DNA of 64,000 nt, from the NCBI RefSeq assembly GCF_022227845.1, contig NZ_JAJNQN010000016.1, positions 1 to 64,000 of the forward strand, written 5' to 3'. Made by a program: the position numbers and the translations under genes. Below are positions 1 through 64,000 of the stretch, piece by piece (within the stretch, counting starts at the first letter, position 1; each line of letters opens with the position of its first letter). Source of the stretch: Ectothiorhodospira lacustris (lineage in GTDB: Bacteria > Pseudomonadota > Gammaproteobacteria > Ectothiorhodospirales > Ectothiorhodospiraceae). Under the pieces are notes generated by a model. The model was not told the origin of the DNA. It did not search any database and worked only from the letters and a program-made list of their open reading frames with translations.

Positions 1-13
1 ATTCTTCCTTTTG

Positions 14-2857
14 TCAGCCGGTGTTGCGCATGCCCGCGGCAATGGCATTGATGGAGCGCAGCAGGGGTGAGAGCCACGGGTCATCCGCTGCGCCGGTCCC
101 GGTTCCCTGCAGGGCCCGGTGTCGCCGCAGCAAGGTGATCTGGATGTGATTGAGCGGGTCCAGATAGGGATTTCTGCGCATCAGGGACAGGGCCAGCACC
201 GGGTTGTCATCCAGTAGGGTGCCCTTGCCGGACACGATCAGCACCTCCTCCACGGTGCGAAGGTATTCTTCTCGTATGAGTCCGAATACCCGTTCCGCCA
301 GGGCCCTGTCGTGACACAGTCGCGCGTATTCTCCCGCAATGTCCATGTCCGCCTTGGCCAGGGACATCTGGCTGTTGGAGAGCAGTGCGCGGAAGAAGGG
401 CCATTCCTGGTACATCTGCCGCAGTTGTTCCAGGCGCTGGGGGTCATCGTTTCGCCACTGCCGCAGGGCGGTGCCCAACCCGTACCAGGCGGGTACGGTA
501 TGGCGTGACTGGGCCCAGCCGAATACCCAGGGGATGGCACGGATGGAGCTTTTGGAGCGGTCAGCCGTGCGGCGGTGGGAGGGGCGGGAGCCGATGTTGA
601 GTTGGCCGATCTCTTCTACGGGGGTGGCTTCGTAGAAATAGTCCAGCACCCCGCGGGTGCGGTCCGTCAGGGTGCGATAGGCCTTTTCCCCTTGCTGGGC
701 CAGGGTATCCATGACCTCAAGATGGGCCGTCTGGTCCTCGTTACCCAGACCGATCAGTCCTGCACTGGCCTTGATCAGGCCCGTGGCGCCCATGCTCAGC
801 TCGTAGACCGCCGTTTCCGTGTTGCTGTACTTGTAGGAGAGCACCTCCCCTTGCTCGGTGAACTTGATCCGGCCCTGCACCGTGCCCGGCGGTTGGGCCA
901 GGATGGACTCATGGGTGGAGCCGCCGCCACGCCCGATGGTGCCGCCCCGGCCATGGAAGAGCTGGCACTGCACCTCATGGGCGGCGGTGATGGCGATGAT
1001 CTGATGCTGGGCCTGGTAAAGATTCCAGGCAGAGGCGAGGATGCCGCCGTCCTTGCAGGAGTCCGAGTAGCCCAGCATGACCTCCTGGAGATTGCCGGAG
1101 ACCCGCAGTAATTCCCGGTAGGTGGCGTTGCCCAGCAGTTGTTGCAGCACCGCCTCCACATGCCGAAGGTCCTCAATGGTTTCAAACAGGGGCGCGATCC
1201 GGATGTGACAGAAGGAGTCGCCCTGCTCGGTCCAGCCGCACAGCCCGGCCAGCCGGGCCAGGAACATCACTTCCATGACGTGGGAGGCTGCGTGGGTCAT
1301 GGAGATCACATAGGTGCCGATGCCCTCGGGACCCACCTCCCTGCGCAGGCGCGCCATGACGTGAAACACCTCCAGGGTCTCCCGGGTGGCCGCGGAGAGG
1401 GTCTTGTGGGAGAGTGTCGGCAGGTCCTTCCGGTCCAGCAGTGCCGCCAGTTGCTGCAGGCGGCTGGACTCGTCCTGTTGCTCATGATCGATGTCGGGCG
1501 CCCACTGGGCCAGGATTTCCGTCACTGCTGCGGTATGCACGGTGGACTCCTGACGGATATCCAGGTGATGCAGGTGAAAGCCGAAGGTTTCCACCAGGCG
1601 GATCAGGTCGGTCAGTTCTCCCCGGGCCACATTGCCGTCGCCATGGCTGATCAGGGAGTCGCGCATCAGGTAAAGGTCCTGCAGCAGGGCCTCGCTGGTG
1701 CCATAGGCCGCATGGGTGGGCAAGATCGCCGCCTCGCCGTCGAGGCGGCGCCGTACCGTATCGAGGGTCTCGCGGAGCCGGTAGCGGATGATGTAGAGCT
1801 TGCGCCGATAGGGTTCCGATTCCATCTTGTCCGGCAGATCTTTGAACACCGCCCTGGAGATATTCTCGTCATCCTTGAGGCTTTGCAGGAAGGCCTCGGT
1901 GGGCCGACACATGAGCAGGGAATGGGTCAGCACGAAACGCAGGGTGTGAACCCGGTGCAAGTACTCGGATAGTACCTGCTCCATGGCCAGGCGACTGGCC
2001 ATCTCGGTGATGACCGGAGTGACGTAGGGGTTGCCGTCCCGGTCCCCCCCGATCCAGGAACCAAAGCGCAGGAAGCTGGGTACCCTGATGAGAGGGTCGC
2101 CGTCCTCGTTGCTACCGTAGCTGCGCCGGATGGCCTTTTCCATCAATCGGTAGGTTTGCGGCACGGCGGCGAACAGGCTTTCCACGTAATAGAACAACCC
2201 GTACTTGATCTCGTCCTGCACCTGGGGCTTTTTCACCCGGACCTCGTTGGTGCGCCATAGGATCTGGATTTGCACCTCCAGTCGGCGGGTCAGTTCTTCC
2301 CGCTCTTCCCGTCCCAGGCGAGGCATGTCCAGGCGTTCCGCCGCCAGGAAGATGCGCCGCAGGGCCTCCATTACCGTGCGCCGGCGGGCCTCGGTGGGAT
2401 GCGCCGTGAATACCGGCATGTATCCCAGTTGGTCGAGCAGGGTCTCCAGCGTCTTGGGGGGGATGCCCCGGGCATGGAATGCCCGGATGGTCTGGTCGAA
2501 GGAACCCAGCCACAGTGGCCCCCCCTCGGTGACCTGGCGGCGCCGTTCCCGGTGCAGATATTCCTCCTCGGCCAGATTGACCAGGCTGAAATAGATGCTG
2601 AAGGCCCGGATGATGGTCTCCAGGCTTTTCGGGTCCAGGGCGTCGATGTAGCGCATCAGGCGTTCCCGTTTGTCCGGGTTGTCCTTCTTGCGCAACGCCA
2701 CGAAGCCCTTGCGCAGGGTTTCCACCGCCTGCAGCACCGCTTCCCCTTCCAGGCGCCGGATGATGTTGCCCAGCAGATTGCCGAACAGTTTGACCCGGGC
2801 CCGCAGATCCCGGTCCTTGGGGACCAGGAGGCGGGACGTATCCTTGGTGCGCATCAT
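14..2857 (-). CDS. ppc: Phosphoenolpyruvate carboxylase
   Basis: This enzyme carboxylates phosphoenolpyruvate with bicarbonate to oxaloacetate, the anaplerotic feed of the TCA cycle. The 947-residue protein carries the family hallmarks: the catalytic-histidine motif FTAHPTEARRR (His153), WIGGDRDGNPYV near residue 269, GYSDSCKDGG near 600, FHGRGGTIGRGGGS near 640, and the C-terminal tail ending GMRNTG that forms part of the active site. It is full length for a bacterial PEPC. Its ATG overlaps the stop codon of upstream glgA by four bases, so the two genes are probably co-transcribed and translationally coupled. Starting at Met1 or Met2 cannot be decided; both lie in the overlap. Confidence 0.97.
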   Translation of the reverse strand: MMRTKDTSRLLVPKDRDLRARVKLFGNLLGNIIRRLEGEAVLQAVETLRKGFVALRKKDNPDKRERLMRYIDALDPKSLETIIRAFSIYFSLVNLAEEEYLHRERRRQVTEGGPLWLGSFDQTIRAFHARGIPPKTLETLLDQLGYMPVFTAHPTEARRRTVMEALRRIFLAAERLDMPRLGREEREELTRRLEVQIQILWRTNEVRVKKPQVQDEIKYGLFYYVESLFAAVPQTYRLMEKAIRRSYGSNEDGDPLIRVPSFLRFGSWIGGDRDGNPYVTPVITEMASRLAMEQVLSEYLHRVHTLRFVLTHSLLMCRPTEAFLQSLKDDENISRAVFKDLPDKMESEPYRRKLYIIRYRLRETLDTVRRRLDGEAAILPTHAAYGTSEALLQDLYLMRDSLISHGDGNVARGELTDLIRLVETFGFHLHHLDIRQESTVHTAAVTEILAQWAPDIDHEQQDESSRLQQLAALLDRKDLPTLSHKTLSAATRETLEVFHVMARLRREVGPEGIGTYVISMTHAASHVMEVMFLARLAGLCGWTEQGDSFCHIRIAPLFETIEDLRHVEAVLQQLLGNATYRELLRVSGNLQEVMLGYSDSCKDGGILASAWNLYQAQHQIIAITAAHEVQCQLFHGRGGTIGRGGGSTHESILAQPPGTVQGRIKFTEQGEVLSYKYSNTETAVYELSMGATGLIKASAGLIGLGNEDQTAHLEVMDTLAQQGEKAYRTLTDRTRGVLDYFYEATPVEEIGQLNIGSRPSHRRTADRSKSSIRAIPWVFGWAQSRHTVPAWYGLGTALRQWRNDDPQRLEQLRQMYQEWPFFRALLSNSQMSLAKADMDIAGEYARLCHDRALAERVFGLIREEYLRTVEEVLIVSGKGTLLDDNPVLALSLMRRNPYLDPLNHIQITLLRRHRALQGTGTGAADDPWLSPLLRSINAIAAGMRNTG

Positions 2858-4305
2858 CGGTTCACCAGTCGCTTGTAGAGATCCTGATAGGCCTGGGCAC
2901 TGCGTTCCCAGCTGAACTCCTGACGCATGCCGTGTGCCATGAGTCCGGTCCAGGTGACCCGGTCCTGGTACAGGGCCAGGCCACGGTGGATGGCTTCGCC
3001 CAGGGCTTCGGTGGTGGGGGCGTCGAACACCAGGCCGGTGGCCGAGCCTTCGGCCAGATGCCGGGCGTCGGCGTCGATCACCGTGTCCGCCAGCCCGCCG
3101 GTGCGCCGGACCACCGGCAGGGTACCGTAGCGCAGGCTGTAGAGCTGGTTCAGGCCACAGGGCTCGAACCGGGAGGGCATCAGGAACAGATCGGCGCCGG
3201 CCTCGATCTGATGGGCCAGGGCCTCGTTGTAACCCACATGCAGGCCCATGGCCCCGGGGTGGCGGGTGGCCATGGCCCGTGCCCGGGACTCCAGGGTGCG
3301 GTCGCCGCTACCCAGGATGACCAGTTGGGCCTGACCGGTGGCCACCAGGGGCTCGCAAGCAGCCAGGATCAGGTCTACCCCCTTCTGCGCCACCATGCGT
3401 CCCACATGGCCCAGGATCGGTATGTCCGGGTTCACTTCCAGGCCGAACTGGGCCTGCAGGGCGGCCTTGCATTCGGCCTTGCCCTGCGGTTGTTCGACGT
3501 TGTAGCGCCGGGCAAGATGGTGATCCCCCGCCGGGTCCCAGTGCCGGTAATCGGCACCATTGAGGATGCCGGTCAGATCCTGGGCGCGGGCATTGAGCAG
3601 GCCGTCCAGGCCATGGCCGAACTGGGCGGTACGGATCTCCCGAGCGTAGGTGGGGCTGACCGTGGTGAGATGGTCCGCAAAGACCAGTCCGCCCTTGATG
3701 AAGGCGAGCTGCCCGTGAAACTCCAGGCCGTACATGCCCCAGAATTCCGGCGGCAGGATCAGGTCCTCATGGGCATGGCGGGGAAACAGGCCCTGGTAGG
3801 CCAGGTTGTGGATGGTAAACAGGGTGGCCGGTCGTTCCTCATGCTGGCTCAGCAGGGCCGGTGCCAGGCCGGTCTGCCAGTCGTTGCAGTGCAGGACCTG
3901 GGGCTTCCAGCCCAGGCCGGCCTGATCCAGGGCCAGTTTCACGATGGCCCGGGCGAAGATGCCGAAGCGCAGGTGGTTGTCCTGCCAGTCGCGCCCATCG
4001 ACGGCCCGGTAGGGGTCTCCGGCGCGGTCGAAATGGAGGGGAGAGTCCACCAGATAGAGCTTGACCCGGGTCTTGGGCAGCAATCCTTCGAGTATCCTGA
4101 CGGGCTGATCGCTGCTGGCCACGGTGAACTCGGCCACCGTTTCCAGCTTGCCGGCGGCCGCACGGGCAGCCGGGTAGGCGGGCAGGATCAGACGGATATC
4201 GTGCCGGAGTCGTTTCAGGGCCGGGGGCAGGCTGCCGCAGACGTCCGCCAGTCCGCCGGTCTTGATGAGGGGGTGTGCCTCGCTGGTGGCGAAGAGAATT
4301 CGCAT
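2854..4305 (-). CDS. glgA: Glycogen (starch) synthase, ADP-glucose dependent
   Basis: GlgA extends alpha-1,4-glucan chains from ADP-glucose in glycogen synthesis. The protein has 483 residues, normal for the bacterial GT5 family, with the N-terminal ADP-glucose loop KTGGLADV at residues 15-22 and the C-terminal MPSRFEPCGLNQLYSLRYG stretch containing the catalytic Glu of the GT-B fold. It is the first gene of a two-gene minus-strand unit with ppc, which links carbon storage to anaplerosis. It is divergent from pgi, and the 191-base gap holds overlapping inverted repeats that could regulate both sides. Confidence 0.96.
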   Translation of the reverse strand: MRILFATSEAHPLIKTGGLADVCGSLPPALKRLRHDIRLILPAYPAARAAAGKLETVAEFTVASSDQPVRILEGLLPKTRVKLYLVDSPLHFDRAGDPYRAVDGRDWQDNHLRFGIFARAIVKLALDQAGLGWKPQVLHCNDWQTGLAPALLSQHEERPATLFTIHNLAYQGLFPRHAHEDLILPPEFWGMYGLEFHGQLAFIKGGLVFADHLTTVSPTYAREIRTAQFGHGLDGLLNARAQDLTGILNGADYRHWDPAGDHHLARRYNVEQPQGKAECKAALQAQFGLEVNPDIPILGHVGRMVAQKGVDLILAACEPLVATGQAQLVILGSGDRTLESRARAMATRHPGAMGLHVGYNEALAHQIEAGADLFLMPSRFEPCGLNQLYSLRYGTLPVVRRTGGLADTVIDADARHLAEGSATGLVFDAPTTEALGEAIHRGLALYQDRVTWTGLMAHGMRQEFSWERSAQAYQDLYKRLVNR

Positions 4306-4362
4306 AGGCCGATGTCATGTCCGCGCCGCCTGATGACGTCACGGCCATGAAGCGCTCCGTGT

Positions 4363-4401
4363 TTATGATGTGTGTGGGACCATCATAATAAATAAATGGT
4401 C
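4363..4401. promoter_or_regulatory. Overlapping inverted repeats in the glgA/pgi divergent region
   Basis: Two perfect inverted repeats overlap here. TTATGATG (4363-4370) pairs with CATCATAA (4381-4388) across 10 bases, and GACCAT (4378-4383) pairs with ATGGTC (4396-4401) across 12 AT-rich bases. The stretch is the only AT-rich part of the intergenic region, so it probably contains promoter elements. An operator serving both carbon genes is inference; I do not recognise the regulator. Confidence 0.4.
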
Positions 4402-4496
4402 TCGCGTTCGTGAACACAAACCGCTGATCCGGGGCTTGTTGTCCCCGGGCCGGCCTGTATCCTCGAACAGAAATACCGTCATCAACGGAGTGACCC

Positions 4497-6146
4497 ATGA
4501 GCCAACCTCTACCCAAAACCCTCGCCTGGCAAGCCCTGGAGGCCCACCATGAGGCCATCCGCGATCTTCACATGCGGGAGCTGTTCACCCAGGATCCCCA
4601 GCGTTTTCAGCGCTTCAGCCTGCAGTTCGAAGACATCCTGCTGGACTACTCCAAGAACCGCATCACGCTCGAAACCCGGGAACTGCTGCTGGATCTCGCC
4701 CGGACCGCCCAGGTGCCTCAGTGGCGGGATCGCATGTTTGCCGGTGAGCGCATCAACACCACCGAGGACCGGGCGGTATTGCATGTAGCCCTGCGCAACC
4801 GCAGTGATCGCCCCCTGTGCGTGGATGGCGAGGACGTGATGCCCCGGGTACGCGAGGTGCTGTCGCACATGGGCGACTTCGTGGCGCGGGTGAGGTCGGG
4901 GCAGTGGACGGGGCATACCGGCCGGCCGATCCGGCATGTGGTGAACATCGGCATCGGTGGCTCCGACCTGGGGCCGCTGATGGTTTGCGAGGCCTTGAAA
5001 CCCTATGGTCATGAGCGCTTGCAGATGCATTTCGTCTCCAACGTGGATGCCACCCACCTGACCCGGACCTTGGCTCAAGTGGACCCGGAAACGGTGCTGT
5101 TCGTGATCGCCTCCAAGACCTTCACCACCCAGGAGACGCTGACCAATGCCCATTCGGCCCGGCGCTGGTTCCTGGAGCAGGGGGGGAGTGAAGCGGCCAT
5201 CGCCCGACATTTCGTGGCCGTGTCCACCAACCGGGAGCAGGTGACCGCCTTCGGCATCGACCCGGCCAACATGTTCGAGTTCTGGGACTGGGTGGGGGGG
5301 CGCTATTCCCTGTGGTCGGCCATCGGTCTGTCCATCGCCTTGTCCCTGGGCATGGCGCACTTCGAGGCCCTGCTGGACGGCGCCCACGCCATGGACGAGC
5401 ATTTTCGTACCGCGCCGCCGGAGGAGAACATGCCCGTCATCCTGGCCCTGCTGGGGGTGTGGTACGTGAATTTCTTCGGTGCCCGCAGCCATGCCATCCT
5501 GCCCTATGACCAGTATCTGCACCGGTTCCCCGCCTACTTCCAGCAGGGCGACATGGAGAGCAACGGCAAGTCGGTGGACCGGCAGGGGCGGCGGGTGAGT
5601 TGGCACACGGGGCCGGCCATCTGGGGCGAGCCGGGGACCAACGGCCAGCATGCTTTCTATCAACTCATCCACCAGGGGACCCAGCTCATCTCCTGTGATT
5701 TTCTGGCCCCCTGCCTGAGCCATCATCCCCTGGGGGATCACCACGCCATCCTGCTGTCCAATTTCTTTGCTCAGACGGAGGCCCTGATGCGGGGCAAGAG
5801 CCTGGAGGAGTGTCGCGAGGAAATGCGGGCCGCGGGGATGCCCGAGGCGCAGGTGCAGGCCCTGGCGCCCCATCGGGTGTTCGAGGGCAACCGGCCCACC
5901 AATTCCATCCTGTTCAAGCGCTTGACACCCCGTACCCTGGGTTCACTGATTGCCCTCTACGAGCACAAGATCTTTGTCCAGGGTGTGATCTGGAACGTGA
6001 ACTCCTTCGACCAGTGGGGGGTGGAACTGGGCAAGCAGCTGGCCCGCACCGTGCTTCGGGAGTTGCGTGACCCGGACCCGGTGGCGGGGCATGACGCCTC
6101 CACCAACGGACTGATCAACTATTACAAGCGGCTGGCGCGGGAGTAA
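4497..6146 (+). CDS. pgi: Glucose-6-phosphate isomerase
   Basis: Pgi interconverts glucose-6-phosphate and fructose-6-phosphate. The 549-residue protein matches the E. coli enzyme length and shows [12 protein letters not shown] near residue 155, the [15 protein letters not shown] block that includes PGI signature 1, and the [10 protein letters not shown] catalytic region. The ATG at 4497 is preceded by GGAG at 4487-4490. The gene ends 7 bases from the convergent transporter gene, with no obvious hairpin between them. With fbp and glgA nearby, it belongs to a hexose-phosphate and gluconeogenic neighbourhood. Confidence 0.97.
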
Positions 6147-6153
6147 GCCCGGT

Positions 6154-7650
6154 TCACGTCCCGGCCAGCAGCGGCATCGCCAGGCCGAATACGGCAGCGA
6201 TGACCAGGATCAGCGCAATCAGGCTGATGCGCCAGCCCGCCCGAACCATGTCCGGCACCGTGATTCGCTCGCTGCTGAAGACGATGGCATTGGGCGGGGT
6301 GGCTACCGGCAGCATGAAGGCACAGGAGGCCGCCAGGGCCACGGGGATGGCCAGCAGCAGGGGGTCGTGGCCCAGGCTGACCGCCAGGGAGGCCGCCAGC
6401 GGCAGCAACGTGGCCGCCGTGGCCGTGTTGCTGGTGACGTGACTGAGCAGCATGGCGCTCAGCGCCACGATCCCCACCAAGGTCCAGGTGGGCCAGTTGC
6501 TCAGTTGTACCAGGGAGGCGGCGATGTGATCCGACAGACCGCTACCGCCGATAGCCGAACCCAGACTCAGGCCGCCGCCCACCAGGATCAACACCCCCCA
6601 GGGCAGCTGGCGGGTGGATTCCCAGTCCAGCAGGAACTGGTGCCGCCGAAAATCCGCCGGTATCAGGAACAGGGCCAGGGCGCCGACGATGGCAATGCCG
6701 GGATCGGTGATGGATACCCCGGGGAACAGGGATTCCAGCAGCGGGCGCAAGATCCAGGCCAGGGCCACGGCGACGAAGACGAACAGCACCCGCCGCTCTG
6801 CCCGGGTCATCGGCCCCAGCTGCTCCCGCTGCTGGCTGAGCAGTTCACCGATGCCTTCCAGCGGCCTTTGGGATACCGGAAAGGCCCAGCGGCACAGCAC
6901 CCACCAGCAGGCCACCAGCAGGGTCAGGGCCAGCGGCAGGCCCACCATCATCCACTGGGCAAAGCCGATCTGGTGGTCATAGTTGTCGTTCATGTAGGCG
7001 GCGAGCAGGGCGTTGGGCGGGGTGCCGATGAGGGTAGCCATGCCGCCGATGTTGGCGCCGAAGGCGATCCCCAGCAGCAGGGCCAGCCCCACGTTGCGGA
7101 TCTGCTCCTTTTCCATTCCCCGGTCCTCCAGCAGGATCAGCACCGAGATGCCGATGGGCAGCATCAGGGCGGCGGTGGCGGTATTGCTCACCCACATGCT
7201 CAGCCCCGCCGTGGCGACCATGAACCCGGCCACCAGGTGATCCAGCCGCTGTCCGGCCAGGCCCAGGATCAGCAGAGCGATGCGTCGGTGCAGGTTCCAG
7301 CGCTGAATGGCCAGGGCGATCATGAACCCCCCCAGGAACAGGAAGATCAGGGGGTTGGCATAGGGCGCCGCCGCCTCGGCGATGGTGCCGGCCCCCAGCA
7401 GGGGCAGCACGGCAATGGGCAGCAGGGCGGTGGCCGGGATGGGAATGGCTTCGGTTACCCACCAGATGGCCATCAGTGCGGTGAGGGCCGCCACGGCCCA
7501 GGTATTGGCAGCGAGATCCCCGGGCGGCCCCGCCAGCAGCATGCCGAGAAAAACCAGGGGGCCAAGCACCAGCCCCAGCCTGGGACGCCAAAGGGAGGGC
7601 GTGGCGGGCTTGGCTGTGGTCGCTGTGCCGGCTTCCGTGGACTGACTCAT
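6154..7650 (-). CDS. DASS/SLC13-family anion:sodium symporter
   Basis: This is an inner-membrane secondary transporter of the divalent anion:Na+ symporter family, whose members move C4-dicarboxylates, citrate or sulfate. It has about a dozen hydrophobic segments and the two SNT motifs (MWVSNTATAALMLP and SHVTSNTATAATLLP) that bind sodium and substrate in this family, plus IGTPPNALLAAYM and VATPPNAIVFSS. The ATG at 7650 is chosen over one 12 bases upstream because GGAG sits six bases before it; the product has 498 residues. Substrate cannot be read from sequence; the neighbours ppc and fbp make a C4-dicarboxylate plausible, but this is inference. Confidence 0.88.
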   Translation of the reverse strand: MSQSTEAGTATTAKPATPSLWRPRLGLVLGPLVFLGMLLAGPPGDLAANTWAVAALTALMAIWWVTEAIPIPATALLPIAVLPLLGAGTIAEAAAPYANPLIFLFLGGFMIALAIQRWNLHRRIALLILGLAGQRLDHLVAGFMVATAGLSMWVSNTATAALMLPIGISVLILLEDRGMEKEQIRNVGLALLLGIAFGANIGGMATLIGTPPNALLAAYMNDNYDHQIGFAQWMMVGLPLALTLLVACWWVLCRWAFPVSQRPLEGIGELLSQQREQLGPMTRAERRVLFVFVAVALAWILRPLLESLFPGVSITDPGIAIVGALALFLIPADFRRHQFLLDWESTRQLPWGVLILVGGGLSLGSAIGGSGLSDHIAASLVQLSNWPTWTLVGIVALSAMLLSHVTSNTATAATLLPLAASLAVSLGHDPLLLAIPVALAASCAFMLPVATPPNAIVFSSERITVPDMVRAGWRISLIALILVIAAVFGLAMPLLAGT

Positions 7651-7664
7651 GGGGGGCTCCATTG

Positions 7665-7683
7665 GGGTATGACGGCCATACCC
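7665..7683. promoter_or_regulatory. Inverted repeat upstream of the DASS transporter gene
   Basis: GGGTATG (7665-7671) and CATACCC (7677-7683) form perfect 7-base arms around ACGGC. The repeat starts 15 bases upstream of the transporter ATG, where it could be an operator or a 5' UTR hairpin. No regulator is recognised. Confidence 0.3.
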
Positions 7684-7802
7684 GATACCGGGGTGTCGGG
7701 TCGGATTGCTGTACCGCAGTATAGACGCTTGTCATGTCATGCCGCTGACCGGTATGCCTGGACGGCGGTGGGCAAGAGGCGGCGGCCCGGGGCCTTGAGG
7801 GT

Positions 7803-7827
7803 CATGGGACGGGACCCATGGTATGCT
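7803..7827 (+). promoter_or_regulatory. Inverted repeat next to a likely extended -10 promoter of fbp
   Basis: CATGGG (7803-7808) and CCCATG (7815-7820) are perfect arms around six bases. They abut TATGCT (7822-7827), which has an upstream TG in extended -10 position. This promoter would give a short leader before the fbp ATG at 7859. The -35 is not convincing. Repression through the palindrome is inference. Confidence 0.35.
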
Positions 7828-7858
7828 CTCGCCGATCAAGATTGCTGACGGACAAATC

Positions 7859-8884
7859 ATGACAAGAGCAACCGGCACTTACAACATCACCACCCTCAAC
7901 GAGTTCATCATTCAGCGTCAGGCGGACTTTCCCTATGCCAAGGGCGAGTTGTCTCGGCTGCTGCATCATGTGGGCGTGGCGGCCAAGGTGGTGAACAAGA
8001 AGATCAACAAGGCGGGGTTGGTGGACATCCTGGGCCGGGCCGGGGACGTGAACGTCCAGGGTGAGGATGTGCAGAAGCTGGACCTGTTCGCCAACGATCA
8101 CTTCATCGCTGCCCTGCGCTCCACCGGCGAGTGCTGTGCCATCGCCTCCGAGGAAGACCAGGAAATCACCATTTTCGATGACGGTCTGTCCCGTGACGGC
8201 AAATACGTGTTCTGCATGGACCCACTGGACGGTTCATCCAACATTGACGTGAATGTCTCCGTCGGCACCATCTTTTCCATCTACCATCGCCGTACCGAGC
8301 GGGGCACGTCGGCGGATCTGTCGGACTTCCTGCAGCCGGGGACGGAACAGGTGGCGGCCGGTTACGTGATCTACGGTTCCTCCACCATGCTGGTGTACAC
8401 CACCGGCAAGGGCGTGAACGGCTTCACCCTGGACCCGACCATCGGTGAGTTCTGTCTTTCCCATCCGGACATCCGTACCCCTGAGATCGGCACCATCTAC
8501 AGCATCAACGAAGGCAACTATGCCCATTTCCCGGCGGGGGTGAAGCAGTTCATCAAGCATTGCCAGGTGGTGGACCCGGACACCCATCGTCCTTATACCT
8601 CGCGCTATATCGGTTCCCTGGTCTCGGATGTCCACCGCAATCTCCTCAAGGGCGGGGTGTTCCTGTATCCCTCCACCCGGAAGGCCCCTCAGGGCAAGCT
8701 GCGCCTGCTGTACGAGTGCAACCCCATCGCCATGATCGCGGAGCAGGCCGGCGGCAAGGCCAGCGATGGTGCTCGCCGCATCCTGGAGATCCTGCCGGAG
8801 GATCTGCACCAGCGGGTGCCGTTCTATGTCGGTTCGCGGCAGATGGTGGATGATGTGGAGCGGTTCTTGGCCGAGACCCGGTAA
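7859..8884 (+). CDS. fbp: Fructose-1,6-bisphosphatase class I
   Basis: Fbp hydrolyses fructose-1,6-bisphosphate in gluconeogenesis and, in autotrophs, in the Calvin cycle. The protein closely follows E. coli Fbp, including [11 protein letters not shown], the metal-binding [17 protein letters not shown] block, and [19 protein letters not shown]-like and [19 protein letters not shown] segments. I choose the ATG at 7859 (341 residues) because homology begins with [13 protein letters not shown]; an in-frame ATG 36 bases upstream has no better ribosome site. It faces queG tail-to-tail across a repeat-like hairpin. Confidence 0.96.
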
Positions 8885-8937
8885 CCGGTGTTCTCTTGAT
8901 TTCCCCGCGAGAGGGGCAGTGAACCGGCGGACAAAAA

Positions 8938-8978
8938 CCCCCTCTCCTTGCGGGAGATGGGTTGGGGCGAGGGGGGGG
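8938..8978 (+). repeat. REP-like palindromic element, copy 1
   Basis: A CCCCCTCTCC arm, a short TTGC loop and a GGGAGATGGG arm are followed by the tail GTTGGGGCGAGGGGGG. The same arm-loop-arm-tail plan recurs at 42778-42817. The element fills the gap between the convergent fbp and queG genes and probably serves as a bidirectional transcription stop. CCCTCTCC/TTGGGGTGAGGG elements of this type are common in gammaproteobacterial intergenic regions, as I recall. Confidence 0.6.
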
Positions 8979-10043
8979 TCAGAGAGATCCCTGATCATGC
9001 CGGGCCAGGGCCCACCGCACATGCTCCCGCACACAGGCGCCGGGGTGTTCCAGTCGCCGGATCAGGGCTTCCCGGGCCGCCGGTGAAGGCCGGGCATTGC
9101 CCAGCCCCACCGCCAGATTGCGCAGCCAGCGCCCATGGCCGATGCGCCGGATCACCGACCCTTCGGTGAGCCGCAGGAAGGTCGGCTCATCCCACTCGAA
9201 CAGGGTCACCAGGCTGACATCATCCAGGCCGTGCCGGGCACGAAAGTCCGGCTCCGCCGCCACCCCGGCCCGGCGATTCCAGGGGCAGACCAGCTGGCAG
9301 TCATCGCAGCCGTAGATCCGGTTGCCCATCAGCGGACGCAGGGGTTCGGGGATGCTGCCGGGGTGCTCGATGGTGAGATAGGAAATACAGCGTCGGGCAT
9401 CCAGTTCATAGGGGGCGACGATGGCCGCGGTGGGACAGACGTCCAGGCAGGCCCGGCAGCGACCGCAGTGACTGCGTTCAGGGTCGTCCAGGGGCAGGGG
9501 CAGGTCGGTATAGAGTTCGCCGAGAAAGTACCAGGAACCGTGGTGGCGGCTGAGCAGATTGGTGTGCTTGCCGATCCAGCCCAGCCCGGCCTTTTCGGCC
9601 AGGGCCTTTTCCAGTACGGGGGCGCTGTCGACGAAGGCCCGGTAGCCAAAGGGGCCGATCACCGATTCAATACGCTCGGCCAGGGTCTGCAGGCGCTTGC
9701 GCATCACCTTGTGATAGTCCCGCCCCAGGGCATAGCGGGAGATGAAGGCCGCCTCGGGGTCATCAAGCACGGACCAGGCCTCCCGGGTCCGGGGCGGCCG
9801 GTAGGTCATCCGCACGGAGATGATGCGCAGGGTGCCCGGTACCAGTTCCCCGGGGCGGGAGCGCCGGGTGCCGTGGCGGGCCATGTAGTCCATCTCGCCG
9901 TGGCGCCCCTGGTCCAGCCAGCGCAGCAGGTGGGCCTCGTGGATGGAGAGGTCGGTATCGCAGATGCCGGCCCGGTCAAAGCCCAGTTCCTGCGCCCAGG
10001 CCTTGATCCGTTGCACCAGGGTGGGCAGATCAGTGGTGGTCAT
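8979..10043 (-). CDS. queG: Epoxyqueuosine reductase
   Basis: QueG reduces epoxyqueuosine to queuosine in the wobble position of GUN-anticodon tRNAs, using cobalamin and two [4Fe-4S] clusters. The 354-residue protein has the DUF1730 N-terminal half (LGFDRAGICDTD, HGEMDYMARHG), two ferredoxin-type cysteine sets (CGRCRACLDVCPT near residue 190 and CDDCQLVCPWN near 245) and a HEAT-like C-terminus. It is divergent from nnr with 52 bases between starts, the same pairing seen in many Proteobacteria. Confidence 0.95.
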   Translation of the reverse strand: MTTTDLPTLVQRIKAWAQELGFDRAGICDTDLSIHEAHLLRWLDQGRHGEMDYMARHGTRRSRPGELVPGTLRIISVRMTYRPPRTREAWSVLDDPEAAFISRYALGRDYHKVMRKRLQTLAERIESVIGPFGYRAFVDSAPVLEKALAEKAGLGWIGKHTNLLSRHHGSWYFLGELYTDLPLPLDDPERSHCGRCRACLDVCPTAAIVAPYELDARRCISYLTIEHPGSIPEPLRPLMGNRIYGCDDCQLVCPWNRRAGVAAEPDFRARHGLDDVSLVTLFEWDEPTFLRLTEGSVIRRIGHGRWLRNLAVGLGNARPSPAAREALIRRLEHPGACVREHVRWALARHDQGSL

Positions 10044-10095
10044 CCAGGGCTTATACTACGGTTGGAAAGCCCTTTGCCACCGTATCGAGCCTGCC

Positions 10096-11580
10096 ATGTC
10101 CGCCGATCTGCCCGTAAGCCTTTACACCGCCGCCCAGGTCAGAGAACTGGACCGTCGAGCCATCGAGGGTCACGGTATTCCCGGTTACACCCTCATGTGT
10201 CGGGCCGGCGCCGCCGCCCTGGACCGGCTGCGCCGGCAGTGGCCCAAGGCCCGCACCCTGGCTGTCTGTTGCGGGCCGGGCAACAACGGCGGGGACGGCT
10301 ACGTGCTGGCTCGCCTGGCCCTGGCGGCCGGTCTGTCGGTCCGGGTGGTGGCGGCCACCGATCCTGTCCGGCTTCATGGCGAGGCCGCCCGGGCCTGGCA
10401 GGACTGGCAGGCCTGCGGTCAGCCTCTATCGACGCCGGATGAGGCCCTGGAGGGTGCGGACGTGATCGTGGACGGCTTGCTGGGGACAGGGCTGGTGCGG
10501 CCGGTGGAAGGCGACATGGCCCATCTGATCCGGTGCATCAATCAGGCAGGCAAGCCTGTGCTGGCTCTGGACATCCCCTCGGGACTGAACGCGGATACCG
10601 GCGCCGTCATGGGGGGTGTCGTGGCAGCCGATCTCACCCTGAGCTTCATCGGCCTCAAGCTGGGGCTCATGACCGGGGCCGGGCCTGCCTGCCGGGGTGC
10701 CCTGTTCTTGGATGGACTGGGGGTCCCGGATTCGGTATATCAGGATCTGCCCCCGGTGGCCCGACGGGTGCTTCCAGAACGGCCTCGGGGCTTCCCCCGG
10801 CGGCCTCGGGATGCCCATAAGGGCCATTTCGGTCACGTGCTGATGATCGGCGGGGGGCTGGGCATGCCAGGGGCCGTGCGGCTGGCGGGTGAGGCGGCAG
10901 CCCGGGTGGGTGCGGGACTGGTGACTCTGGCCACCCACCCTGATCATGCCCGTCTGATCCCTCAGGCGCGACCGGAACTGATGTGCCACGGCATCCAGCG
11001 CCCCGGTGATCTGGAAGTCCTGCTGGCCCGGGCCGGCGTGGTCGCCGTGGGGCCGGGGCTGGGGACCGACGACTGGGGGCGGCGTGTATGGGCGCGGCTC
11101 AAGGACTGGACCGGCCCCATGGTGGTGGATGCGGATGCCCTTAACCTGCTGGCTGCCGCACCGCATTACCGGGAGCATTGGATCCTGACCCCGCACCCCG
11201 GGGAGGCGGGGCGCCTGCTGGGGCGCGCCACGGCGGAGATCCAGGCCGATCGCCCCGGTGCGGCCACGGCCATTTCGGGGCGCTATGGCGGGGTCTGTGT
11301 CCTCAAGGGAGCGGGTAGCCTCATCCGTGATGCGTCCGGCTTGAGTCTGTGTGATACCGGCAACCCCGGCATGGCAAGCGGCGGCATGGGGGATGTGCTC
11401 ACCGGTATCATTGCCGGATTGCTGGCCCAGCAGCTGCCCGTCGGCGGGACCCTGGGAGAGTCGGCGGCCCTGGGGTGCTGGGTCCATGGTGCGGCCGCCG
11501 ACCGTGCGGCCCGATCCGGTGAGCGGGGGCTGCTGGCTTCCGATCTTCTATGTCATCTGCGCGAGGTCATCAATCCATGA
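10096..11580 (+). CDS. nnr: Bifunctional NAD(P)H-hydrate repair enzyme (epimerase + dehydratase)
   Basis: The protein fuses an N-terminal YjeF_N epimerase domain (about residues 1-215, with GPGNNGGDGYV and LDIPSGLNADTG) to a C-terminal ADP-dependent dehydratase (about 230-490, with KGHFGHVLMIGG and GNPGMASGGMGDVLTGI). Together they repair hydrated NADH and NADPH. The ATG at 10096 (494 residues) is where homology starts; the reading frame continues upstream only across the divergent promoter. The stop overlaps the tsaE start (ATGA), so nnr and tsaE are coupled, a common arrangement. Confidence 0.95.
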   Translation: MSADLPVSLYTAAQVRELDRRAIEGHGIPGYTLMCRAGAAALDRLRRQWPKARTLAVCCGPGNNGGDGYVLARLALAAGLSVRVVAATDPVRLHGEAARAWQDWQACGQPLSTPDEALEGADVIVDGLLGTGLVRPVEGDMAHLIRCINQAGKPVLALDIPSGLNADTGAVMGGVVAADLTLSFIGLKLGLMTGAGPACRGALFLDGLGVPDSVYQDLPPVARRVLPERPRGFPRRPRDAHKGHFGHVLMIGGGLGMPGAVRLAGEAAARVGAGLVTLATHPDHARLIPQARPELMCHGIQRPGDLEVLLARAGVVAVGPGLGTDDWGRRVWARLKDWTGPMVVDADALNLLAAAPHYREHWILTPHPGEAGRLLGRATAEIQADRPGAATAISGRYGGVCVLKGAGSLIRDASGLSLCDTGNPGMASGGMGDVLTGIIAGLLAQQLPVGGTLGESAALGCWVHGAAADRAARSGERGLLASDLLCHLREVINP

Positions 11581-12038
11581 TCCTGGAACTGGCGGACGAG
11601 GCCGCCACCGAAGCCCTCGGGGCTCGCCTGGCGGCGGCCTGCCCCCGCGAGGGGGTGGTGTTTCTGGAGGGAGAACTGGGGGCGGGCAAGACCACCCTGG
11701 TTCGGGGTTTTCTGCGGGGGCTGGGGCACGCGGGTCCGGTCAGGAGCCCCACCTATACCCTGGTGGAGCCCTATGACATCGCCGGTCGTCGTATCCTGCA
11801 TTTTGATCTCTACCGGCTGGAAGATCCCGAGGAGTTGGAGTACCTGGGGGTTCGGGAGGAACTGGGGGGGCAGGCACTGAATCTGGTGGAGTGGCCGCAG
11901 CAAGGGCAGGGTTGGTTGCCGGCCCCCGATCTGTGCCTGTCCCTGACGGCGAGCGGGTCAGGTCGCTGCCTGGTGCTGTCGCCCCGGACGCCCACCGGCA
12001 CCGAGTGGACCCGGCAAGTACTGGAGAATTCACCCTAA
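11577..12038 (+). CDS. tsaE: tRNA threonylcarbamoyladenosine biosynthesis ATPase
   Basis: TsaE is the small ATPase that works with TsaB and TsaD to install t6A37 in ANN-decoding tRNAs. The 153-residue protein has the Walker A GELGAGKTTLVRG near residue 35, SPTYTLVEPY, and HFDLYRLEDPEELEYLG, all typical of the family. The ATG at 11577 sits inside the nnr stop. The next gene is amiC, the standard gammaproteobacterial order tsaE-amiC-mutL-miaA-hfq. Confidence 0.95.
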   Translation: MILELADEAATEALGARLAAACPREGVVFLEGELGAGKTTLVRGFLRGLGHAGPVRSPTYTLVEPYDIAGRRILHFDLYRLEDPEELEYLGVREELGGQALNLVEWPQQGQGWLPAPDLCLSLTASGSGRCLVLSPRTPTGTEWTRQVLENSP

Positions 12039-12146
12039 GACAGCTGCGTATCTGGCTAATATTACAGCTCTTTCGGGCTTGCAATTCGCACCTTATCAGC
12101 CACACTATAGGAATGAGAGTTTGAATGTTTTCAGGGGGTCGGAACT

Positions 12147-13505
12147 GTGACCGACGACGGATACCAAGCCAGGCGGCGGCAATTTCTGCGAAGTCTGCTG
12201 TTCGCCTCCGGCGCGACGGCGGTCGGTCTGTGGTGGCCTGCCGTCGTGTCGGCGTCCGGTCAGGCGGCAGTGCGGGGACTGCGCACCTCCGTGGACGGCG
12301 AGGTGACGCGCCTGGTATTCGAGCTCAGTGGTCCCGTGGACCATGCCGTGTTCACCCTCAGTAACCCGGACCGGGTTGTGCTGGATCTGCGCAAGGCCCG
12401 GGCCGCCGTCGACCTGCGCGCCGCCAATCATGCCCAGGGACCTCTGCGCAGTGTGCGCCATGCCCCGCGCAATGAGCAGGACCTGCGGGTGGTGCTCGAC
12501 CTCAGACATCCCGTCAATCCCCGTACCTTTCTGCTGCGGCCCGCCGACGGGGCCGGCCATCGCTTGGTGATCGACCTGCAGGGTGAGGGCGGTAGCGAAC
12601 CGGTCGCGACCCAGGCCCCGCGGGAAGTGATTCGTTCCCGGGACGTAATCGTGGCCATTGATGCCGGGCATGGGGGCAAGGATCCGGGGGCCATTGGTCC
12701 CGCCGGCACCTATGAGAAGGACGTGGTGCTGGCCATTGCCCGCCGTCTGGAGACACTGGTGCAGCGGGAGCCGGGCATGACACCGGTGATGATCCGCACC
12801 GGTGATTATTTCCTGCCTCTGCGTGAACGCATCAACCGGGCGCGACAGCAGCATGCCGATGTCTTCATCTCCATCCATGCCGATGCCGCTCCCAATGCGC
12901 AGGTGCAGGGTTCCTCCGTCTACATGCTCTCCGACCGTGGCGCCACCAGCGAGGCCGCGCGCTGGCTGGCCCAGCGGGAAAACGAGGCGGACCGGCGCCT
13001 GGGAGCCGTGCCCATCAACGACAAGGACGATGTCCTGGCCTCGGTGCTGCTGGACCTGACCCAGAACGGCACCCTGGAGGCCAGCAAGACCCTGGCCGAT
13101 ACCATGATCGGTGAGCTGCATAGGGTAGGGAAGGTCCGTAGTCCCCGGGTGGAGCGGGCCGGTTTTGCCGTGCTGCGTTCTCCGGATGTCCCCTCCGTGC
13201 TGGTGGAGGCGGCCTTCATTTCCAACCCCGCCGAAGAGCGCAAGCTGCGTACGTCTGCCTTCCAGCAGTCCATGGCCGAGGCCCTGCTGGGTGGGCTGCG
13301 GGCCTTTTTCGACGGTCACGCCCCCCCGGGCACCTTGCTGGCGGAGCAGCGGCGCGGGCGGCATGTGATCCAGCGCGGCGAGACCCTTTCCGGTATTGCC
13401 ACCCGCTATCAGGTGCCCGTGTCCCAGCTGCGCACGCACAACAACCTCAGTTCCGATGTCATCCGGGTAGGCCAGGTACTGGAAATTCCCATGCGGGATA
13501 GCTGA
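12147..13505 (+). CDS. amiC: N-acetylmuramoyl-L-alanine amidase, AMIN/Amidase_3/LysM, Tat-exported
   Basis: This periplasmic zinc amidase cleaves the amide bond between MurNAc and L-Ala of peptidoglycan to separate daughter cells. The N-terminus [16 protein letters not shown] is a twin-arginine signal, as in E. coli AmiA and AmiC. An AMIN septum-targeting domain follows (about 40-140), then Amidase_3 (about 165-390, with [16 protein letters not shown] and [12 protein letters not shown]), then a C-terminal LysM domain (about 405-450, [16 protein letters not shown]). Translation starts at GTG 12147. The LysM tail is absent from E. coli AmiC but usual in Pseudomonas-type amidases. It ends 5 bases before mutL. 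Confidence 0.94.
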
Positions 13506-13510
13506 CGCGC

Positions 13511-15370
13511 GTGCCCATTCAGGAACTCCCTCCCCAGCTTGTCAACCAGATCGCCGCCGGTGAGGTGGTAGAGCGCCCGTCCTCCGTGGTCAAGGAACTG
13601 CTGGAGAACAGCTTGGATGCCGGTGCCGGGCGAGTCCAGATCGATGTGGAGCAGGGCGGGATGCGGCGCATCCGCATCCGTGACGACGGCTGCGGCATTC
13701 CCCGGCACGAGCTGGCCTTGGCGCTGTCCCGTCATGCGACCAGCAAGATCGCCAGCCTGGAGGATCTGGAGCGGGTGGCCAGCCTGGGATTTCGCGGTGA
13801 GGCCCTGCCCAGCATCGCCTCGGTCTCCCGCCTGACCCTGACCTCGGCGGTGGCCGGGGAGGGCAGCGGCTGGCGTTTGCAGGGTGACGGGGGTGATCGC
13901 TTTGACGCCCCCGAGCCGGCCCCCCATCCGGTGGGCACGACCATCGACGTCAAGGATCTGTTCTTCAATGTTCCGGCTCGGCGCAAGTTCTTGCGCACCG
14001 AGCGCACCGAATTCGGGCACCTGGAAGAAGTGGTGCGTCGGATCGGACTGTCCCGCTTCGATGTGGGCCTGGAGCTGAGTCATAACGGCAAGTCCACGCT
14101 TCGGCTACCGGTGGCCTCCAGGCAGGCCGAACGGGATCACCGGGTGGCCCAGGTCTGCGGTCAGGCCTTCATTGAGCAATCGGTTTGCATCGAGCAGGCC
14201 GCCGCCGGCCTCAAGTTGGAGGGCTGGATGGGGTTGCCTACCTTTTCCCGCAGCCAGGCGGATCTGCAGTATTTCTATGTCAACGGGCGCATGGTCAGGG
14301 ACCGGGTGGTGAGCCATGCGGTGCGCCAGGCCTATCAGGACGTGCTCTATCACGGGCGCCATCCGGCCTTCGTGCTCTACCTGACCCTGGACCCGGTGCT
14401 GGTGGATGTGAACGCCCATCCGGCCAAACACGAGGTGCGCTTTCGTGAGTCGCGGATGGTGCACGATTTCCTGTTCAGCGGTCTGCACCGGGCCCTGGCC
14501 GAATTGCGTCCCGGGGCGGTGCCGGGTGCCGGGCAGCCTGCCAGGAGCGATGGGGGGGCGCCGGCCACAATGCCGGCTCCCGATGCCATCTCGTCCGCGG
14601 CACCCGGCTCGCCTCCCTCCGTCGTGCGCCCGTCACCCTCCCGCGTGAGCGCCGGTGGCTTCGGGGGCGGCCCGGTACGCCAGGGCAGCCTGCACCTGCC
14701 GGTGGCCGAGTCCATGGCTGTCTATGCCCGCCTGCATCCGGAGCCGGACGCGAGGCAATCCACCGACCCGGAAACGTATCCGGAAGATCACCCCCTGGGA
14801 TACGCCCTGGCCCAGTTGCAGGGGGTCTATATCCTGTCCCAAACCCGGGACGGGTTGGTGCTGGTGGACATGCATGCAGGGCATGAACGGGTAACCTACG
14901 AGCGTCTCAAGCGGGCCTACCGGTCGGAAGGCCTCAAGTCCCAGCCCCTGCTGGTGCCCGAGACCCTGGCCGTGAACCGGGCCGAGGCGGACACCGCCGA
15001 GGCCCATCAGGAGGACTTTCGGCGTCTGGGCTTTGAGGTGGACCGGGCCGGACCCGAGCAGCTGCGGTTGCGGGCGGTGCCCAGTCTGCTGTCCGGGGGC
15101 GATACGGCCACCCTGGTGCGGGACGTGATCGCCGATCTCAAGGCCCACGGCCTGTCCCGTCGGGTGGAGGAGCAGGTCAACGCACTGCTGGCCACCATGG
15201 CCTGTCACGGTTCGGTGCGCGCCAATCGGCGCCTGAGCATCCCGGAGATGAACGCCCTCCTACGGGACATGGAGGCCACCGAGCGCAGCGGCCAGTGCAA
15301 TCACGGCCGTCCCACCTGGGTCAGCCTGTCCATGGAGCAGCTGGATCGTCTGTTCCTGCGAGGCCGCTGA
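13511..15370 (+). CDS. mutL: DNA mismatch repair protein MutL, endonuclease type
   Basis: MutL couples mismatch recognition by MutS to strand excision. The N-terminal GHKL ATPase is complete ([36 protein letters not shown]), followed by a proline-rich linker (about 335-420) and a C-terminal dimerisation domain. The latter has [12 protein letters not shown] near residue 456, matching the metal-binding D[Q/M]HA-x2-E-x4-E endonuclease motif, plus ACHGSVRA and CNHGRP. Family knowledge therefore points to a nicking MutL, unlike E. coli MutL, which lacks these residues and needs MutH. The start is GTG at 13511. The protein has 619 residues. Confidence 0.95.
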
Positions 15371-15371
15371 C

Positions 15372-16316
15372 ATGATGGTTGCCTCATCACTCCCACCGGC
15401 GATCTTCCTCATGGGGCCGACGGCCACCGGCAAGACCGATCTCGCCATCCGTTTGTGCGAGTCACTGCCCCTGGAGATCGTCAGCGTGGACTCGGCGCTG
15501 ATCTACCGGGGCATGGACGTGGGCACGGCCAAGCCGGGCGCCGATGTACTTGCGCGGGTGCCCCATCATCTGGTGGATATCCTGGACCCGGCCCAGGCCT
15601 ATTCCGCCGCCCGGTTCCGGGATGATGCCCTGGCGCTGATGGCAGACATCGCAGCAAGGGGGCGGGTGCCCCTGCTGGTGGGGGGGACCATGCTCTATTT
15701 CCGGGCCCTGGACTTCGGCCTGGATACCCTGCCGGAGGCAGATCCCGCCATCCGGTCCGGGATCGACGCCCTGGCGCTGAGTCAGGGCTGGGAGGCGGTG
15801 CATCGCGAACTGGGCCGGGTTGACCCGGTATCGGCGGCCCGTATCCATCCCAACGACCCCCAGCGACTGCAGCGGGCCCTGGAGGTCTACCGTATCACCG
15901 GCGCCCCCTTGTCCTCGTTCCATGGCGGCCCTCGATGCTCGCAGCTACCGTGGCGGGTACTGCGCCTGGCCCTGATGCCGCCGGATCGTATCCGGTTGAG
16001 GGAACGGATTGCCCTTCGCTTCCGTCAAATGCTCAGGCAGGGGCTGGTGGACGAGGTCAGTGCCCTGCGGGAGCGGGGTGACCTGAGTGTGGACCTGCCT
16101 TCCATGCGGGCCGTGGGCTACCGCCAGGTCTGGGAGTATCTGGAGGGCCGGATCGATCATGACGCCATGGTCACCCAGGCGATCACCGCCACCCGTCAGC
16201 TGGCGAAGCGGCAGATGACCTGGCTGCGAAGCTACCCTGACGTGGAGGTGTTTGATCCGGAGCGTGCGGACCCCGCCGGGGTGCTGGGTCGGGTGAAGGC
16301 GCATCTGACGCCCTGA
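15372..16316 (+). CDS. miaA: tRNA dimethylallyltransferase
   Basis: MiaA transfers the dimethylallyl group to A37 of tRNAs that read U-starting codons. The 314-residue protein has the P-loop [15 protein letters not shown] near residue 14, [18 protein letters not shown], and the [10 protein letters not shown] and [15 protein letters not shown] segments. The gene begins one base after the mutL stop and is followed by hfq, the conserved order. Either of two consecutive-frame ATGs (15372, 15375) could be used. Confidence 0.96.
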
Positions 16317-16373
16317 AGGACCTCCGCGAGCCGATCCATGCCTGTTTCGGAACGGGATCGGCGTGGGATTTTT

Positions 16374-16436
16374 GACTCAGGCGGTATGCTAGACTCAGGC
16401 CATCCGACAAGGGGCGGGGTTCATCATGCCCCCTTG
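16374..16436 (+). promoter_or_regulatory. hfq leader: direct repeat, -10-like box and hairpin
   Basis: GACTCAGGC occurs twice (16374-16382 and 16392-16400), an 18-base spacing, with TATGCT (16385-16390) between the copies. A hairpin with arms CAAGGGG (16408-16414) and CCCCTTG (16430-16436) follows, then an A-rich stretch before the hfq ribosome site. The arrangement suggests an hfq promoter with a regulated leader; this is inference. Confidence 0.35.
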
Positions 16437-16476
16437 CCGACACACAATAATGATGACTATTACCCGGGAGCAGACC

Positions 16477-16725
16477 ATGTCAAAAGGGCAGACGCTACAA
16501 GAACCCTTTCTCAATACCCTTCGCAAGGAACGCATTCCGGTCTCCATCTACCTGGTCAACGGCATCAAGCTGCAGGGACAGATCGATTCTTTTGACCAAT
16601 TCGTGGTATTGCTCAAGAACAGCGTGAGTCAGATGGTCTACAAGCACGCCATTTCCACCATCGTGCCGTCCCGTCCGGTCAAGCTGTCCACGGGGGATGA
16701 GGGCGACCAGGACGACCATCACTGA
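16477..16725 (+). CDS. hfq: RNA chaperone Hfq
   Basis: Hfq is the hexameric Sm-like chaperone that pairs small RNAs with mRNAs. The 82-residue protein has [13 protein letters not shown] at the N-terminus, the Sm1 region ([21 protein letters not shown]), and the Sm2 signature [13 protein letters not shown], followed by a short acidic tail. The ATG at 16477 has GGGAG at 16466-16470. The acidic C-terminal tip (DEGDQDD) resembles that of other Hfq proteins. Confidence 0.98.
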
Positions 16726-16733
16726 TTCCGCCG

Positions 16734-16764
16734 CCCATCCTTCTCCGAAGAGGAGAGGGATGGG
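16734..16764 (+). terminator. Hairpin between hfq and hflX
   Basis: CCCATCCTTCTCC (16734-16746) pairs with GGAGAGGGATGGG (16752-16764) over 13 positions with one G-U pair and a GAAGA loop. There is no U-run after it, so it may limit rather than end readthrough into hflX, or protect the hfq 3' end. Confidence 0.45.
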
Positions 16765-16799
16765 TGCTCGACTTATCGGTACGGAGGTTTTAACCCCAC

Positions 16800-18083
16800 T
16801 TGTTCGAAAGACCCCGCAGTGGCGAGCGCGCCATTTTGGTCCATGTGGACCTCCCCGCGCAGGACGGTGATGACGACTGCACCGAATTCAAGGAACTGGC
16901 TCGCTCCGCCGGTGCTGATCCGATGGCCTTGGTCACCGGCACCCGCAAGGCGCCCGACTCCCGCTATTTCATCGGCAGCGGCAAGGCGGAAGAGGTCCGG
17001 GATCTGGTAGTGGCCCATGGCGCGGAACTGGTCATCTTTGACCACAGCCTGTCGCCAAGCCAGGAACGTAACCTGGAAAGACTGTTCCAGTGCCGGGTGC
17101 TTGACCGTTCCGGCCTGATCCTGGACATCTTTGCCCAGCGTGCCCGCTCCCACGAGGGCAAGCTGCAGGTGGAGTTGGCCCAGCTGCGCCACATGTCCAC
17201 CCGGCTGGTGCGGGGCTGGACTCACCTGGAGCGTCAGAAGGGCGGTATCGGCCTGCGCGGTCCCGGTGAGACCCAGTTGGAAACGGACCGCCGGCTTCTG
17301 GGCGTTCGCATCAAACAGATCCAGAAACGGCTGGAAAAGGTGGAGCAGCAGCGGGAGCAGGGCAGGCAGTCGCGCAGGCGGGCGGAGATCCCCACCGTTT
17401 CCCTGGTGGGCTACACCAACGCCGGCAAGTCCACCCTGTTCAATCGCCTGACCCAGGCCGGGGTCTATGCCGCCGACCAGCTGTTTGCCACCCTGGATCC
17501 GACCTTGCGGCGGGTGAATCTGCCCTCGCAGCAGCGCATCATTCTCGCGGATACGGTGGGCTTCGTGCGCCATCTGCCCCATGACCTGGTGGCGGCTTTT
17601 CGCGCCACCCTCACCGAAACCCGGGAGGCGGCACTGCTGGTGCACGTGGTGGATGCCCATGCTGTCGAGCGGGACATCTACCTGCAGCAGGTGGATGAGG
17701 TACTGGAGGAGATCGGCGCCAGGGATGTTCCTCAGGTGCTGGTGTTCAACAAGATCGATCTCATTCCCGGCGCCGAGCCGCGCATTGAGCCGGGTGCCCT
17801 CGGCGTTCCCACCCGGGCCTGGGTCTCGGCCGAGACCGGGGCGGGGGTGGATGCGCTGCTGCAGTGGTTGGGGGATTACTTCGCCGAGTCCATCGTCCAG
17901 GGGTGGTTGGAACTGCCGCCCCAGGCCGGACGGGAGCGGGCGGGCCTTTATGCCCTGGAGGCGGTGGAGGCGGAAGAGGTGAGCGAAACCGGCGGGCTGC
18001 GCCTGAAGGTCAGGCTGCCGCGGCGGCGCCTGGAGGAACTTTTTCGGGGGGGCGGGTTCACACCGACACTACTGGATGACTAG
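16800..18083 (+). CDS. hflX: Ribosome-rescue GTPase HflX
   Basis: HflX is a GTPase that splits stalled 70S ribosomes. The 427-residue protein aligns with E. coli HflX from its first residues (MFERPRSGERAILVHV), contains the HflX N-domain block GGIGLRGPGETQLETDRR near residue 150, and the G1 loop GYTNAGKSTLFN near 205 with DTVGF, NKID and SAETGAG. Homology requires the TTG start at 16800; GGAGG lies at 16783-16787, with a long 12-base spacing. The unusual start and spacing suggest low translation. The gene belongs to the hfq-hflX-hflK-hflC cluster. Confidence 0.95.
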   Translation: MFERPRSGERAILVHVDLPAQDGDDDCTEFKELARSAGADPMALVTGTRKAPDSRYFIGSGKAEEVRDLVVAHGAELVIFDHSLSPSQERNLERLFQCRVLDRSGLILDIFAQRARSHEGKLQVELAQLRHMSTRLVRGWTHLERQKGGIGLRGPGETQLETDRRLLGVRIKQIQKRLEKVEQQREQGRQSRRRAEIPTVSLVGYTNAGKSTLFNRLTQAGVYAADQLFATLDPTLRRVNLPSQQRIILADTVGFVRHLPHDLVAAFRATLTETREAALLVHVVDAHAVERDIYLQQVDEVLEEIGARDVPQVLVFNKIDLIPGAEPRIEPGALGVPTRAWVSAETGAGVDALLQWLGDYFAESIVQGWLELPPQAGRERAGLYALEAVEAEEVSETGGLRLKVRLPRRRLEELFRGGGFTPTLLDD

Positions 18084-18166
18084 AATGGACGGTTTGTACG
18101 CCTGATATACGGGCCTTTCCTGTTATCATCAGTCGCTTGATCGCGTTTTATTAACGGAGTCAGCTC

Positions 18167-19345
18167 ATGCCCTGGAACGAACCAGGAAACAACAGCAAAG
18201 ACCCCTGGGGTGGTGGCGGCGGCGGTGGCAACCGCGGCGGCGGCAACCAGGGGCCACCGGATCTGGATGAGGTCCTGAAAAAACTGTCCAACAAGCTGGG
18301 CGCCGTCTTCGGCGGTGGTGGTGGTGACGGCGGCAACGGTGGCGGCATGGGCAAGCACGCCTCGGCCGGCATCAGTTTGGCCGCCATCCTGGCGCTGGTG
18401 ATCTGGCTGGCCTCCGGCTTTTACATCGTCAGTGAAGGTGAGCGGGGCGTGGTGCTGCGCTTTGGCGCTTTCCAGTCCGTGGCCACCCCGGGTCCCAACT
18501 GGCATCTGCCCTATCCCGTCGAGCGGGTTCAGATCGTCGACATCGACAGCATCCGTTCCATCCAGCACCGGGCTCTGATGCTCACCAGTGATGAAAACAT
18601 CATCGATGTGGACATCGCCGTCCAGTACCGCGTGATGGACCCGGAGCGTTTCCTGTTCAATGTGCGCAACCCGGACTCCACCGCCCGTCAGGTGATGGAA
18701 TCCGCCATTCGTGAGCGCATCGGCAAGAGCACCCTGGAGTTCATCCTGGGCGCCGGTCGTGGTGAGGTGGCTTCTTCCGCCCGCGTCGTCATCCAGGAGG
18801 CCCTGGACAGCTACGGCGTCGGCATCGCCGTGACCGCCGTGAGCATGCAGCAGGCCCAGCCGCCGGAGCCGGTACAGGAGGCCTTTGCCGACGCCATCCG
18901 CGCCCGCGAGGACGAAGTGCGCTTCCGTAACGAGGCCGAGGCCTATGCCAACACCGTGCTCCCCCGGGCCCGCGGCGAGGCGGCCCGCCTGATGGAACAG
19001 GCCATGGCCTATCGGGATCAGGTGCTGGCCCAGGCCGAAGGTGACGCATCCCGCTTCACGCAGCTGTTGACCGAGTACCAGCGGGCGCCGGAAGTGACCC
19101 GTGAGCGTCTCTTCATCGAGACCACCGAGGTGGTGCTCGGATCCGCCAGCAAGGTGTTCGTGGACGTGAAGGGCGGCAACAACCTCCTGTTCCTGCCTCT
19201 GGACAAGATCATGGGTGGCGATGGCCAGGCCCTGCGGGATGCCCGCGCGGCCAGCTCCACGCCGTCCACCCTCTCCACCCGTCCCGCGCCGCTGCAGCCC
19301 CTGAATCAGCAGCGGCCTGATCCCCGTTCCCGGGAGGTGCGTTGA
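18167..19345 (+). CDS. hflK: FtsH modulator HflK (band-7/SPFH membrane protein)
   Basis: HflK forms, with HflC, a large periplasm-facing cage around the FtsH protease. The 392-residue protein begins with a glycine-rich cytoplasmic segment (about residues 15-62, repeated Gly runs), has one membrane span near 68-90, and then the SPFH domain (SEGERGVVLRFG onwards) and a coiled helical region. The stop overlaps the hflC start (TGATG). The Gly-rich head is normal for HflK. Confidence 0.96.
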   Translation: MPWNEPGNNSKDPWGGGGGGGNRGGGNQGPPDLDEVLKKLSNKLGAVFGGGGGDGGNGGGMGKHASAGISLAAILALVIWLASGFYIVSEGERGVVLRFGAFQSVATPGPNWHLPYPVERVQIVDIDSIRSIQHRALMLTSDENIIDVDIAVQYRVMDPERFLFNVRNPDSTARQVMESAIRERIGKSTLEFILGAGRGEVASSARVVIQEALDSYGVGIAVTAVSMQQAQPPEPVQEAFADAIRAREDEVRFRNEAEAYANTVLPRARGEAARLMEQAMAYRDQVLAQAEGDASRFTQLLTEYQRAPEVTRERLFIETTEVVLGSASKVFVDVKGGNNLLFLPLDKIMGGDGQALRDARAASSTPSTLSTRPAPLQPLNQQRPDPRSREVR

Positions 19346-20223
19346 TGTTTAGGATCGCAGCGATTGGTTTAGCCGTTGCGGCCTTGGTCGTGTGGCTGTC
19401 CACCTTCACCGTGGATGAGAGAGAACGCGTGATCGTGTTCAGTCTGGGGGAAATCAAGCGTACGGATCTGGATCCGGGGCTGCATTTCAAGTTTCCCATC
19501 GTCAACAACGTGCGCAAGTTCGATGCCAGGATCATGACCCTGGACATCCCGCCGGATCGGTTCCTCACCAGCGAAGCCAAGAACGTCATCGTCGACTTCT
19601 ATGCCAAGTGGCGCATCGACGACGTGGGTCAATTCTTCCGCGCCACCCGCGGTGACGAACGCAACGCTCAGGACCGCATGGCCCAGATCCTGCGGGACGG
19701 CATGCGTAACGAGTTCGCCAAGTACACCCTGGATCAGGTGGTGTCCGGCGACCGTATCACCATCATGGGGGCTGTGCGTCAGCAGGCCCTGGATACCGCC
19801 AGTGAACTGGGGGTATCCCTGGTGGATGTGCGTATCCGTCGCATGGACCTGCCCGACGAGGTGAGTGAGTCGGTGTTCAGCCGTATGCGCGCCGAGCGTG
19901 AGCGTATCGCCCAGGATTTCCGCGCCCGCGGTCAGGAGCAGTCGGAGCGCATCCGCGCGGATGCGGACCGTCAGCGCACGGTGATCATCGCCAACGCCTA
20001 CCGGGAAGCGGAGCAGATCCGCGGTGAAGGGGATGCCACCTCCGCGGCGGTCTATGCCCAGGCCTATGGGCAGGATGCGGAGTTCTTCTCCTTCTATCGC
20101 AGCCTGCTGGCCTATCGCAACACCATGGTGGGCAAGGACAACTTCTATGTCCTGGAACCGGATTCGGAGTTCTTCCGTTACTTCCAGGACCCCATGGGCA
20201 TGCGTAGTACTCGGGAGAACTGA
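19345..20223 (+). CDS. hflC: FtsH modulator HflC (band-7/SPFH membrane protein)
   Basis: HflC is the partner of HflK. The 292-residue protein has an N-terminal membrane span (residues 3-20), the SPFH domain beginning ERERVIVFSLGEI, and a long charged coiled-coil region (RMRAERERIAQDFRARG). The ATG at 19345 overlaps the hflK stop by one base and has GGAGG ten bases before it; the frame also contains a TTG just upstream, which I reject. A GC-rich terminator-like hairpin follows at 20250. Confidence 0.95.
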   Translation: MFRIAAIGLAVAALVVWLSTFTVDERERVIVFSLGEIKRTDLDPGLHFKFPIVNNVRKFDARIMTLDIPPDRFLTSEAKNVIVDFYAKWRIDDVGQFFRATRGDERNAQDRMAQILRDGMRNEFAKYTLDQVVSGDRITIMGAVRQQALDTASELGVSLVDVRIRRMDLPDEVSESVFSRMRAERERIAQDFRARGQEQSERIRADADRQRTVIIANAYREAEQIRGEGDATSAAVYAQAYGQDAEFFSFYRSLLAYRNTMVGKDNFYVLEPDSEFFRYFQDPMGMRSTREN

Positions 20224-20249
20224 TCCCGTTTCTTACGAAGTATCGACAT

Positions 20250-20273
20250 CGGCGGCCCCCGTGGCCGCCGTTT
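20250..20273 (+). terminator. Terminator-like hairpin after hflC
   Basis: CGGCGGCC (20250-20257) and GGCCGCCG (20263-20270) form a perfect 8-base stem with loop CCCGT, followed by TTTG. The U-run is short, so termination may be partial. Confidence 0.55.
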
Positions 20274-20347
20274 GCCGTCCGGCAACCCGCGTCACATCCT
20301 TACCGGCCCCCTGGCGGGGCTGATCATCGCGAGGTCTTTCCCTCATT

Positions 20348-20536
20348 ATGTGGTCCGATCTGCTGACGGCACTGGCCTTGCTCATGATCATCGAAGGCCT
20401 GTTGCCCTTCCTCAACCCCGCCGGCTTTCGCCGGGGTCTGTTGCAGGTGGCCGAGTTGCCCGACAGTGCGTTGCGGGGGATCGGTCTGTTCAGCCTGTTG
20501 ATCGGTGCCCTGGCCCTGTGGTGGGTTCGGGCATGA
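20348..20536 (+). CDS. DUF2065 small membrane protein (YjeT-like)
   Basis: This 62-residue protein has two hydrophobic helices (about 4-22 and 44-59) separated by a short basic loop containing PFLNPAGFRRGL, the recognisable core of DUF2065. It occupies the conserved position between hflC and hisZ/purA. No biochemical role is established for the family, to my knowledge. Its location suggests an accessory of the HflKC-FtsH complex, but that is inference. Confidence 0.9.
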   Translation: MWSDLLTALALLMIIEGLLPFLNPAGFRRGLLQVAELPDSALRGIGLFSLLIGALALWWVRA

Positions 20537-20570
20537 AACCGCATTTTTCGTGATGCCGGCCGGCTCGGGT

Positions 20571-20576
20571 TATAAT
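20571..20576 (+). promoter_or_regulatory. Perfect -10 box (TATAAT) ahead of hisZ-purA
   Basis: A perfect TATAAT lies 60 bases upstream of the hisZ ATG. No good -35 is present at 16-18 bases, although a T-rich stretch lies in the right place. A weak or activated promoter for hisZ-purA is likely. Confidence 0.5.
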
Positions 20577-20636
20577 GCCTCGCATTTGGCCTTTTGCCAT
20601 TCACCATCCCGACGCCAATCCAAGCGACCCGTTGAC

Positions 20637-23116
<2,480 letters not shown>

Positions 23117-23121
23117 AGGGC

Positions 23122-23160
23122 AGGGGAGTCCCGGTGGCGCTGCCGTCCGGACTCCCCTTT
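23122..23160 (+). terminator. Rho-independent terminator after purA
   Basis: AGGGGAGTCC (23122-23131) pairs perfectly with GGACTCCCCT (23149-23158), followed by TTAT. The stem begins six bases after the purA stop. Confidence 0.75.
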
Positions 23161-23229
23161 ATCTCTGGCCCTCCCCACTCCCGGCGGGGGAAGTGGTTCC
23201 GTGATTTCAGTCAATCAGGAGGTATGTCC

Positions 23230-24003
23230 ATGGTCGACAGGGTTCAGGATCGCAGTACGGTGGTCACCGGGGCAGGCAAGGGGATCGGTCGCACCATTGC
23301 GCGGGTCTTCGCCGCCGAGGGTGCTCGTGTCCTGGTCTCGGACCTGGACTTGGCCGCTGCTCGGGCCACGGTGGCCCTGATCGAGGAAGACGGCGGTCAG
23401 GCCGTGGCCTGTCAGGCGGATGTGAGCAAGCGCGCCGATGCGGAGGCCATGATCGGTGAAGCCATGTCCCATTTCGGCAGCGTGGACATCCTGGTGGCCA
23501 ACGCGGGGATCTTCCCTTCGGCCACCATCGAGAACATGAGTGAATCCGAATGGGATCGGGTGATGTCCGTGAACCTCAAGGGGGTGTTTTTCTGCGTTAA
23601 ATCCGTCGCTTGGGCCATGCGACGCCAGCAGAGCGGCCGCATCCTGCTCACGTCCTCCATCACCGGACCCATGACGGGCTTCCCCGGCTGGGCGCACTAC
23701 GGCGCCAGCAAGGCGGGGATGCTGGGCTTCATGCGTTCGGCGGCCCTGGAATATGCCCGTGATAACGTCACCATCAATGCGGTGCTGCCGGGGAATATCC
23801 GCACCGAGGGTTTGAAGGACGTGGGGCCGGAATACCTGCGCCGGATGGAGGCATCCATCCCCATGGGTTACCTGGGAGAGCCGGAGGACGTGGCCTGGGC
23901 CATGCTGTTCCTGGCTTCGGAAAAGGCGCGCTACATCACCGGCCAGACCCTGGTGGTGGACGGTGGCCAGACCTTGCCGGAATCGGCACTGGCGCTGGAC
24001 TGA
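23230..24003 (+). CDS. SDR-family oxidoreductase (FabG-like)
   Basis: This is a classical short-chain dehydrogenase/reductase of 257 residues. It has the NAD(P)-binding TGAGKGIG motif near residue 14, a D-L-D acidic patch after strand 2 (SDLDLA), NAG, and the catalytic Ser-Tyr-Lys set (SSITGP, then YGASK). The acidic patch suggests NAD rather than NADP. AGGAGGT at 23217-23223 is six bases before ATG 23230, so I choose that over an ATG abutting the Shine-Dalgarno sequence. FabG or a hydroxybutyrate-type reductase are possible; the substrate cannot be read. Confidence 0.85.
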   Translation: MVDRVQDRSTVVTGAGKGIGRTIARVFAAEGARVLVSDLDLAAARATVALIEEDGGQAVACQADVSKRADAEAMIGEAMSHFGSVDILVANAGIFPSATIENMSESEWDRVMSVNLKGVFFCVKSVAWAMRRQQSGRILLTSSITGPMTGFPGWAHYGASKAGMLGFMRSAALEYARDNVTINAVLPGNIRTEGLKDVGPEYLRRMEASIPMGYLGEPEDVAWAMLFLASEKARYITGQTLVVDGGQTLPESALALD

Positions 24004-24118
24004 CACAGCCCCCGCCATGTGGTTTCCGGTCATGGGCAGGCTCGGCGGACGAAGAACCCCGGCTCAGTCCCGGACTCGGGAGGAGCGGGCAGGTCCGATC
24101 TGCCGAGCGCCGGGTCCG

Positions 24119-24211
24119 ATGGACATGTTGATGTGGTGGCTCATGATCATCATGTCGGTCGTCGCCCTGCTGGGAGGGGTTGCCATCCTGATCTTTTTGC
24201 TGCTGGGTTGA
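24119..24211 (+). CDS. Possible 30-residue single-span membrane peptide
   Basis: An ATG-started frame encodes MDMLMWWLMIIMSVVALLGG followed by ten more hydrophobic residues and ends at TGA. Nearly all of it is one membrane span. It is the only coding-like signal in the 428 bases between the SDR gene and the tRNA; the rest (24004-24118 and 24212-24390) shows no gene, only a perfect 8-base inverted repeat (24306-24313 with 24326-24333). No clear ribosome site precedes it; starts at 24125 or 24131 are equally possible. It may be chance. Confidence 0.35.
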   Translation: MDMLMWWLMIIMSVVALLGGVAILIFLLLG

Positions 24212-24390
24212 TGGATTTTGGCGCGATATGCCTCTGTCGCCCTGACGTCGCGAGAGGGGCCAGCCGCGTGTGCGCATGACACTGGAACGACAACTTCGCC
24301 GCCGGATGGCCGGTCTGTGTCTTGCCCGGCCATCGCGACCGGGCTGGGTTTTCCGGCGGAAAGGGCGTACAATCCGGCGCTTGAAAACGC

Positions 24391-24417
24391 AAATGGCCCG
24401 CATCAAGCGGGCCATTT
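24391..24417 (-). terminator. Terminator of tRNA-Leu
   Basis: AAATGGCCCGC and GCGGGCCATTT form a perfect 11-base stem with a five-base loop. Read on the minus strand it lies 15 bases after the tRNA CCA end and runs into TTTGCGTTTTC, giving a U-rich tail. Confidence 0.85.
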
Positions 24418-24431
24418 GTGGAAATCAATTT

Positions 24432-24518
24432 TGGTGCCGAGGAGAGGACTTGAACCTCCACGGGGTCTCCCCCACTAATACCTGAAACTAGCGCGTCTAC
24501 CAATTCCGCCACCTCGGC
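24432..24518 (-). tRNA. tRNA-Leu (anticodon CAG)
   Basis: The minus strand folds into an 87-base class II tRNA closely similar to E. coli tRNA-Leu1. The acceptor arms GCCGAGG and CCTCGGC pair, followed by A and an encoded CCA; the D-arm has GCGGAATTGGTAGACGC; the anticodon loop is TTCAGGT (CAG); a long variable arm and GGTTCAAGTCC T-loop follow. It reads CUG, the most used Leu codon in GC-rich genomes. It has its own promoter and terminator. Confidence 0.97.
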
Positions 24519-24565
24519 AATTCCAGTGAGAAGCGTATTGCTCTTGCGTCTCAACTGAAGGCGCA

Positions 24566-24594
24566 ATATTAGTACCCGCCGGAAGCGTTGTCAA
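24566..24594 (-). promoter_or_regulatory. Sigma-70 promoter of tRNA-Leu
   Basis: On the minus strand, TTGACA (24594-24589) is separated by exactly 17 bases from TAATAT (24571-24566). A GC-rich discriminator (GCGCC) follows the -10, the hallmark of stringently controlled stable-RNA promoters. The -35 lies within a 21-base near-palindrome (24581-24601). Confidence 0.88.
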
Positions 24595-24625
24595 CACTTC
24601 CGCTAAAAAATTTATCGGCCACTAC

Positions 24626-27214
24626 ATGACAAAAAAGAAAAAGAGTTTGACCCAAGATCCCCATTTCGAACGCGAAGCCCGCAAGTACGAACGGCCCATA
24701 CCCAGTCGAGAGCTGATCCTGCAGGTGGTTGACCAGTCGGATGGTCCCATCAGTTTTGATCCCCTGGCCCGTCGCCTGGGTCTGGAAGAGGAAGTGGATC
24801 AGGAAGCCCTGCGCCGTCGCCTGCGCGCCATGGAGCGAGACGGTCAGCTGGTCTGCAACCGCGCCGGCGGCTGGCTGCCGGTCAATCAGTCCGATCTGGT
24901 GCGCGGCCGCATCATCGGTCACCCGGACGGTTTCGGTTTCCTGGTGCCCGACGAGCCGGGCGAGGACCTGTTCCTGTCCCCTCGCCAGATGCGCGCCCTC
25001 ATCCATGGCGACCGGGCGGTGGCCCGGGTTATCGGCATCGATCGGCGTGGGCGTCGGGAAGGGGCCATCATTGAGGTGCTGGAGCGCAATACCGAAACGG
25101 TAGTGGGGCGTCTGGCCATGGAAGGAGGGATCGGTTTCGTGGCCCCCGACAACAAGCGCATGCCCCTGGATGTCCTCATTCCGCCGGAGTGCATGGGCGA
25201 GGCCCGACCCGGCCAGATCGTCACGGTCCGCATCAAGGAACAGCCCACCAAGCGCACCCGTCCCATCGGCGAGGTTATCGAGGTGCTGGGGGAGCACATG
25301 GCCCCCGGCATGGAGATCGACATCGCCGTGCGCGCCCATGGCCTGCCGTTCGAATGGCCCGATGCGGTGCAGGAAGCGATCAAGGGTTTTTCCGACAAGG
25401 TGCCCCGGGAGGCTAGTGAATGGCGCCTGGATCTGCGGGACATGCCCCTGGTGACCATCGACGGGGAGGACTCCCGGGATTTTGACGATGCCGTCTATTG
25501 CGAGTCCCTCGGTCGCCGGGGCTACAAGCTCTGGGTGGCCATCGCCGACGTGGCTTACTATGTGCGGCCGGGGGATCCCCTGGACATGGAGGCCCGCCAC
25601 CGGGGCACGTCCGTCTATTTCCCCGAGCGGGTCATCCCCATGCTGCCGGAGGTGCTGTCCAACGGCCTGTGCTCCCTGAATCCGGAGGTGGACCGCCTCT
25701 GCCTGGCCTGCGAGATGACCATCAACTCCCGAGGCCGCATCAAGGATGCCAAGTTCCATCAGGCGGTGATGCGCTCCCATGCCCGCCTCACCTATACGGA
25801 GGTGGCCGAGATCCTGGTCGAGCAGAAGGCCGAGACCATTCGCCGTCGCGAATCCCTGGTGCCGCACCTGGAAGACCTTTACGGCCTTTACAAGCTGCTA
25901 CGCAAGGCGCGGGACACCCGGGGCACGGTGGACTTTGAGACCACGGAAACCCGCATCCTCTTCGGCGCGGATCGCAAGATCGAGCGCATCGTGGCCTATG
26001 AGCGCAACGACGCCCACAAGATCATTGAAGAGTGCATGATCGCCGCCAACGTGGCCACGGCCGGGTTCCTCAAGCGCAAGCGTATGCCCACCCTGTACCG
26101 GGTGCATGAGGGACCCAAGCCTTCCAAGCTGGAGGACTTGCGTCGCTTTCTGGGGGAGTTGGGCCTGTCTCTGCGCGGGGGCGATGAGCCCACGCCGGCG
26201 GATTTCTCGGCCCTGCTGGAGCAGGTGAAGGCACGGCCCGATGCCCGGCTGGTGCAGACCGCGCTACTGCGATCCCTATCTCAGGCGGTCTATGCACCGG
26301 ATAACCTGGGGCATTTCGGTCTGGCCCACGAGGAATACCTGCACTTCACCTCGCCCATTCGCCGCTATCCGGACCTGCTGGTGCACCGGGCCATCCATCA
26401 TGTGCTGGACGGAGGGAAGCCCAAGGACTTCTGCTATGCCCATATCGACATGGTGGCCCTGGGCGAAAGCTGTTCCATGCGCGAGCGCCGGGCGGACGAG
26501 GCCTCCTGGGATGTGACGGCCTGGCTCAAGTGCGAGTACATGTTGGACAAGGTGGGCGAGGTCTTCGACGGAGTGGTGACCAGCGTGACCTCTTTCGGTC
26601 TGTTCATCGAACTCAAGGACATCTACGTGGAAGGCCTGGTGCATGTCACCAGCCTGTCCAACGACTATTACCATTTCGATCCGGCAGGCCATCGCCTGAG
26701 CGGTGAGCGCAGCGGCCGGGTGTATCGTCTCGGTGATCCGGTACGGGTGAAGGTGGCCCGGGTGGATCTGGATGAGCGCAAGATCGACTTCGTGCCGGAG
26801 GAGTCCGGTCCGGGGGAAAAGCGTGGCCGGAGTGAGGACGGCGAGGGCCGTAAGTCGGGCCGCAACCGTCGACGCAAGGGGCGCAAGCCGGAATCAGAGG
26901 CGGCAACCGTAACCGCCCCGTCCGCTGCAGCGGATGAAGCCGGTGAGCCGGCGCCTGCTTCAGGGCGTCGCCGCCGTCGGTCGAACAGGAAGACGGCGGA
27001 CACCCCGGTGCCGCAGGAGGCGGTGGTATCGTCCCCACCCACCGCCGGCAAGCGGCCGCGCAAGAAGGATGACACGTCAGCCGTCAACTCGGCCCCCAAG
27101 ACTGCCAAGGCCGCACCGGCCCCGGCACTGCCGGCTGAAGCCGGGCAGGTCGAGTCTGAGTCCGGCGAGAAGGCCAAATCTTCCCGTCGCCGTCGGCGCA
27201 AGCGTCCGGAGTGA
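24626..27214 (+). CDS. rnr: Ribonuclease R
   Basis: RNase R is a processive 3'-5' exoribonuclease that degrades structured RNA and works in trans-translation. The 862-residue protein has an N-terminal winged HTH (about 30-90), cold-shock domains, the RNB catalytic domain (IDGEDSRDFDDAVYCE near residue 280 with its metal-binding Asp residues, and FTSPIRRYPDLLVHRAIHH near 575), an S1 domain (about 645-730) and a long Lys/Arg-rich tail (about 735-862) that in the family helps unwind RNA. Start ATG 24626. It leads the rnr-rlmB pair and is divergent from tRNA-Leu. Confidence 0.96.
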   Translation: MTKKKKSLTQDPHFEREARKYERPIPSRELILQVVDQSDGPISFDPLARRLGLEEEVDQEALRRRLRAMERDGQLVCNRAGGWLPVNQSDLVRGRIIGHPDGFGFLVPDEPGEDLFLSPRQMRALIHGDRAVARVIGIDRRGRREGAIIEVLERNTETVVGRLAMEGGIGFVAPDNKRMPLDVLIPPECMGEARPGQIVTVRIKEQPTKRTRPIGEVIEVLGEHMAPGMEIDIAVRAHGLPFEWPDAVQEAIKGFSDKVPREASEWRLDLRDMPLVTIDGEDSRDFDDAVYCESLGRRGYKLWVAIADVAYYVRPGDPLDMEARHRGTSVYFPERVIPMLPEVLSNGLCSLNPEVDRLCLACEMTINSRGRIKDAKFHQAVMRSHARLTYTEVAEILVEQKAETIRRRESLVPHLEDLYGLYKLLRKARDTRGTVDFETTETRILFGADRKIERIVAYERNDAHKIIEECMIAANVATAGFLKRKRMPTLYRVHEGPKPSKLEDLRRFLGELGLSLRGGDEPTPADFSALLEQVKARPDARLVQTALLRSLSQAVYAPDNLGHFGLAHEEYLHFTSPIRRYPDLLVHRAIHHVLDGGKPKDFCYAHIDMVALGESCSMRERRADEASWDVTAWLKCEYMLDKVGEVFDGVVTSVTSFGLFIELKDIYVEGLVHVTSLSNDYYHFDPAGHRLSGERSGRVYRLGDPVRVKVARVDLDERKIDFVPEESGPGEKRGRSEDGEGRKSGRNRRRKGRKPESEAATVTAPSAAADEAGEPAPASGRRRRRSNRKTADTPVPQEAVVSSPPTAGKRPRKKDDTSAVNSAPKTAKAAPAPALPAEAGQVESESGEKAKSSRRRRRKRPE

Positions 27215-27217
27215 GAC

Positions 27218-27994
27218 ATGGCTGCCAGTGAGTGTGTATTCGGCCTGCATGCGGTGGATGCCATGCTGCGTCGCGCCCCGGCTCGGGTGCAGGAGTTGCG
27301 TGTTCAGGAAGGGCGGGTGGACGGGCGCATGCAGGCCCTACTGGATCTGGCCGCCCAGGCCCGGGTGAGCGTGTGCCGGGTGGCGCGGCGCGAGCTGGAC
27401 GCCGTCGTCGGCGATGCCCGTCATCAGGGTGTCATCGCGATGGTGGAGCCGGTGGCCGCCCTCGGGGAACGGGATCTGCCCGATCTGCTTTTGGGGCTGG
27501 AGGGCAGCGGCACGGCGCCGCTGTTGCTGGTGCTGGACGGGGTGACCGATCCCCATAATCTGGGGGCCTGTCTGCGTACCGCGGACGGGGCGGGTGTCAC
27601 CGCCGTGATCGCGCCCCGGGACCGGGCCGCAGGGTTGACCCCGGTGGTACGCAAGGTGGCCTCCGGAGCCGCCGAAAGCGTGCCCTTCATCCAGGTCACC
27701 AACCTGGCGCGCACCCTGGATCTGCTCAAGGAGGAGTTCCATCTGTGGATCGTGGGAACCAGTGGCGAGGCCACCGGGGATCTGTATGGCGCCGATCTTG
27801 CCGGCCCCACCGCCCTGGTGCTGGGGGCGGAAGGCAAGGGCATGCGGCGTCTGACCATGGAGCGGTGTGACGCCCTGGTGAAGCTGCCTATGCTGGGACG
27901 GGTGGAGAGCCTGAACGTGTCAGTGGCGGCGGGGGTGTGTCTGTATGAGGCGGTGCGGCAGCGCCGGATTGCTTCCACCGCCCCGAACGGCTAA
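27218..27994 (+). CDS. rlmB: 23S rRNA (guanosine-2251-2'-O)-methyltransferase
   Basis: RlmB methylates the ribose of G2251 in the peptidyl-transferase P loop. The 258-residue SPOUT protein has an N-terminal substrate-binding domain and the knotted catalytic domain with [31 protein letters not shown] and [18 protein letters not shown], the last forming the SAM-binding knot. The gene starts three bases after rnr, the normal pair in Gammaproteobacteria. Confidence 0.95.
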
Positions 27995-28034
27995 GATTCC
28001 GCTCCTTTCCGGGGTATCTCCGGAGATCCACCTT

Positions 28035-28056
28035 GCCTCACCGCTGGTCGGGAGGC
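28035..28056 (+). promoter_or_regulatory. Candidate S6:S18 autoregulatory hairpin in the rpsF leader
   Basis: GCCTC (28035-28039), a bulged A, CCG (28041-28043), loop CTGGT, CGG and GAGGC (28052-28056) form a hairpin 24 bases before the rpsF start. A CCG next to a bulge resembles the S6:S18-binding motif described for rpsF leaders. The match is by eye only. Confidence 0.35.
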
Positions 28057-28079
28057 TGTCACCCGCAAGGAAATCAAAG

Positions 28080-28490
28080 ATGCGTCATTACGAGATCGTA
28101 TTCATGGTCCACCCGGACCAGAGTGAACAGGTACCCGCCATGATGGAGCGCTATCGCGGCATCATCGAAGGGGCCGAGGGTGAGATCCATCGCCTGGAAG
28201 ACTGGGGCCGCCGTCAGCTGGCCTACCCGATCCAGAAGCTGCACAAGGCTCACTACGTGCTGATGAACGTGGAGTGCCCGGAAAACGCCCTGGAAGAACT
28301 GGTCAGCGCCTTCCGTTTCAACGACGCCGTGATCCGTCACCTGGTGATGCGCATGGATCGTGCCTTCACCGAGGTTTCCCCTCTGGCCAAGAACCGGGAT
28401 GACGATGACAGCAGCTCATCTTCCTCCTTCTCCGACGATAGCGATGACGACGATGCCGATGATGATCGTCCGTCCGCTGCCGCGAACTGA
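28080..28490 (+). CDS. rpsF: 30S ribosomal protein S6
   Basis: S6 binds the platform of the small subunit with S18. The 136-residue protein has the S6 fold ([44 protein letters not shown]). An acidic, Ser-rich tail (about 105-136, runs of D and S) extends it; E. coli S6 also has a C-terminal Glu extension added by RimK, so an encoded acidic tail is consistent. ATG 28080 has AAGGA upstream. It heads rpsF-rpsR-DUF2232-rplI. Confidence 0.97.
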
Positions 28491-28525
28491 GCCACTGTTC
28501 ACCTGATTCATTCCGAGGATAGACT

Positions 28526-28750
28526 ATGTCCCGTTTTTTCCGTCGTCGTAAGTATTGCCGTTTCAGTGCCGAAGGGGTCGAGTTCATCGACTACAAGGAC
28601 CTGAACACCCTGAAGAACTACGTCACCGAAACCGGCAAGATCGTGCCCAGCCGCATCACCGGCACCAGCGCCCGCTATCAGCGTCAGCTGGCCACCGCCA
28701 TCAAGCGCGCCCGCTTCCTGGCCTTGCTGCCGTACTCCGACAACCACTGA
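28526..28750 (+). CDS. rpsR: 30S ribosomal protein S18
   Basis: The 74-residue protein is nearly identical in plan to E. coli S18 ([52 protein letters not shown]). It forms a dimer with S6 on the 30S platform. It has CGAGGA upstream of the ATG. Confidence 0.98.
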
Positions 28751-28793
28751 GGACGGCAGGCATCCGCGCCCCAGGGCGCGGGTGCATGAGACC

Positions 28794-29702
28794 ATGAGGC
28801 AACTGGCATCATTCATCATGCAAAGCCGGCTGCGGGCAGTGACCGCAACCGTCGGCTTTGGTGTGATCGGCCTGCTGATTCCGCCCCTGGCGCTGCTCAG
28901 CAGTGCCGCCGTGGCCCTGGTGACCCTGCGTGTGGGGCCGCAACAGGCCCTGGCGGTGGTGGTCCTGGCTGCGGTGGTGGTGGGACTGATCGGCTGGATT
29001 GCCGGCCTGTCGCCGGTGGTGGGTCTGGTGACCGCCCTGGTGCAGTGGATACCGGCCCTGGCCTTGGCCGCTGTGCTGCGAAGCACGGTGTCCTGGGCCG
29101 TCACGCTGGTCACCGGCATCGTCATCGGCTGCGGTGTGGTGCTGATGCTCCACCTGTCCGTACCCGACATCACGCAGATGTGGTACACGGTGCTGCAGCA
29201 GACCGTCGGTCCGCTGTTCGACCAGTCGGGCATGAGTACCCTGGAGCGGGAAGAGGCTTTCAGACAGGCCGCTGCGGTGATGACGGGCATGCTGGCCGCC
29301 GTCTCCCTGCTGGCGCTGTCGCTCTCCCTGGTGCTGGCCCGCTACTGGCAATCGGTGCTCTACAACCCCGGCGGTTTTGCCCAGGAGTTTCAGCAGCTGA
29401 GCATGGGCCGGGTCCCGGCCATCCTGCTGCTGGTGTTGCTGGTCCTGGGGCTGTTTGCCGGCATGACCCTGATGTTCGAGTTGTCTCTGGTATTTCTGGC
29501 CGCCTTTTTCCTGCACGGGCTGGCGGTGATCCACGGGATCAATCGCAAGCTGAACCTGAGTCGCCTGTGGCTGGTGATGACCTATGTGGTGATGGCCTTT
29601 GCCCTGCCGCAGATGATGGTCGTCCTGGCCACGCTGGGGATGGTGGACAGCTTTGTGGATCTTCGTGGACGGATTGCGCACGCGGGTAATGACAGTCCCT
29701 GA
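28794..29702 (+). CDS. DUF2232 integral membrane protein in the S6-L9 operon
   Basis: A very hydrophobic protein of about 302 residues with roughly eight predicted membrane spans. It starts MRQLASFIMQSRLRAVT, typical of DUF2232 proteins found between rpsR and rplI in Gammaproteobacteria such as Pseudomonas. I choose ATG 28794 over an in-frame GTG at 28782 because homology starts there; neither has a strong ribosome site. Its function is unknown; the fold resembles multi-span YybS-type proteins. Confidence 0.8.
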   Translation: MRQLASFIMQSRLRAVTATVGFGVIGLLIPPLALLSSAAVALVTLRVGPQQALAVVVLAAVVVGLIGWIAGLSPVVGLVTALVQWIPALALAAVLRSTVSWAVTLVTGIVIGCGVVLMLHLSVPDITQMWYTVLQQTVGPLFDQSGMSTLEREEAFRQAAAVMTGMLAAVSLLALSLSLVLARYWQSVLYNPGGFAQEFQQLSMGRVPAILLLVLLVLGLFAGMTLMFELSLVFLAAFFLHGLAVIHGINRKLNLSRLWLVMTYVVMAFALPQMMVVLATLGMVDSFVDLRGRIAHAGNDSP

Positions 29703-29765
29703 TGCCTGCGCATCCCGTGCCTCCCGGCAGATAACGTATTTGATCTTTGACTGAGGTATAGACCG

Positions 29766-30218
29766 ATGGAAGTGATTCTTCTCGAAAAGGTGGAAAACCT
29801 GGGAAGCCTGGGTGACAAGGTGCGCGTGCGCTCCGGTTACGCCCGTAACTACCTGCTGCCCCAGGGCAAGGCCAAGTTCGCCACCGAGGCGAACATTGCC
29901 GAGTTCGAGGCCCGTCGTGCGGAGCTGGAAAAGACCGCCGCCGAGTCTCTGGCTGCCGCCCAGGCCCGTCAGACCAAGCTGGAAGCCATGACCCTGACCA
30001 TCAGCGCCCGTGCCGGCACTGAAGGCAAGCTGTTCGGTTCCGTGGGCACCAACGACATCGCCGACGCCGCCAAGGCAGCCGGTGTGGAACTGGAAAAGCG
30101 TGAAGTGCGCCTGCCCGAAGGCCCGCTGCGTCAGGCCGGCGAGTTCGAAGTAGCCGTGCACTTGCACACCGATGTCAACGCCACCGTGAAGGTGGTCGTG
30201 GTCGGTGTGGAAGAGTAA
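29766..30218 (+). CDS. rplI: 50S ribosomal protein L9
   Basis: L9 binds 23S rRNA near L1 through its N-terminal domain. The 150-residue protein shows [17 protein letters not shown], the signature [13 protein letters not shown], the long connecting helix, and the C-terminal domain. It is normal in length. A GC-rich hairpin after the gene separates it from dnaB. Confidence 0.98.
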
Positions 30219-30228
30219 TGCCGCCCCG

Positions 30229-30253
30229 CCCGCGGGGCTTCATGCCCCGCGGG
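30229..30253 (+). terminator. Perfect hairpin between rplI and dnaB
   Basis: CCCGCGGGGC (30229-30238) and GCCCCGCGGG (30244-30253) form a 10-base stem with loop TTCAT. There is no U-run, so it may only attenuate readthrough into dnaB. Confidence 0.5.
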
Positions 30254-30334
30254 ACCCATGCCGGAACCGGTCCGGGTCCGGGGTGATCAAGACAGGTCCG
30301 AGCGTCTGTCGTCGCGTCGATTGGTACCCTGACC

Positions 30335-33232
30335 ATGCCCGAAAAGCCCCGCACCGCCGCGTCCCGCAACGGGACCGAAGCCCTCAAGATCCCCCCCCAT
30401 TCCATCGAAGCCGAGCAGGCCGTGCTCGGTGGCCTGATGCTGGAAAACGATGCCTGGGACACGGTCTCCGACCATGTGGCCGAGGTGGATTTCTATCGTC
30501 ATGATCATCGCCTGATTTTCCGTACCATCGCCGAGCTGGCCAACCGCCAGGCCCCCTTCGATGTGGTGACCATTTCCGAACGCCTGGAGGCCCACGGCGA
30601 GCTGGAAGAGGCCGGTGGCCTGGCCTATCTGGGCCTGCTGGCCAAGGACACCCCCAGTGCCGCCAACATCCGCGCCTATGCGGATATCGTGCGCGAGCGT
30701 TCGGTGCTGCGTCAGCTCATCAGTGTGGGCACGGGCATCGCCGACAGCGGGTTCAATGCCCAGGGCAGGGAGAGCCGCGAACTGCTGGACGAGGCAGAGC
30801 GCCGGGTGTTCGAGATTGCCGAGCAGGGTGCGCGCAACCGTCAGGGTTTTCGCGGCATGCGTACCCTGCTCAAGTCCACGGTGGAGCACATCGAGCTGCT
30901 CTTCGAGCGGGACAACCCCATCACCGGCCTGTCTACGGGCTATGACGACTTCGACGAGATGACCTCCGGCCTGCAGGCAGGGGACCTGGTGATCGTAGCG
31001 GGACGACCGTCAATGGGCAAGTGCATCATGGCCGGGTCCAGGCTGGTCGATCCGCAGACCGGCGCCTTGGTAACCATCGATGAGCGGGTGGCTCGCCGTC
31101 AGGCGGATTTGCTGACCCTGGGGGAGGATTTTCGCTTGCGCAAGGGGCAGGCCACGGCTTTCGTGGATGACGGCATCAAGCCTGTCTATCGGGTCCGGAC
31201 CGCCAGTGGGCGCGAGATTTCCACAACCCTGACCCACCCCTTCCTCACCGGATCGGGTTGGCGGCCATTGGGGGAGATTCAAGTGGGGGAGAAGGTCGCG
31301 GTGCCCCGCTGTATTCCAGTGTTTGGGAAGACATGGATGCCGAGTCATGAAGTGAAGACACTGGCGTATTTTATCGGTGATGGGGGTACCACCCAGACAT
31401 GCCCGATTTTTACCAACACGAGCCCTCGCCTGCGTGAAGATTTTACTGATGCAGTGAGTGGTTTTGCCGGTATGACTTGCAAACTCATCGCCGATATGAC
31501 CCGTGCTCCCTCCATGCGTGTCAGTCGTGATCGGGATTATCTGATTCAGGCACGGGCACGTTTTGCTTCTGCCCTGAGACGTGTGCAGTCCGATTTTGAA
31601 ATCACTGGGGATTACCTGGCCCGAGTTTTGGGGGTTAGCAAGGCCACGGTCAGTTATTGGCGATCCGGGCAGTCCATGCCCATGGGTATCCACTTCGAAC
31701 GCTTGTGTGATGTGTTGTCCTTGTCACCCGCGGATCTTGGTGTGGATGCTCACGAACATGTTTCGAAAAACAGCCCTAATCCGGTGCGTCGCTTTCTTGA
31801 AAGACATGGTGTATGGGGGGGCTCGGCGCTGGAAAAGGATATCCCTAGCGTCATTTATACCCTGGAACGAGACTCCTTGGCCCTGTTCATCAATCGTCTG
31901 TTTGCCTGCGATGGCAGCGCCTTTGTTCAGGCCAATGGGCAGGGGCGTATCAGCTATGCTTCTTCCAGTCCTCTTCTGGTCCGGGGGGTACAGCACTTGC
32001 TGCTTCGGTTCGGTATTCTGAGCAAGGTGCGGATCAAGAAAAACGCCTATCCGAGGTTACGGCGTTCACCCATGGAACTGGAGGTCCTGGATCAGGAAAG
32101 CCTGCGTCGTTTCATTCGTGAGATCGGCATCTTCGGTAAGGAAGTTGCCTTGGCGAAGCTGGATGCGCTATTGGCGAACAAGCGTCCGCATACCAATCTG
32201 GATACATTGCCTCTGAGTGTGAATACCTATGTGCTGGCTAGAAAGGGTGAAAAGAGCTGGCGTGAATGGCATCAGCAGGCAGGGCTGGAATGCCCGCCCG
32301 GTTTCAACCCTCACCTGGGGGGCAGGGGAAGCAGAGGGATTTCCCGTGTCCGCGCCGGGCGGTTGGCGGGGATTCTTGATGATGGCTATTTGGCCAGTCT
32401 GTCAACTTCAGATATTTACTGGGATGAAGTCGTCTCCATCGACTATCAGGGTGAACATCAGGTTTATGACCTGACGGTAGAGGGTACGCACAACTTCATT
32501 GCCGAGGATTTTTGTGTCCATAACACCACCTTCGCGATGAATATCGCCGAATATGCGGCGCTGAAGCAGAAGTCGCCGGTGGCGGTGTTCAGTATGGAAA
32601 TGCCCGGCGAGCAACTGTCCATGCGTCTGCTCTCCTCGCTGGGAAGAATCAATCAGCAGCGTCTGCGTACCGGGCGTCTGGAAGATGATGACTGGCCGCG
32701 TTTTTCCAGTGCCGTGTCCATGCTGTCCGAGGCACAGCTGTATATCGACGACAGTCCGGCGCTGTCTCCCTCCGACCTGCGTTCCCGCTGCCGCCGGCTG
32801 ATGCGAGAGCACAAGCAGCTCAGCCTCATTGTGGTGGACTACCTGCAGCTGATGCAGGTACCCGGCAGTTCGGAGAACCGAACCAACGAGATTTCCGAGA
32901 TCTCCCGCGGCCTCAAGGCCCTGGCCAAGGAAATGGGGGTCCCCGTGATCGCCCTTTCCCAGCTCAATCGAGGTCTGGAGCAGCGTCCCAACAAACGCCC
33001 GGTGATGTCGGATCTGCGTGAATCCGGCGCCATCGAACAGGATGCGGATCTCATCGTCTTCATCTACCGGGATGAGGTCTACAACGATGACAGTCCGGAC
33101 AAGGGCACCGCGGAGATCATCATCGCCAAACAGCGTAACGGCCCCATCGGTGCCGTGCGGCTGACCTTTCTGGGCCAGTACACCCGCTTCGAAAACTACG
33201 TGCCCGAAATCTATTCCAACGAGGGTTTCTAG
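30335..33232 (+). CDS. dnaB: Replicative DNA helicase DnaB with an intein
   Basis: DnaB is the ring helicase that unwinds DNA at the replication fork. The frame encodes 965 residues because a 501-residue intein interrupts it; removal leaves a 464-residue helicase, the normal size. The N-terminal domain (about 20-125, IPPHSIEAEQAVLGGLML) and the RecA-like ATPase are both complete. The intein lies after Lys229 of the Walker A motif GRPSMGK, with the extein resuming TTFAMNIAEYAA. The remaining motifs are intact (VDYLQLM, LSQLNRGLE, MSDLRESGAIEQDAD). Unspliced protein would lack ATPase activity. The stop overlaps the alr start. Confidence 0.96.
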   Translation: MPEKPRTAASRNGTEALKIPPHSIEAEQAVLGGLMLENDAWDTVSDHVAEVDFYRHDHRLIFRTIAELANRQAPFDVVTISERLEAHGELEEAGGLAYLGLLAKDTPSAANIRAYADIVRERSVLRQLISVGTGIADSGFNAQGRESRELLDEAERRVFEIAEQGARNRQGFRGMRTLLKSTVEHIELLFERDNPITGLSTGYDDFDEMTSGLQAGDLVIVAGRPSMGKCIMAGSRLVDPQTGALVTIDERVARRQADLLTLGEDFRLRKGQATAFVDDGIKPVYRVRTASGREISTTLTHPFLTGSGWRPLGEIQVGEKVAVPRCIPVFGKTWMPSHEVKTLAYFIGDGGTTQTCPIFTNTSPRLREDFTDAVSGFAGMTCKLIADMTRAPSMRVSRDRDYLIQARARFASALRRVQSDFEITGDYLARVLGVSKATVSYWRSGQSMPMGIHFERLCDVLSLSPADLGVDAHEHVSKNSPNPVRRFLERHGVWGGSALEKDIPSVIYTLERDSLALFINRLFACDGSAFVQANGQGRISYASSSPLLVRGVQHLLLRFGILSKVRIKKNAYPRLRRSPMELEVLDQESLRRFIREIGIFGKEVALAKLDALLANKRPHTNLDTLPLSVNTYVLARKGEKSWREWHQQAGLECPPGFNPHLGGRGSRGISRVRAGRLAGILDDGYLASLSTSDIYWDEVVSIDYQGEHQVYDLTVEGTHNFIAEDFCVHNTTFAMNIAEYAALKQKSPVAVFSMEMPGEQLSMRLLSSLGRINQQRLRTGRLEDDDWPRFSSAVSMLSEAQLYIDDSPALSPSDLRSRCRRLMREHKQLSLIVVDYLQLMQVPGSSENRTNEISEISRGLKALAKEMGVPVIALSQLNRGLEQRPNKRPVMSDLRESGAIEQDADLIVFIYRDEVYNDDSPDKGTAEIIIAKQRNGPIGAVRLTFLGQYTRFENYVPEIYSNEGF
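31022..32524 (+). mobile_element. DnaB intein (501 aa) with LAGLIDADG endonuclease and internal HTH
   Basis: The intein starts at Cys1 (CIMAGSRLVDPQTG) and ends HN, followed by Thr+1. Splicing blocks are intact: A with Cys1; B with TLTH (residues 69-72); F with VYDLTVEGTHNFIAEDF (481-497); and G with CVHN (498-501). Homing-endonuclease motifs LAYFIGDGG (114-122) and LALFINRLFACDG (286-298) carry acidic residues at the expected catalytic places. Between them, about 180-242, lies an XRE-like helix-turn-helix (DYLARVLGVSKATVSYWRSG). Codon use is more AT-rich than the flanking exteins, which suggests a foreign origin. It is predicted to splice and probably to home. Confidence 0.95.
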
Positions 33233-34311
33233 TGAAAAGAACCGCCTCGGCGCGCCTGTGCCTCGGTCATCTGCCGGCCAATCTGGCCCGGGTCCGGGAA
33301 GCGGCTCCCGGCAGCCGCGTCATGGCCGTGATCAAGGCCGAGGCCTATGGCCACGGCATGCTCCGGGTGGCTGAATGCCTGGCACCTTGGGTGGATGCCC
33401 TGGCGGTCTCCTGTCTGGATGAGGCCGCAGCCCTGCGAGAGGCCGGGTATCATCAGCCCATCCTCGCCTTGCAGGGCTTCAAGGACGAGCGGGATCTGCG
33501 CGCCGCCTCCCAGCTGGACGTGGCCGTGAGCGTGCATGAGGACAGCCAGTTGCACCTGTTGTCAGGCACCCGTCTGCATCGCCCGGTACGGGTCTGGCTG
33601 AAACTGGATACCGGCATGGGACGCCTGGGCTTTTCCCCGCTGCGCGCCTCCGATCTGGTGGCGGCCCTGATCTCTGATCCGAACGTGACGGCGGTGCCCG
33701 GTCTGATGACCCACCTGGCCTGCGCCGACGAACCCGGGCGGCCGGAAAATGCCGCCCAGCTGGCCCGGTTCGAGGCGGCCACCCGGCATCTGCCCGGTGA
33801 GCGCAGTCTGGCCAACTCCGCTGCCATCCTGGCCCTTCCCGAGGCCCACGCCGACTGGGTTCGTCCCGGCATCATGCTCTATGGGAGCTCACCGCTGGCA
33901 GATGCCCGGGCTGCCGGCCTGGGGTTGCGCCCGGTGATGACCTTGAGTACCCGGCTGATTGCTATTCACACCCTGACGCCGGGAGAAACCGTGGGTTACG
34001 GCGCCACCTGGCGCTGCGAGCGGCCTACCCGGGTGGGGGTGGCGGCCATCGGCTACGCCGACGGCTACCCTCGCCATGCCCCCACCGGTACTCCGGTGCT
34101 GGTGCGCGGGCAGCGGGTGCCGCTGATCGGCCGCGTCTCCATGGACATGATCACCGTGGATCTGACCGATTTGGAGACGGTCCAGGTGGGGGACGTGGTC
34201 ACGCTCTGGGGCGAAGGGTTGCCGGTGGATGAAGTGGCGGCGGCGGCGCAGACCATCGGTTATGATCTGCTCTGCCGCGTGCATGATCGGGTGCAGGTGG
34301 TGGCCGTGTAG
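33232..34311 (+). CDS. alr: Alanine racemase
   Basis: Alr is a PLP enzyme that supplies D-alanine for peptidoglycan. The 359-residue protein has the PLP-lysine motif AVIKAEAYGHG near residue 33 and the catalytic tyrosine region RVSMDMITVDLTD in the C-terminal domain. It starts at GTG 33232, overlapping the dnaB stop (TAGTG), so the two are coupled. The dnaB-alr pair is usual in this class. Confidence 0.96.
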   Translation: MKRTASARLCLGHLPANLARVREAAPGSRVMAVIKAEAYGHGMLRVAECLAPWVDALAVSCLDEAAALREAGYHQPILALQGFKDERDLRAASQLDVAVSVHEDSQLHLLSGTRLHRPVRVWLKLDTGMGRLGFSPLRASDLVAALISDPNVTAVPGLMTHLACADEPGRPENAAQLARFEAATRHLPGERSLANSAAILALPEAHADWVRPGIMLYGSSPLADARAAGLGLRPVMTLSTRLIAIHTLTPGETVGYGATWRCERPTRVGVAAIGYADGYPRHAPTGTPVLVRGQRVPLIGRVSMDMITVDLTDLETVQVGDVVTLWGEGLPVDEVAAAAQTIGYDLLCRVHDRVQVVAV

Positions 34312-34366
34312 GGAGAGAGACACCGTCCCCCTTTGGCGAGGATCAGCAGCGGAAGTCTACGAATCA

Positions 34367-35605
34367 ATGGAAAAGGCGGCTTCAAACAGCGACAGCACCT
34401 ATATCGCCCGGCAACCCATCTACAACCGGCAACTGGGTGTCTATGCCTATGAGCTGCTGTTCCGTTCCGCATCCAGCCTCCGGTCGGCCACCGGCAGCGA
34501 TGCGGCGACCTCCCATGTCATTTTGAGCGTCTTCGGCGAAATCGGTCTTGATACCCTCGTCGGCTCCCGTCTGGCGGCCATCAATATGACCCCGCGCCTG
34601 CTCAGGGAGTTGGAATCCCTGAACGTGCCCGCCGGGCGGCTGATCGTGGACCTGCCGCCCGACCTGCCGGGGGATGAAGCCACCCTGGAGACCCTCAAGC
34701 GACTGGCCGGCAGGGGCTATATCCTGGCCCTGGACGATTATGTCCCCGGCGGTGCCGGGGACCGTCTCCTGCCCGCGGTGCACCAGGTGAAGGTGGATAC
34801 GGCCCGGGCCAGGCCGGACGAGCTGCGGTCTGTCCACCGATTGCTTTCCCGCCATGATGTGAGCATCGTGGCTGAAAAGGTGGAATCCCTGGAAGATTAT
34901 GAGTTTCTTCGTGATCTGGGTTTCCACTATTTTCAGGGCTATTTTCTCAGCCGTCCACGGCTCTTCAAGGCGATCGGCCTGGAGGCCGGAAAGCTCACCG
35001 TAGTGCGCTTGCTGGCCGGTCTGCAGGACCCGGCCCTGGATGTCCACCAGTTGCAGCATCTCATCGCTCAGGATGCCGGTCTGGCGGTCAAACTGCTGCG
35101 GCTGATCAACTCGCCGTTCTTCGGTCTGAGCCGGGAGGTGGATTCCCTGGCCCGGGCCATCCTGATCCTGGGACGCCGCAAGCTGGCTACCTGGGCCTGC
35201 ATGCTGGTGATACGAGGATTGGCGGATCGTCCGGCGGGATTGGTGCAGCTGGCCTTGGAGCGGGCTGCCTTGTGCGAGGGCCTGGCCCGCCGCGCCGGCC
35301 TGGGTCCGGTGGAAAACTACTTCACCTGTGGCCTGTTCTCCGCCCTGGATCTGATCATGGAGCGCCCCCTGGAGCAGATCATTCAGCCGTTGCCCCTGGG
35401 GGATGCGGTCAAGGCAGCCTTGCTCCGGGGGACGGGGGAAATGGCCGAGGCACTGGCTTGTGCCCGGGCCTGCGAGCAGGGCGATATCGAGGCGGCAGGC
35501 TGTGCCGGACTGTCCACCACCGACATCAGCGAGGCCATGCTGGAAGCGGGCCATTGGGCTGATGAAGTCCTGTCCATGTCGCTGACGGGCAAGCCCAGGC
35601 ATTGA
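34367..35605 (+). CDS. EAL-HDOD signalling protein with degenerate EAL (CdgJ type)
   Basis: The 412-residue protein has an N-terminal EAL-like domain (about 10-200) and a C-terminal HDOD domain (about 205-400). The EAL motif is replaced by YELLFRS and the usual catalytic acidic residues are not in place, so c-di-GMP cleavage is unlikely; binding or scaffolding is more probable, as in CdgJ-like proteins of Vibrio that affect motility. The start at ATG 34367 gives homology from TYIARQPIYNRQL. The stop overlaps the metZ promoter -35. A second HDOD protein lies 2.7 kb downstream. Confidence 0.88.
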   Translation: MEKAASNSDSTYIARQPIYNRQLGVYAYELLFRSASSLRSATGSDAATSHVILSVFGEIGLDTLVGSRLAAINMTPRLLRELESLNVPAGRLIVDLPPDLPGDEATLETLKRLAGRGYILALDDYVPGGAGDRLLPAVHQVKVDTARARPDELRSVHRLLSRHDVSIVAEKVESLEDYEFLRDLGFHYFQGYFLSRPRLFKAIGLEAGKLTVVRLLAGLQDPALDVHQLQHLIAQDAGLAVKLLRLINSPFFGLSREVDSLARAILILGRRKLATWACMLVIRGLADRPAGLVQLALERAALCEGLARRAGLGPVENYFTCGLFSALDLIMERPLEQIIQPLPLGDAVKAALLRGTGEMAEALACARACEQGDIEAAGCAGLSTTDISEAMLEAGHWADEVLSMSLTGKPRH

Positions 35606-35645
35606 CACTTCGCAATCGTTTTTCCAGAATCAAGGGAATCCCTTG
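35602..35645 (+). promoter_or_regulatory. Sigma-70 promoter of metZ with palindrome at the start point
   Basis: TTGACA (35602-35607) and CAGAAT (35625-35630) are 17 bases apart, a strong promoter, with the -35 overlapping the end of the upstream gene. The predicted start (about 35637) lies in a perfect 15-base palindrome, CAAGGGA-A-TCCCTTG (35631-35645), which could be an operator or the 3' hairpin of the upstream mRNA. Confidence 0.75.
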
Positions 35646-35681
35646 CCCTGTAGCCGGTTCCCGATGCATTCAGGCAGGTGG

Positions 35682-35737
35682 ACAGCGCCGATTTGATTCC
35701 AGCTTGCGGGCGCTCAAGAAATACGGCTAAAGCGGGT
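35682..35737 (+). ncRNA. SAM-II (SAM-alpha) riboswitch aptamer upstream of metZ
   Basis: AGCGCC (35684-35689) and GGCGCT (35709-35714) form P1. The loop carries GATTTGATTCC then AGCTTGCG, and the 3' strand carries CGGCTAAAGCGGG (35724-35736), which are the conserved elements of the SAM-II class found before metX/metZ genes. The loop CCAGCTT can pair with AAGCGGG to make the H-type pseudoknot. The aptamer begins about 45 bases after the predicted start and is followed by a terminator, so SAM should switch metZ off. Confidence 0.85.
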
Positions 35738-35740
35738 GAC

Positions 35741-35767
35741 GACCTGCTTTGGCGGGTCTTTTTCTTT
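35741..35767 (+). terminator. Intrinsic terminator of the metZ riboswitch, with antiterminator
   Basis: GACCTGC (35741-35747) pairs with GCGGGTC (35752-35758), loop TTTG, followed by TTTTTCTTT. The alternative 9-base stem AAAGCGGGT (35729-35737) with ACCTGCTTT (35742-35750) would block it. The same AAAGC is part of the SAM-binding pseudoknot, so ligand binding and antitermination are mutually exclusive. Confidence 0.85.
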
Positions 35768-35798
35768 GCCCGACGGGGCGGGTGTTACAGGAGTGCCC

Positions 35799-37004
35799 AT
35801 GTCCCATCCTCTGGATACTTCCGGTTCCCGTCGTCCCGGTTTCGATACCCTGGCCGTTCGCGCCGGTCAGACCCGCACGGCTGAACAGGAACATTCCGAT
35901 CCCATCTTCGCCACCTCCAGCTTCGTCTTCGCCAGTGCCGCGGAGGCGGCGGCCCGGTTTGCCGGCGAGACGCCGGGTAATATCTACGCCCGCTTCACCA
36001 ATCCCACGGTACGTGCCTTTCAGGACCGCCTGGCTGCCCTGGAAGGGGGGGAGGCCTGCGTGGCCACGGCGTCCGGCATGTCGGCGATCCTGTCCACCTG
36101 TCTGTCCCTGCTCAGGGCGGGGGACCACATCATCTCGTCCCGGTCCGTGTTCGGTTCCACCACCAACCTGTTCAGCAATTACCTCACCCGCTTCGGTATC
36201 GAGGTCAGTTATGTGCCCCTGTCGGATCTGGAGGCCTGGGCGCGGGTCCTGCGCCCCAATACCCGGATGCTGTTCGCCGAGACTCCCTCCAATCCGCTCA
36301 CCGAACTGGTGGACATCCGTGCCCTGGCGGAATTGGCCCATACCCACGACTGCCTGCTGGCGGTGGATAACTGTTTTTGTACCCCGGTCCTGCAGCGTCC
36401 CCTGAGCCTGGGGGCGGATCTGGTGATCCATTCTGCCACCAAGTATCTGGATGGCCAGGGCCGTTGCGTGGGTGGCGCCGTGGTCGGAGATGCGGAACGG
36501 GTGGGCAAAGAGGTTTTCGGTTTCTTGCGTACTGCCGGTCCCACCATGAGCCCCTTCAATGCCTGGGTCTTTCACAAGGGGCTGGAAACCCTGCCCCTGC
36601 GCATGCGTGCCCATAGCGCATCCGCCCTGACCCTGGCCCACTGGCTGGAGAAGCATCCGGCGGTGGAGAGGGTGCATTATCCCGGTCTGGCCTCCCATCC
36701 CCAGCATGCCCTGGCTGCCCGTCAGCAGGCCGCCTTCGGCGGCATTGTCGCCTTCGAGGTGAAGGGGGGCCGGGAGGCGGCCTGGCGGGTGATCGACAGC
36801 ACGCAAATGCTCTCCATCACCGCCAACCTGGGAGATGCCAAGACCACCATCACCCATCCTGCCACCACCACTCACGGACGCATCACGCCCGAGCAGCGGG
36901 TGGAGCAGGGGATTGTTGAAGGGCTGGTACGGGTGGCCGTGGGGCTGGAAGACCCGACGGATATCCAGGCGGATCTGGCCCGCGGACTGGATAGCCTGTG
37001 CTGA
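35799..37004 (+). CDS. metZ: O-succinylhomoserine sulfhydrylase
   Basis: MetZ makes homocysteine directly from O-succinylhomoserine and sulfide, bypassing cystathionine. The 401-residue PLP enzyme of the Cys/Met metabolism family has the [19 protein letters not shown]-terminus typical of Met[12 protein letters not shown]-like [13 protein letters not shown], and the PLP-lysine [11 protein letters not shown]. The ATG at 35799 has AGGAG at 35789-35793; the frame upstream is riboswitch, not protein. A SAM-II riboswitch controls it. Direct sulfhydrylation suits an organism that handles much sulfide; this is inference. Confidence 0.92.
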
Positions 37005-37022
37005 GGCTGCCATTGTCCGCCG

Positions 37023-38264
37023 ATGCGTGATCGAGACTGCTTGCAGCACTGTTTCCATGCCGCATTGGAAGCAGTCCATGGCGGCACGGTGGTTCGTCGT
37101 GCCCTGGGGCGGCTCAAGGGGCGGGACCCGATCCATCTGGTGGCCATCGGCAAGGCTGCGGCGGCCATGGCGGAAGGGGCGCGCCTGACCCTGGGCACCC
37201 GTCTGGTGCGCGCACTGGTGATTACCCGCCACGGCCATGATGATTCCCGACTGGCGCGGGATCAGCGCTTCATCTGTCTGCAGGCGGATCATCCCCTGCC
37301 GGGTGCGGACAGCCTGCTGGCCGGCAGTCGGCTGCTGGACTTCATCCGGCTGACCCCCGAGCAGGGACATCTGGTATTTCTCATCAGCGGTGGTGCCTCC
37401 AGTCTGGTGGAGGTTCTGCCGCCGGGGGCAGGGCTGGGAGAACTGCAGCGCATCAACGGCTGGTTGCTGGGCTCCGGTCTGGATATCGTGGCCATGAACC
37501 GGGTGCGCACGGCGATTTCCTGCATCAAGGGCGGGCGCCTGCGAAGCCGACTGGGGCAGCGGCGTACCGAGGCCTATCTGATCTCGGATGTGCCGGGGGA
37601 TGATCCGGCGGTGATCGGCTCCGGTCTGCTGGTGCCGCCTTCGGTGCTGCGCCCTCTGCCCGAGCTGCCGTCGGGCATCCGTGAGTGGGTGACCTCGATG
37701 GCGGCCCGGGTGCCGGATTGCGCCGATGCCCCGGTGGTCCCCGTCCCTGTCCATGTGATCGCCACCTTGCGGGATGCCTGTCAGGGTGCCGCGGCCGCAG
37801 CCGAACGTTGCGGCATGGACGTGACATTGCATGGGGAGTTCCTCTGCGGAGAGGCTGCGGTCTGTGGCGAGCGCCTGGCCCGGGAACTACTGGCCGGGCC
37901 GCCGGGCATCCATATCTGGGGTGGCGAGACCACGGTCACCCTGCCGGCCGATCCGGGACAGGGTGGGCGCAACCAGCATCTGGCCCTGGCGGCGGCCCGG
38001 GTGCTGGAGGGGCATCCCGGCGTGACTTTGCTGGCCGCCGGTACCGATGGTTCCGACGGCAACACCCAGGCGGCCGGTGCCCTGGTGGATGCCGGGACGG
38101 TGGCCCGTGCCCGCGCCCTGGGGCTGGACCTGGAGCAGGCCCTGGCCGGTGCCAACGCCCACGCGCTGCTCAAGGCCTGTGGTGATCTGGTGACCACGGG
38201 GCCGACCGGGACCAATGTGATGGACCTGATGATCGGTATCAGGCAATCTTGGACGGATTCTTGA
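37023..38264 (+). CDS. Glycerate 2-kinase (DUF4147/MOFRL family)
   Basis: The 413-residue protein shows the DUF4147 N-terminal domain (VAIGKAAAAMAEGA, the loop ISGGASSLVEVLPPG and CIKGGRL) and the C-terminal MOFRL motif region (GGETTVTLPADPGQGGRNQHLAL, AAGTDGSDGNTQAAGA). This family phosphorylates D-glycerate, usually at the 2-position, feeding it into lower glycolysis. It starts 18 bases after metZ, probably in the same transcript, although the functional link is unclear. Hydroxypyruvate reductase was an old wrong name for this family. Confidence 0.87.
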   Translation: MRDRDCLQHCFHAALEAVHGGTVVRRALGRLKGRDPIHLVAIGKAAAAMAEGARLTLGTRLVRALVITRHGHDDSRLARDQRFICLQADHPLPGADSLLAGSRLLDFIRLTPEQGHLVFLISGGASSLVEVLPPGAGLGELQRINGWLLGSGLDIVAMNRVRTAISCIKGGRLRSRLGQRRTEAYLISDVPGDDPAVIGSGLLVPPSVLRPLPELPSGIREWVTSMAARVPDCADAPVVPVPVHVIATLRDACQGAAAAAERCGMDVTLHGEFLCGEAAVCGERLARELLAGPPGIHIWGGETTVTLPADPGQGGRNQHLALAAARVLEGHPGVTLLAAGTDGSDGNTQAAGALVDAGTVARARALGLDLEQALAGANAHALLKACGDLVTTGPTGTNVMDLMIGIRQSWTDS

Positions 38265-38328
38265 CGAAGACATGCAGCGGCTGCCCTTCCGTGCCGTTGC
38301 GCATCCCCCTGCCATGACCTGATGCCGC

Positions 38329-39786
38329 ATGAATAATAACCTCGCTGTTCCCCCTGCTGCAGACCCCACCACGCTGGAGGACTGGACACACATGCTGCGG
38401 GAACAGGAGATGCCGATCTTCTCCAGTACCGTTCAGACCATCCATGACATCATCGGAGACGAGCGCAAGGGTGCTATGGATCTGGCCACCGCGATACTTC
38501 AGGACCCCAACCTGACGGCCAAGCTACTGAAGCTGAGCAACAGCCTCTATTACAACCCCTATCGCAAGAAGATCGTCACGGTCAGTCGCGCCATCGTCAT
38601 CCTGGGGATCGACGTCATCCGTGAGTTGGTACTGGCCTGCTCGTTTTTTGAGGCCATCCTCTCCCCGAGGAACAAGCGCCGGGCCCACGAGGAGATCGCG
38701 CAGGCCATTCATGCCGCGGTTCACGCCAAAGCAATCGCCATTGCCGCCGGAGATGCCCATCCCGAGGAAGTGTTCATTGCGGCCTTGCTGCAGAACATCG
38801 GCCGTATCGCCTTTTGGTGTTTCTGTCGGGATCAAGGCGAGCGTCTGGAAGGCCTGCTGCAAGAGGGCCATATTCCCCAGGATGCGGCGGAGCGCCAGGT
38901 GCTGGGGTTCCGGCTGGCGGAGTTGGATGTATCTCTGTGCAAGAGCTGGAACCTGAAAGGCCTGATCGAAGAGGCCATTCGCAAGAGTCCGAAGGTCTTC
39001 GACCCCCGGATGCGAATCGTCAACCTGGGTTGTGAGGTGGTCGTCATCCTGAAGGAGACGACCGGATCGCAGCCCTATAATGCCTGTCTGGACCGGATTG
39101 GTGAGATCACGGGTCAGACACGGGATGAGGTCAAGCAAGGCCTGCGGGCCAATACCGATGCCGCTGCCCGCATTGCGCGTCAGTTTGGTGCCGTGGAGGC
39201 TGCCGAGCTGATTCAGCACAAGGCGCGGCAACTGGATGCGGAGGAAGAATCCGCGGCCATCGCGGTGCCGGACCGGAAGGAGTTACAGTTTCAGATCCTG
39301 CAGGAGATTTCGGGGATGCTCAGCGGCGGCAAGCTGGACATCAGTTGCCTGTTGGAGATGATCCTGGAGGGTATACAGCGTGGCATCGGTATGGACCGGA
39401 CCATTTTCACGATGCTGTCCACGGACAGGGGCCTGTTGCGGGAGAAGGTGGCGCTGGGCTGGCGCAGGAATGATCCTTCGCGGGCGATTTCCTTCCCGCT
39501 GAGTCAGTCACCGCCCAATCTGTTCCATCAGGCCCTCTATAGCCGTGAGGGGTACTGGATCACCGGCCACGACAGCCGCCTGCACACCGCCCACGATGTG
39601 GCGGTGGTGGGTCGGCATCCCTGTTTTCTCATGTCCATTTATTCCGAGGGCAAGCCCATCGGGCTCATCTACTGTGATCGTGCTTATACCGGGATGCCGC
39701 TGACCGAGGAGGATTTTCGCGCCTTCCGGCATTTCGTTCAGCAGGCCAACATCGGCCTGTCCCTGTACCGTCTGCAGGAGCGATAG
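38329..39786 (+). CDS. HDOD-GAF signalling protein
   Basis: The 485-residue protein has an N-terminal HDOD domain (about 20-230; LATAILQDPNLTAKLLKLSN, VSRAIVILGIDVIREL) and a C-terminal GAF-like sensory domain (about 310-480; DISCLLEMILEGIQRGIGMDR, GKPIGLIYCDRAY). HDOD is a non-catalytic relative of HD phosphohydrolases, often used in c-di-GMP and motility signalling. The ligand of the GAF part is unknown. It lies between the glycerate kinase and convergent lpxH. Confidence 0.85.
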   Translation: MNNNLAVPPAADPTTLEDWTHMLREQEMPIFSSTVQTIHDIIGDERKGAMDLATAILQDPNLTAKLLKLSNSLYYNPYRKKIVTVSRAIVILGIDVIRELVLACSFFEAILSPRNKRRAHEEIAQAIHAAVHAKAIAIAAGDAHPEEVFIAALLQNIGRIAFWCFCRDQGERLEGLLQEGHIPQDAAERQVLGFRLAELDVSLCKSWNLKGLIEEAIRKSPKVFDPRMRIVNLGCEVVVILKETTGSQPYNACLDRIGEITGQTRDEVKQGLRANTDAAARIARQFGAVEAAELIQHKARQLDAEEESAAIAVPDRKELQFQILQEISGMLSGGKLDISCLLEMILEGIQRGIGMDRTIFTMLSTDRGLLREKVALGWRRNDPSRAISFPLSQSPPNLFHQALYSREGYWITGHDSRLHTAHDVAVVGRHPCFLMSIYSEGKPIGLIYCDRAYTGMPLTEEDFRAFRHFVQQANIGLSLYRLQER

Positions 39787-39827
39787 CCCTCGGTTCACCG
39801 GCGGGACGGCGTCTCCCACGGATCGGC

Positions 39828-40547
39828 TCAGAGGTTTTCCAGGGACATCCCATCCGGGCGGCACACCAGCAGTCCCCCGGTGTCGTACCAGTCGGGCAGG
39901 ACGATGCGCCGGGCGGGGCGTCCTGCCACGGTGAGGTCATGGATGGCGGGGCGGTGGGTGTGGCCGTGAATCAGGGTCTGGACACCATGGCGGCGCAGGG
40001 CGTCCGTCACGGCCCGGGCATTCACGTCGGTGATCTCGGCGGACTTGTTGCGGGTGGACGAACGGCTCCGGGCGCGGGCCGCCTCCGCCTCGGCGTGGCG
40101 CCGGTCCAGGGGGCGGGCGAGAAACGCGGCCTGCCACTGCGGGTCGCGGACCAGGGTGCGAAAGGCCATGTAGTCCACGTCGTCCGTGCACAGACTGTCG
40201 CCGTGCATGATCAGGGCGGCCGTGCCGTAGAGTTCCACCACGGTCTCCGTCTCCAGCAGCTGGCAGCCGCAGCGCCGGGCAAAGGTCTCACCTACCAGGA
40301 AATCACGGTTGCCGTGAACGAAGAACAGGGACATGCCCTGCTCGCTGAGGGCGCTGAGCAGGTCGAAGGCCCGGTCCAGGTGAGGGGCTGGATCGTCGTC
40401 TCCGACCCAGTACTCAAACAGGTCACCCAGGATATAGAGGGCGTCCGCACCGGGGACACGGGTTTGCAGGAAGCGCTCGAAGAGTCGAAGGCTGTGTGGA
40501 CGTTCCTTGTCCAGATGCAGATCCGATATGAATAGCGTCTCGCTCAC
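39828..40547 (-). CDS. lpxH: UDP-2,3-diacylglucosamine diphosphatase
   Basis: LpxH hydrolyses UDP-diacylglucosamine to lipid X, the fourth step of lipid A synthesis at the inner membrane. The 239-residue calcineurin-like protein has all the metal-binding blocks: ISDLHLD, GDLFEYWVGDD, GNRDFLVG, HGDSL and GHTHRP. It lies 10 bases downstream of ppiA on the same strand, the usual pair. Confidence 0.95.
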   Translation of the reverse strand: MSETLFISDLHLDKERPHSLRLFERFLQTRVPGADALYILGDLFEYWVGDDDPAPHLDRAFDLLSALSEQGMSLFFVHGNRDFLVGETFARRCGCQLLETETVVELYGTAALIMHGDSLCTDDVDYMAFRTLVRDPQWQAAFLARPLDRRHAEAEAARARSRSSTRNKSAEITDVNARAVTDALRRHGVQTLIHGHTHRPAIHDLTVAGRPARRIVLPDWYDTGGLLVCRPDGMSLENL

Positions 40548-40557
40548 AGCCGTGAAA

Positions 40558-41139
40558 TCACTCTGCGCTGACGCGGGTCATGATGACGGGTTCACGGGGA
40601 ACATCCTGATGCATGCCGTGGTTGCCGGTGCTCACACCAACGATGCTTTCCACCACGTCCATGCCTTCCACCACCTTGCCGAACACGGCGTAGCCCCAGC
40701 CCTGGGGGGTCTCGGCGGTGAAGTCCAGAAAACGGTTGTGCTGGACATTGATGAAAAACTGGGCCGTGGCGGAGTGAGGATTCGGGGTGCGGGCCATGGC
40801 CACGGTACCCACTTCGTTGCTCAGGCCGTTGTTGGCCTCGTTGCGAATCGGGTCCTTGGTGGGTTTTTGCTGCATGTCCTGGGTGAACCCGCCACCCTGG
40901 ACCATGAAGCCGGGAATCACCCGGTGGAAGATGGTGCCGTCATAAAAGCCTTCGCCGGCGTAGGCCAGGAAGTTGGCGACGGTCTCGGGGGCCTTGTCGG
41001 CGTAGAGTTCAAGGACGATGGTGCCTTTGTTGGTCTCGAGGGTGACCCTGGGGGCAGTGTTTTCGGCCATGACTTGAGTTCCCGTGGTTGCAGACAGCAG
41101 GGTGAGGCAAAGGGCAAGCTGTCGAATCATTGATTTCAT
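40558..41139 (-). CDS. ppiA: Peptidyl-prolyl cis-trans isomerase, cyclophilin type, periplasmic
   Basis: Cyclophilins speed prolyl isomerisation in protein folding. The 193-residue protein has a Sec signal peptide (about 1-25, ending VMA-EN), then a complete cyclophilin domain ([45 protein letters not shown]). The signal makes it the periplasmic PpiA type rather than cytoplasmic PpiB. An internal Met at residue 4 is an alternative start. It is divergent from cysS. Confidence 0.92.
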
Positions 41140-41281
41140 TGGTGGATGTCCGTCGGTGATACGGTTGACGAGCTGCGATGATAGCCGCTGAGGCGTGGGC
41201 GGGCAAAGTCCGGGGTGATGGCCCCGTACCCCCTGGCTTGATAAGATCCTGCTACTGATGAACCAGACCGAAGAATCCTCG

Positions 41282-42664
41282 ATGCTCCATATCTACAACA
41301 CCCTCACCCGCCGCAAGGACCCGTTCCAGTCCATGGAACCCGGCAAGGTGCGCATGTATGTCTGCGGCATGACGGTGTACGACTACTGTCATCTGGGTCA
41401 TGCCCGGGTGCTGGTGGTGTTCGATGTGGTTTACCGCTACCTCAAGGCCCTGGGCTACGAGGTGACCTATGTGCGCAACATCACCGACATCGATGACAAG
41501 ATCATCCGCCGGGCGGCGGAAAACGGTGAATCCATCGAGGCCCTGACCGACCGTTTTATCCAGGCCATGCACGAGGATGCCGATGCCCTGGGGGTGGCGC
41601 GGCCCAGCTTCGAGCCCAGGGCCACCGCTCATATCCACGACATCCTGCACCTGATCGATACCTTGCTCAAGCGAGGCTATGCCTATGTGGGGGACAACCG
41701 GGACGTGTACTACAGCGTCTCCCTGTTCGAGGGCTATGGCAAGTTGTCGGGCAAACGGATTGAGGACCTGAGGGCCGGCGAACGGGTGGCCCCGGACGAG
41801 TCCAAGCGGGATCCGCTGGATTTCGTGCTCTGGAAGGCGGCCAAGCCGGGTGAGCCGGCCTGGGATTCCCCCTGGGGGCCGGGGCGTCCCGGCTGGCATA
41901 TTGAATGCTCGGCCATGTCCACCCATTACCTGGGACATCATTTCGACATCCATGGGGGCGGCCAGGACCTGCAGTTTCCCCACCATGAGAACGAGATCGC
42001 CCAGAGCGAGGCGGCCTCCTGCGAGCATTATGTGAATTACTGGATGCACAACGGGTTTGTGCGGGTGAATGAGGAGAAGATGTCCAAGTCCCTGGGCAAC
42101 TTCTTCACCGTGCGCCAGGTGCTGGAACATTATCAGCCTGAGGAAGTGCGGTATTTCATCCTGGGTAGCCACTATCGCAGTCCGCTCAATTACAGTGACG
42201 AGCCGCTCAACAATGCCCGTGCCGCCCTGAACCGGTTGTATACGGCGATGCGTGGGATCAATCTCCTGCCGCCGGAAGGGGAGGGGACTCGGTTCCGTGC
42301 ACGATTCGATGCCGCCATGCAGGATGACTTCAACACGCCGGTGGCGCTGGCGGTGCTGTTCGACATCGCCCATGAGGTGAATCGTCTGCGGGAGGCTGAA
42401 CCGGAAGCGGCCGGCCGTCTGGCCGGGGTGCTCAGGGAACTGGGGGGTGCGCTGGGGATTCTGGGGGCGGACCCGGATGCCTACCTACAGGGGGGGGACG
42501 GCCAGGGGCCGGACGAGGCCGAGATCCAGACCTTGATCGAGGCCCGGCTGGAGGCGCGTCGGCGCAAGGACTTTGCCGAGGCGGACCGGATTCGGGATAC
42601 CCTCAAGGGGCAGGGCGTCGTGCTGGAGGATGGTCCGGGCGGCACCACCTGGCGGCGCGGCTGA
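41282..42664 (+). CDS. cysS: Cysteinyl-tRNA synthetase
   Basis: CysRS charges tRNA-Cys. The 460-residue protein aligns with E. coli CysS (461 residues) from its first residues ([15 protein letters not shown]), so ATG 41282 is chosen over ATG 41258. It has the zinc-binding [15 protein letters not shown] (HIGH-type motif), [10 protein letters not shown], the [10 protein letters not shown] zinc ligand, and the KMSKS motif MSKSLGNFF. Confidence 0.97.
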
Positions 42665-42695
42665 GGGAATAGCCCCGGCGGTGGGGTGGGGCATC

Positions 42696-42734
42696 CCCCT
42701 CATCCCCGGCCCTTCTCCCCCGAGGGGAGAAGGG
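42696..42734 (-). repeat. REP-like palindromic element, copy 2 (inverted)
   Basis: CCCTTCTCCCC (42710-42720) and GGGGAGAAGGG (42724-42734) form an 11-base stem with loop CGA; on the minus strand a GGGGATGAGGGGG tail follows. It is in opposite orientation to the copy 43 bases downstream, as in bacterial interspersed mosaic elements. It sits between the convergent cysS and folD genes and may terminate both. Confidence 0.6.
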
Positions 42735-42777
42735 AGGCTTCCAAGCCCTGGGGTTGAGGCAAAGGCAAGCTTTCAAG

Positions 42778-42817
42778 CCCCTCTCCCCTTGTGGGAGAGG
42801 GGTTGGGGTGAGGGGGG
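42778..42817 (+). repeat. REP-like palindromic element, copy 3
   Basis: CCCCTCTCCCC and GGGAGAGGGG arms surround TTGT and are followed by TTGGGGTGAGGGGGG. It matches copy 1 (8938-8978) in plan and orientation. It ends 21 bases before the folD stop. Confidence 0.65.
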
Positions 42818-42838
42818 AAAGCCAGCGAGGAAAGAGGC

Positions 42839-43714
42839 CTACGGCAAAAAGCAGCTGGCCACCCGCTCCGCATCCTCGCAGGCTTGCAGGGTATTCTTCA
42901 TCAGCATCGCCACGGTCATCGGCCCCACGCCGCCGGGCACCGGGGTGATCCAGGCGGCCCGTTCCGCTGCCGCCTCGAATTCCACGTCTCCCGCCAGACT
43001 GCCGTCCTCCAGCCGATTGATGCCCACGTCGATCACGGTAGCCCCCGGTTTGATCCAGTCCCCGCGCACCAGTCCCGGCTTGCCTGCGGCGGCCACCACG
43101 ATGTCCGCACGCCCCACATGCTGCGGGGTGTCGGTGCTGAAACGATGGCAGATCGTGACCGTGGCACCCGCCAGCATCAGTTCCAGGGCCATGGGCCGAC
43201 CCACGATGTTGGAGGCGCCGACGATCACCGCATGGCGTCCCTTGTAGGTTTCCCCCGTGGTTTCCAGCAGTCGCAGCACGCCATAGGGAGTACACGGACG
43301 CAGCCGGGGCAGGCGCAAGGCCAGTCGACCCATGTTGTAGGGATGAAATCCGTCCACGTCCTTGGCCGGGTCCATCCGCTCCACCACCTGCTCGGTGTCG
43401 ATGTGCCTGGGCAGCGGCTGCTGGACCAGGATGCCGTCCACGGAGGGATCGGCGTTGAGCTCGTCGATCACATCCAGCAAGTCCCCCAGGGAGACATTGT
43501 CCGGCAGGTCCACGGAGCGAGACTCCATGCCGATGGCTTCGCAGGTGCGGCGCTTGTTGCGGACATAGACATGGGACGCCGGGTCGTCTCCCACCAGCAC
43601 CACGGCCAGTCCGGGCGCCCGCTTGCCCGAGGCAAGGCGGGCCTGCACTGCCTGGCGGACTTCCTGTTGAACGGTCTGTGCAATGGCGCGGCCATCGATG
43701 AGTCGGGCGGGCAT
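42839..43714 (-). CDS. folD: Methylene-THF dehydrogenase / cyclohydrolase
   Basis: FolD interconverts 5,10-methylene-, 5,10-methenyl- and 10-formyl-tetrahydrofolate. The 291-residue protein has the catalytic-lysine block [27 protein letters not shown], the NADP-binding [14 protein letters not shown], and [16 protein letters not shown]. The ATG at 43714 ([10 protein letters not shown]) has AGGA eight bases upstream; the longer frame runs into non-coding DNA. The 505 bases between folD and leuA hold the leu leader and no other gene that I can see. Confidence 0.96.
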
Positions 43715-43964
43715 GGGCGAGGTCCTGACAGAGGGGGCGGGTGTCTTTGGAATGGGCGGTATTTTCCCATTGAATCTCCTGATCGTCCAATCGTCCGTGG
43801 CCAACGGTGGATTTTGCCGGCAGGCCGGGCCCCAACGGGGGGGCACGGCCCTCGGAGCGAACCGTGGTTCAATGCAGGCGCGCGCTGGTTGAAGGTTGCA
43901 GCAGGCTTTGCATCCTGGGGCGGGCTTTGTTAGAGTCAAGACCAAGTCCAGAAATCAGGCCTCC

Positions 43965-44081
43965 ATGACCAATCTGCTCGCACAGCATGGTTTCATCCAG
44001 GGCCCGCCCTCAAGGTGCGGTATCCGGATGCGTGCGTCCCGCATTGCCCGTCTGCTATCCCTGCTGCGACTGCCGCGCTAG
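43965..44081 (+). CDS. Probable leuA leader peptide (leucine attenuation)
   Basis: A 38-codon frame ends RMRASRIARLLSLLRLPR; five of its last ten codons are Leu (CTG, CTA, CTG, CTG, CTG). It lies 138 bases upstream of leuA and is followed by mutually exclusive hairpins. This is the layout of leucine-codon attenuators, in which a ribosome starved for Leu-tRNA stalls and prevents termination. No strong ribosome site is seen for ATG 43965; ATG 44028 would give 17 residues. Confidence 0.6.
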   Translation: MTNLLAQHGFIQGPPSRCGIRMRASRIARLLSLLRLPR

Positions 44082-44168
44082 CGGCACACTCTCTCATGCC
44101 TGGCGAGGCCAAACGCGTCCGTTGATCCCATGACATCCGCCCCAGGCCGGGTGCGGGTCATGTAGAAT
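44071..44168 (+). terminator. Candidate attenuator before leuA
   Basis: Three structures can be drawn: a hairpin at the leader stop, TGCCGC/GCGGCA (44071-44076 with 44081-44086); an antiterminator GCCTGG/CCAGGC (44098-44103 with 44142-44147); and a late hairpin with arms CATGAC..CCGCCCC and GGG.GCGG.GTCATG (44129-44143 with 44148-44162) followed by TAGAATTT. The second overlaps the third. The U-run is poor, so the switch may act differently. Confidence 0.45.
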
Positions 44169-44219
44169 TTCCCCAGAGAGCAAGCGACCGGATCCCTCCG
44201 GTGGCAGAGGTCAGAGACA

Positions 44220-45770
44220 ATGGCAGGCAAAGACAAACTCTTCATCTTCGATACCACCTTGCGCGACGGCGAGCAGAGCCCCGGCGCCTCCATGACCCGG
44301 GAAGAAAAGGTCCGTATCGCCAAGGCCCTGGAAAAGATGCGGGTGGACATCATCGAGGCCGGTTTCCCCGCCGCCAGCCCCGGTGACTTCGAGTCCGTGC
44401 GTGCAGTGGCCCGTGCCGTGCAGGACAGCACCGTCTGCGGCCTGGCCCGAGCCAAGGATGTGGACATTGATCGTGCCGGTGAGGCCCTCAAAGAGGCCAA
44501 TTCCGCCCGCATCCACACCTTCCTCGCCACCTCGCCCATTCACATGCAGTACAAGCTGAAGATGTCCCCCGACGAGGTGCTTACTCAGGCGGTGGCCGCC
44601 GTCAAGCGGGCTCGGCAGTGGACCGATAACGTGGAATTCTCCCCTGAGGACGCCGGCCGTTCCGAACTGGATTTCCTCTGCCGGGTGATCGAGACGGTGA
44701 TCGACGCCGGTGCCAGGACCATCAACATCCCCGACACCGTGGGTTACAACATCCCCCAGCAGTTCGGCGAGTTGATGAAGAATCTCATCGAGCGGGTGCC
44801 CAATTCGGACAAGGCCGTGTTCTCGGTCCATTGTCACAATGACCTGGGCGTGGCCGTGGCCAACTCCCTGGCCGCCGTGCTCAACGGCGCCCGCCAGGTG
44901 GAGTGCACCATCAACGGTCTGGGTGAACGGGCGGGCAACGCAGCCCTGGAGGAGATCGTCATGGCGGTGCGAACCCGTCAGGATGTCTTCCCCTGCGACA
45001 CCACCCTGGATACCACCCATATCGTGCCCTGCTCCCGCCTGGTGTCCAGCATCACCGGCTTCCCGGTGCAGCCCAACAAGGCCATCGTGGGTGTCAACGC
45101 CTTTGCTCATGAGTCCGGCATCCATCAGGACGGGGTGCTCAAGCATCGGGATACCTATGAGATCATGCGGGCGCAGGATGTGGGGTGGTCGGAAAACCGT
45201 ATCGTGCTGGGCAAGCATTCCGGTCGCAATGCCTTCCGCACCCGCCTCAAGGATCTGGGGATCGAGTTCACGGCCGAGGAGGAACTGAACGAGGCCTTTG
45301 CCCGCTTCAAGGAACTGGCGGACAAGAAGCATGAGATCTTCGATGAGGACCTTCAGGCCCTGGTATCGGAGGCCACCATGGCCATGGACAGCGAGCAGCT
45401 CAAACTGGTATCCATGCGGGTCTGCTCCGAGACGGGGGAGACGCCGGTGGCCAATGTCACCCTCAGTGTGGACGGCGCCGAGCGCAGCGGCCGGGCCGAG
45501 GGCAGCGGCCCGGTGGATGCAGCCTTCAAGGCCATCGAGACCATTGTGCCCAGCGGCACACAGTTGCTGCTCTACTCGGTGAACAACATCACCAGCGGCA
45601 CCGATGCCCAGGGCGAGGTGACGGTCCGGCTGGAAAGAGGTGGGCGCATCGTCAATGGCCAGGGGGCGGATACGGACATCGTGATCGCCTCCGCCAAGGC
45701 CTATCTCAATGCCCTGAACCGTCTGGTGATGCCGGATCGTCGTGCCCATCCCCAGCGCGGCGACGTCTGA
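44220..45770 (+). CDS. leuA: 2-isopropylmalate synthase
   Basis: LeuA condenses 2-ketoisovalerate with acetyl-CoA, the first step of leucine synthesis. The 516-residue protein has the HMGL-like catalytic domain ([43 protein letters not shown]) and the C-terminal LeuA allosteric domain (about 390-510), so leucine feedback inhibition is expected. ATG 44220 is the start. leuB/C/D are not adjacent. Confidence 0.96.
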
Positions 45771-45776
45771 TCCGGC

Positions 45777-46505
45777 ATGGAAGAGGGCTTGCGGCGTCGT
45801 TATCTTGAGGCCATGGGCATCCCGCAGTGGGTGCCCCGTGCCCCCTGTGTGGAAACACCTGCGTGGGAGCGGCCCTCGGCCGCGAAAGCAGCACCCGTTC
45901 CCCGGCAGGCCGACTCCCTGGGCGACAGGGTACCTGACTGGGAAACCCTGACACGGCAGGTCGAAACCTGTACCCGCTGCACCGAACTGGCGGCAAGCCG
46001 CACCCGGACCGTCTTCGGGGTCGGCGATCGCCAGGCCCCCTGGTTGTTTATCGGCGAGGCCCCGGGGGTGGACGAGGACCGCCGTGGCGAGCCCTTCGTG
46101 GGCCGGGCCGGCAAGCTGCTGGACAGCATGCTGGCCGCCCTGGGTCTGGCGCGGGGGGAGGGCGTCTACATCGCCAATATCCTCAAGTGCCGTCCGCCCG
46201 GCAATCGTGATCCGAAGCCGGAAGAGGCCCGGGCCTGTCGGGCCTTTCTGGATGGCCAGATTGCCCTGATCCGGCCCCGGGTCATCGTTGCCCTGGGACG
46301 TATTGCGGCGCAGAATCTGCTGGATACGGATGCGGCCCTGGGGAGCCTGCGTGGACGGCCCCGGGATTACCAGGGCATCCCTGTGGTGGTCACCTATCAC
46401 CCGGCCTATCTGCTGAGAAAACCCTTGGACAAGCGCAAGGCCTGGGAGGATCTGTGCGTGGCCCGCCGCTTGATGATCAGGTCGCCTGATAAACCGGTCG
46501 CATAG
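45777..46505 (+). CDS. Uracil-DNA glycosylase, family 4 ([4Fe-4S])
   Basis: The enzyme removes uracil from DNA to begin base-excision repair. The 242-residue protein has motif 1 [20 protein letters not shown], the [15 protein letters not shown] block, [12 protein letters not shown] and motif 2 HPAYLLR, typical of family 4 enzymes. Cys-x2-Cys (CTRC), LKC and the ACR cysteine can bind the cluster. A non-conserved N-terminal stretch (about 1-60) precedes the domain, similar to proteins once annotated as phage DNA-polymerase-like. It precedes rimI by 17 bases. Confidence 0.9.
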
Positions 46506-46522
46506 CGGCAATCATCCCTCCC

Positions 46523-46990
46523 ATGGACGCCGTGATCGCCATTCCATTGCAGCTTCGCCCCATGCGTGCCGATGACCTTCAGGCCGTCATGGAGGTTGAG
46601 CCCAGGGCCTATGACTTTTGCTGGTCGGAAGGGATCTTTCGTGACTGTCTGCGGGTGGGGTATTCCTGCTGGGTTCTGACGTCCGGGGACGGCGGCGAAC
46701 TGATCGGCTACGGAGTGATGTCCCTGGGGGTGGGTGAGTGCCATGTACTCAATCTCACCATTCGCCCCGAATGCCAGGGTCAGGGGTTCGGGCGTCACTT
46801 GCTCAATGCCATGCTGAATATCGCCAGAGAGCGTCAGGCCGAGACGGTTTTTCTGGAAGTGCGCCCATCCAACACCCCTGCGGTTGGTCTCTACCGTACT
46901 CTGGGATTCAATGAAGTGGGTATCCGCAAGCGATATTACCCCGCCGGCCGAGGCCGGGAAGATGCCTTGGTCCTGGCCATGCAACTGTAG
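46523..46990 (+). CDS. rimI: Ribosomal-protein-alanine N-acetyltransferase
   Basis: RimI acetylates the N-terminal alanine of ribosomal protein S18. The 155-residue GNAT protein has the acetyl-CoA motif RPECQGQGFGRHLL, the FLEVRPSNTPAVGLYRTLGF block and the C-terminal RKRYYPAGRGREDALVLAM typical of RimI. The substrate gene rpsR lies in this window at 28.5 kb. Confidence 0.92.
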   Translation: MDAVIAIPLQLRPMRADDLQAVMEVEPRAYDFCWSEGIFRDCLRVGYSCWVLTSGDGGELIGYGVMSLGVGECHVLNLTIRPECQGQGFGRHLLNAMLNIARERQAETVFLEVRPSNTPAVGLYRTLGFNEVGIRKRYYPAGRGREDALVLAMQL

Positions 46991-47097
46991 CCAGCACCAT
47001 GACTCTTACTGCCCGCTGCTTGGAAATCCAGGCATAAGCCTATAGCATCGGTAGTGATGGCATCAGTAGTCATTGTCGACAGGACTCTTGATATCTT

Positions 47098-48801
47098 ATG
47101 GAACGCGAAGCATATCCAGTGACCTCGGCATCACCTCCCGTCCCGACTGAGGAGCTATCCATCGTCAATCAGGAACTGCAGGACAATGCAGAGATGCTCG
47201 GGGTTCACCGAGGCCTGCGGGAGAGCGAGTCCCGGCTGAGGCAGATCATGGACAAGTCCCCCCTGTGGGCCTACGTCAAGGACCGGGCCGGTTCCTACCA
47301 GATGGTGAGTCATCGTTTCCTGGTCGGCCTGGGTGTGGCGCTGGACCAGGTGGTCGGGCATGTGGACGAACAATGCCTGCCTGATGCCGTGGCACGGCTG
47401 TTCCGACAGGCGGATCATGAAGCCATGTGCCGGGACGACGTGGTGGAGCGGGAGCACCACCTGAGTCTCGAGACAGGTGAAGTGATCTTGCTGGCGCAGC
47501 ATTTTGCCCTGCGGGATGAGAAGGGACTGGCCTATGCCGCCTGCATGAAGGCACTGGATATCACCCGGCGCAAACGGGATGAATACCGTCTTGCCAAGGC
47601 GCGGGACGAGGCGGAGCGGGCCAATCGGGCCAAGAACGAATTCCTGTCCCACATGAGCCACGAGCTACGTACCCCGCTCAATGCCATTCTGGGTTTCAGC
47701 CAGATTCTGGAACACGAGCACGCCGAAGATCCTGCCGTGAGCGAGCCGATTGGCGAGATCCTGCGGGCCGGCTGGCATCTGCTGGCCCTGATCAACGATA
47801 TTCTGGACCTCTCCATGCTGGAAAGCGGACGTCTGCATGTGCAGGCGGACTCCGTCAGCGTGGATGCCCTCATTCAGGAGTGTGTGGCTACCCTGCGGCA
47901 GGCGGCCCAGGCCAAGGAAATCACGGTGACCGTTGTTTCAGGGCCGGAATGGCTGGTTCGTGCCGACCCTACCCGATTGCGCCAGGTACTGATCAATCTG
48001 CTCTCCAATGCCATCAAGTACAATCATCCCGGGGGGACGGTACGGGTCTCCGTTGCCCGGCAACGGGAACGGCTACTGATCAGCGTCGAGGATGACGGTC
48101 TGGGCATGACTCCGGAACAGATCGCCAACCTGTTCCGGCCGTTCGTGCGCATGAGTCGTGGGGTTTGCTCCGAGGACGGTATCGGGATTGGTCTGTCCCT
48201 GTCCCTGCGTCTGATGCAGATGATGGGGGGCGAGATCCGTGTGGAGAGCGCACCGGATCAGGGCAGCGTCTTTACTCTGGACCTGCTGCGGGCATCCACT
48301 GATGAGCCTGCCCTGAAGGATGCGTCTCTCGGCTTCGCCGGGAGTGAGGAAGAGGTCGGATTACAGGACGACCGTGATGTATCAGGCTGTACGCGGGTGC
48401 TCAAAGTGCTCTATGTGGAGGACAACCCGGCCAACCTGCGTCTGGTGCGCCGCATGCTGGTCCACCGCCCCGGGATTCGGCTGTTGGAGGCGGTGGATGG
48501 GCAGTCCGGTCTGGCGCGGGCGGGCGCCGAACGGCCGGGCCTGATCCTGCTGGATCTTGGTCTGCCCGACATCCATGGCTTCGAGGTGTTGCGACGGCTG
48601 CGGGCGGACAGGGGCACGGCGGGCATCCCCGTGGTGGCCGTCAGTGCCGATGCCGGGGAGTTGCGGGTCACCGAGGCCCTGGAGCGGGGTTTTTACACCT
48701 ATATCGAGAAGCCTTTCCGGCTGGAAGTCCTGGATGAACTGCTGTCGGCCTTCGGTCAGTGCCGGGGGGGCGCGGGCAAGGGTGCGTCGCCTGGGGCCTG
48801 A
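47098..48801 (+). CDS. Hybrid sensor histidine kinase (PAS-HisKA-HATPase-REC)
   Basis: The 567-residue soluble kinase has a short coiled N-terminus, a PAS domain (about 45-155), HisKA with phospho-acceptor His188 (FLSHMSHELRTPLNAIL), the HATPase (about 285-400; N-box INLLSNAIKYN, DDGLGM, GIGIGLSL) and a C-terminal receiver with Asp486 (LILLDLGLPD). No membrane span is present, so the signal is cytoplasmic. It lacks an obvious output gene nearby. Its 3' end overlaps the convergent kinase gene by 46 bases. No clear ribosome site precedes ATG 47098. Confidence 0.9.
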   Translation: MEREAYPVTSASPPVPTEELSIVNQELQDNAEMLGVHRGLRESESRLRQIMDKSPLWAYVKDRAGSYQMVSHRFLVGLGVALDQVVGHVDEQCLPDAVARLFRQADHEAMCRDDVVEREHHLSLETGEVILLAQHFALRDEKGLAYAACMKALDITRRKRDEYRLAKARDEAERANRAKNEFLSHMSHELRTPLNAILGFSQILEHEHAEDPAVSEPIGEILRAGWHLLALINDILDLSMLESGRLHVQADSVSVDALIQECVATLRQAAQAKEITVTVVSGPEWLVRADPTRLRQVLINLLSNAIKYNHPGGTVRVSVARQRERLLISVEDDGLGMTPEQIANLFRPFVRMSRGVCSEDGIGIGLSLSLRLMQMMGGEIRVESAPDQGSVFTLDLLRASTDEPALKDASLGFAGSEEEVGLQDDRDVSGCTRVLKVLYVEDNPANLRLVRRMLVHRPGIRLLEAVDGQSGLARAGAERPGLILLDLGLPDIHGFEVLRRLRADRGTAGIPVVAVSADAGELRVTEALERGFYTYIEKPFRLEVLDELLSAFGQCRGGAGKGASPGA

Positions 48802-51800
48802 GCCAGCAGCTTTTCCAGGATCTGCAGGAACTGGGGTACATCAAGGGGCTTGGTGAGATAGGCATTGAAACCTTCCGAACGACCTCGCTCCATGTCCCTG
48901 TGAGTGGCAAAGGCGGTCAATGCCATGACGGGTATGCCGGCCGTGGCAGGGTTGGCCCGCAGTCTTCTGAGGACCTGGTAGCCGTCCAGGTCGGGCATGT
49001 TGATGTCCAGCAGGATCAGGTCAGGCTGGTGCGCACCGGCCAGTTCCAGGCCGAATCTGGGGTTGGGTGAGTTGAGCAGCCGCAGGTGACCGCGACGCCG
49101 GAGGATCTGTGCGACCAGCCGGATATTGGCCGGATTGTCATCGATATGCAGGATGGTGCGCGGTGGTTGCTGTCGGGCCGGGTCCCGGCTCACCGGGCCA
49201 TCCTGGTGGGGTAGCAGGGTGCTGTCGTCGATCCACTCCCCCCGCGGCAGGTGCACCCGAAAGGTGCTGCCCGTGTCCGTCCGGCTGTCCACGTCGATAC
49301 TGCCGCCCATGACCTCGGCCAGACGCCGGGAAATGGCGAGCCCGATGCCTGTCCCTTCGGTCTCCAGCGCATTCGCGTCCAGCCGGTTGAAGGGTTCGAA
49401 CAGTTCCGCCAGGCGGTCAGGGGCGATACCGCGGCCGGTATCCGTGACACTGATGGTGACGCCCCCCCCTTGCGGCTGATCTTCACCGCTGATTTCCAGC
49501 AGGCCGGCATGGCGGTTGTACTTGATGCCGTTGGAGAGCAGATTGATCAGGATCTGCTTCAGGCGCATGCGGTCGGCAAGGGCCACGCAGTAGGGTGGGC
49601 AGCGGCTGTGGATGCGGATCTGGCGTTCCTGGGCCAGGGGACGTACCAGCATGATGCATTCGTCCATGAGTTCCCGCAGGGGGACGTTTTCCAGTGACAG
49701 CTCGATGCGGCCCGACTCCACGGTGGCCAGGTCCAGTACCTGGTTGATCAGTTGCAGCAGGTGCCGGCCGCCCCGGAGTATTTCCTGAACGTATTCCTGT
49801 TGCTCCTGATTCAGCGTCAGATCGATTTCCATGAGCTGGGCAAATCCCAGCACCGCGTTCATGGGGGTGCGAAGCTCGTGGCTCATGCTGGAGAGGAACT
49901 CGGACTTGGCCCGGTTGGCCCGCTCGGCCTCTTCCTTGGCCACCACCAGGGCGACCTCGTTGCGCTTGATATCGCTGATATCCTGATGACTGATCACCAG
50001 ATGACGCTGTCGCACCGAGGTGTTGTCCAGGGGGGTGACCCGGATCATGTGGGTCTGTGGATCAAGGCGGTATTCATCTTCGTAGACCTCAAGGTCTCCG
50101 GCGATGACACGGCGGATACCTTCCACGATGCGGCGCGCATCCTCATCACCCTGCGCGGCTGCCCGGTCGCAGACCTCAAGATAGTTGACGCCCTGGGACA
50201 CCCGCTCTTCCCGGGCCTGTCCCTTGCGGCCGTATTCCCGCCAGGAGCGATTGACGGCGACAATGGTTCCCGATGCATCCAGCACGCAGATGTTGGCGAT
50301 GAGGGAGTCGATGATGGCCTGAGTGAAGGCCCGGGTCTCGCTCTCCTGTTTTTGAAATTCCGCTTCCTTGGCCTTGCGTTGCCGCTCCCGGGCCATTTGC
50401 CTCAGGGCATGGGACAGATCCTCCATGACGCCTTTGAGCAGGTCGATGACCTGGGGCGTGAAGTGGTCGGGCTCGGCGGCAAGGAAACTGGCAACGGCCA
50501 CCAATTCGTCACCGACGAAGAGGGGGAAATGTCCGCAGCTTTGGATTTGCTCGTTAATGGCCCATGATCGCCACCGGGCGGGCACGTGGATATCGGGGTG
50601 GTTGCAGTTGCTGCAGATCAGGGGGTGCTCGTTGATGAAGGTCCAGGTGTGCTTCCGGATGGACTCCCAGAGCGCGTCTGTCGGGATAACGGCCAACTGT
50701 GCTGATGACAGGCCGTGGGAGGCCCATATCCTTGACGGCTGCCCCGGGCGTGCCTTTGTGGTGAAAATGCAGGCGCTGAAGCCTCCCTGTTTCACCGCAA
50801 CACGTGCCGTGGTTTTCAGCAGGCGTACTTCATCTTCGAGGCGGGTGATGGCCTGATTGACGGCGGTGCGGGTGCTGTAGAGCCGGGTGAGATGGGCCAC
50901 CTGGGTTTCAGCCTTCCTGCGGGCCGTAATGTCACGATTGACGCCCCGTCGTCCCAGATACCTGCCATCCCTGTCCACGATGCCTAGACATTGGTGCTCA
51001 ATGTGCCGTAGTTCCCCATCGGCACGGCGAATGCTGAACTCCATGCACACATGCGGGCTTTCAGAGCCTTCCTTCACTTCCTGCAGGTGTCTTTGCCAAT
51101 GCTCGACATGCTCGGGGATGAGCAGGCGCTCCATGAGCAGCGGATCATCTTTGAAGGCTTTGGGGGGATAACCGCTGATGTCCTGACATCCGGGAGAGAC
51201 ATAGACGTACCTGCCTTCCGGGTGGAACCAGTAATCCCAGTCGGGGGAGTGATCGGCGGCGATGCGGTAGCAGATCTCCTGTTCACGGAGCTGTTCATGG
51301 GCGATACGCAGCGCCTCCTCGTGGCGCGCCTGTTCGGTGAGATCCACGACGGCACAGGAAAACTCGCAGGGGCCATCCTCTCGTCCCGGGAGACGGGCGA
51401 TATGCAATTCCGCCGGAAACGGTTTGCCTCGTCCCCGCCCGGACAGCAGCGTGATCTGATGCGCGCTGGCATGGCCCTCGGCCTGCGCCTGCAGCAGGGT
51501 CTGGTTGAACTTTGTTTCATCCTCGGGATGGACCAGGCGTCGCAGCAAGACGTGGCGGCTTGAGTGCAGTCTGAAATCAAAGCGTGCTTCGGCCGCCGGG
51601 TTGGCCTGGAGGACGAGGCCGTAGCGATCCACCACCAGGGCGGCGATGGGCAGGCCGCCCAGGAACGCGGCGTAATTATCCAGCAGCCGCTGGTTCAGGT
51701 TCTGGGACTCTCTCAGCTCTCGGTTTTGCAGTTCCAGCTCGCTCTGGTAGACCCGCAAGGTCTCCAGCAGCCCGGGCAGGTCGAGCTGGTTTTCTTCCAT

Positions 51801-51893
51801 GAGTTGCCGAACCAGTTCGATATCTCCCTCCTTGACGGCCTTGGCCGCGCGTGCGCGCGTATCTGATGATTGGGGGAGTGTATCTTCAGGCAT
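48756..51893 (-). CDS. Large hybrid sensor histidine kinase (PAS-PAS-GAF-PAS-HisKA-HATPase-REC)
   Basis: The 1045-residue soluble kinase has a helical coiled N-terminus (about 15-70), PAS (75-190), PAS (205-330), a GAF-like domain (340-500, with a Cys-rich stretch ICSNCNHPD), PAS (520-640), HisKA with His672, an HATPase (about 770-885) and a receiver with Asp963 (LILLDINMPD). ATG 51893 with GAAGG upstream is preferred over a TTG 57 bases earlier. The ICSNCNHPD cysteines could bind a metal or sense redox; this is inference. It shares the kinase-receiver plan of the convergent gene at 47098, so the two may be diverged relatives. Confidence 0.9.
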   Translation of the reverse strand: MPEDTLPQSSDTRARAAKAVKEGDIELVRQLMEENQLDLPGLLETLRVYQSELELQNRELRESQNLNQRLLDNYAAFLGGLPIAALVVDRYGLVLQANPAAEARFDFRLHSSRHVLLRRLVHPEDETKFNQTLLQAQAEGHASAHQITLLSGRGRGKPFPAELHIARLPGREDGPCEFSCAVVDLTEQARHEEALRIAHEQLREQEICYRIAADHSPDWDYWFHPEGRYVYVSPGCQDISGYPPKAFKDDPLLMERLLIPEHVEHWQRHLQEVKEGSESPHVCMEFSIRRADGELRHIEHQCLGIVDRDGRYLGRRGVNRDITARRKAETQVAHLTRLYSTRTAVNQAITRLEDEVRLLKTTARVAVKQGGFSACIFTTKARPGQPSRIWASHGLSSAQLAVIPTDALWESIRKHTWTFINEHPLICSNCNHPDIHVPARWRSWAINEQIQSCGHFPLFVGDELVAVASFLAAEPDHFTPQVIDLLKGVMEDLSHALRQMARERQRKAKEAEFQKQESETRAFTQAIIDSLIANICVLDASGTIVAVNRSWREYGRKGQAREERVSQGVNYLEVCDRAAAQGDEDARRIVEGIRRVIAGDLEVYEDEYRLDPQTHMIRVTPLDNTSVRQRHLVISHQDISDIKRNEVALVVAKEEAERANRAKSEFLSSMSHELRTPMNAVLGFAQLMEIDLTLNQEQQEYVQEILRGGRHLLQLINQVLDLATVESGRIELSLENVPLRELMDECIMLVRPLAQERQIRIHSRCPPYCVALADRMRLKQILINLLSNGIKYNRHAGLLEISGEDQPQGGGVTISVTDTGRGIAPDRLAELFEPFNRLDANALETEGTGIGLAISRRLAEVMGGSIDVDSRTDTGSTFRVHLPRGEWIDDSTLLPHQDGPVSRDPARQQPPRTILHIDDNPANIRLVAQILRRRGHLRLLNSPNPRFGLELAGAHQPDLILLDINMPDLDGYQVLRRLRANPATAGIPVMALTAFATHRDMERGRSEGFNAYLTKPLDVPQFLQILEKLLAQAPGDAPLPAPPRH

Positions 51894-52084
51894 GGCGCCT
51901 TCATGCAAATGATGGGACGGGTAGGGAGCGATCCGGATGGATTCTATCAATTCACGGATATGGCTGCAGTCATCTCTGCCTATGGGGTTGATTGTTGTTG
52001 TCGTGCCGGGTCAACCGATGTCCGGGCCGTGCGTATTGCGGGTTGAAGGCCGGATGATGAGGCCGGCATAACCAGGAGACGATC

Positions 52085-52627
52085 ATGAAACCATCCCAAC
52101 CGCACTTCCCCCGCCGCGCCCTGGGCGCTTCCATGTTGGCCGGCGCCGTTGTCCTGTCCCTGTCTCTGGGGGGCCTGGCTGTTGCGGGTAGTCCCGGCGC
52201 CGTGGACCGGGATAATGCGCCCCGGCAGGCCTGCCGGGATCTGACGGGCGAAGTCAGGGCTGCCTGCCGCGAGGGTATGCAGGCCACCCGTGCCGAGCGT
52301 CGTGAACAGTACCTGACAGCGGCGGAAGGCAAGCCCGGGGAACGTTCGTGGCGAGAGGATCGCCGGGCTGAATCCAGGCAAGACAAGGCCGAGGCTCCCC
52401 GGATGACGGATGAGGAACGACAGGCGTTTCGTGCCCAGCGTGAAGAGCGGCGCGCGGCCTGGGAGGCCATGAGCCCGGAAGAACGCCAGTCAATGCGGGA
52501 TAATATGCGCAGCATGCGTGAACAAATGCGCAGCCTGGACCCGCAGGAACGTCTTGAACTGCGAGAAAGATTGCGGGACATGACACCGGATGAACGCCGC
52601 GCCTGGTTCGAACGGCAACGCGGCTGA
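52085..52627 (+). CDS. Exported Arg/Glu-rich helical protein
   Basis: The 180-residue protein has a signal peptide (about 1-35, AGAVVLSLSLGGLAVA-GS) and a mature part made almost wholly of charged helical segments. Repeats of the type MSPEERQSMRDNMRSMRE, LDPQERLELRERLRD and MTPDERRAWFE recur. The same x-x-PEER signature marks the DUF3106 protein at the end of this cluster. It resembles periplasmic stress sensors such as CpxP/ZraP only in general character. AGGAG precedes ATG 52085. Probably cotranscribed with the sigma-factor gene 43 bases downstream. Confidence 0.65.
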   Translation: MKPSQPHFPRRALGASMLAGAVVLSLSLGGLAVAGSPGAVDRDNAPRQACRDLTGEVRAACREGMQATRAERREQYLTAAEGKPGERSWREDRRAESRQDKAEAPRMTDEERQAFRAQREERRAAWEAMSPEERQSMRDNMRSMREQMRSLDPQERLELRERLRDMTPDERRAWFERQRG

Positions 52628-52670
52628 AGACCATGACAAGGAGCCTTGATGCCGAGCCGGAGTCACTGTG

Positions 52671-53276
52671 ATGCCAGGTCTTGCCTTGCGAACGGAGGTG
52701 TGTGTGGATGATGCCGAGGTGCATGCCGCCACGCCCGCCGAGGCGGCATCACCCGCGACCCTGGATCAATTCCTGGCACAGGTGCAGGGGCGCGGAGTGC
52801 GGATGGCGGCCCTGGCCCTGGGCGATCGGGAGGCAGCGCTGGACGTGGTGCAGGATGCCATGACCGCGCTGATCTCCCGTTATCGCGACCGGCCGGCAGA
52901 AGCTTGGGAACCCCTGTTTTGGCGCATCCTGCAGACCCGGATCCGGGATGTTTACCGACGTCGGCGCGTCCGGCAGCGGGTGATGGCCGTACTGGGTCTC
53001 GGGGATGAACCCCAGGAGGACCCCATGCTGACACTGCCGGATACCTTCACGCCCGAGCCCGATCGATCCCTGGAGGATGGCCGTTTTGCCGTGGACCTGG
53101 AATCGGCCCTGAGACAACTACCCCTTCGCCAGCAGCAGGCCTTCCTGCTGCGTCACTGGGAGGGGCTTGATACCGCCGCCACGGCGGCGGCCCTGGGCGT
53201 CAGCGAGGGCAGTGTGAAGACCCATCTGCACCGCGCCCTGCAGACTTTGCGACAGCACCTGGAGGCCTACCGATGA
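52671..53276 (+). CDS. ECF-type RNA polymerase sigma factor
   Basis: The 201-residue protein has sigma region 2 (EAALDVVQDAMTALISRY, WRILQTRIRDVYRR) and region 4 (LRQLPLRQQQAFLLRHWEG, AAALGVSEGSVKTHLHRALQ). It should redirect RNA polymerase to a small regulon under an envelope signal. The ATG at 52671 has GGAG eight bases upstream. It overlaps the next gene (ATGA), which is the natural candidate for its regulator. The subgroup is not assigned, but sigma genes followed by DUF3619- and DUF3106-type genes recur in Beta- and Gammaproteobacteria, as I recall. Confidence 0.88.
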   Translation: MPGLALRTEVCVDDAEVHAATPAEAASPATLDQFLAQVQGRGVRMAALALGDREAALDVVQDAMTALISRYRDRPAEAWEPLFWRILQTRIRDVYRRRRVRQRVMAVLGLGDEPQEDPMLTLPDTFTPEPDRSLEDGRFAVDLESALRQLPLRQQQAFLLRHWEGLDTAATAAALGVSEGSVKTHLHRALQTLRQHLEAYR

Positions 53277-53659
53277 GTCCCGAAGATCGCGAGATGGAAC
53301 CGTGGTTGGCCCAGGCCCGCCGGACCCTTGACCGGCAGGCCGGCCTGTCCCTGCAGGAGGCGATGCGTCTGCAAAGTGCCCGCCGGGAAGCCTTTGCAAA
53401 GGCGGGTGCCGCGGCACGGCCCCGGCCGGTGTCGGGGAGTGGAAAGAGGCGCGGGTGGATGCCGTTGGGAGGCCTTGCGGCGGCGGCTTCGGTGATGCTG
53501 GCGGTGGTGATGGTGTTCAATCTGGAGACCATGCAGCACCCGCCCTTACCGGTGGTCCTGGCGGAGTTGGATGACATCGAATGGGTGCTGGAGCTGGATG
53601 AGGGTTTCTGGATGGATGATCCGGCGTTTCTGCAATGGGTGATGGAGGAGATGGGATGA
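53273..53659 (+). CDS. Single-span membrane protein, putative anti-sigma (DUF3619-like)
   Basis: The 128-residue protein has a soluble N-terminus with a helix (about 8-45), a positive patch (SGKRRG), one membrane span (about 63-83) and a strongly acidic exported tail (about 84-128) with some twelve Asp/Glu and no Lys/Arg. The inside-positive rule puts the N-terminus in the cytoplasm, where it could hold the sigma factor. It lacks the zinc HxxxCxxC motif of ZAS anti-sigma factors. It overlaps both neighbours by four bases. Confidence 0.65.
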   Translation: MSPEDREMEPWLAQARRTLDRQAGLSLQEAMRLQSARREAFAKAGAAARPRPVSGSGKRRGWMPLGGLAAAASVMLAVVMVFNLETMQHPPLPVVLAELDDIEWVLELDEGFWMDDPAFLQWVMEEMG

Positions 53660-54204
53660 GTCGGTATCTGCCTGGATTGATGGTGGCGTTGCTGTTGTGT
53701 CTGCCGGGCGTGGCCCCGGGGGCGCCGCCCGAGCGAGGCCTGGGTCCTTTTCCTGAGCGGGGGCCGGGAGATCCCGGGCGCGGCGAGCGCATGATGGCGC
53801 CGGTGGCCGAATCCGCGCCGGAGTGGTCGGCACTGAGCCGAGCCGAACGCGCCGTACTGGCGCCGTTGGCGGAGCAATGGGATGATCTGTCCCCGCGTCG
53901 TCGCCTGCACCTGCTGCGTGTCGCCGATCGCTGGCAGGACATGAGCCCGGAACAGCGGGACCGTTTCAGTAGTGATCTGCGGCGCCTTGAGTCTTTGTCG
54001 CCCGAGGAGCGCCGGCAGCTGCGTGACCAGCGTCGTCGGCTTGAGGCCCTGCCCGAGGATGAGCGTCGATTGCATCGGGAACGGCTGGAACACTTCCAGC
54101 GCCTGTCGCCGGAGGAGCGTGAGCACCTGCGGGAGCGCTGGTTGCAGATGAGTCCGGAGGAGCGGCGGGCGATCCGGGAGCGGGGCAGAGTGTCCGGGGA
54201 CTGA
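53656..54204 (+). CDS. Periplasmic DUF3106 protein
   Basis: The 182-residue protein has a signal peptide (about 1-23, cleavage after PGA) and a chain of W/L-x-x-LSPEER repeats (EWSALSRAERAVLAPLAEQW, WDDLSPRRRLHLLRVADRW, LSPEERRQLRDQ, MSPEERRAI) that define DUF3106. ATG 53656 overlaps the upstream stop. It is the last gene of the sigma operon and probably senses or buffers something in the periplasm; no function is established. Confidence 0.8.
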   Translation: MSRYLPGLMVALLLCLPGVAPGAPPERGLGPFPERGPGDPGRGERMMAPVAESAPEWSALSRAERAVLAPLAEQWDDLSPRRRLHLLRVADRWQDMSPEQRDRFSSDLRRLESLSPEERRQLRDQRRRLEALPEDERRLHRERLEHFQRLSPEEREHLRERWLQMSPEERRAIRERGRVSGD

Positions 54205-54279
54205 ATCTGCCCCGCAATCCTTGGGCCATCCCCCCATCTGGCGTAAAATACACGGTTTTACCCACAGGCCGTGCCGCTC

Positions 54280-55875
54280 ATGCCCTCCAGCTACACCACC
54301 GAAACCGCCCGTCGCCGCACCTTCGCCATCATTTCGCACCCGGACGCCGGCAAGACCACAGTGACCGAAAAGCTGCTGCTGTTCGGCGGTGCGATCCAGC
54401 AGGCGGGCACCGTGAAGGGCCGCAAGGCCGCCCGGCACGCCACTTCCGACTGGATGGAACTGGAAAAGCAGCGCGGTATTTCCGTCACATCCTCGGTGAT
54501 GCAATTCCCCTACAAGGACCGCATCGTCAACCTGCTGGACACCCCTGGCCACCAGGACTTCTCCGAGGACACCTATCGCACCCTCACTGCGGTGGACTCG
54601 GCGCTGATGGTCATCGACGTGGCCAAGGGTGTCGAGGAACGCACCATCAAGTTGATGGAGGTCTGCCGTCTGCGCGATACCCCCATCATGACCTTCATCA
54701 ACAAGCTGGACCGGGAAGGGCGCGAGCCCATCGAACTGCTGGATGAAGTGGAAGATGTGCTCAAGATCCAGTGTGCTCCGGTGACCTGGCCCATCGGCAT
54801 GGGCAAGCGCTTCAAGGGGGTATATCACCTCAAGCGGGATGCCGTGCACCTGTTCTCGCCCACCCACGGCGGCAAGATCCAGCAGGGTGAGGTCATCCAA
54901 GGGCTGGACAACCCCCGGCTCGACGAGGTGCTGGGCTCTCAGGCGGCAGAACTGCGGGAAGAACTGGAACTGGTCATGGGCGCTTCCCATGAGTTCGACA
55001 AGGATGAATACCTGGCCGGGCGCCAGACGCCGGTGTTTTTCGGTTCCGCCATCAATAACTTCGGCATCCAGGAGCTGTTGGACGATTTCGTGGAATTCGC
55101 TCCCGCCCCTCAGCCCCGCCCCACTGATGTGCGGAAAGTGTCACCCGAGGAAGAGACCTTTTCCGGTTTTGTCTTCAAGATCCAGGCGAACATGGACCCC
55201 CAGCACCGGGATCGTATTGCTTTCATGCGTATCTGCTCCGGCACCTTCACCAAGGGCATGAAGCTCAATCATGTCCGGATCAAGCGGGATGTACGCATCT
55301 CCGATGCCCTGACGTTCCTGGCCTCGGACCGGGAACACCTGGAAGAGGCCTATCCCGGGGATATCATCGGTCTGCACAACCACGGCACCATCCGCATCGG
55401 GGATACCTTCACCCAGGGAGAAGCCTTATCCTTCACGGGGATTCCCAACTTTGCGCCGGAACTGTTCCGCCGTGCCCAGCTGCGGGATCCCCTGAAGATG
55501 AAGCAGCTGACCAAGGGGTTGCAGCAGCTTTGCGAGGAGGGGGCGACCCAGCTGTATCGGCCGATCACCAACAATGATCTGATCCTGGGGGCGGTCGGGG
55601 TATTGCAGTTCGATGTGGTGGCCCACCGCCTGAAGTCCGAGTACAACGTGGATGCGGCCTTCGAGAATGTGTCGGTGCAGACCGCCCGCTGGGTGACCTG
55701 TGACGATGAACGCAAGTTGGAACAGTTCAAGGACAAGGCGGCGAGCAATCTGGCCATCGATCACGGGGGTGATCTGGTGTACATCGCACCGACCCGGGTG
55801 AATCTGCAGATGGCCGTGGAGAAGTGGCCGGATATCACCTTCAGCGCCACCCGGGAGCACGGCATCAGTCAGTAG
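54280..55875 (+). CDS. prfC: Peptide chain release factor 3
   Basis: RF3 is a GTPase that recycles RF1/RF2 after termination. The 531-residue protein aligns with E. coli PrfC; G1 is SHPDAGKTT, followed by [33 protein letters not shown] and NKLDRE. ATG 54280 is chosen; an in-frame GTG nine bases upstream has no homologous residues after it. A hairpin ends the gene. Confidence 0.97.
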
Positions 55876-55895
55876 ACGGGAGATACCCCGCCGAG

Positions 55896-55925
55896 CCGCC
55901 AAGGGGTCATGGACCCGTGGGGCGG
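55896..55925 (+). terminator. Hairpin after prfC
   Basis: CCGCC (55896-55900) pairs with GGCGG (55921-55925), and inside GGGTC (55904-55908) pairs with GACCC (55912-55916), with internal loops. It is followed by TTCGGG, without a U-run. Confidence 0.4.
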
Positions 55926-55973
55926 TTCGGGTTAGCCTGCTCCCAATCACCAACGCATCAGGAGCCAATCAGC

Positions 55974-56243
55974 ATGGTCACAGCCATCATTCTCATGAAT
56001 GTGGAACGCAGCCGAATCAATGCGATCGCGGATCGTCTGGCGGGCATGAAGGAGATATCCGAGGTATTTTCGGTCAGCGGCAATTACGACCTGATCGCCA
56101 TCGCCCGTGTACCGCACAACGACGACCTGGCCGCCTTGGTCACCAGCCATCTGCTTACCATTGAGGGGCTGGAGAAGACCAACACCTTGCTGGCCTTCAA
56201 AGCCTATTCACGTCACGATCTGGAAGCCATGTTTTCCGTGTGA
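55974..56243 (+). CDS. Stand-alone RAM domain protein (Lrp/AsnC ligand-binding)
   Basis: The 89-residue protein is one RAM (AsnC_trans_reg) domain, with VTAIILMNVERSRI, VSGNYDLIAIARV and a C-terminal helix, but no HTH. Such stand-alone RAM proteins bind amino acids and can associate with full-length Lrp-family regulators; here no partner is adjacent. AGGAG lies nine bases before ATG 55974. Its 3' end overlaps the convergent gene by 31 bases. Confidence 0.85.
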   Translation: MVTAIILMNVERSRINAIADRLAGMKEISEVFSVSGNYDLIAIARVPHNDDLAALVTSHLLTIEGLEKTNTLLAFKAYSRHDLEAMFSV

Positions 56244-57292
56244 GCGTCGACGGCGGAGGTGGAGGTGGTGTCCATCCGATACTCAATGGCCCCGAACCAG
56301 CCGAGTCCCTCGTAGGTTTCATAGCCCGGGGTTCGAGCGAAGGCCACCAAGCGGCCGTCGCCGATATCCACCCCCTTGCTTCGGGTGCCGGGGTTGAGTG
56401 GATAGCGCTCCTCAAGGGAGTGCCGGCCCTGTGAATCGGCGATGATGCGATGTCGGGCGTCCAGCAGCATCACGCGGCTGCGGTTGCGTTCTGCATCATC
56501 CAGGGCCACGCCGGATACGATGGTCTGCGCCTGGGGCGCCCAGTTGAAGAAGATGCCCAGGACTCCCAGGGGAGTGCCGTGTGTCTCGCCCTTGCTGCGA
56601 ATGGCCGTGGCATAGGTGGCGGTGGGGGCATCATCCAGTGCGGGATTGATTTCGATGTCGGCAACCGCGTACTGATCTCCATGGCGAGTTGCCATGGCAT
56701 TTCGGAACCACTGGGTCGAGGAGACGTCGCCGCCCAGGACCGAGGGGTAGGTGTCGGGGCGCCCGTGTGCGATCACCCGGCCGTTGCAGTCGGCCACCCA
56801 CAGGTCCAGATAGACCGTGTAGGAACGTAATATGGTGGCCAGGCGATCGCAGGCAAAGGCTTGCAGGTTGGGGTCTGAAGGGTTTTCCGCCAGCGCCACG
56901 AGTGCCCCTTCCGTGGCCCACCATCGCACATCGCAGGAGCGCTCATAGAGGTTACGGTCGATGAGTTCCACCACATTCAGGGCCAGGTCGGTGAAGCGTC
57001 GACCTCGCAGTTCGCTGCTCATTCGGTGGCCGGCCTCCTGGATGTGGCTGGCGTACAGGTCTACATCTTCACGGAAATCCGCGGCGATCTGATTGATGCG
57101 GGTGGATACACTGCTGATTTCCTGGGCGACGACGCCGAATCCCGCCCCGGCCGGGCCGGCCCGTGCGGCTTCAATACGCGCATTCAGGGCCAGGATCTGG
57201 GTCTGGCGCATGATCTTTTCGATCAGGCCGACCTTGTCGCGGCTGGTTTCCGAGAGTTCATAGGCCAGCTTGAGTATGCTGTTATCCTGCAT
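56213..57292 (-). CDS. Soluble MCP-tip/Cache protein with reversed domain order
   Basis: The 359-residue protein starts with the methyl-accepting chemotaxis signalling tip (QTQILALNARIEAARAGPAG, about residues 31-50, then FGVVAQEIS) and continues into a Cache-like sensor (about 110-345; DLWVADCNGRVIAHGR, IFFNWAPQAQTIV). Usual receptors put the sensor first and span the membrane; this one has no span and a short hairpin arm. It might form heterodimers in chemoreceptor arrays or act as a cytoplasmic sensor. It is downstream of the YjfB-like motility gene on the same strand. Confidence 0.8.
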   Translation of the reverse strand: MQDNSILKLAYELSETSRDKVGLIEKIMRQTQILALNARIEAARAGPAGAGFGVVAQEISSVSTRINQIAADFREDVDLYASHIQEAGHRMSSELRGRRFTDLALNVVELIDRNLYERSCDVRWWATEGALVALAENPSDPNLQAFACDRLATILRSYTVYLDLWVADCNGRVIAHGRPDTYPSVLGGDVSSTQWFRNAMATRHGDQYAVADIEINPALDDAPTATYATAIRSKGETHGTPLGVLGIFFNWAPQAQTIVSGVALDDAERNRSRVMLLDARHRIIADSQGRHSLEERYPLNPGTRSKGVDIGDGRLVAFARTPGYETYEGLGWFGAIEYRMDTTSTSAVDAHTENMASRS

Positions 57293-57453
57293 GAAGGACT
57301 CCCACTCCCGCAGTATTGTCTTTGATGGTCAAGAGGGCGTGTACCCGTAGGCCGGGGTTTTCGAGGGGGCGCCATGATACAGGGAGTCTGCCGTGAAAAG
57401 CCATGCCCACCGGGGGATGTGACCCACCTGTGGGCAGGGACTGCCTGAAATGC

Positions 57454-57651
57454 TCAGGCCGTGGTATTGATGATGGTACCCACGTTGGCGGGGAGTGCGG
57501 CACTGCTCACGTCCGGCAATGCCTCCACCAGGGCCAGGGCACCCTGGGCCTGCGTGTCGATGGCCTTTTTGAGCACCGCCGTGCCGACGTCCTGAGCGAG
57601 CTGCTGCTGGGACATCCGGGTGGCCAGACTGGCGATTGCGTTGACGTCCAT
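57454..57651 (-). CDS. YjfB-like putative motility protein
   Basis: The 65-residue protein starts MDVNAIASLATRMSQQQL and ends LPANVGTIINTTA, which I recognise as the YjfB family of small putative motility proteins. The ATG at 57651 is preceded by AGGTG on the minus strand. A FliA-type promoter lies 61 bases upstream of the start. The role of the family is unclear. Confidence 0.8.
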   Translation of the reverse strand: MDVNAIASLATRMSQQQLAQDVGTAVLKKAIDTQAQGALALVEALPDVSSAALPANVGTIINTTA

Positions 57652-57711
57652 AATGAACACCTTTGGGTTTTGCGTGAATGTCCGAGGCGCCTGCAAGGCT
57701 CCTCAGTCAGT

Positions 57712-57738
57712 AGATCGGCTGATTGGGCGCAGACTTTA
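57712..57738 (-). promoter_or_regulatory. Sigma-28 (FliA) promoter of the YjfB-like gene
   Basis: On the minus strand TAAAGTCT (57738-57731) is followed after exactly 11 bases by GCCGATCT (57719-57712). The consensus is TAAAGTTT-N11-GCCGATAA, so 13 of 16 positions match. It places the small gene, and perhaps the MCP/Cache gene after it, in the late flagellar regulon. Confidence 0.85.
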
Positions 57739-57822
57739 ATTTAAATTTTCTGAACAATGCCGTTCGATAACCGCCGGGGTGGGCTTGGCAAGGCATCGCC
57801 CGGCTTATCTCGGGGATGAATC

Positions 57823-58236
57823 GTGTTGCAGATATCCAGTAGTGTGGCCCTGGGCGAGTGGGAAATCGAACTGACTCAGATCCGGGCCCAGGGTGCCGGG
57901 GGGCAGAACGTAAACAAGGTGTCCTCCGCCGTACATCTTCGTTTTGACATCCCCGGATCCAGCTTGCCAAGGGTGTACAAGGACCGGCTGTTGCAACGCG
58001 CCGATCAGCGGATCAGCAAGGAGGGGGTGGTGATCATCAAGGCGCAGCGTTTTCGCACCCTGGAGCAGAACCGGGAAGATGCCCTCGCCCGTCTGAAGGA
58101 TCTGATCCTGGACGTCATGAAGCCGGTCAAGATACGCAAGGCGACGCGGCCCACTCTGGCCTCAAAGCGGCGGCGTCTGGAGGGCAAGATTCAGCGTGGC
58201 AGGACCAAGGCCCTGCGGGGCAAGGTGGAGCCTTAG
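57823..58236 (+). CDS. arfB: Alternative ribosome-rescue factor B (peptidyl-tRNA hydrolase)
   Basis: ArfB hydrolyses peptidyl-tRNA on ribosomes stalled at mRNA ends. The 137-residue protein has the GGQ motif in RAQGAGGQNVNKVSSAVHLR and the basic C-terminal tail (RPTLASKRRRLEGKIQRGRTK) that enters the mRNA channel. The start is GTG 57823, with GGGGA upstream. With prfC and hflX it adds to the translation-rescue genes in this window. Confidence 0.93.
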   Translation: MLQISSSVALGEWEIELTQIRAQGAGGQNVNKVSSAVHLRFDIPGSSLPRVYKDRLLQRADQRISKEGVVIIKAQRFRTLEQNREDALARLKDLILDVMKPVKIRKATRPTLASKRRRLEGKIQRGRTKALRGKVEP

Positions 58237-58243
58237 AGGCTGG

Positions 58244-58549
58244 TCAGGGCAGCCGGTGCTGTTCCAGCAGGGCCTCGCGGATCCGGCCCGACAGGGGGGC
58301 GCCCGCCATGGTCATGATGACGGGGTGGATGTCCGTGGCTTCGTCATTGAGTACCGGCAGGGTGAAGGTGCGCAGCACCCGTCGGTGGGGCTCGCCATGC
58401 TGGTCCGGCTGGATCACATGTTCGCCATCCATCTGGCCCACCACCACCCGGGGGCCGGCCTCCAGGATCTCGATCACTTCGCAGTGAATGCCGTCCACCA
58501 TGGCCTCGCGGCCGATCAGGGATTCCAGAAGTTTGAGCAGGTCTTTCAT
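58244..58549 (-). CDS. Hypothetical protein, 101 aa
   Basis: I do not recognise this protein. It has an N-terminal amphipathic helix (MKDLLKLLESLIG), a beta-rich middle (GIHCEVIEILEAGPRVVVGQ), and a C-terminal ALLEQHRLP tail; there is no signal peptide or membrane span. It ends seven bases from arfB. On its strand TATACT lies eight bases before the ATG, so the mRNA could be leaderless. Confidence 0.6.
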   Translation of the reverse strand: MKDLLKLLESLIGREAMVDGIHCEVIEILEAGPRVVVGQMDGEHVIQPDQHGEPHRRVLRTFTLPVLNDEATDIHPVIMTMAGAPLSGRIREALLEQHRLP

Positions 58550-58651
58550 GGCGGTCAGTATACTCGATGTCAGGGGCCGGCCCGAGGGTCCGGCCCGGCG
58601 TCATGATGTGGTAGGCGTACTATACCCTTGCCGTTCATAGGTGATCATTGC

Positions 58652-59245
58652 ATGAAATGGGAAATACTCAAGCTCCAGGACCTGTATCGGGGTTTCTTTC
58701 ACCTGCGGCATCTGCGTCTGTCCCATGGCCGCTTTGAAGGCGGGGAACCGATGGTCGTCGATCGGGAGCTCCTGGATCGGGGCCATGCCGCCGGGGTCTT
58801 GCCCTATGATCCGGTGCGCGACGAGGTGTTGCTGGTGGAGCAGTTCCGGGTGGGTGCGATTGAGTCGCCCCATGGTCCCTGGCTGATGGAGATCATCGCT
58901 GGTTTGATCGATGCGGGTGAACGGGCCGAATCAGTGGCGCGGCGGGAGGCCCTGGAAGAGGCGGGTTGTCATCTGGACGAACTGGTGCATGTGCACGACT
59001 ATTACGCCACACCGGGTAGTTCCACGGAGCGGATTTCCCTGTTCGTGGCGCGGGCGGATCTGTCCGGCGCCGGGGGGATTCATGGTCTGGCCCATGAGGG
59101 AGAGGAGATCCGGGTGCATGTGCTGCCCGCGGAAGAGGCCTTTGACCAGCTGGATCGGATGCAGGTGGACACCGCCATGACCATCATCGCACTGCAGTGG
59201 CTGCGACTGAACCGGGAGGGCCTGCGGGAGCGCTGGGGCGGGTAG
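58652..59245 (+). CDS. nudF: ADP-ribose pyrophosphatase (Nudix)
   Basis: The 197-residue protein has a perfect Nudix box, GLIDAGERAESVARREALEE followed by AG, and the N-terminal beta-rich domain and C-terminal helix of NudF/YffH-type ADP-ribose hydrolases (LYRGFFHLRHLRLSH, YATPGSSTERISLF). The ATG at 58652 has AGGTGAT upstream. It ends in a hairpin shared with convergent acs. Confidence 0.88.
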   Translation: MKWEILKLQDLYRGFFHLRHLRLSHGRFEGGEPMVVDRELLDRGHAAGVLPYDPVRDEVLLVEQFRVGAIESPHGPWLMEIIAGLIDAGERAESVARREALEEAGCHLDELVHVHDYYATPGSSTERISLFVARADLSGAGGIHGLAHEGEEIRVHVLPAEEAFDQLDRMQVDTAMTIIALQWLRLNREGLRERWGG

Positions 59246-59250
59246 GAAGC

Positions 59251-59279
59251 CGCCCTTCTCCTGTTGCGGGAGAAGGGCG
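59251..59279. terminator. Bidirectional hairpin between nudF and acs
   Basis: CGCCCTTCTCC (59251-59261) and GGAGAAGGGCG (59269-59279) form a perfect 11-base stem. It resembles the CCCTTCTCC REP-like arms at 42710. It lies between convergent genes and has no U-run on either strand. Confidence 0.6.
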
Positions 59280-59290
59280 GGGATGCCTGC

Positions 59291-61234
<1,944 letters not shown>

Positions 61235-61391
61235 GGGTTCCTCCTCAAAAAGACATTTGAAACATCGCCAACCGCCATCGGGGTCGGCAGAAATCCTGTT
61301 CCCGGGTCTCTACGGACTGTGCTGTCTGTGTCTTGTCGCTGTGTGTCGACCCTGGATGCCTGGTTCCGGTCACGGCCTGCAACGGCGCTAT

Positions 61392-61405
61392 TTATTCCAG
61401 AATAA
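61392..61405. promoter_or_regulatory. 14-base palindrome upstream of acs
   Basis: TTATTC-CA-GAATAA is a perfect inverted repeat 158 bases before the acs start, in the only AT-rich part of the 215-base gap. It may be an operator; the regulator is unknown. The rest of the gap shows no gene. Confidence 0.3.
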
Positions 61406-61449
61406 CCCGAGCTTATTGTTGCTGCCACATTCCTGTGCGGTTGCGCACC

Positions 61450-62490
61450 TTATTGGAGCAAAAAACCGGCGACGCGCCGGCCCGTCGTGCTCTGGATGAT
61501 CCGCACCATCTTGAATGCCTCCCGCAACCGTTGCCGATCTTCCTGCGACAACGTGTCGACAGCGACCCGGTTATCTGCCTTTCGGCCCTGTTCCAGGCAG
61601 CGCACTTGGTGCTGGGCCCGCAACAAGGTAATGCAGTCCCAAGCCGCCGTCAGGTCCCGTCCGCCGGCCTCGCTGAGGCGTCCCGAGTCGACGGCTGCCT
61701 GGAGTCGTTCCCGTGTACCCAGCACCATCACTCCGTCCGCCAGGGCCAGCAGGCGGGCCAGGCTGACGATGGGCAAGATGCCGACACGCTTGATATTCAG
61801 CAGCGGCGCTTGTCGGGTTAGTACCGTCAGCCAGTCGCCGGGTAGCCGGCGCGGCGGGCGATCGTGCAGGGCTTCCACGGCCAGTGCCGCCATGAATCCG
61901 GCGTTGTGCCGGGTCAAGGCCAGGATGCGGCGGCGCAAACGCTCAAGCAGATCGGCTTCCCCATGAATACAGCGCAGATCCAGGAAGTTTTGCGCCAGCA
62001 TCACGGATTTTCGTTCCGGTTGTTCGATCCACTGCTTGAAGTCGCTCTCCCAGGTATCCAGCGGCTGGCGCCACTTCGGGTTGCGGGCCATCACTTCTCC
62101 CGAGCAGAGGACGAAGCCGCAAGCATCCAGCCCCGTGGTCACCTGTTCCGCCAACTGGTCGAAATACCCTGACACTCCCCGGTCGGCAGGTCCGGACAGG
62201 ATCAGGGCATTGTCCTGATCCGTGTGTACGGTCTGTTCCCGTCGCCCCTGTGATCCGCAGGCCACCCAGGCGTAGGGCATGGGGGCCGGACCCAGGGAGA
62301 CCTCTGCCAGATGGATGAAACGTCCCGTGAAGGCATCTGCCAGGTCCGAGATGATGTGTCCCAGTTCGTCGGCGTTCACGCCGGCGCGGATCAGCTGTAT
62401 CTGCAATGCCGGGAGCCGATGGCCTAGTTGCTCAAGGTCATGTCGTGTCTCAGCCTCCTTGACCTGGCTGATCAGGGTCTGTACGTCCAT
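61450..62490 (-). CDS. DUF294 nucleotidyltransferase-like protein (no CBS)
   Basis: The 346-residue protein has a GlnD-like nucleotidyltransferase motif (CGSQGRREQTVHTDQDNAL near residue 100) and a C-terminal DUF294_C helical domain. Relatives beside acs/actP usually have N-terminal cyclic-nucleotide-binding and CBS domains, which are missing here; the N-terminal 85 residues are helical only. ATG 62490 is chosen, with GGAAG upstream. The role is probably in controlling the acetate system; the substrate is unknown. Confidence 0.82.
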   Translation of the reverse strand: MDVQTLISQVKEAETRHDLEQLGHRLPALQIQLIRAGVNADELGHIISDLADAFTGRFIHLAEVSLGPAPMPYAWVACGSQGRREQTVHTDQDNALILSGPADRGVSGYFDQLAEQVTTGLDACGFVLCSGEVMARNPKWRQPLDTWESDFKQWIEQPERKSVMLAQNFLDLRCIHGEADLLERLRRRILALTRHNAGFMAALAVEALHDRPPRRLPGDWLTVLTRQAPLLNIKRVGILPIVSLARLLALADGVMVLGTRERLQAAVDSGRLSEAGGRDLTAAWDCITLLRAQHQVRCLEQGRKADNRVAVDTLSQEDRQRLREAFKMVRIIQSTTGRRVAGFLLQ

Positions 62491-62651
62491 CCGTCTCGTC
62501 TTCCGGGCTGGTGCGGGGAAACCCCGTATCATGCCCATCCGACGTCATTCTGGCCATCAGTCCGGCCAGGCTTTCAACAAGGAATCTGTGCTGGAGTCAC
62601 GCCTTACGGAATGATTCCAGCGCAGACATCTTGATCCGGTTTCGGTGCGAA

Positions 62652-62674
62652 GGGGACCCGCGGCGCGGGTCCCC
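62652..62674 (-). terminator. Hairpin after actP
   Basis: GGGGACCCGC (62652-62661) and GCGGGTCCCC (62665-62674) form a perfect 10-base stem with a three-base loop 15 bases after the actP stop. There is no U-run, so part of the transcripts may continue into DUF294. The rest of the 199-base gap holds a second hairpin (CTGGAGTCA 62591-62599 with TGATTCCAG 62612-62620) and no gene. Confidence 0.6.
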
Positions 62675-62689
62675 CGGTTGGTTACAAGA

Positions 62690-64000
62690 TCAGGCGGTGT
62701 CGGCACGCGGTACGCGCACGCTCTCCACCAGGGCCTGGATTTCCTTCGGCGGCGGGGCCGTCAGTTTGCAGACGATCAGCGCCACGGTGACGTTGAGCAC
62801 CGCACCGATGGTACCGAAGCCCTGGGGCGAGATGCCCAGGATCCAGCCGCTGGCGTTGTCGGCCAGCAGGTTGGTGCCCGGAATGAAGAACCAGCCTTTG
62901 TACAGGAAGATGTAGACCAGGGTGCTGATCAGGCCGGTGAGCATGCCGGCGATGGCGCCTTCCTTGTTCATCCGCTTGTAGAAGATGCCCATCATCAGCA
63001 CGGGGAACAGGGAGGAGGCCGCCAGACCGAAGGCCAGCGCCACCACCTCGGCCGCAAAGCCCGGCGGATTAAGCCCCAGGTAGCCGGCCAGGAGGATGGC
63101 GCCCGCCATGGAGATGCGTCCCGCCATGAGCTCGTTCTTCTCCGAGATCTTGGGCATGAACACCCCCTTGAGCAGGTCATGGGAGATGGCCGAGGAGATG
63201 GCCAGCAACAGACCCGCCGCAGTAGACAAGGCCGCCGCGATACCACCGGCCGCCACCAGTGCGATCACCCAGTTGGGCAGACTGGCGATTTCCGGGTTGG
63301 CCAGCACCATGATGTCACGGTCCAGGCGTACCAGTTCATTGCCCTGCAGGTTGTCTTCGGTTGCGAAGGCCGGCGGGTTGCCCTGATTGTAGTACTGGAT
63401 ACGGCCGTCATCGTTCTTGTCTTCGAACACCAAAAGGCCGGTGTTTTCCCAGGTGCGCATCCATTCCGGACGCTCGTCGTAGACCATGGCCTCGCTGGTA
63501 TTGCCCACCCCGCCGGGGTAGAGGGTGTTCACCAGGTTGTACATGGCCATGGCACCCACGGCCGGAGCGGTGGTGTAGAGCAGGGCGATGAAGATCAGGG
63601 CCCAACCGGCGGACTTACGGGCGTCACGCACGCGGGGTACGGTGAAGAAACGGATGATGACGTGGGGCAGACCGGCGGTACCGATCATCAGCGCCATGGT
63701 CAGCAGGAACATGTTGAGGGTACTGAAGGTGGCGTTGGTGGTGTACTCGGCAAAGCCCAGATCCACCATCATGCCGTCCAGTGCCTGCAGCAGGTAACGG
63801 CTGTCGTCACCGGAGAGGGTGGCGCCCAGACCGGTCTGAGGCAGGAAGTGGCCGGTGAGTTGGATGGAGATGAACACCGCAGGCACGGTGTAGGCGAAGA
63901 TCAGCACCACGTACTGGGCGATCTGGGTATAGGTGATCCCCTTCATGCCGCCGAGTACGGCGTACACGAACACGATACTCATACCGGCGATCAGGCCCCA
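62690..64000 (-). CDS. actP: Acetate permease ActP-like sodium:solute symporter (5' part beyond window)
   Basis: The frame stays open to the window edge, so the N-terminus is missing. The visible 437 residues include several membrane spans and the SSS-family region (GLPHVIIRFFTVPRVRDARKS, AGGIAAALSTAAGLLLAISS with the sodium-binding Ser). Extended loops with acidic residues (EDKNDDGRIQYYNQG) are found in ActP-like cation/acetate symporters of this type. The placement before DUF294 and acs supports acetate or short-chain acid uptake. Confidence 0.88.
   Translation of the reverse strand, partial: WGLIAGMSIVFVYAVLGGMKGITYTQIAQYVVLIFAYTVPAVFISIQLTGHFLPQTGLGATLSGDDSRYLLQALDGMMVDLGFAEYTTNATFSTLNMFLLTMALMIGTAGLPHVIIRFFTVPRVRDARKSAGWALIFIALLYTTAPAVGAMAMYNLVNTLYPGGVGNTSEAMVYDERPEWMRTWENTGLLVFEDKNDDGRIQYYNQGNPPAFATEDNLQGNELVRLDRDIMVLANPEIASLPNWVIALVAAGGIAAALSTAAGLLLAISSAISHDLLKGVFMPKISEKNELMAGRISMAGAILLAGYLGLNPPGFAAEVVALAFGLAASSLFPVLMMGIFYKRMNKEGAIAGMLTGLISTLVYIFLYKGWFFIPGTNLLADNASGWILGISPQGFGTIGAVLNVTVALIVCKLTAPPPKEIQALVESVRVPRADTA

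Follow-up and report, generated by a model that had tools for sequence, protein, structure and literature searches.

The question raised by this locus is whether the leader of metZ on a 64,000-nucleotide stretch of DNA from Ectothiorhodospira lacustris (the whole of which is hereafter called the window) is a riboswitch of the SAM-II class that acts on transcription, and whether such an element is out of the ordinary in a gamma-proteobacterium. We infer the ligand, the switching and its direction, and give a probability of roughly 0.86 to the reading that the element is a SAM-II riboswitch which would turn metZ off at the level of transcription. Its parts (Table 1), its homology to known elements, its conserved structure and the mutual exclusion of its two hairpins are observed directly.

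Table 1. Features of the metZ leader and its surroundings, in window coordinates
Feature	Position	Strand	Basis or remark
Sigma-70-type promoter TTGACA-17-CAGAAT	35602-35630	+	Scan and sequence; shares bases with the stop codon of the ORF before it
Aptamer stem P1	35684-35689 with 35709-35714	+	RF00521 match; two-sided changes in all six pairs
P2 pseudoknot, 5' strand TCCAGCTTGC	35698-35707	+	A35701 bulged; pair counts on alignments A1 and A4
P2 pseudoknot, 3' strand GCTAAAGCGGG	35726-35736	+	By analogy, GCTAAA would contact SAM
Antiterminator hairpin, 12 pairs, loop GACG	35726-35753	+	35726-35737 with 35742-35753; -18.7 kcal/mol
Intrinsic terminator	35741-35767	+	Stem 35741-35747 with 35752-35758; tail TTTTTCTTT at 35759-35767
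Post-terminator stretch GCCCGACGGGGCGGGT	35768-35783	+	Identical in 6/6 genus copies except one base in one copy
metZ, O-succinylhomoserine sulfhydrylase	35799-37004	+	NCBIfam NF006003, 710 bits (cut-off 522)
RF02424 Bp2_287 match	35689-35770	-	24.2 bits (cut-off 70); strand opposite metZ

The initial annotation had named metZ as the target and had placed a consensus promoter ahead of the element, and the analysis bears out both statements. The gene is identified by its NCBIfam match, its closest named MetZ proteins are those of Ectothiorhodospira haloalkaliphila (85%) and E. marina (84%), and its Shine-Dalgarno sequence, AGGAG, lies at 35789-35793. The promoter matches the consensus at 10 of 12 positions and is the sole one in 35300-36000, where shuffled sequences give a mean of 0.1; in the five relatives that were read, TTGACA and a -10-like hexamer are also present upstream of the element. 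The gene order is alr, an ORF of EAL/HDOD type (assigned by eye, the NCBIfam EAL matches being weak only), metZ, and a glycerate-kinase-like gene that scores below the cut-offs of its models. Elsewhere in the window, at 30335-33232, an ORF of 965 aa reads as a dnaB-like replicative helicase, in which an intein-like insert can be seen by eye after GRPSMGK.

The SAM-II-type aptamer that had been proposed is supported by P1, the pseudoknot P2 and the pocket strands. The Rfam model RF00521 (SAM_alpha) covers 35675-35751 over the full model, with an E-value of 8.4e-6 for the 241 bases searched and of 2.7e-5 for the whole genome, in which the only second place has an E-value of 4.9. A match to SAM_alpha does exist, but at 32.0 bits it stays under the curated cut-off of 36, which is why Rfam, applied with its curated cut-offs, reports one tRNA in the window and no riboswitch. 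The SAM-II long loop model RF01726 scores 16.3 bits in the window against a cut-off of 44 (E 0.99). We file the element as a SAM-II member because of its structural features (P1, P2, the tertiary pair, the pocket strands) and its genes, although the bit cut-off is missed. Folding of 35681-35765 gives z = -2.66, with 1 of 200 shuffles equally good. The SAM contacts of the GCTAAA strand are taken from the comparison between SAM-V and SAM-II in Huang and Lilley 2018 (PMC6061858), passages of which describe the ligand contacts of SAM-V as virtually identical in SAM-II.

Behind the aptamer, the pseudoknot strand doubles as the first arm of an antiterminator, as the initial annotation had stated: the 9 bases AAAGCGGGT (35729-35737) pair with ACCTGCTTT (35742-35750), and the helix extends to 12 pairs. 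The terminator, with its stem at 35741-35758 followed by the T-rich tail, is likewise found as described; its hairpin, GACCTGC-TTTG-GCGGGTC, has an energy of -10.2 kcal/mol. Positions 35742-35753 are common to both hairpins, which are mutually exclusive. A terminator scan taken alone is not significant (two found, 0.6 expected in shuffles).

In the proposed mechanism, RNA polymerase would start a few bases after 35630 and would synthesise the aptamer (35684-35736) first. With SAM bound, the pseudoknot P2 would hold GCUAAAGCGGG (35726-35736) and block the antiterminator, and the terminator hairpin together with the U tract would end transcription near 35767. With SAM scarce, 35726-35737 would pair with 35742-35753, no terminator would form, and metZ would be transcribed. 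When left free, the RNA of the window is predicted to fold as P1 plus the 12-pair antiterminator, and with both P2 strands held it gives the terminator; in the folding model, the terminator is the expected outcome of SAM binding, as had been claimed.

Conservation within the genus is a stronger argument than either folding or the terminator scan that the element is not due to chance. RF00521 finds it in 8 of the 47 genomes of the family, six within the genus and two outside, with one of the 47 (G001, 41.9 bits) exceeding the cut-off. Within the genus, metZ is present in 10 of 10 genomes and the riboswitch in 6 of 10. In these six carriers the spacer from promoter to P1 differs in both sequence and length, and 35684-35783 is nearly invariant. 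There are exceptions to this near-invariance: in G007 the 3' arm of the terminator is changed without compensation (-3.2 kcal/mol with the P2 strand held). Furthermore, G003 and G009 have AAAUC in place of AAAGC, at the cost of one pair in P2 and one in the antiterminator. In the four genus genomes that lack the riboswitch (L258, L262, L263 and L264), metZ follows close behind the apparent end of alr, and the EAL/HDOD-type gene between the two is also absent, judged by eye; L262 and L263 retain a promoter-like TTGACA despite the absence of the riboswitch. These four loci are natural alleles for comparison.

The stretch that follows the terminator (35768-35783) is conserved in the genus as strongly as the aptamer, though it lies outside the switch model. 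A pairing of post-terminator sequences (often GUGCCYGC) with the 3' arm of the terminator was considered and dropped. Co-changes can be seen by eye, and 9 of 122 copies beat all 20 shuffles; with a mean of 12.7 against 11.5 in shuffled sequences, the pairing is hardly above chance and is therefore not claimed.

The structure is also conserved at larger distances. Alignment A1 comprises 30 gamma-proteobacterial aptamers from the genus, the family and named MetZ loci, and from it we built a model, R1, that contains P1 only, P2 being left out. In A1, 93.5% of the cells are paired and 4 of the 16 pairs show two-sided changes; in alignment A4, with 108 distinct copies, 91.8% are paired and two-sided changes occur in 10 of 16 pairs, uncorrected for kinship. 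The covariation score of A4 is 0.180, compared with 0.076 when shuffled and at most 0.073 in slid versions, and of five measures tested, four were reached by none of 500 shuffles and the fifth by one. The P1 counts of A4 (96.5% of cells paired, two-sided changes in 6 of 6 pairs) lean on the alignment model, which includes P1, and the P2 counts do not: P2a is paired in 100% and P2b in 84.4% of cells, and three P2b pairs show two-sided changes. The outer P2 pairs are weak, 23-69 being unpaired in 37 and 24-68 in 20 of the 108 copies. The tertiary pair 35-55, which links the final base of the P1 loop with a position further downstream, is GC in 102 copies and AU in 4, with one other combination and one gap. 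Among 110 aligned copies, GCTAA is present in all and the last A in 109, and the ligand-pocket strands UUU, UUGC and GCUAAA show no variation or almost none. Two further positions change together: the base that follows GAUUU and the one two before UUGC are G/G in 150, A/A in 12, and G/A, A/G and T/A in one each of the 165 copies that remained after a check of P1 (3 of 168 were dropped). Sections of Barrick and Breaker 2007 (PMC2258182) describe for SAM-II a Watson-Crick pair at the end of the P1 loop and a homopurine G-G/A-A co-change; in our reading, the co-changing positions and the tertiary pair found here are those published.

The platform behind the aptamer recurs as well, consisting by eye of an antiterminator strand CUGCUUURGC, a terminator and a long U tract. 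A U tract lies within 130 nt of GCUAAA in 122 of 166 distinct copies and is missing from that range in the other 44, many of which are second copies of tandems. Counting helices of at least 7 pairs, 111 of the 122 copies with a U tract have a terminator and 94 an antiterminator. The antiterminator score of these copies averages 18.5, compared with 13.1 in shuffles, and all 20 shuffles were beaten by 54 of the antiterminators and 51 of the terminators. Folding energies, calculated for 121 platforms, give a clean switch in 22. In 85 the terminator wins whether or not the first ten bases (the P2 strand) are held, 12 form both hairpins when free, and 2 have no terminator even when held. With a clean energy switch in only 22 of 121, switching in most copies would have to be kinetic, unless the simple model leaves something out. 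The window, with its clean equilibrium switch, is therefore not typical, and in the other copies the outcome would have to depend on the order in which the RNA is made.

The genes behind the element are mostly genes of methionine metabolism. We took 100 further regions and, for each copy, the longest downstream ORF of at least 120 codons, which yielded 126 different proteins; two copies had no such ORF. The MetZ/MetY family (O-succinylhomoserine sulfhydrylase and relatives) accounts for 88 of the 126 at E <= 1e-20: 83 are at least 55% identical to one MetZ, and five are at 43-44%, one of which (L132) tests as MetY. In a cluster of ten other ORFs, the one tested is MetK over the cut-off, and in a cluster of three, the one tested is MetF over the cut-off. 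Among single ORFs, one matches MetX above the cut-off; others have MetE (a fragment), MetN or CysB as their best match, in each case below it.

The element is widespread in the class. In a sample of 369 class genomes, drawn evenly over families from a larger group, 198 have an R1 match at E <= 0.01, a limit at which a few matches arise by chance; this count is not independent of A1, because R1 was built from such genomes. RF00521 places 30 of the 369 over its cut-off and 136 at E <= 0.01. Thirty of 80 named MetZ loci have an R1 match at E <= 0.001, upstream of metZ and on the same strand, the match of L070 being partial and some loci having little upstream sequence. Among 120 genomes sampled from the phylum, 24 have an R1 match, a lower share than in the class sample. 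Fourteen of the 24 lie outside the class, so that the element is not specific to gamma-proteobacteria. SAM-II is thus common in gamma-proteobacteria, and Rfam's cut-off hides most copies there. Pfam MetJ was found in only 4 of the 369 class genomes and was absent from the genome of the window; G184, which is among the four, matches R1 weakly (E 1.5e-4). The idea that MetJ and the riboswitch exclude each other was dropped, four genomes being too few.

How far do other explanations account for these data? The aptamer could mainly control translation or mRNA stability, with the terminator as a constant brake, as in S. meliloti metA, for which parts of one report (PMC9373788) describe a terminator downstream of a translational SAM-II switch. 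The 85 platforms in which energy favours the terminator, P2 held or not, would suit such a brake, but in most copies with a U tract P2, the antiterminator and the terminator have a strand in common; and the Shine-Dalgarno sequence of the window, 53 bases past P2, has no strand in common with it. We regard this explanation as improbable. It is very improbable, in our view, that an RNA of the SAM-II fold works the same terminator switch with another ligand, such as SAH or a related compound. The weak outer P2 pairs might point to such a variant, and variants of riboswitch classes with altered ligands exist (SAM-I to spermidine, in the text excerpted from PMC10853860); on the other side stand the invariant or nearly invariant strands of the SAM pocket and the predominance of methionine genes among the targets.

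A chance resemblance or a decayed remnant is hardly credible. The score below the Rfam cut-off, the damaged copies in relatives and the absence of the element from 4 of 10 genus genomes are what one would expect of a remnant, but aptamer and platform are near-invariant within the genus, R1 matches more than half of the class sample, and two-sided changes occur in both P1 and P2. The element of the window is a genuine leader of the SAM-II type, a kind already known, and very probably a transcriptional switch.

The initial annotation had regarded SAM-II elements as mainly alphaproteobacterial and mostly translational, and a transcriptional one in a gammaproteobacterium as notable. The first view is not supported by Corbino 2005, Barrick and Breaker 2007 and Huang and Lilley 2018, and the second fails since gamma-proteobacterial examples were reported in 2007. 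Passages of Corbino 2005 (PMC1273637) mention putative terminators after many SAM-II RNAs. Those of Barrick and Breaker 2007 place SAM-II also in gamma-proteobacteria and Bacteroidetes, associate it in alpha- and beta-proteobacteria most often with regulatory terminators, and treat the gamma-proteobacterial cases as isolated, perhaps acquired by transfer; in those of Huang and Lilley 2018, translational SAM-II riboswitches are a minor subset. According to sections of Leyn 2014 (PMC4239095), SAM_alpha was found only in Rhizobiales and Rhodobacterales.

The features that sections of Corbino 2005 give for RF00521/SAM-II recur here: P1, P2, the strands GAUUUGA, CUUGC and GCUAAA, methionine genes, a terminator downstream and a nearby promoter. 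Unlike RF00521, the copies in our survey mostly have GCGCC/GGCGC as P1 and weak outer P2 pairs, and most of them fall under the cut-off. The SAM-II element of S. meliloti metZ, for which parts of PMC9373788 give a predicted termination and a short RNA that increases under high-SAM conditions, has the same gene and the same predicted logic (SAM leads to the terminator, and a short RNA is released), but an alpha-proteobacterial host. Taken alone, the window would thus add one more transcriptional SAM-II riboswitch; the interest lies in the gamma-proteobacterial breadth, in published elements without a ligand and in the tandem copies.

Two published elements are concerned. Sections of Leyn 2014 present metXZ, a new beta-proteobacterial element upstream of metX or metZ, with no ligand given there; its pseudoknot, of regions 1-4 and 2-6, has the SAM-II topology and is followed by a terminator. 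We found a SAM-II-like copy before metX in the genome G152 (L136) and, by eye, five loci in the family of G152 with such a copy before similar starts. The MetX of G152, compared with named plasmid records, gave no match above 60% identity and no clear home, so this family is only presumed to be beta-proteobacterial. The beta-proteobacterial metXZ, which we know from its description rather than its alignment, is probably the same riboswitch. The other element is RF02424, filed as an sRNA gene and compared here via weak matches only: it exceeds its own cut-off in none of the 369 class genomes (64 weak matches) and in none of 80 genomes of the G152 family (12 weak matches). On the transcript strand of the window, RF02424 membership was not found. 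Of the 22 RF02424 places tested, namely the 10 best class loci and one locus for each of 12 genomes of the G152 family, 15 coincide with R1 (10/10 and 5/12), all 15 on the opposite strand. Excerpts of the 2012 study of Burkholderia sRNAs (PMC3521395) locate Bp2_Cand287_SIPHT ahead of methionine genes (a figure shows metX and metZ), propose a cis element, give its range as Burkholderiales, gamma- and delta-proteobacteria, and do not name SAM-II. Judged by these matches, RF02424 seems to have been filed on the wrong strand of a SAM-II element. In the open-licence papers searched, we found none that links metXZ or RF02424 to SAM-II, which is weak evidence of absence; as far as searched, it is new that RF02424 would be the opposite strand of this element and metXZ probably the same riboswitch. 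RF02424 and, probably, metXZ can thereby be given a ligand hypothesis.

A joint reading, which we put forward as tentative and on balance slightly doubtful, would be that a beta- and gamma-proteobacterial branch of SAM-II with the recurring platform is among the commonest methionine controls of that class and largely unannotated, that it explains metXZ and RF02424, and that its tandem form has moved to genes not known to have a part in methionine metabolism, a single genome holding up to ten matches.

Tandem SAM-II-like copies were observed at L232-L242; in those read, the first copy is followed by a terminator-like hairpin and a U tract. Tandem SAM-II riboswitches have been described before, 44 of them in a 2022 study on tandem riboswitches (PMC9481103). 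Counted from the copy closest to the gene, an ATG with a Shine-Dalgarno-like stretch follows after 63-74 nt in all 10 tandems and in 3 of the 4 single copies examined, a count based on ORFs of at least 40 codons and without a chance control. The downstream genes include one for a MoxR-type ATPase, one, second in order, for a PD-(D/E)XK nuclease, and five whose proteins match nothing in Pfam. The genomes G291 and G403 have ten and six R1 matches, respectively.
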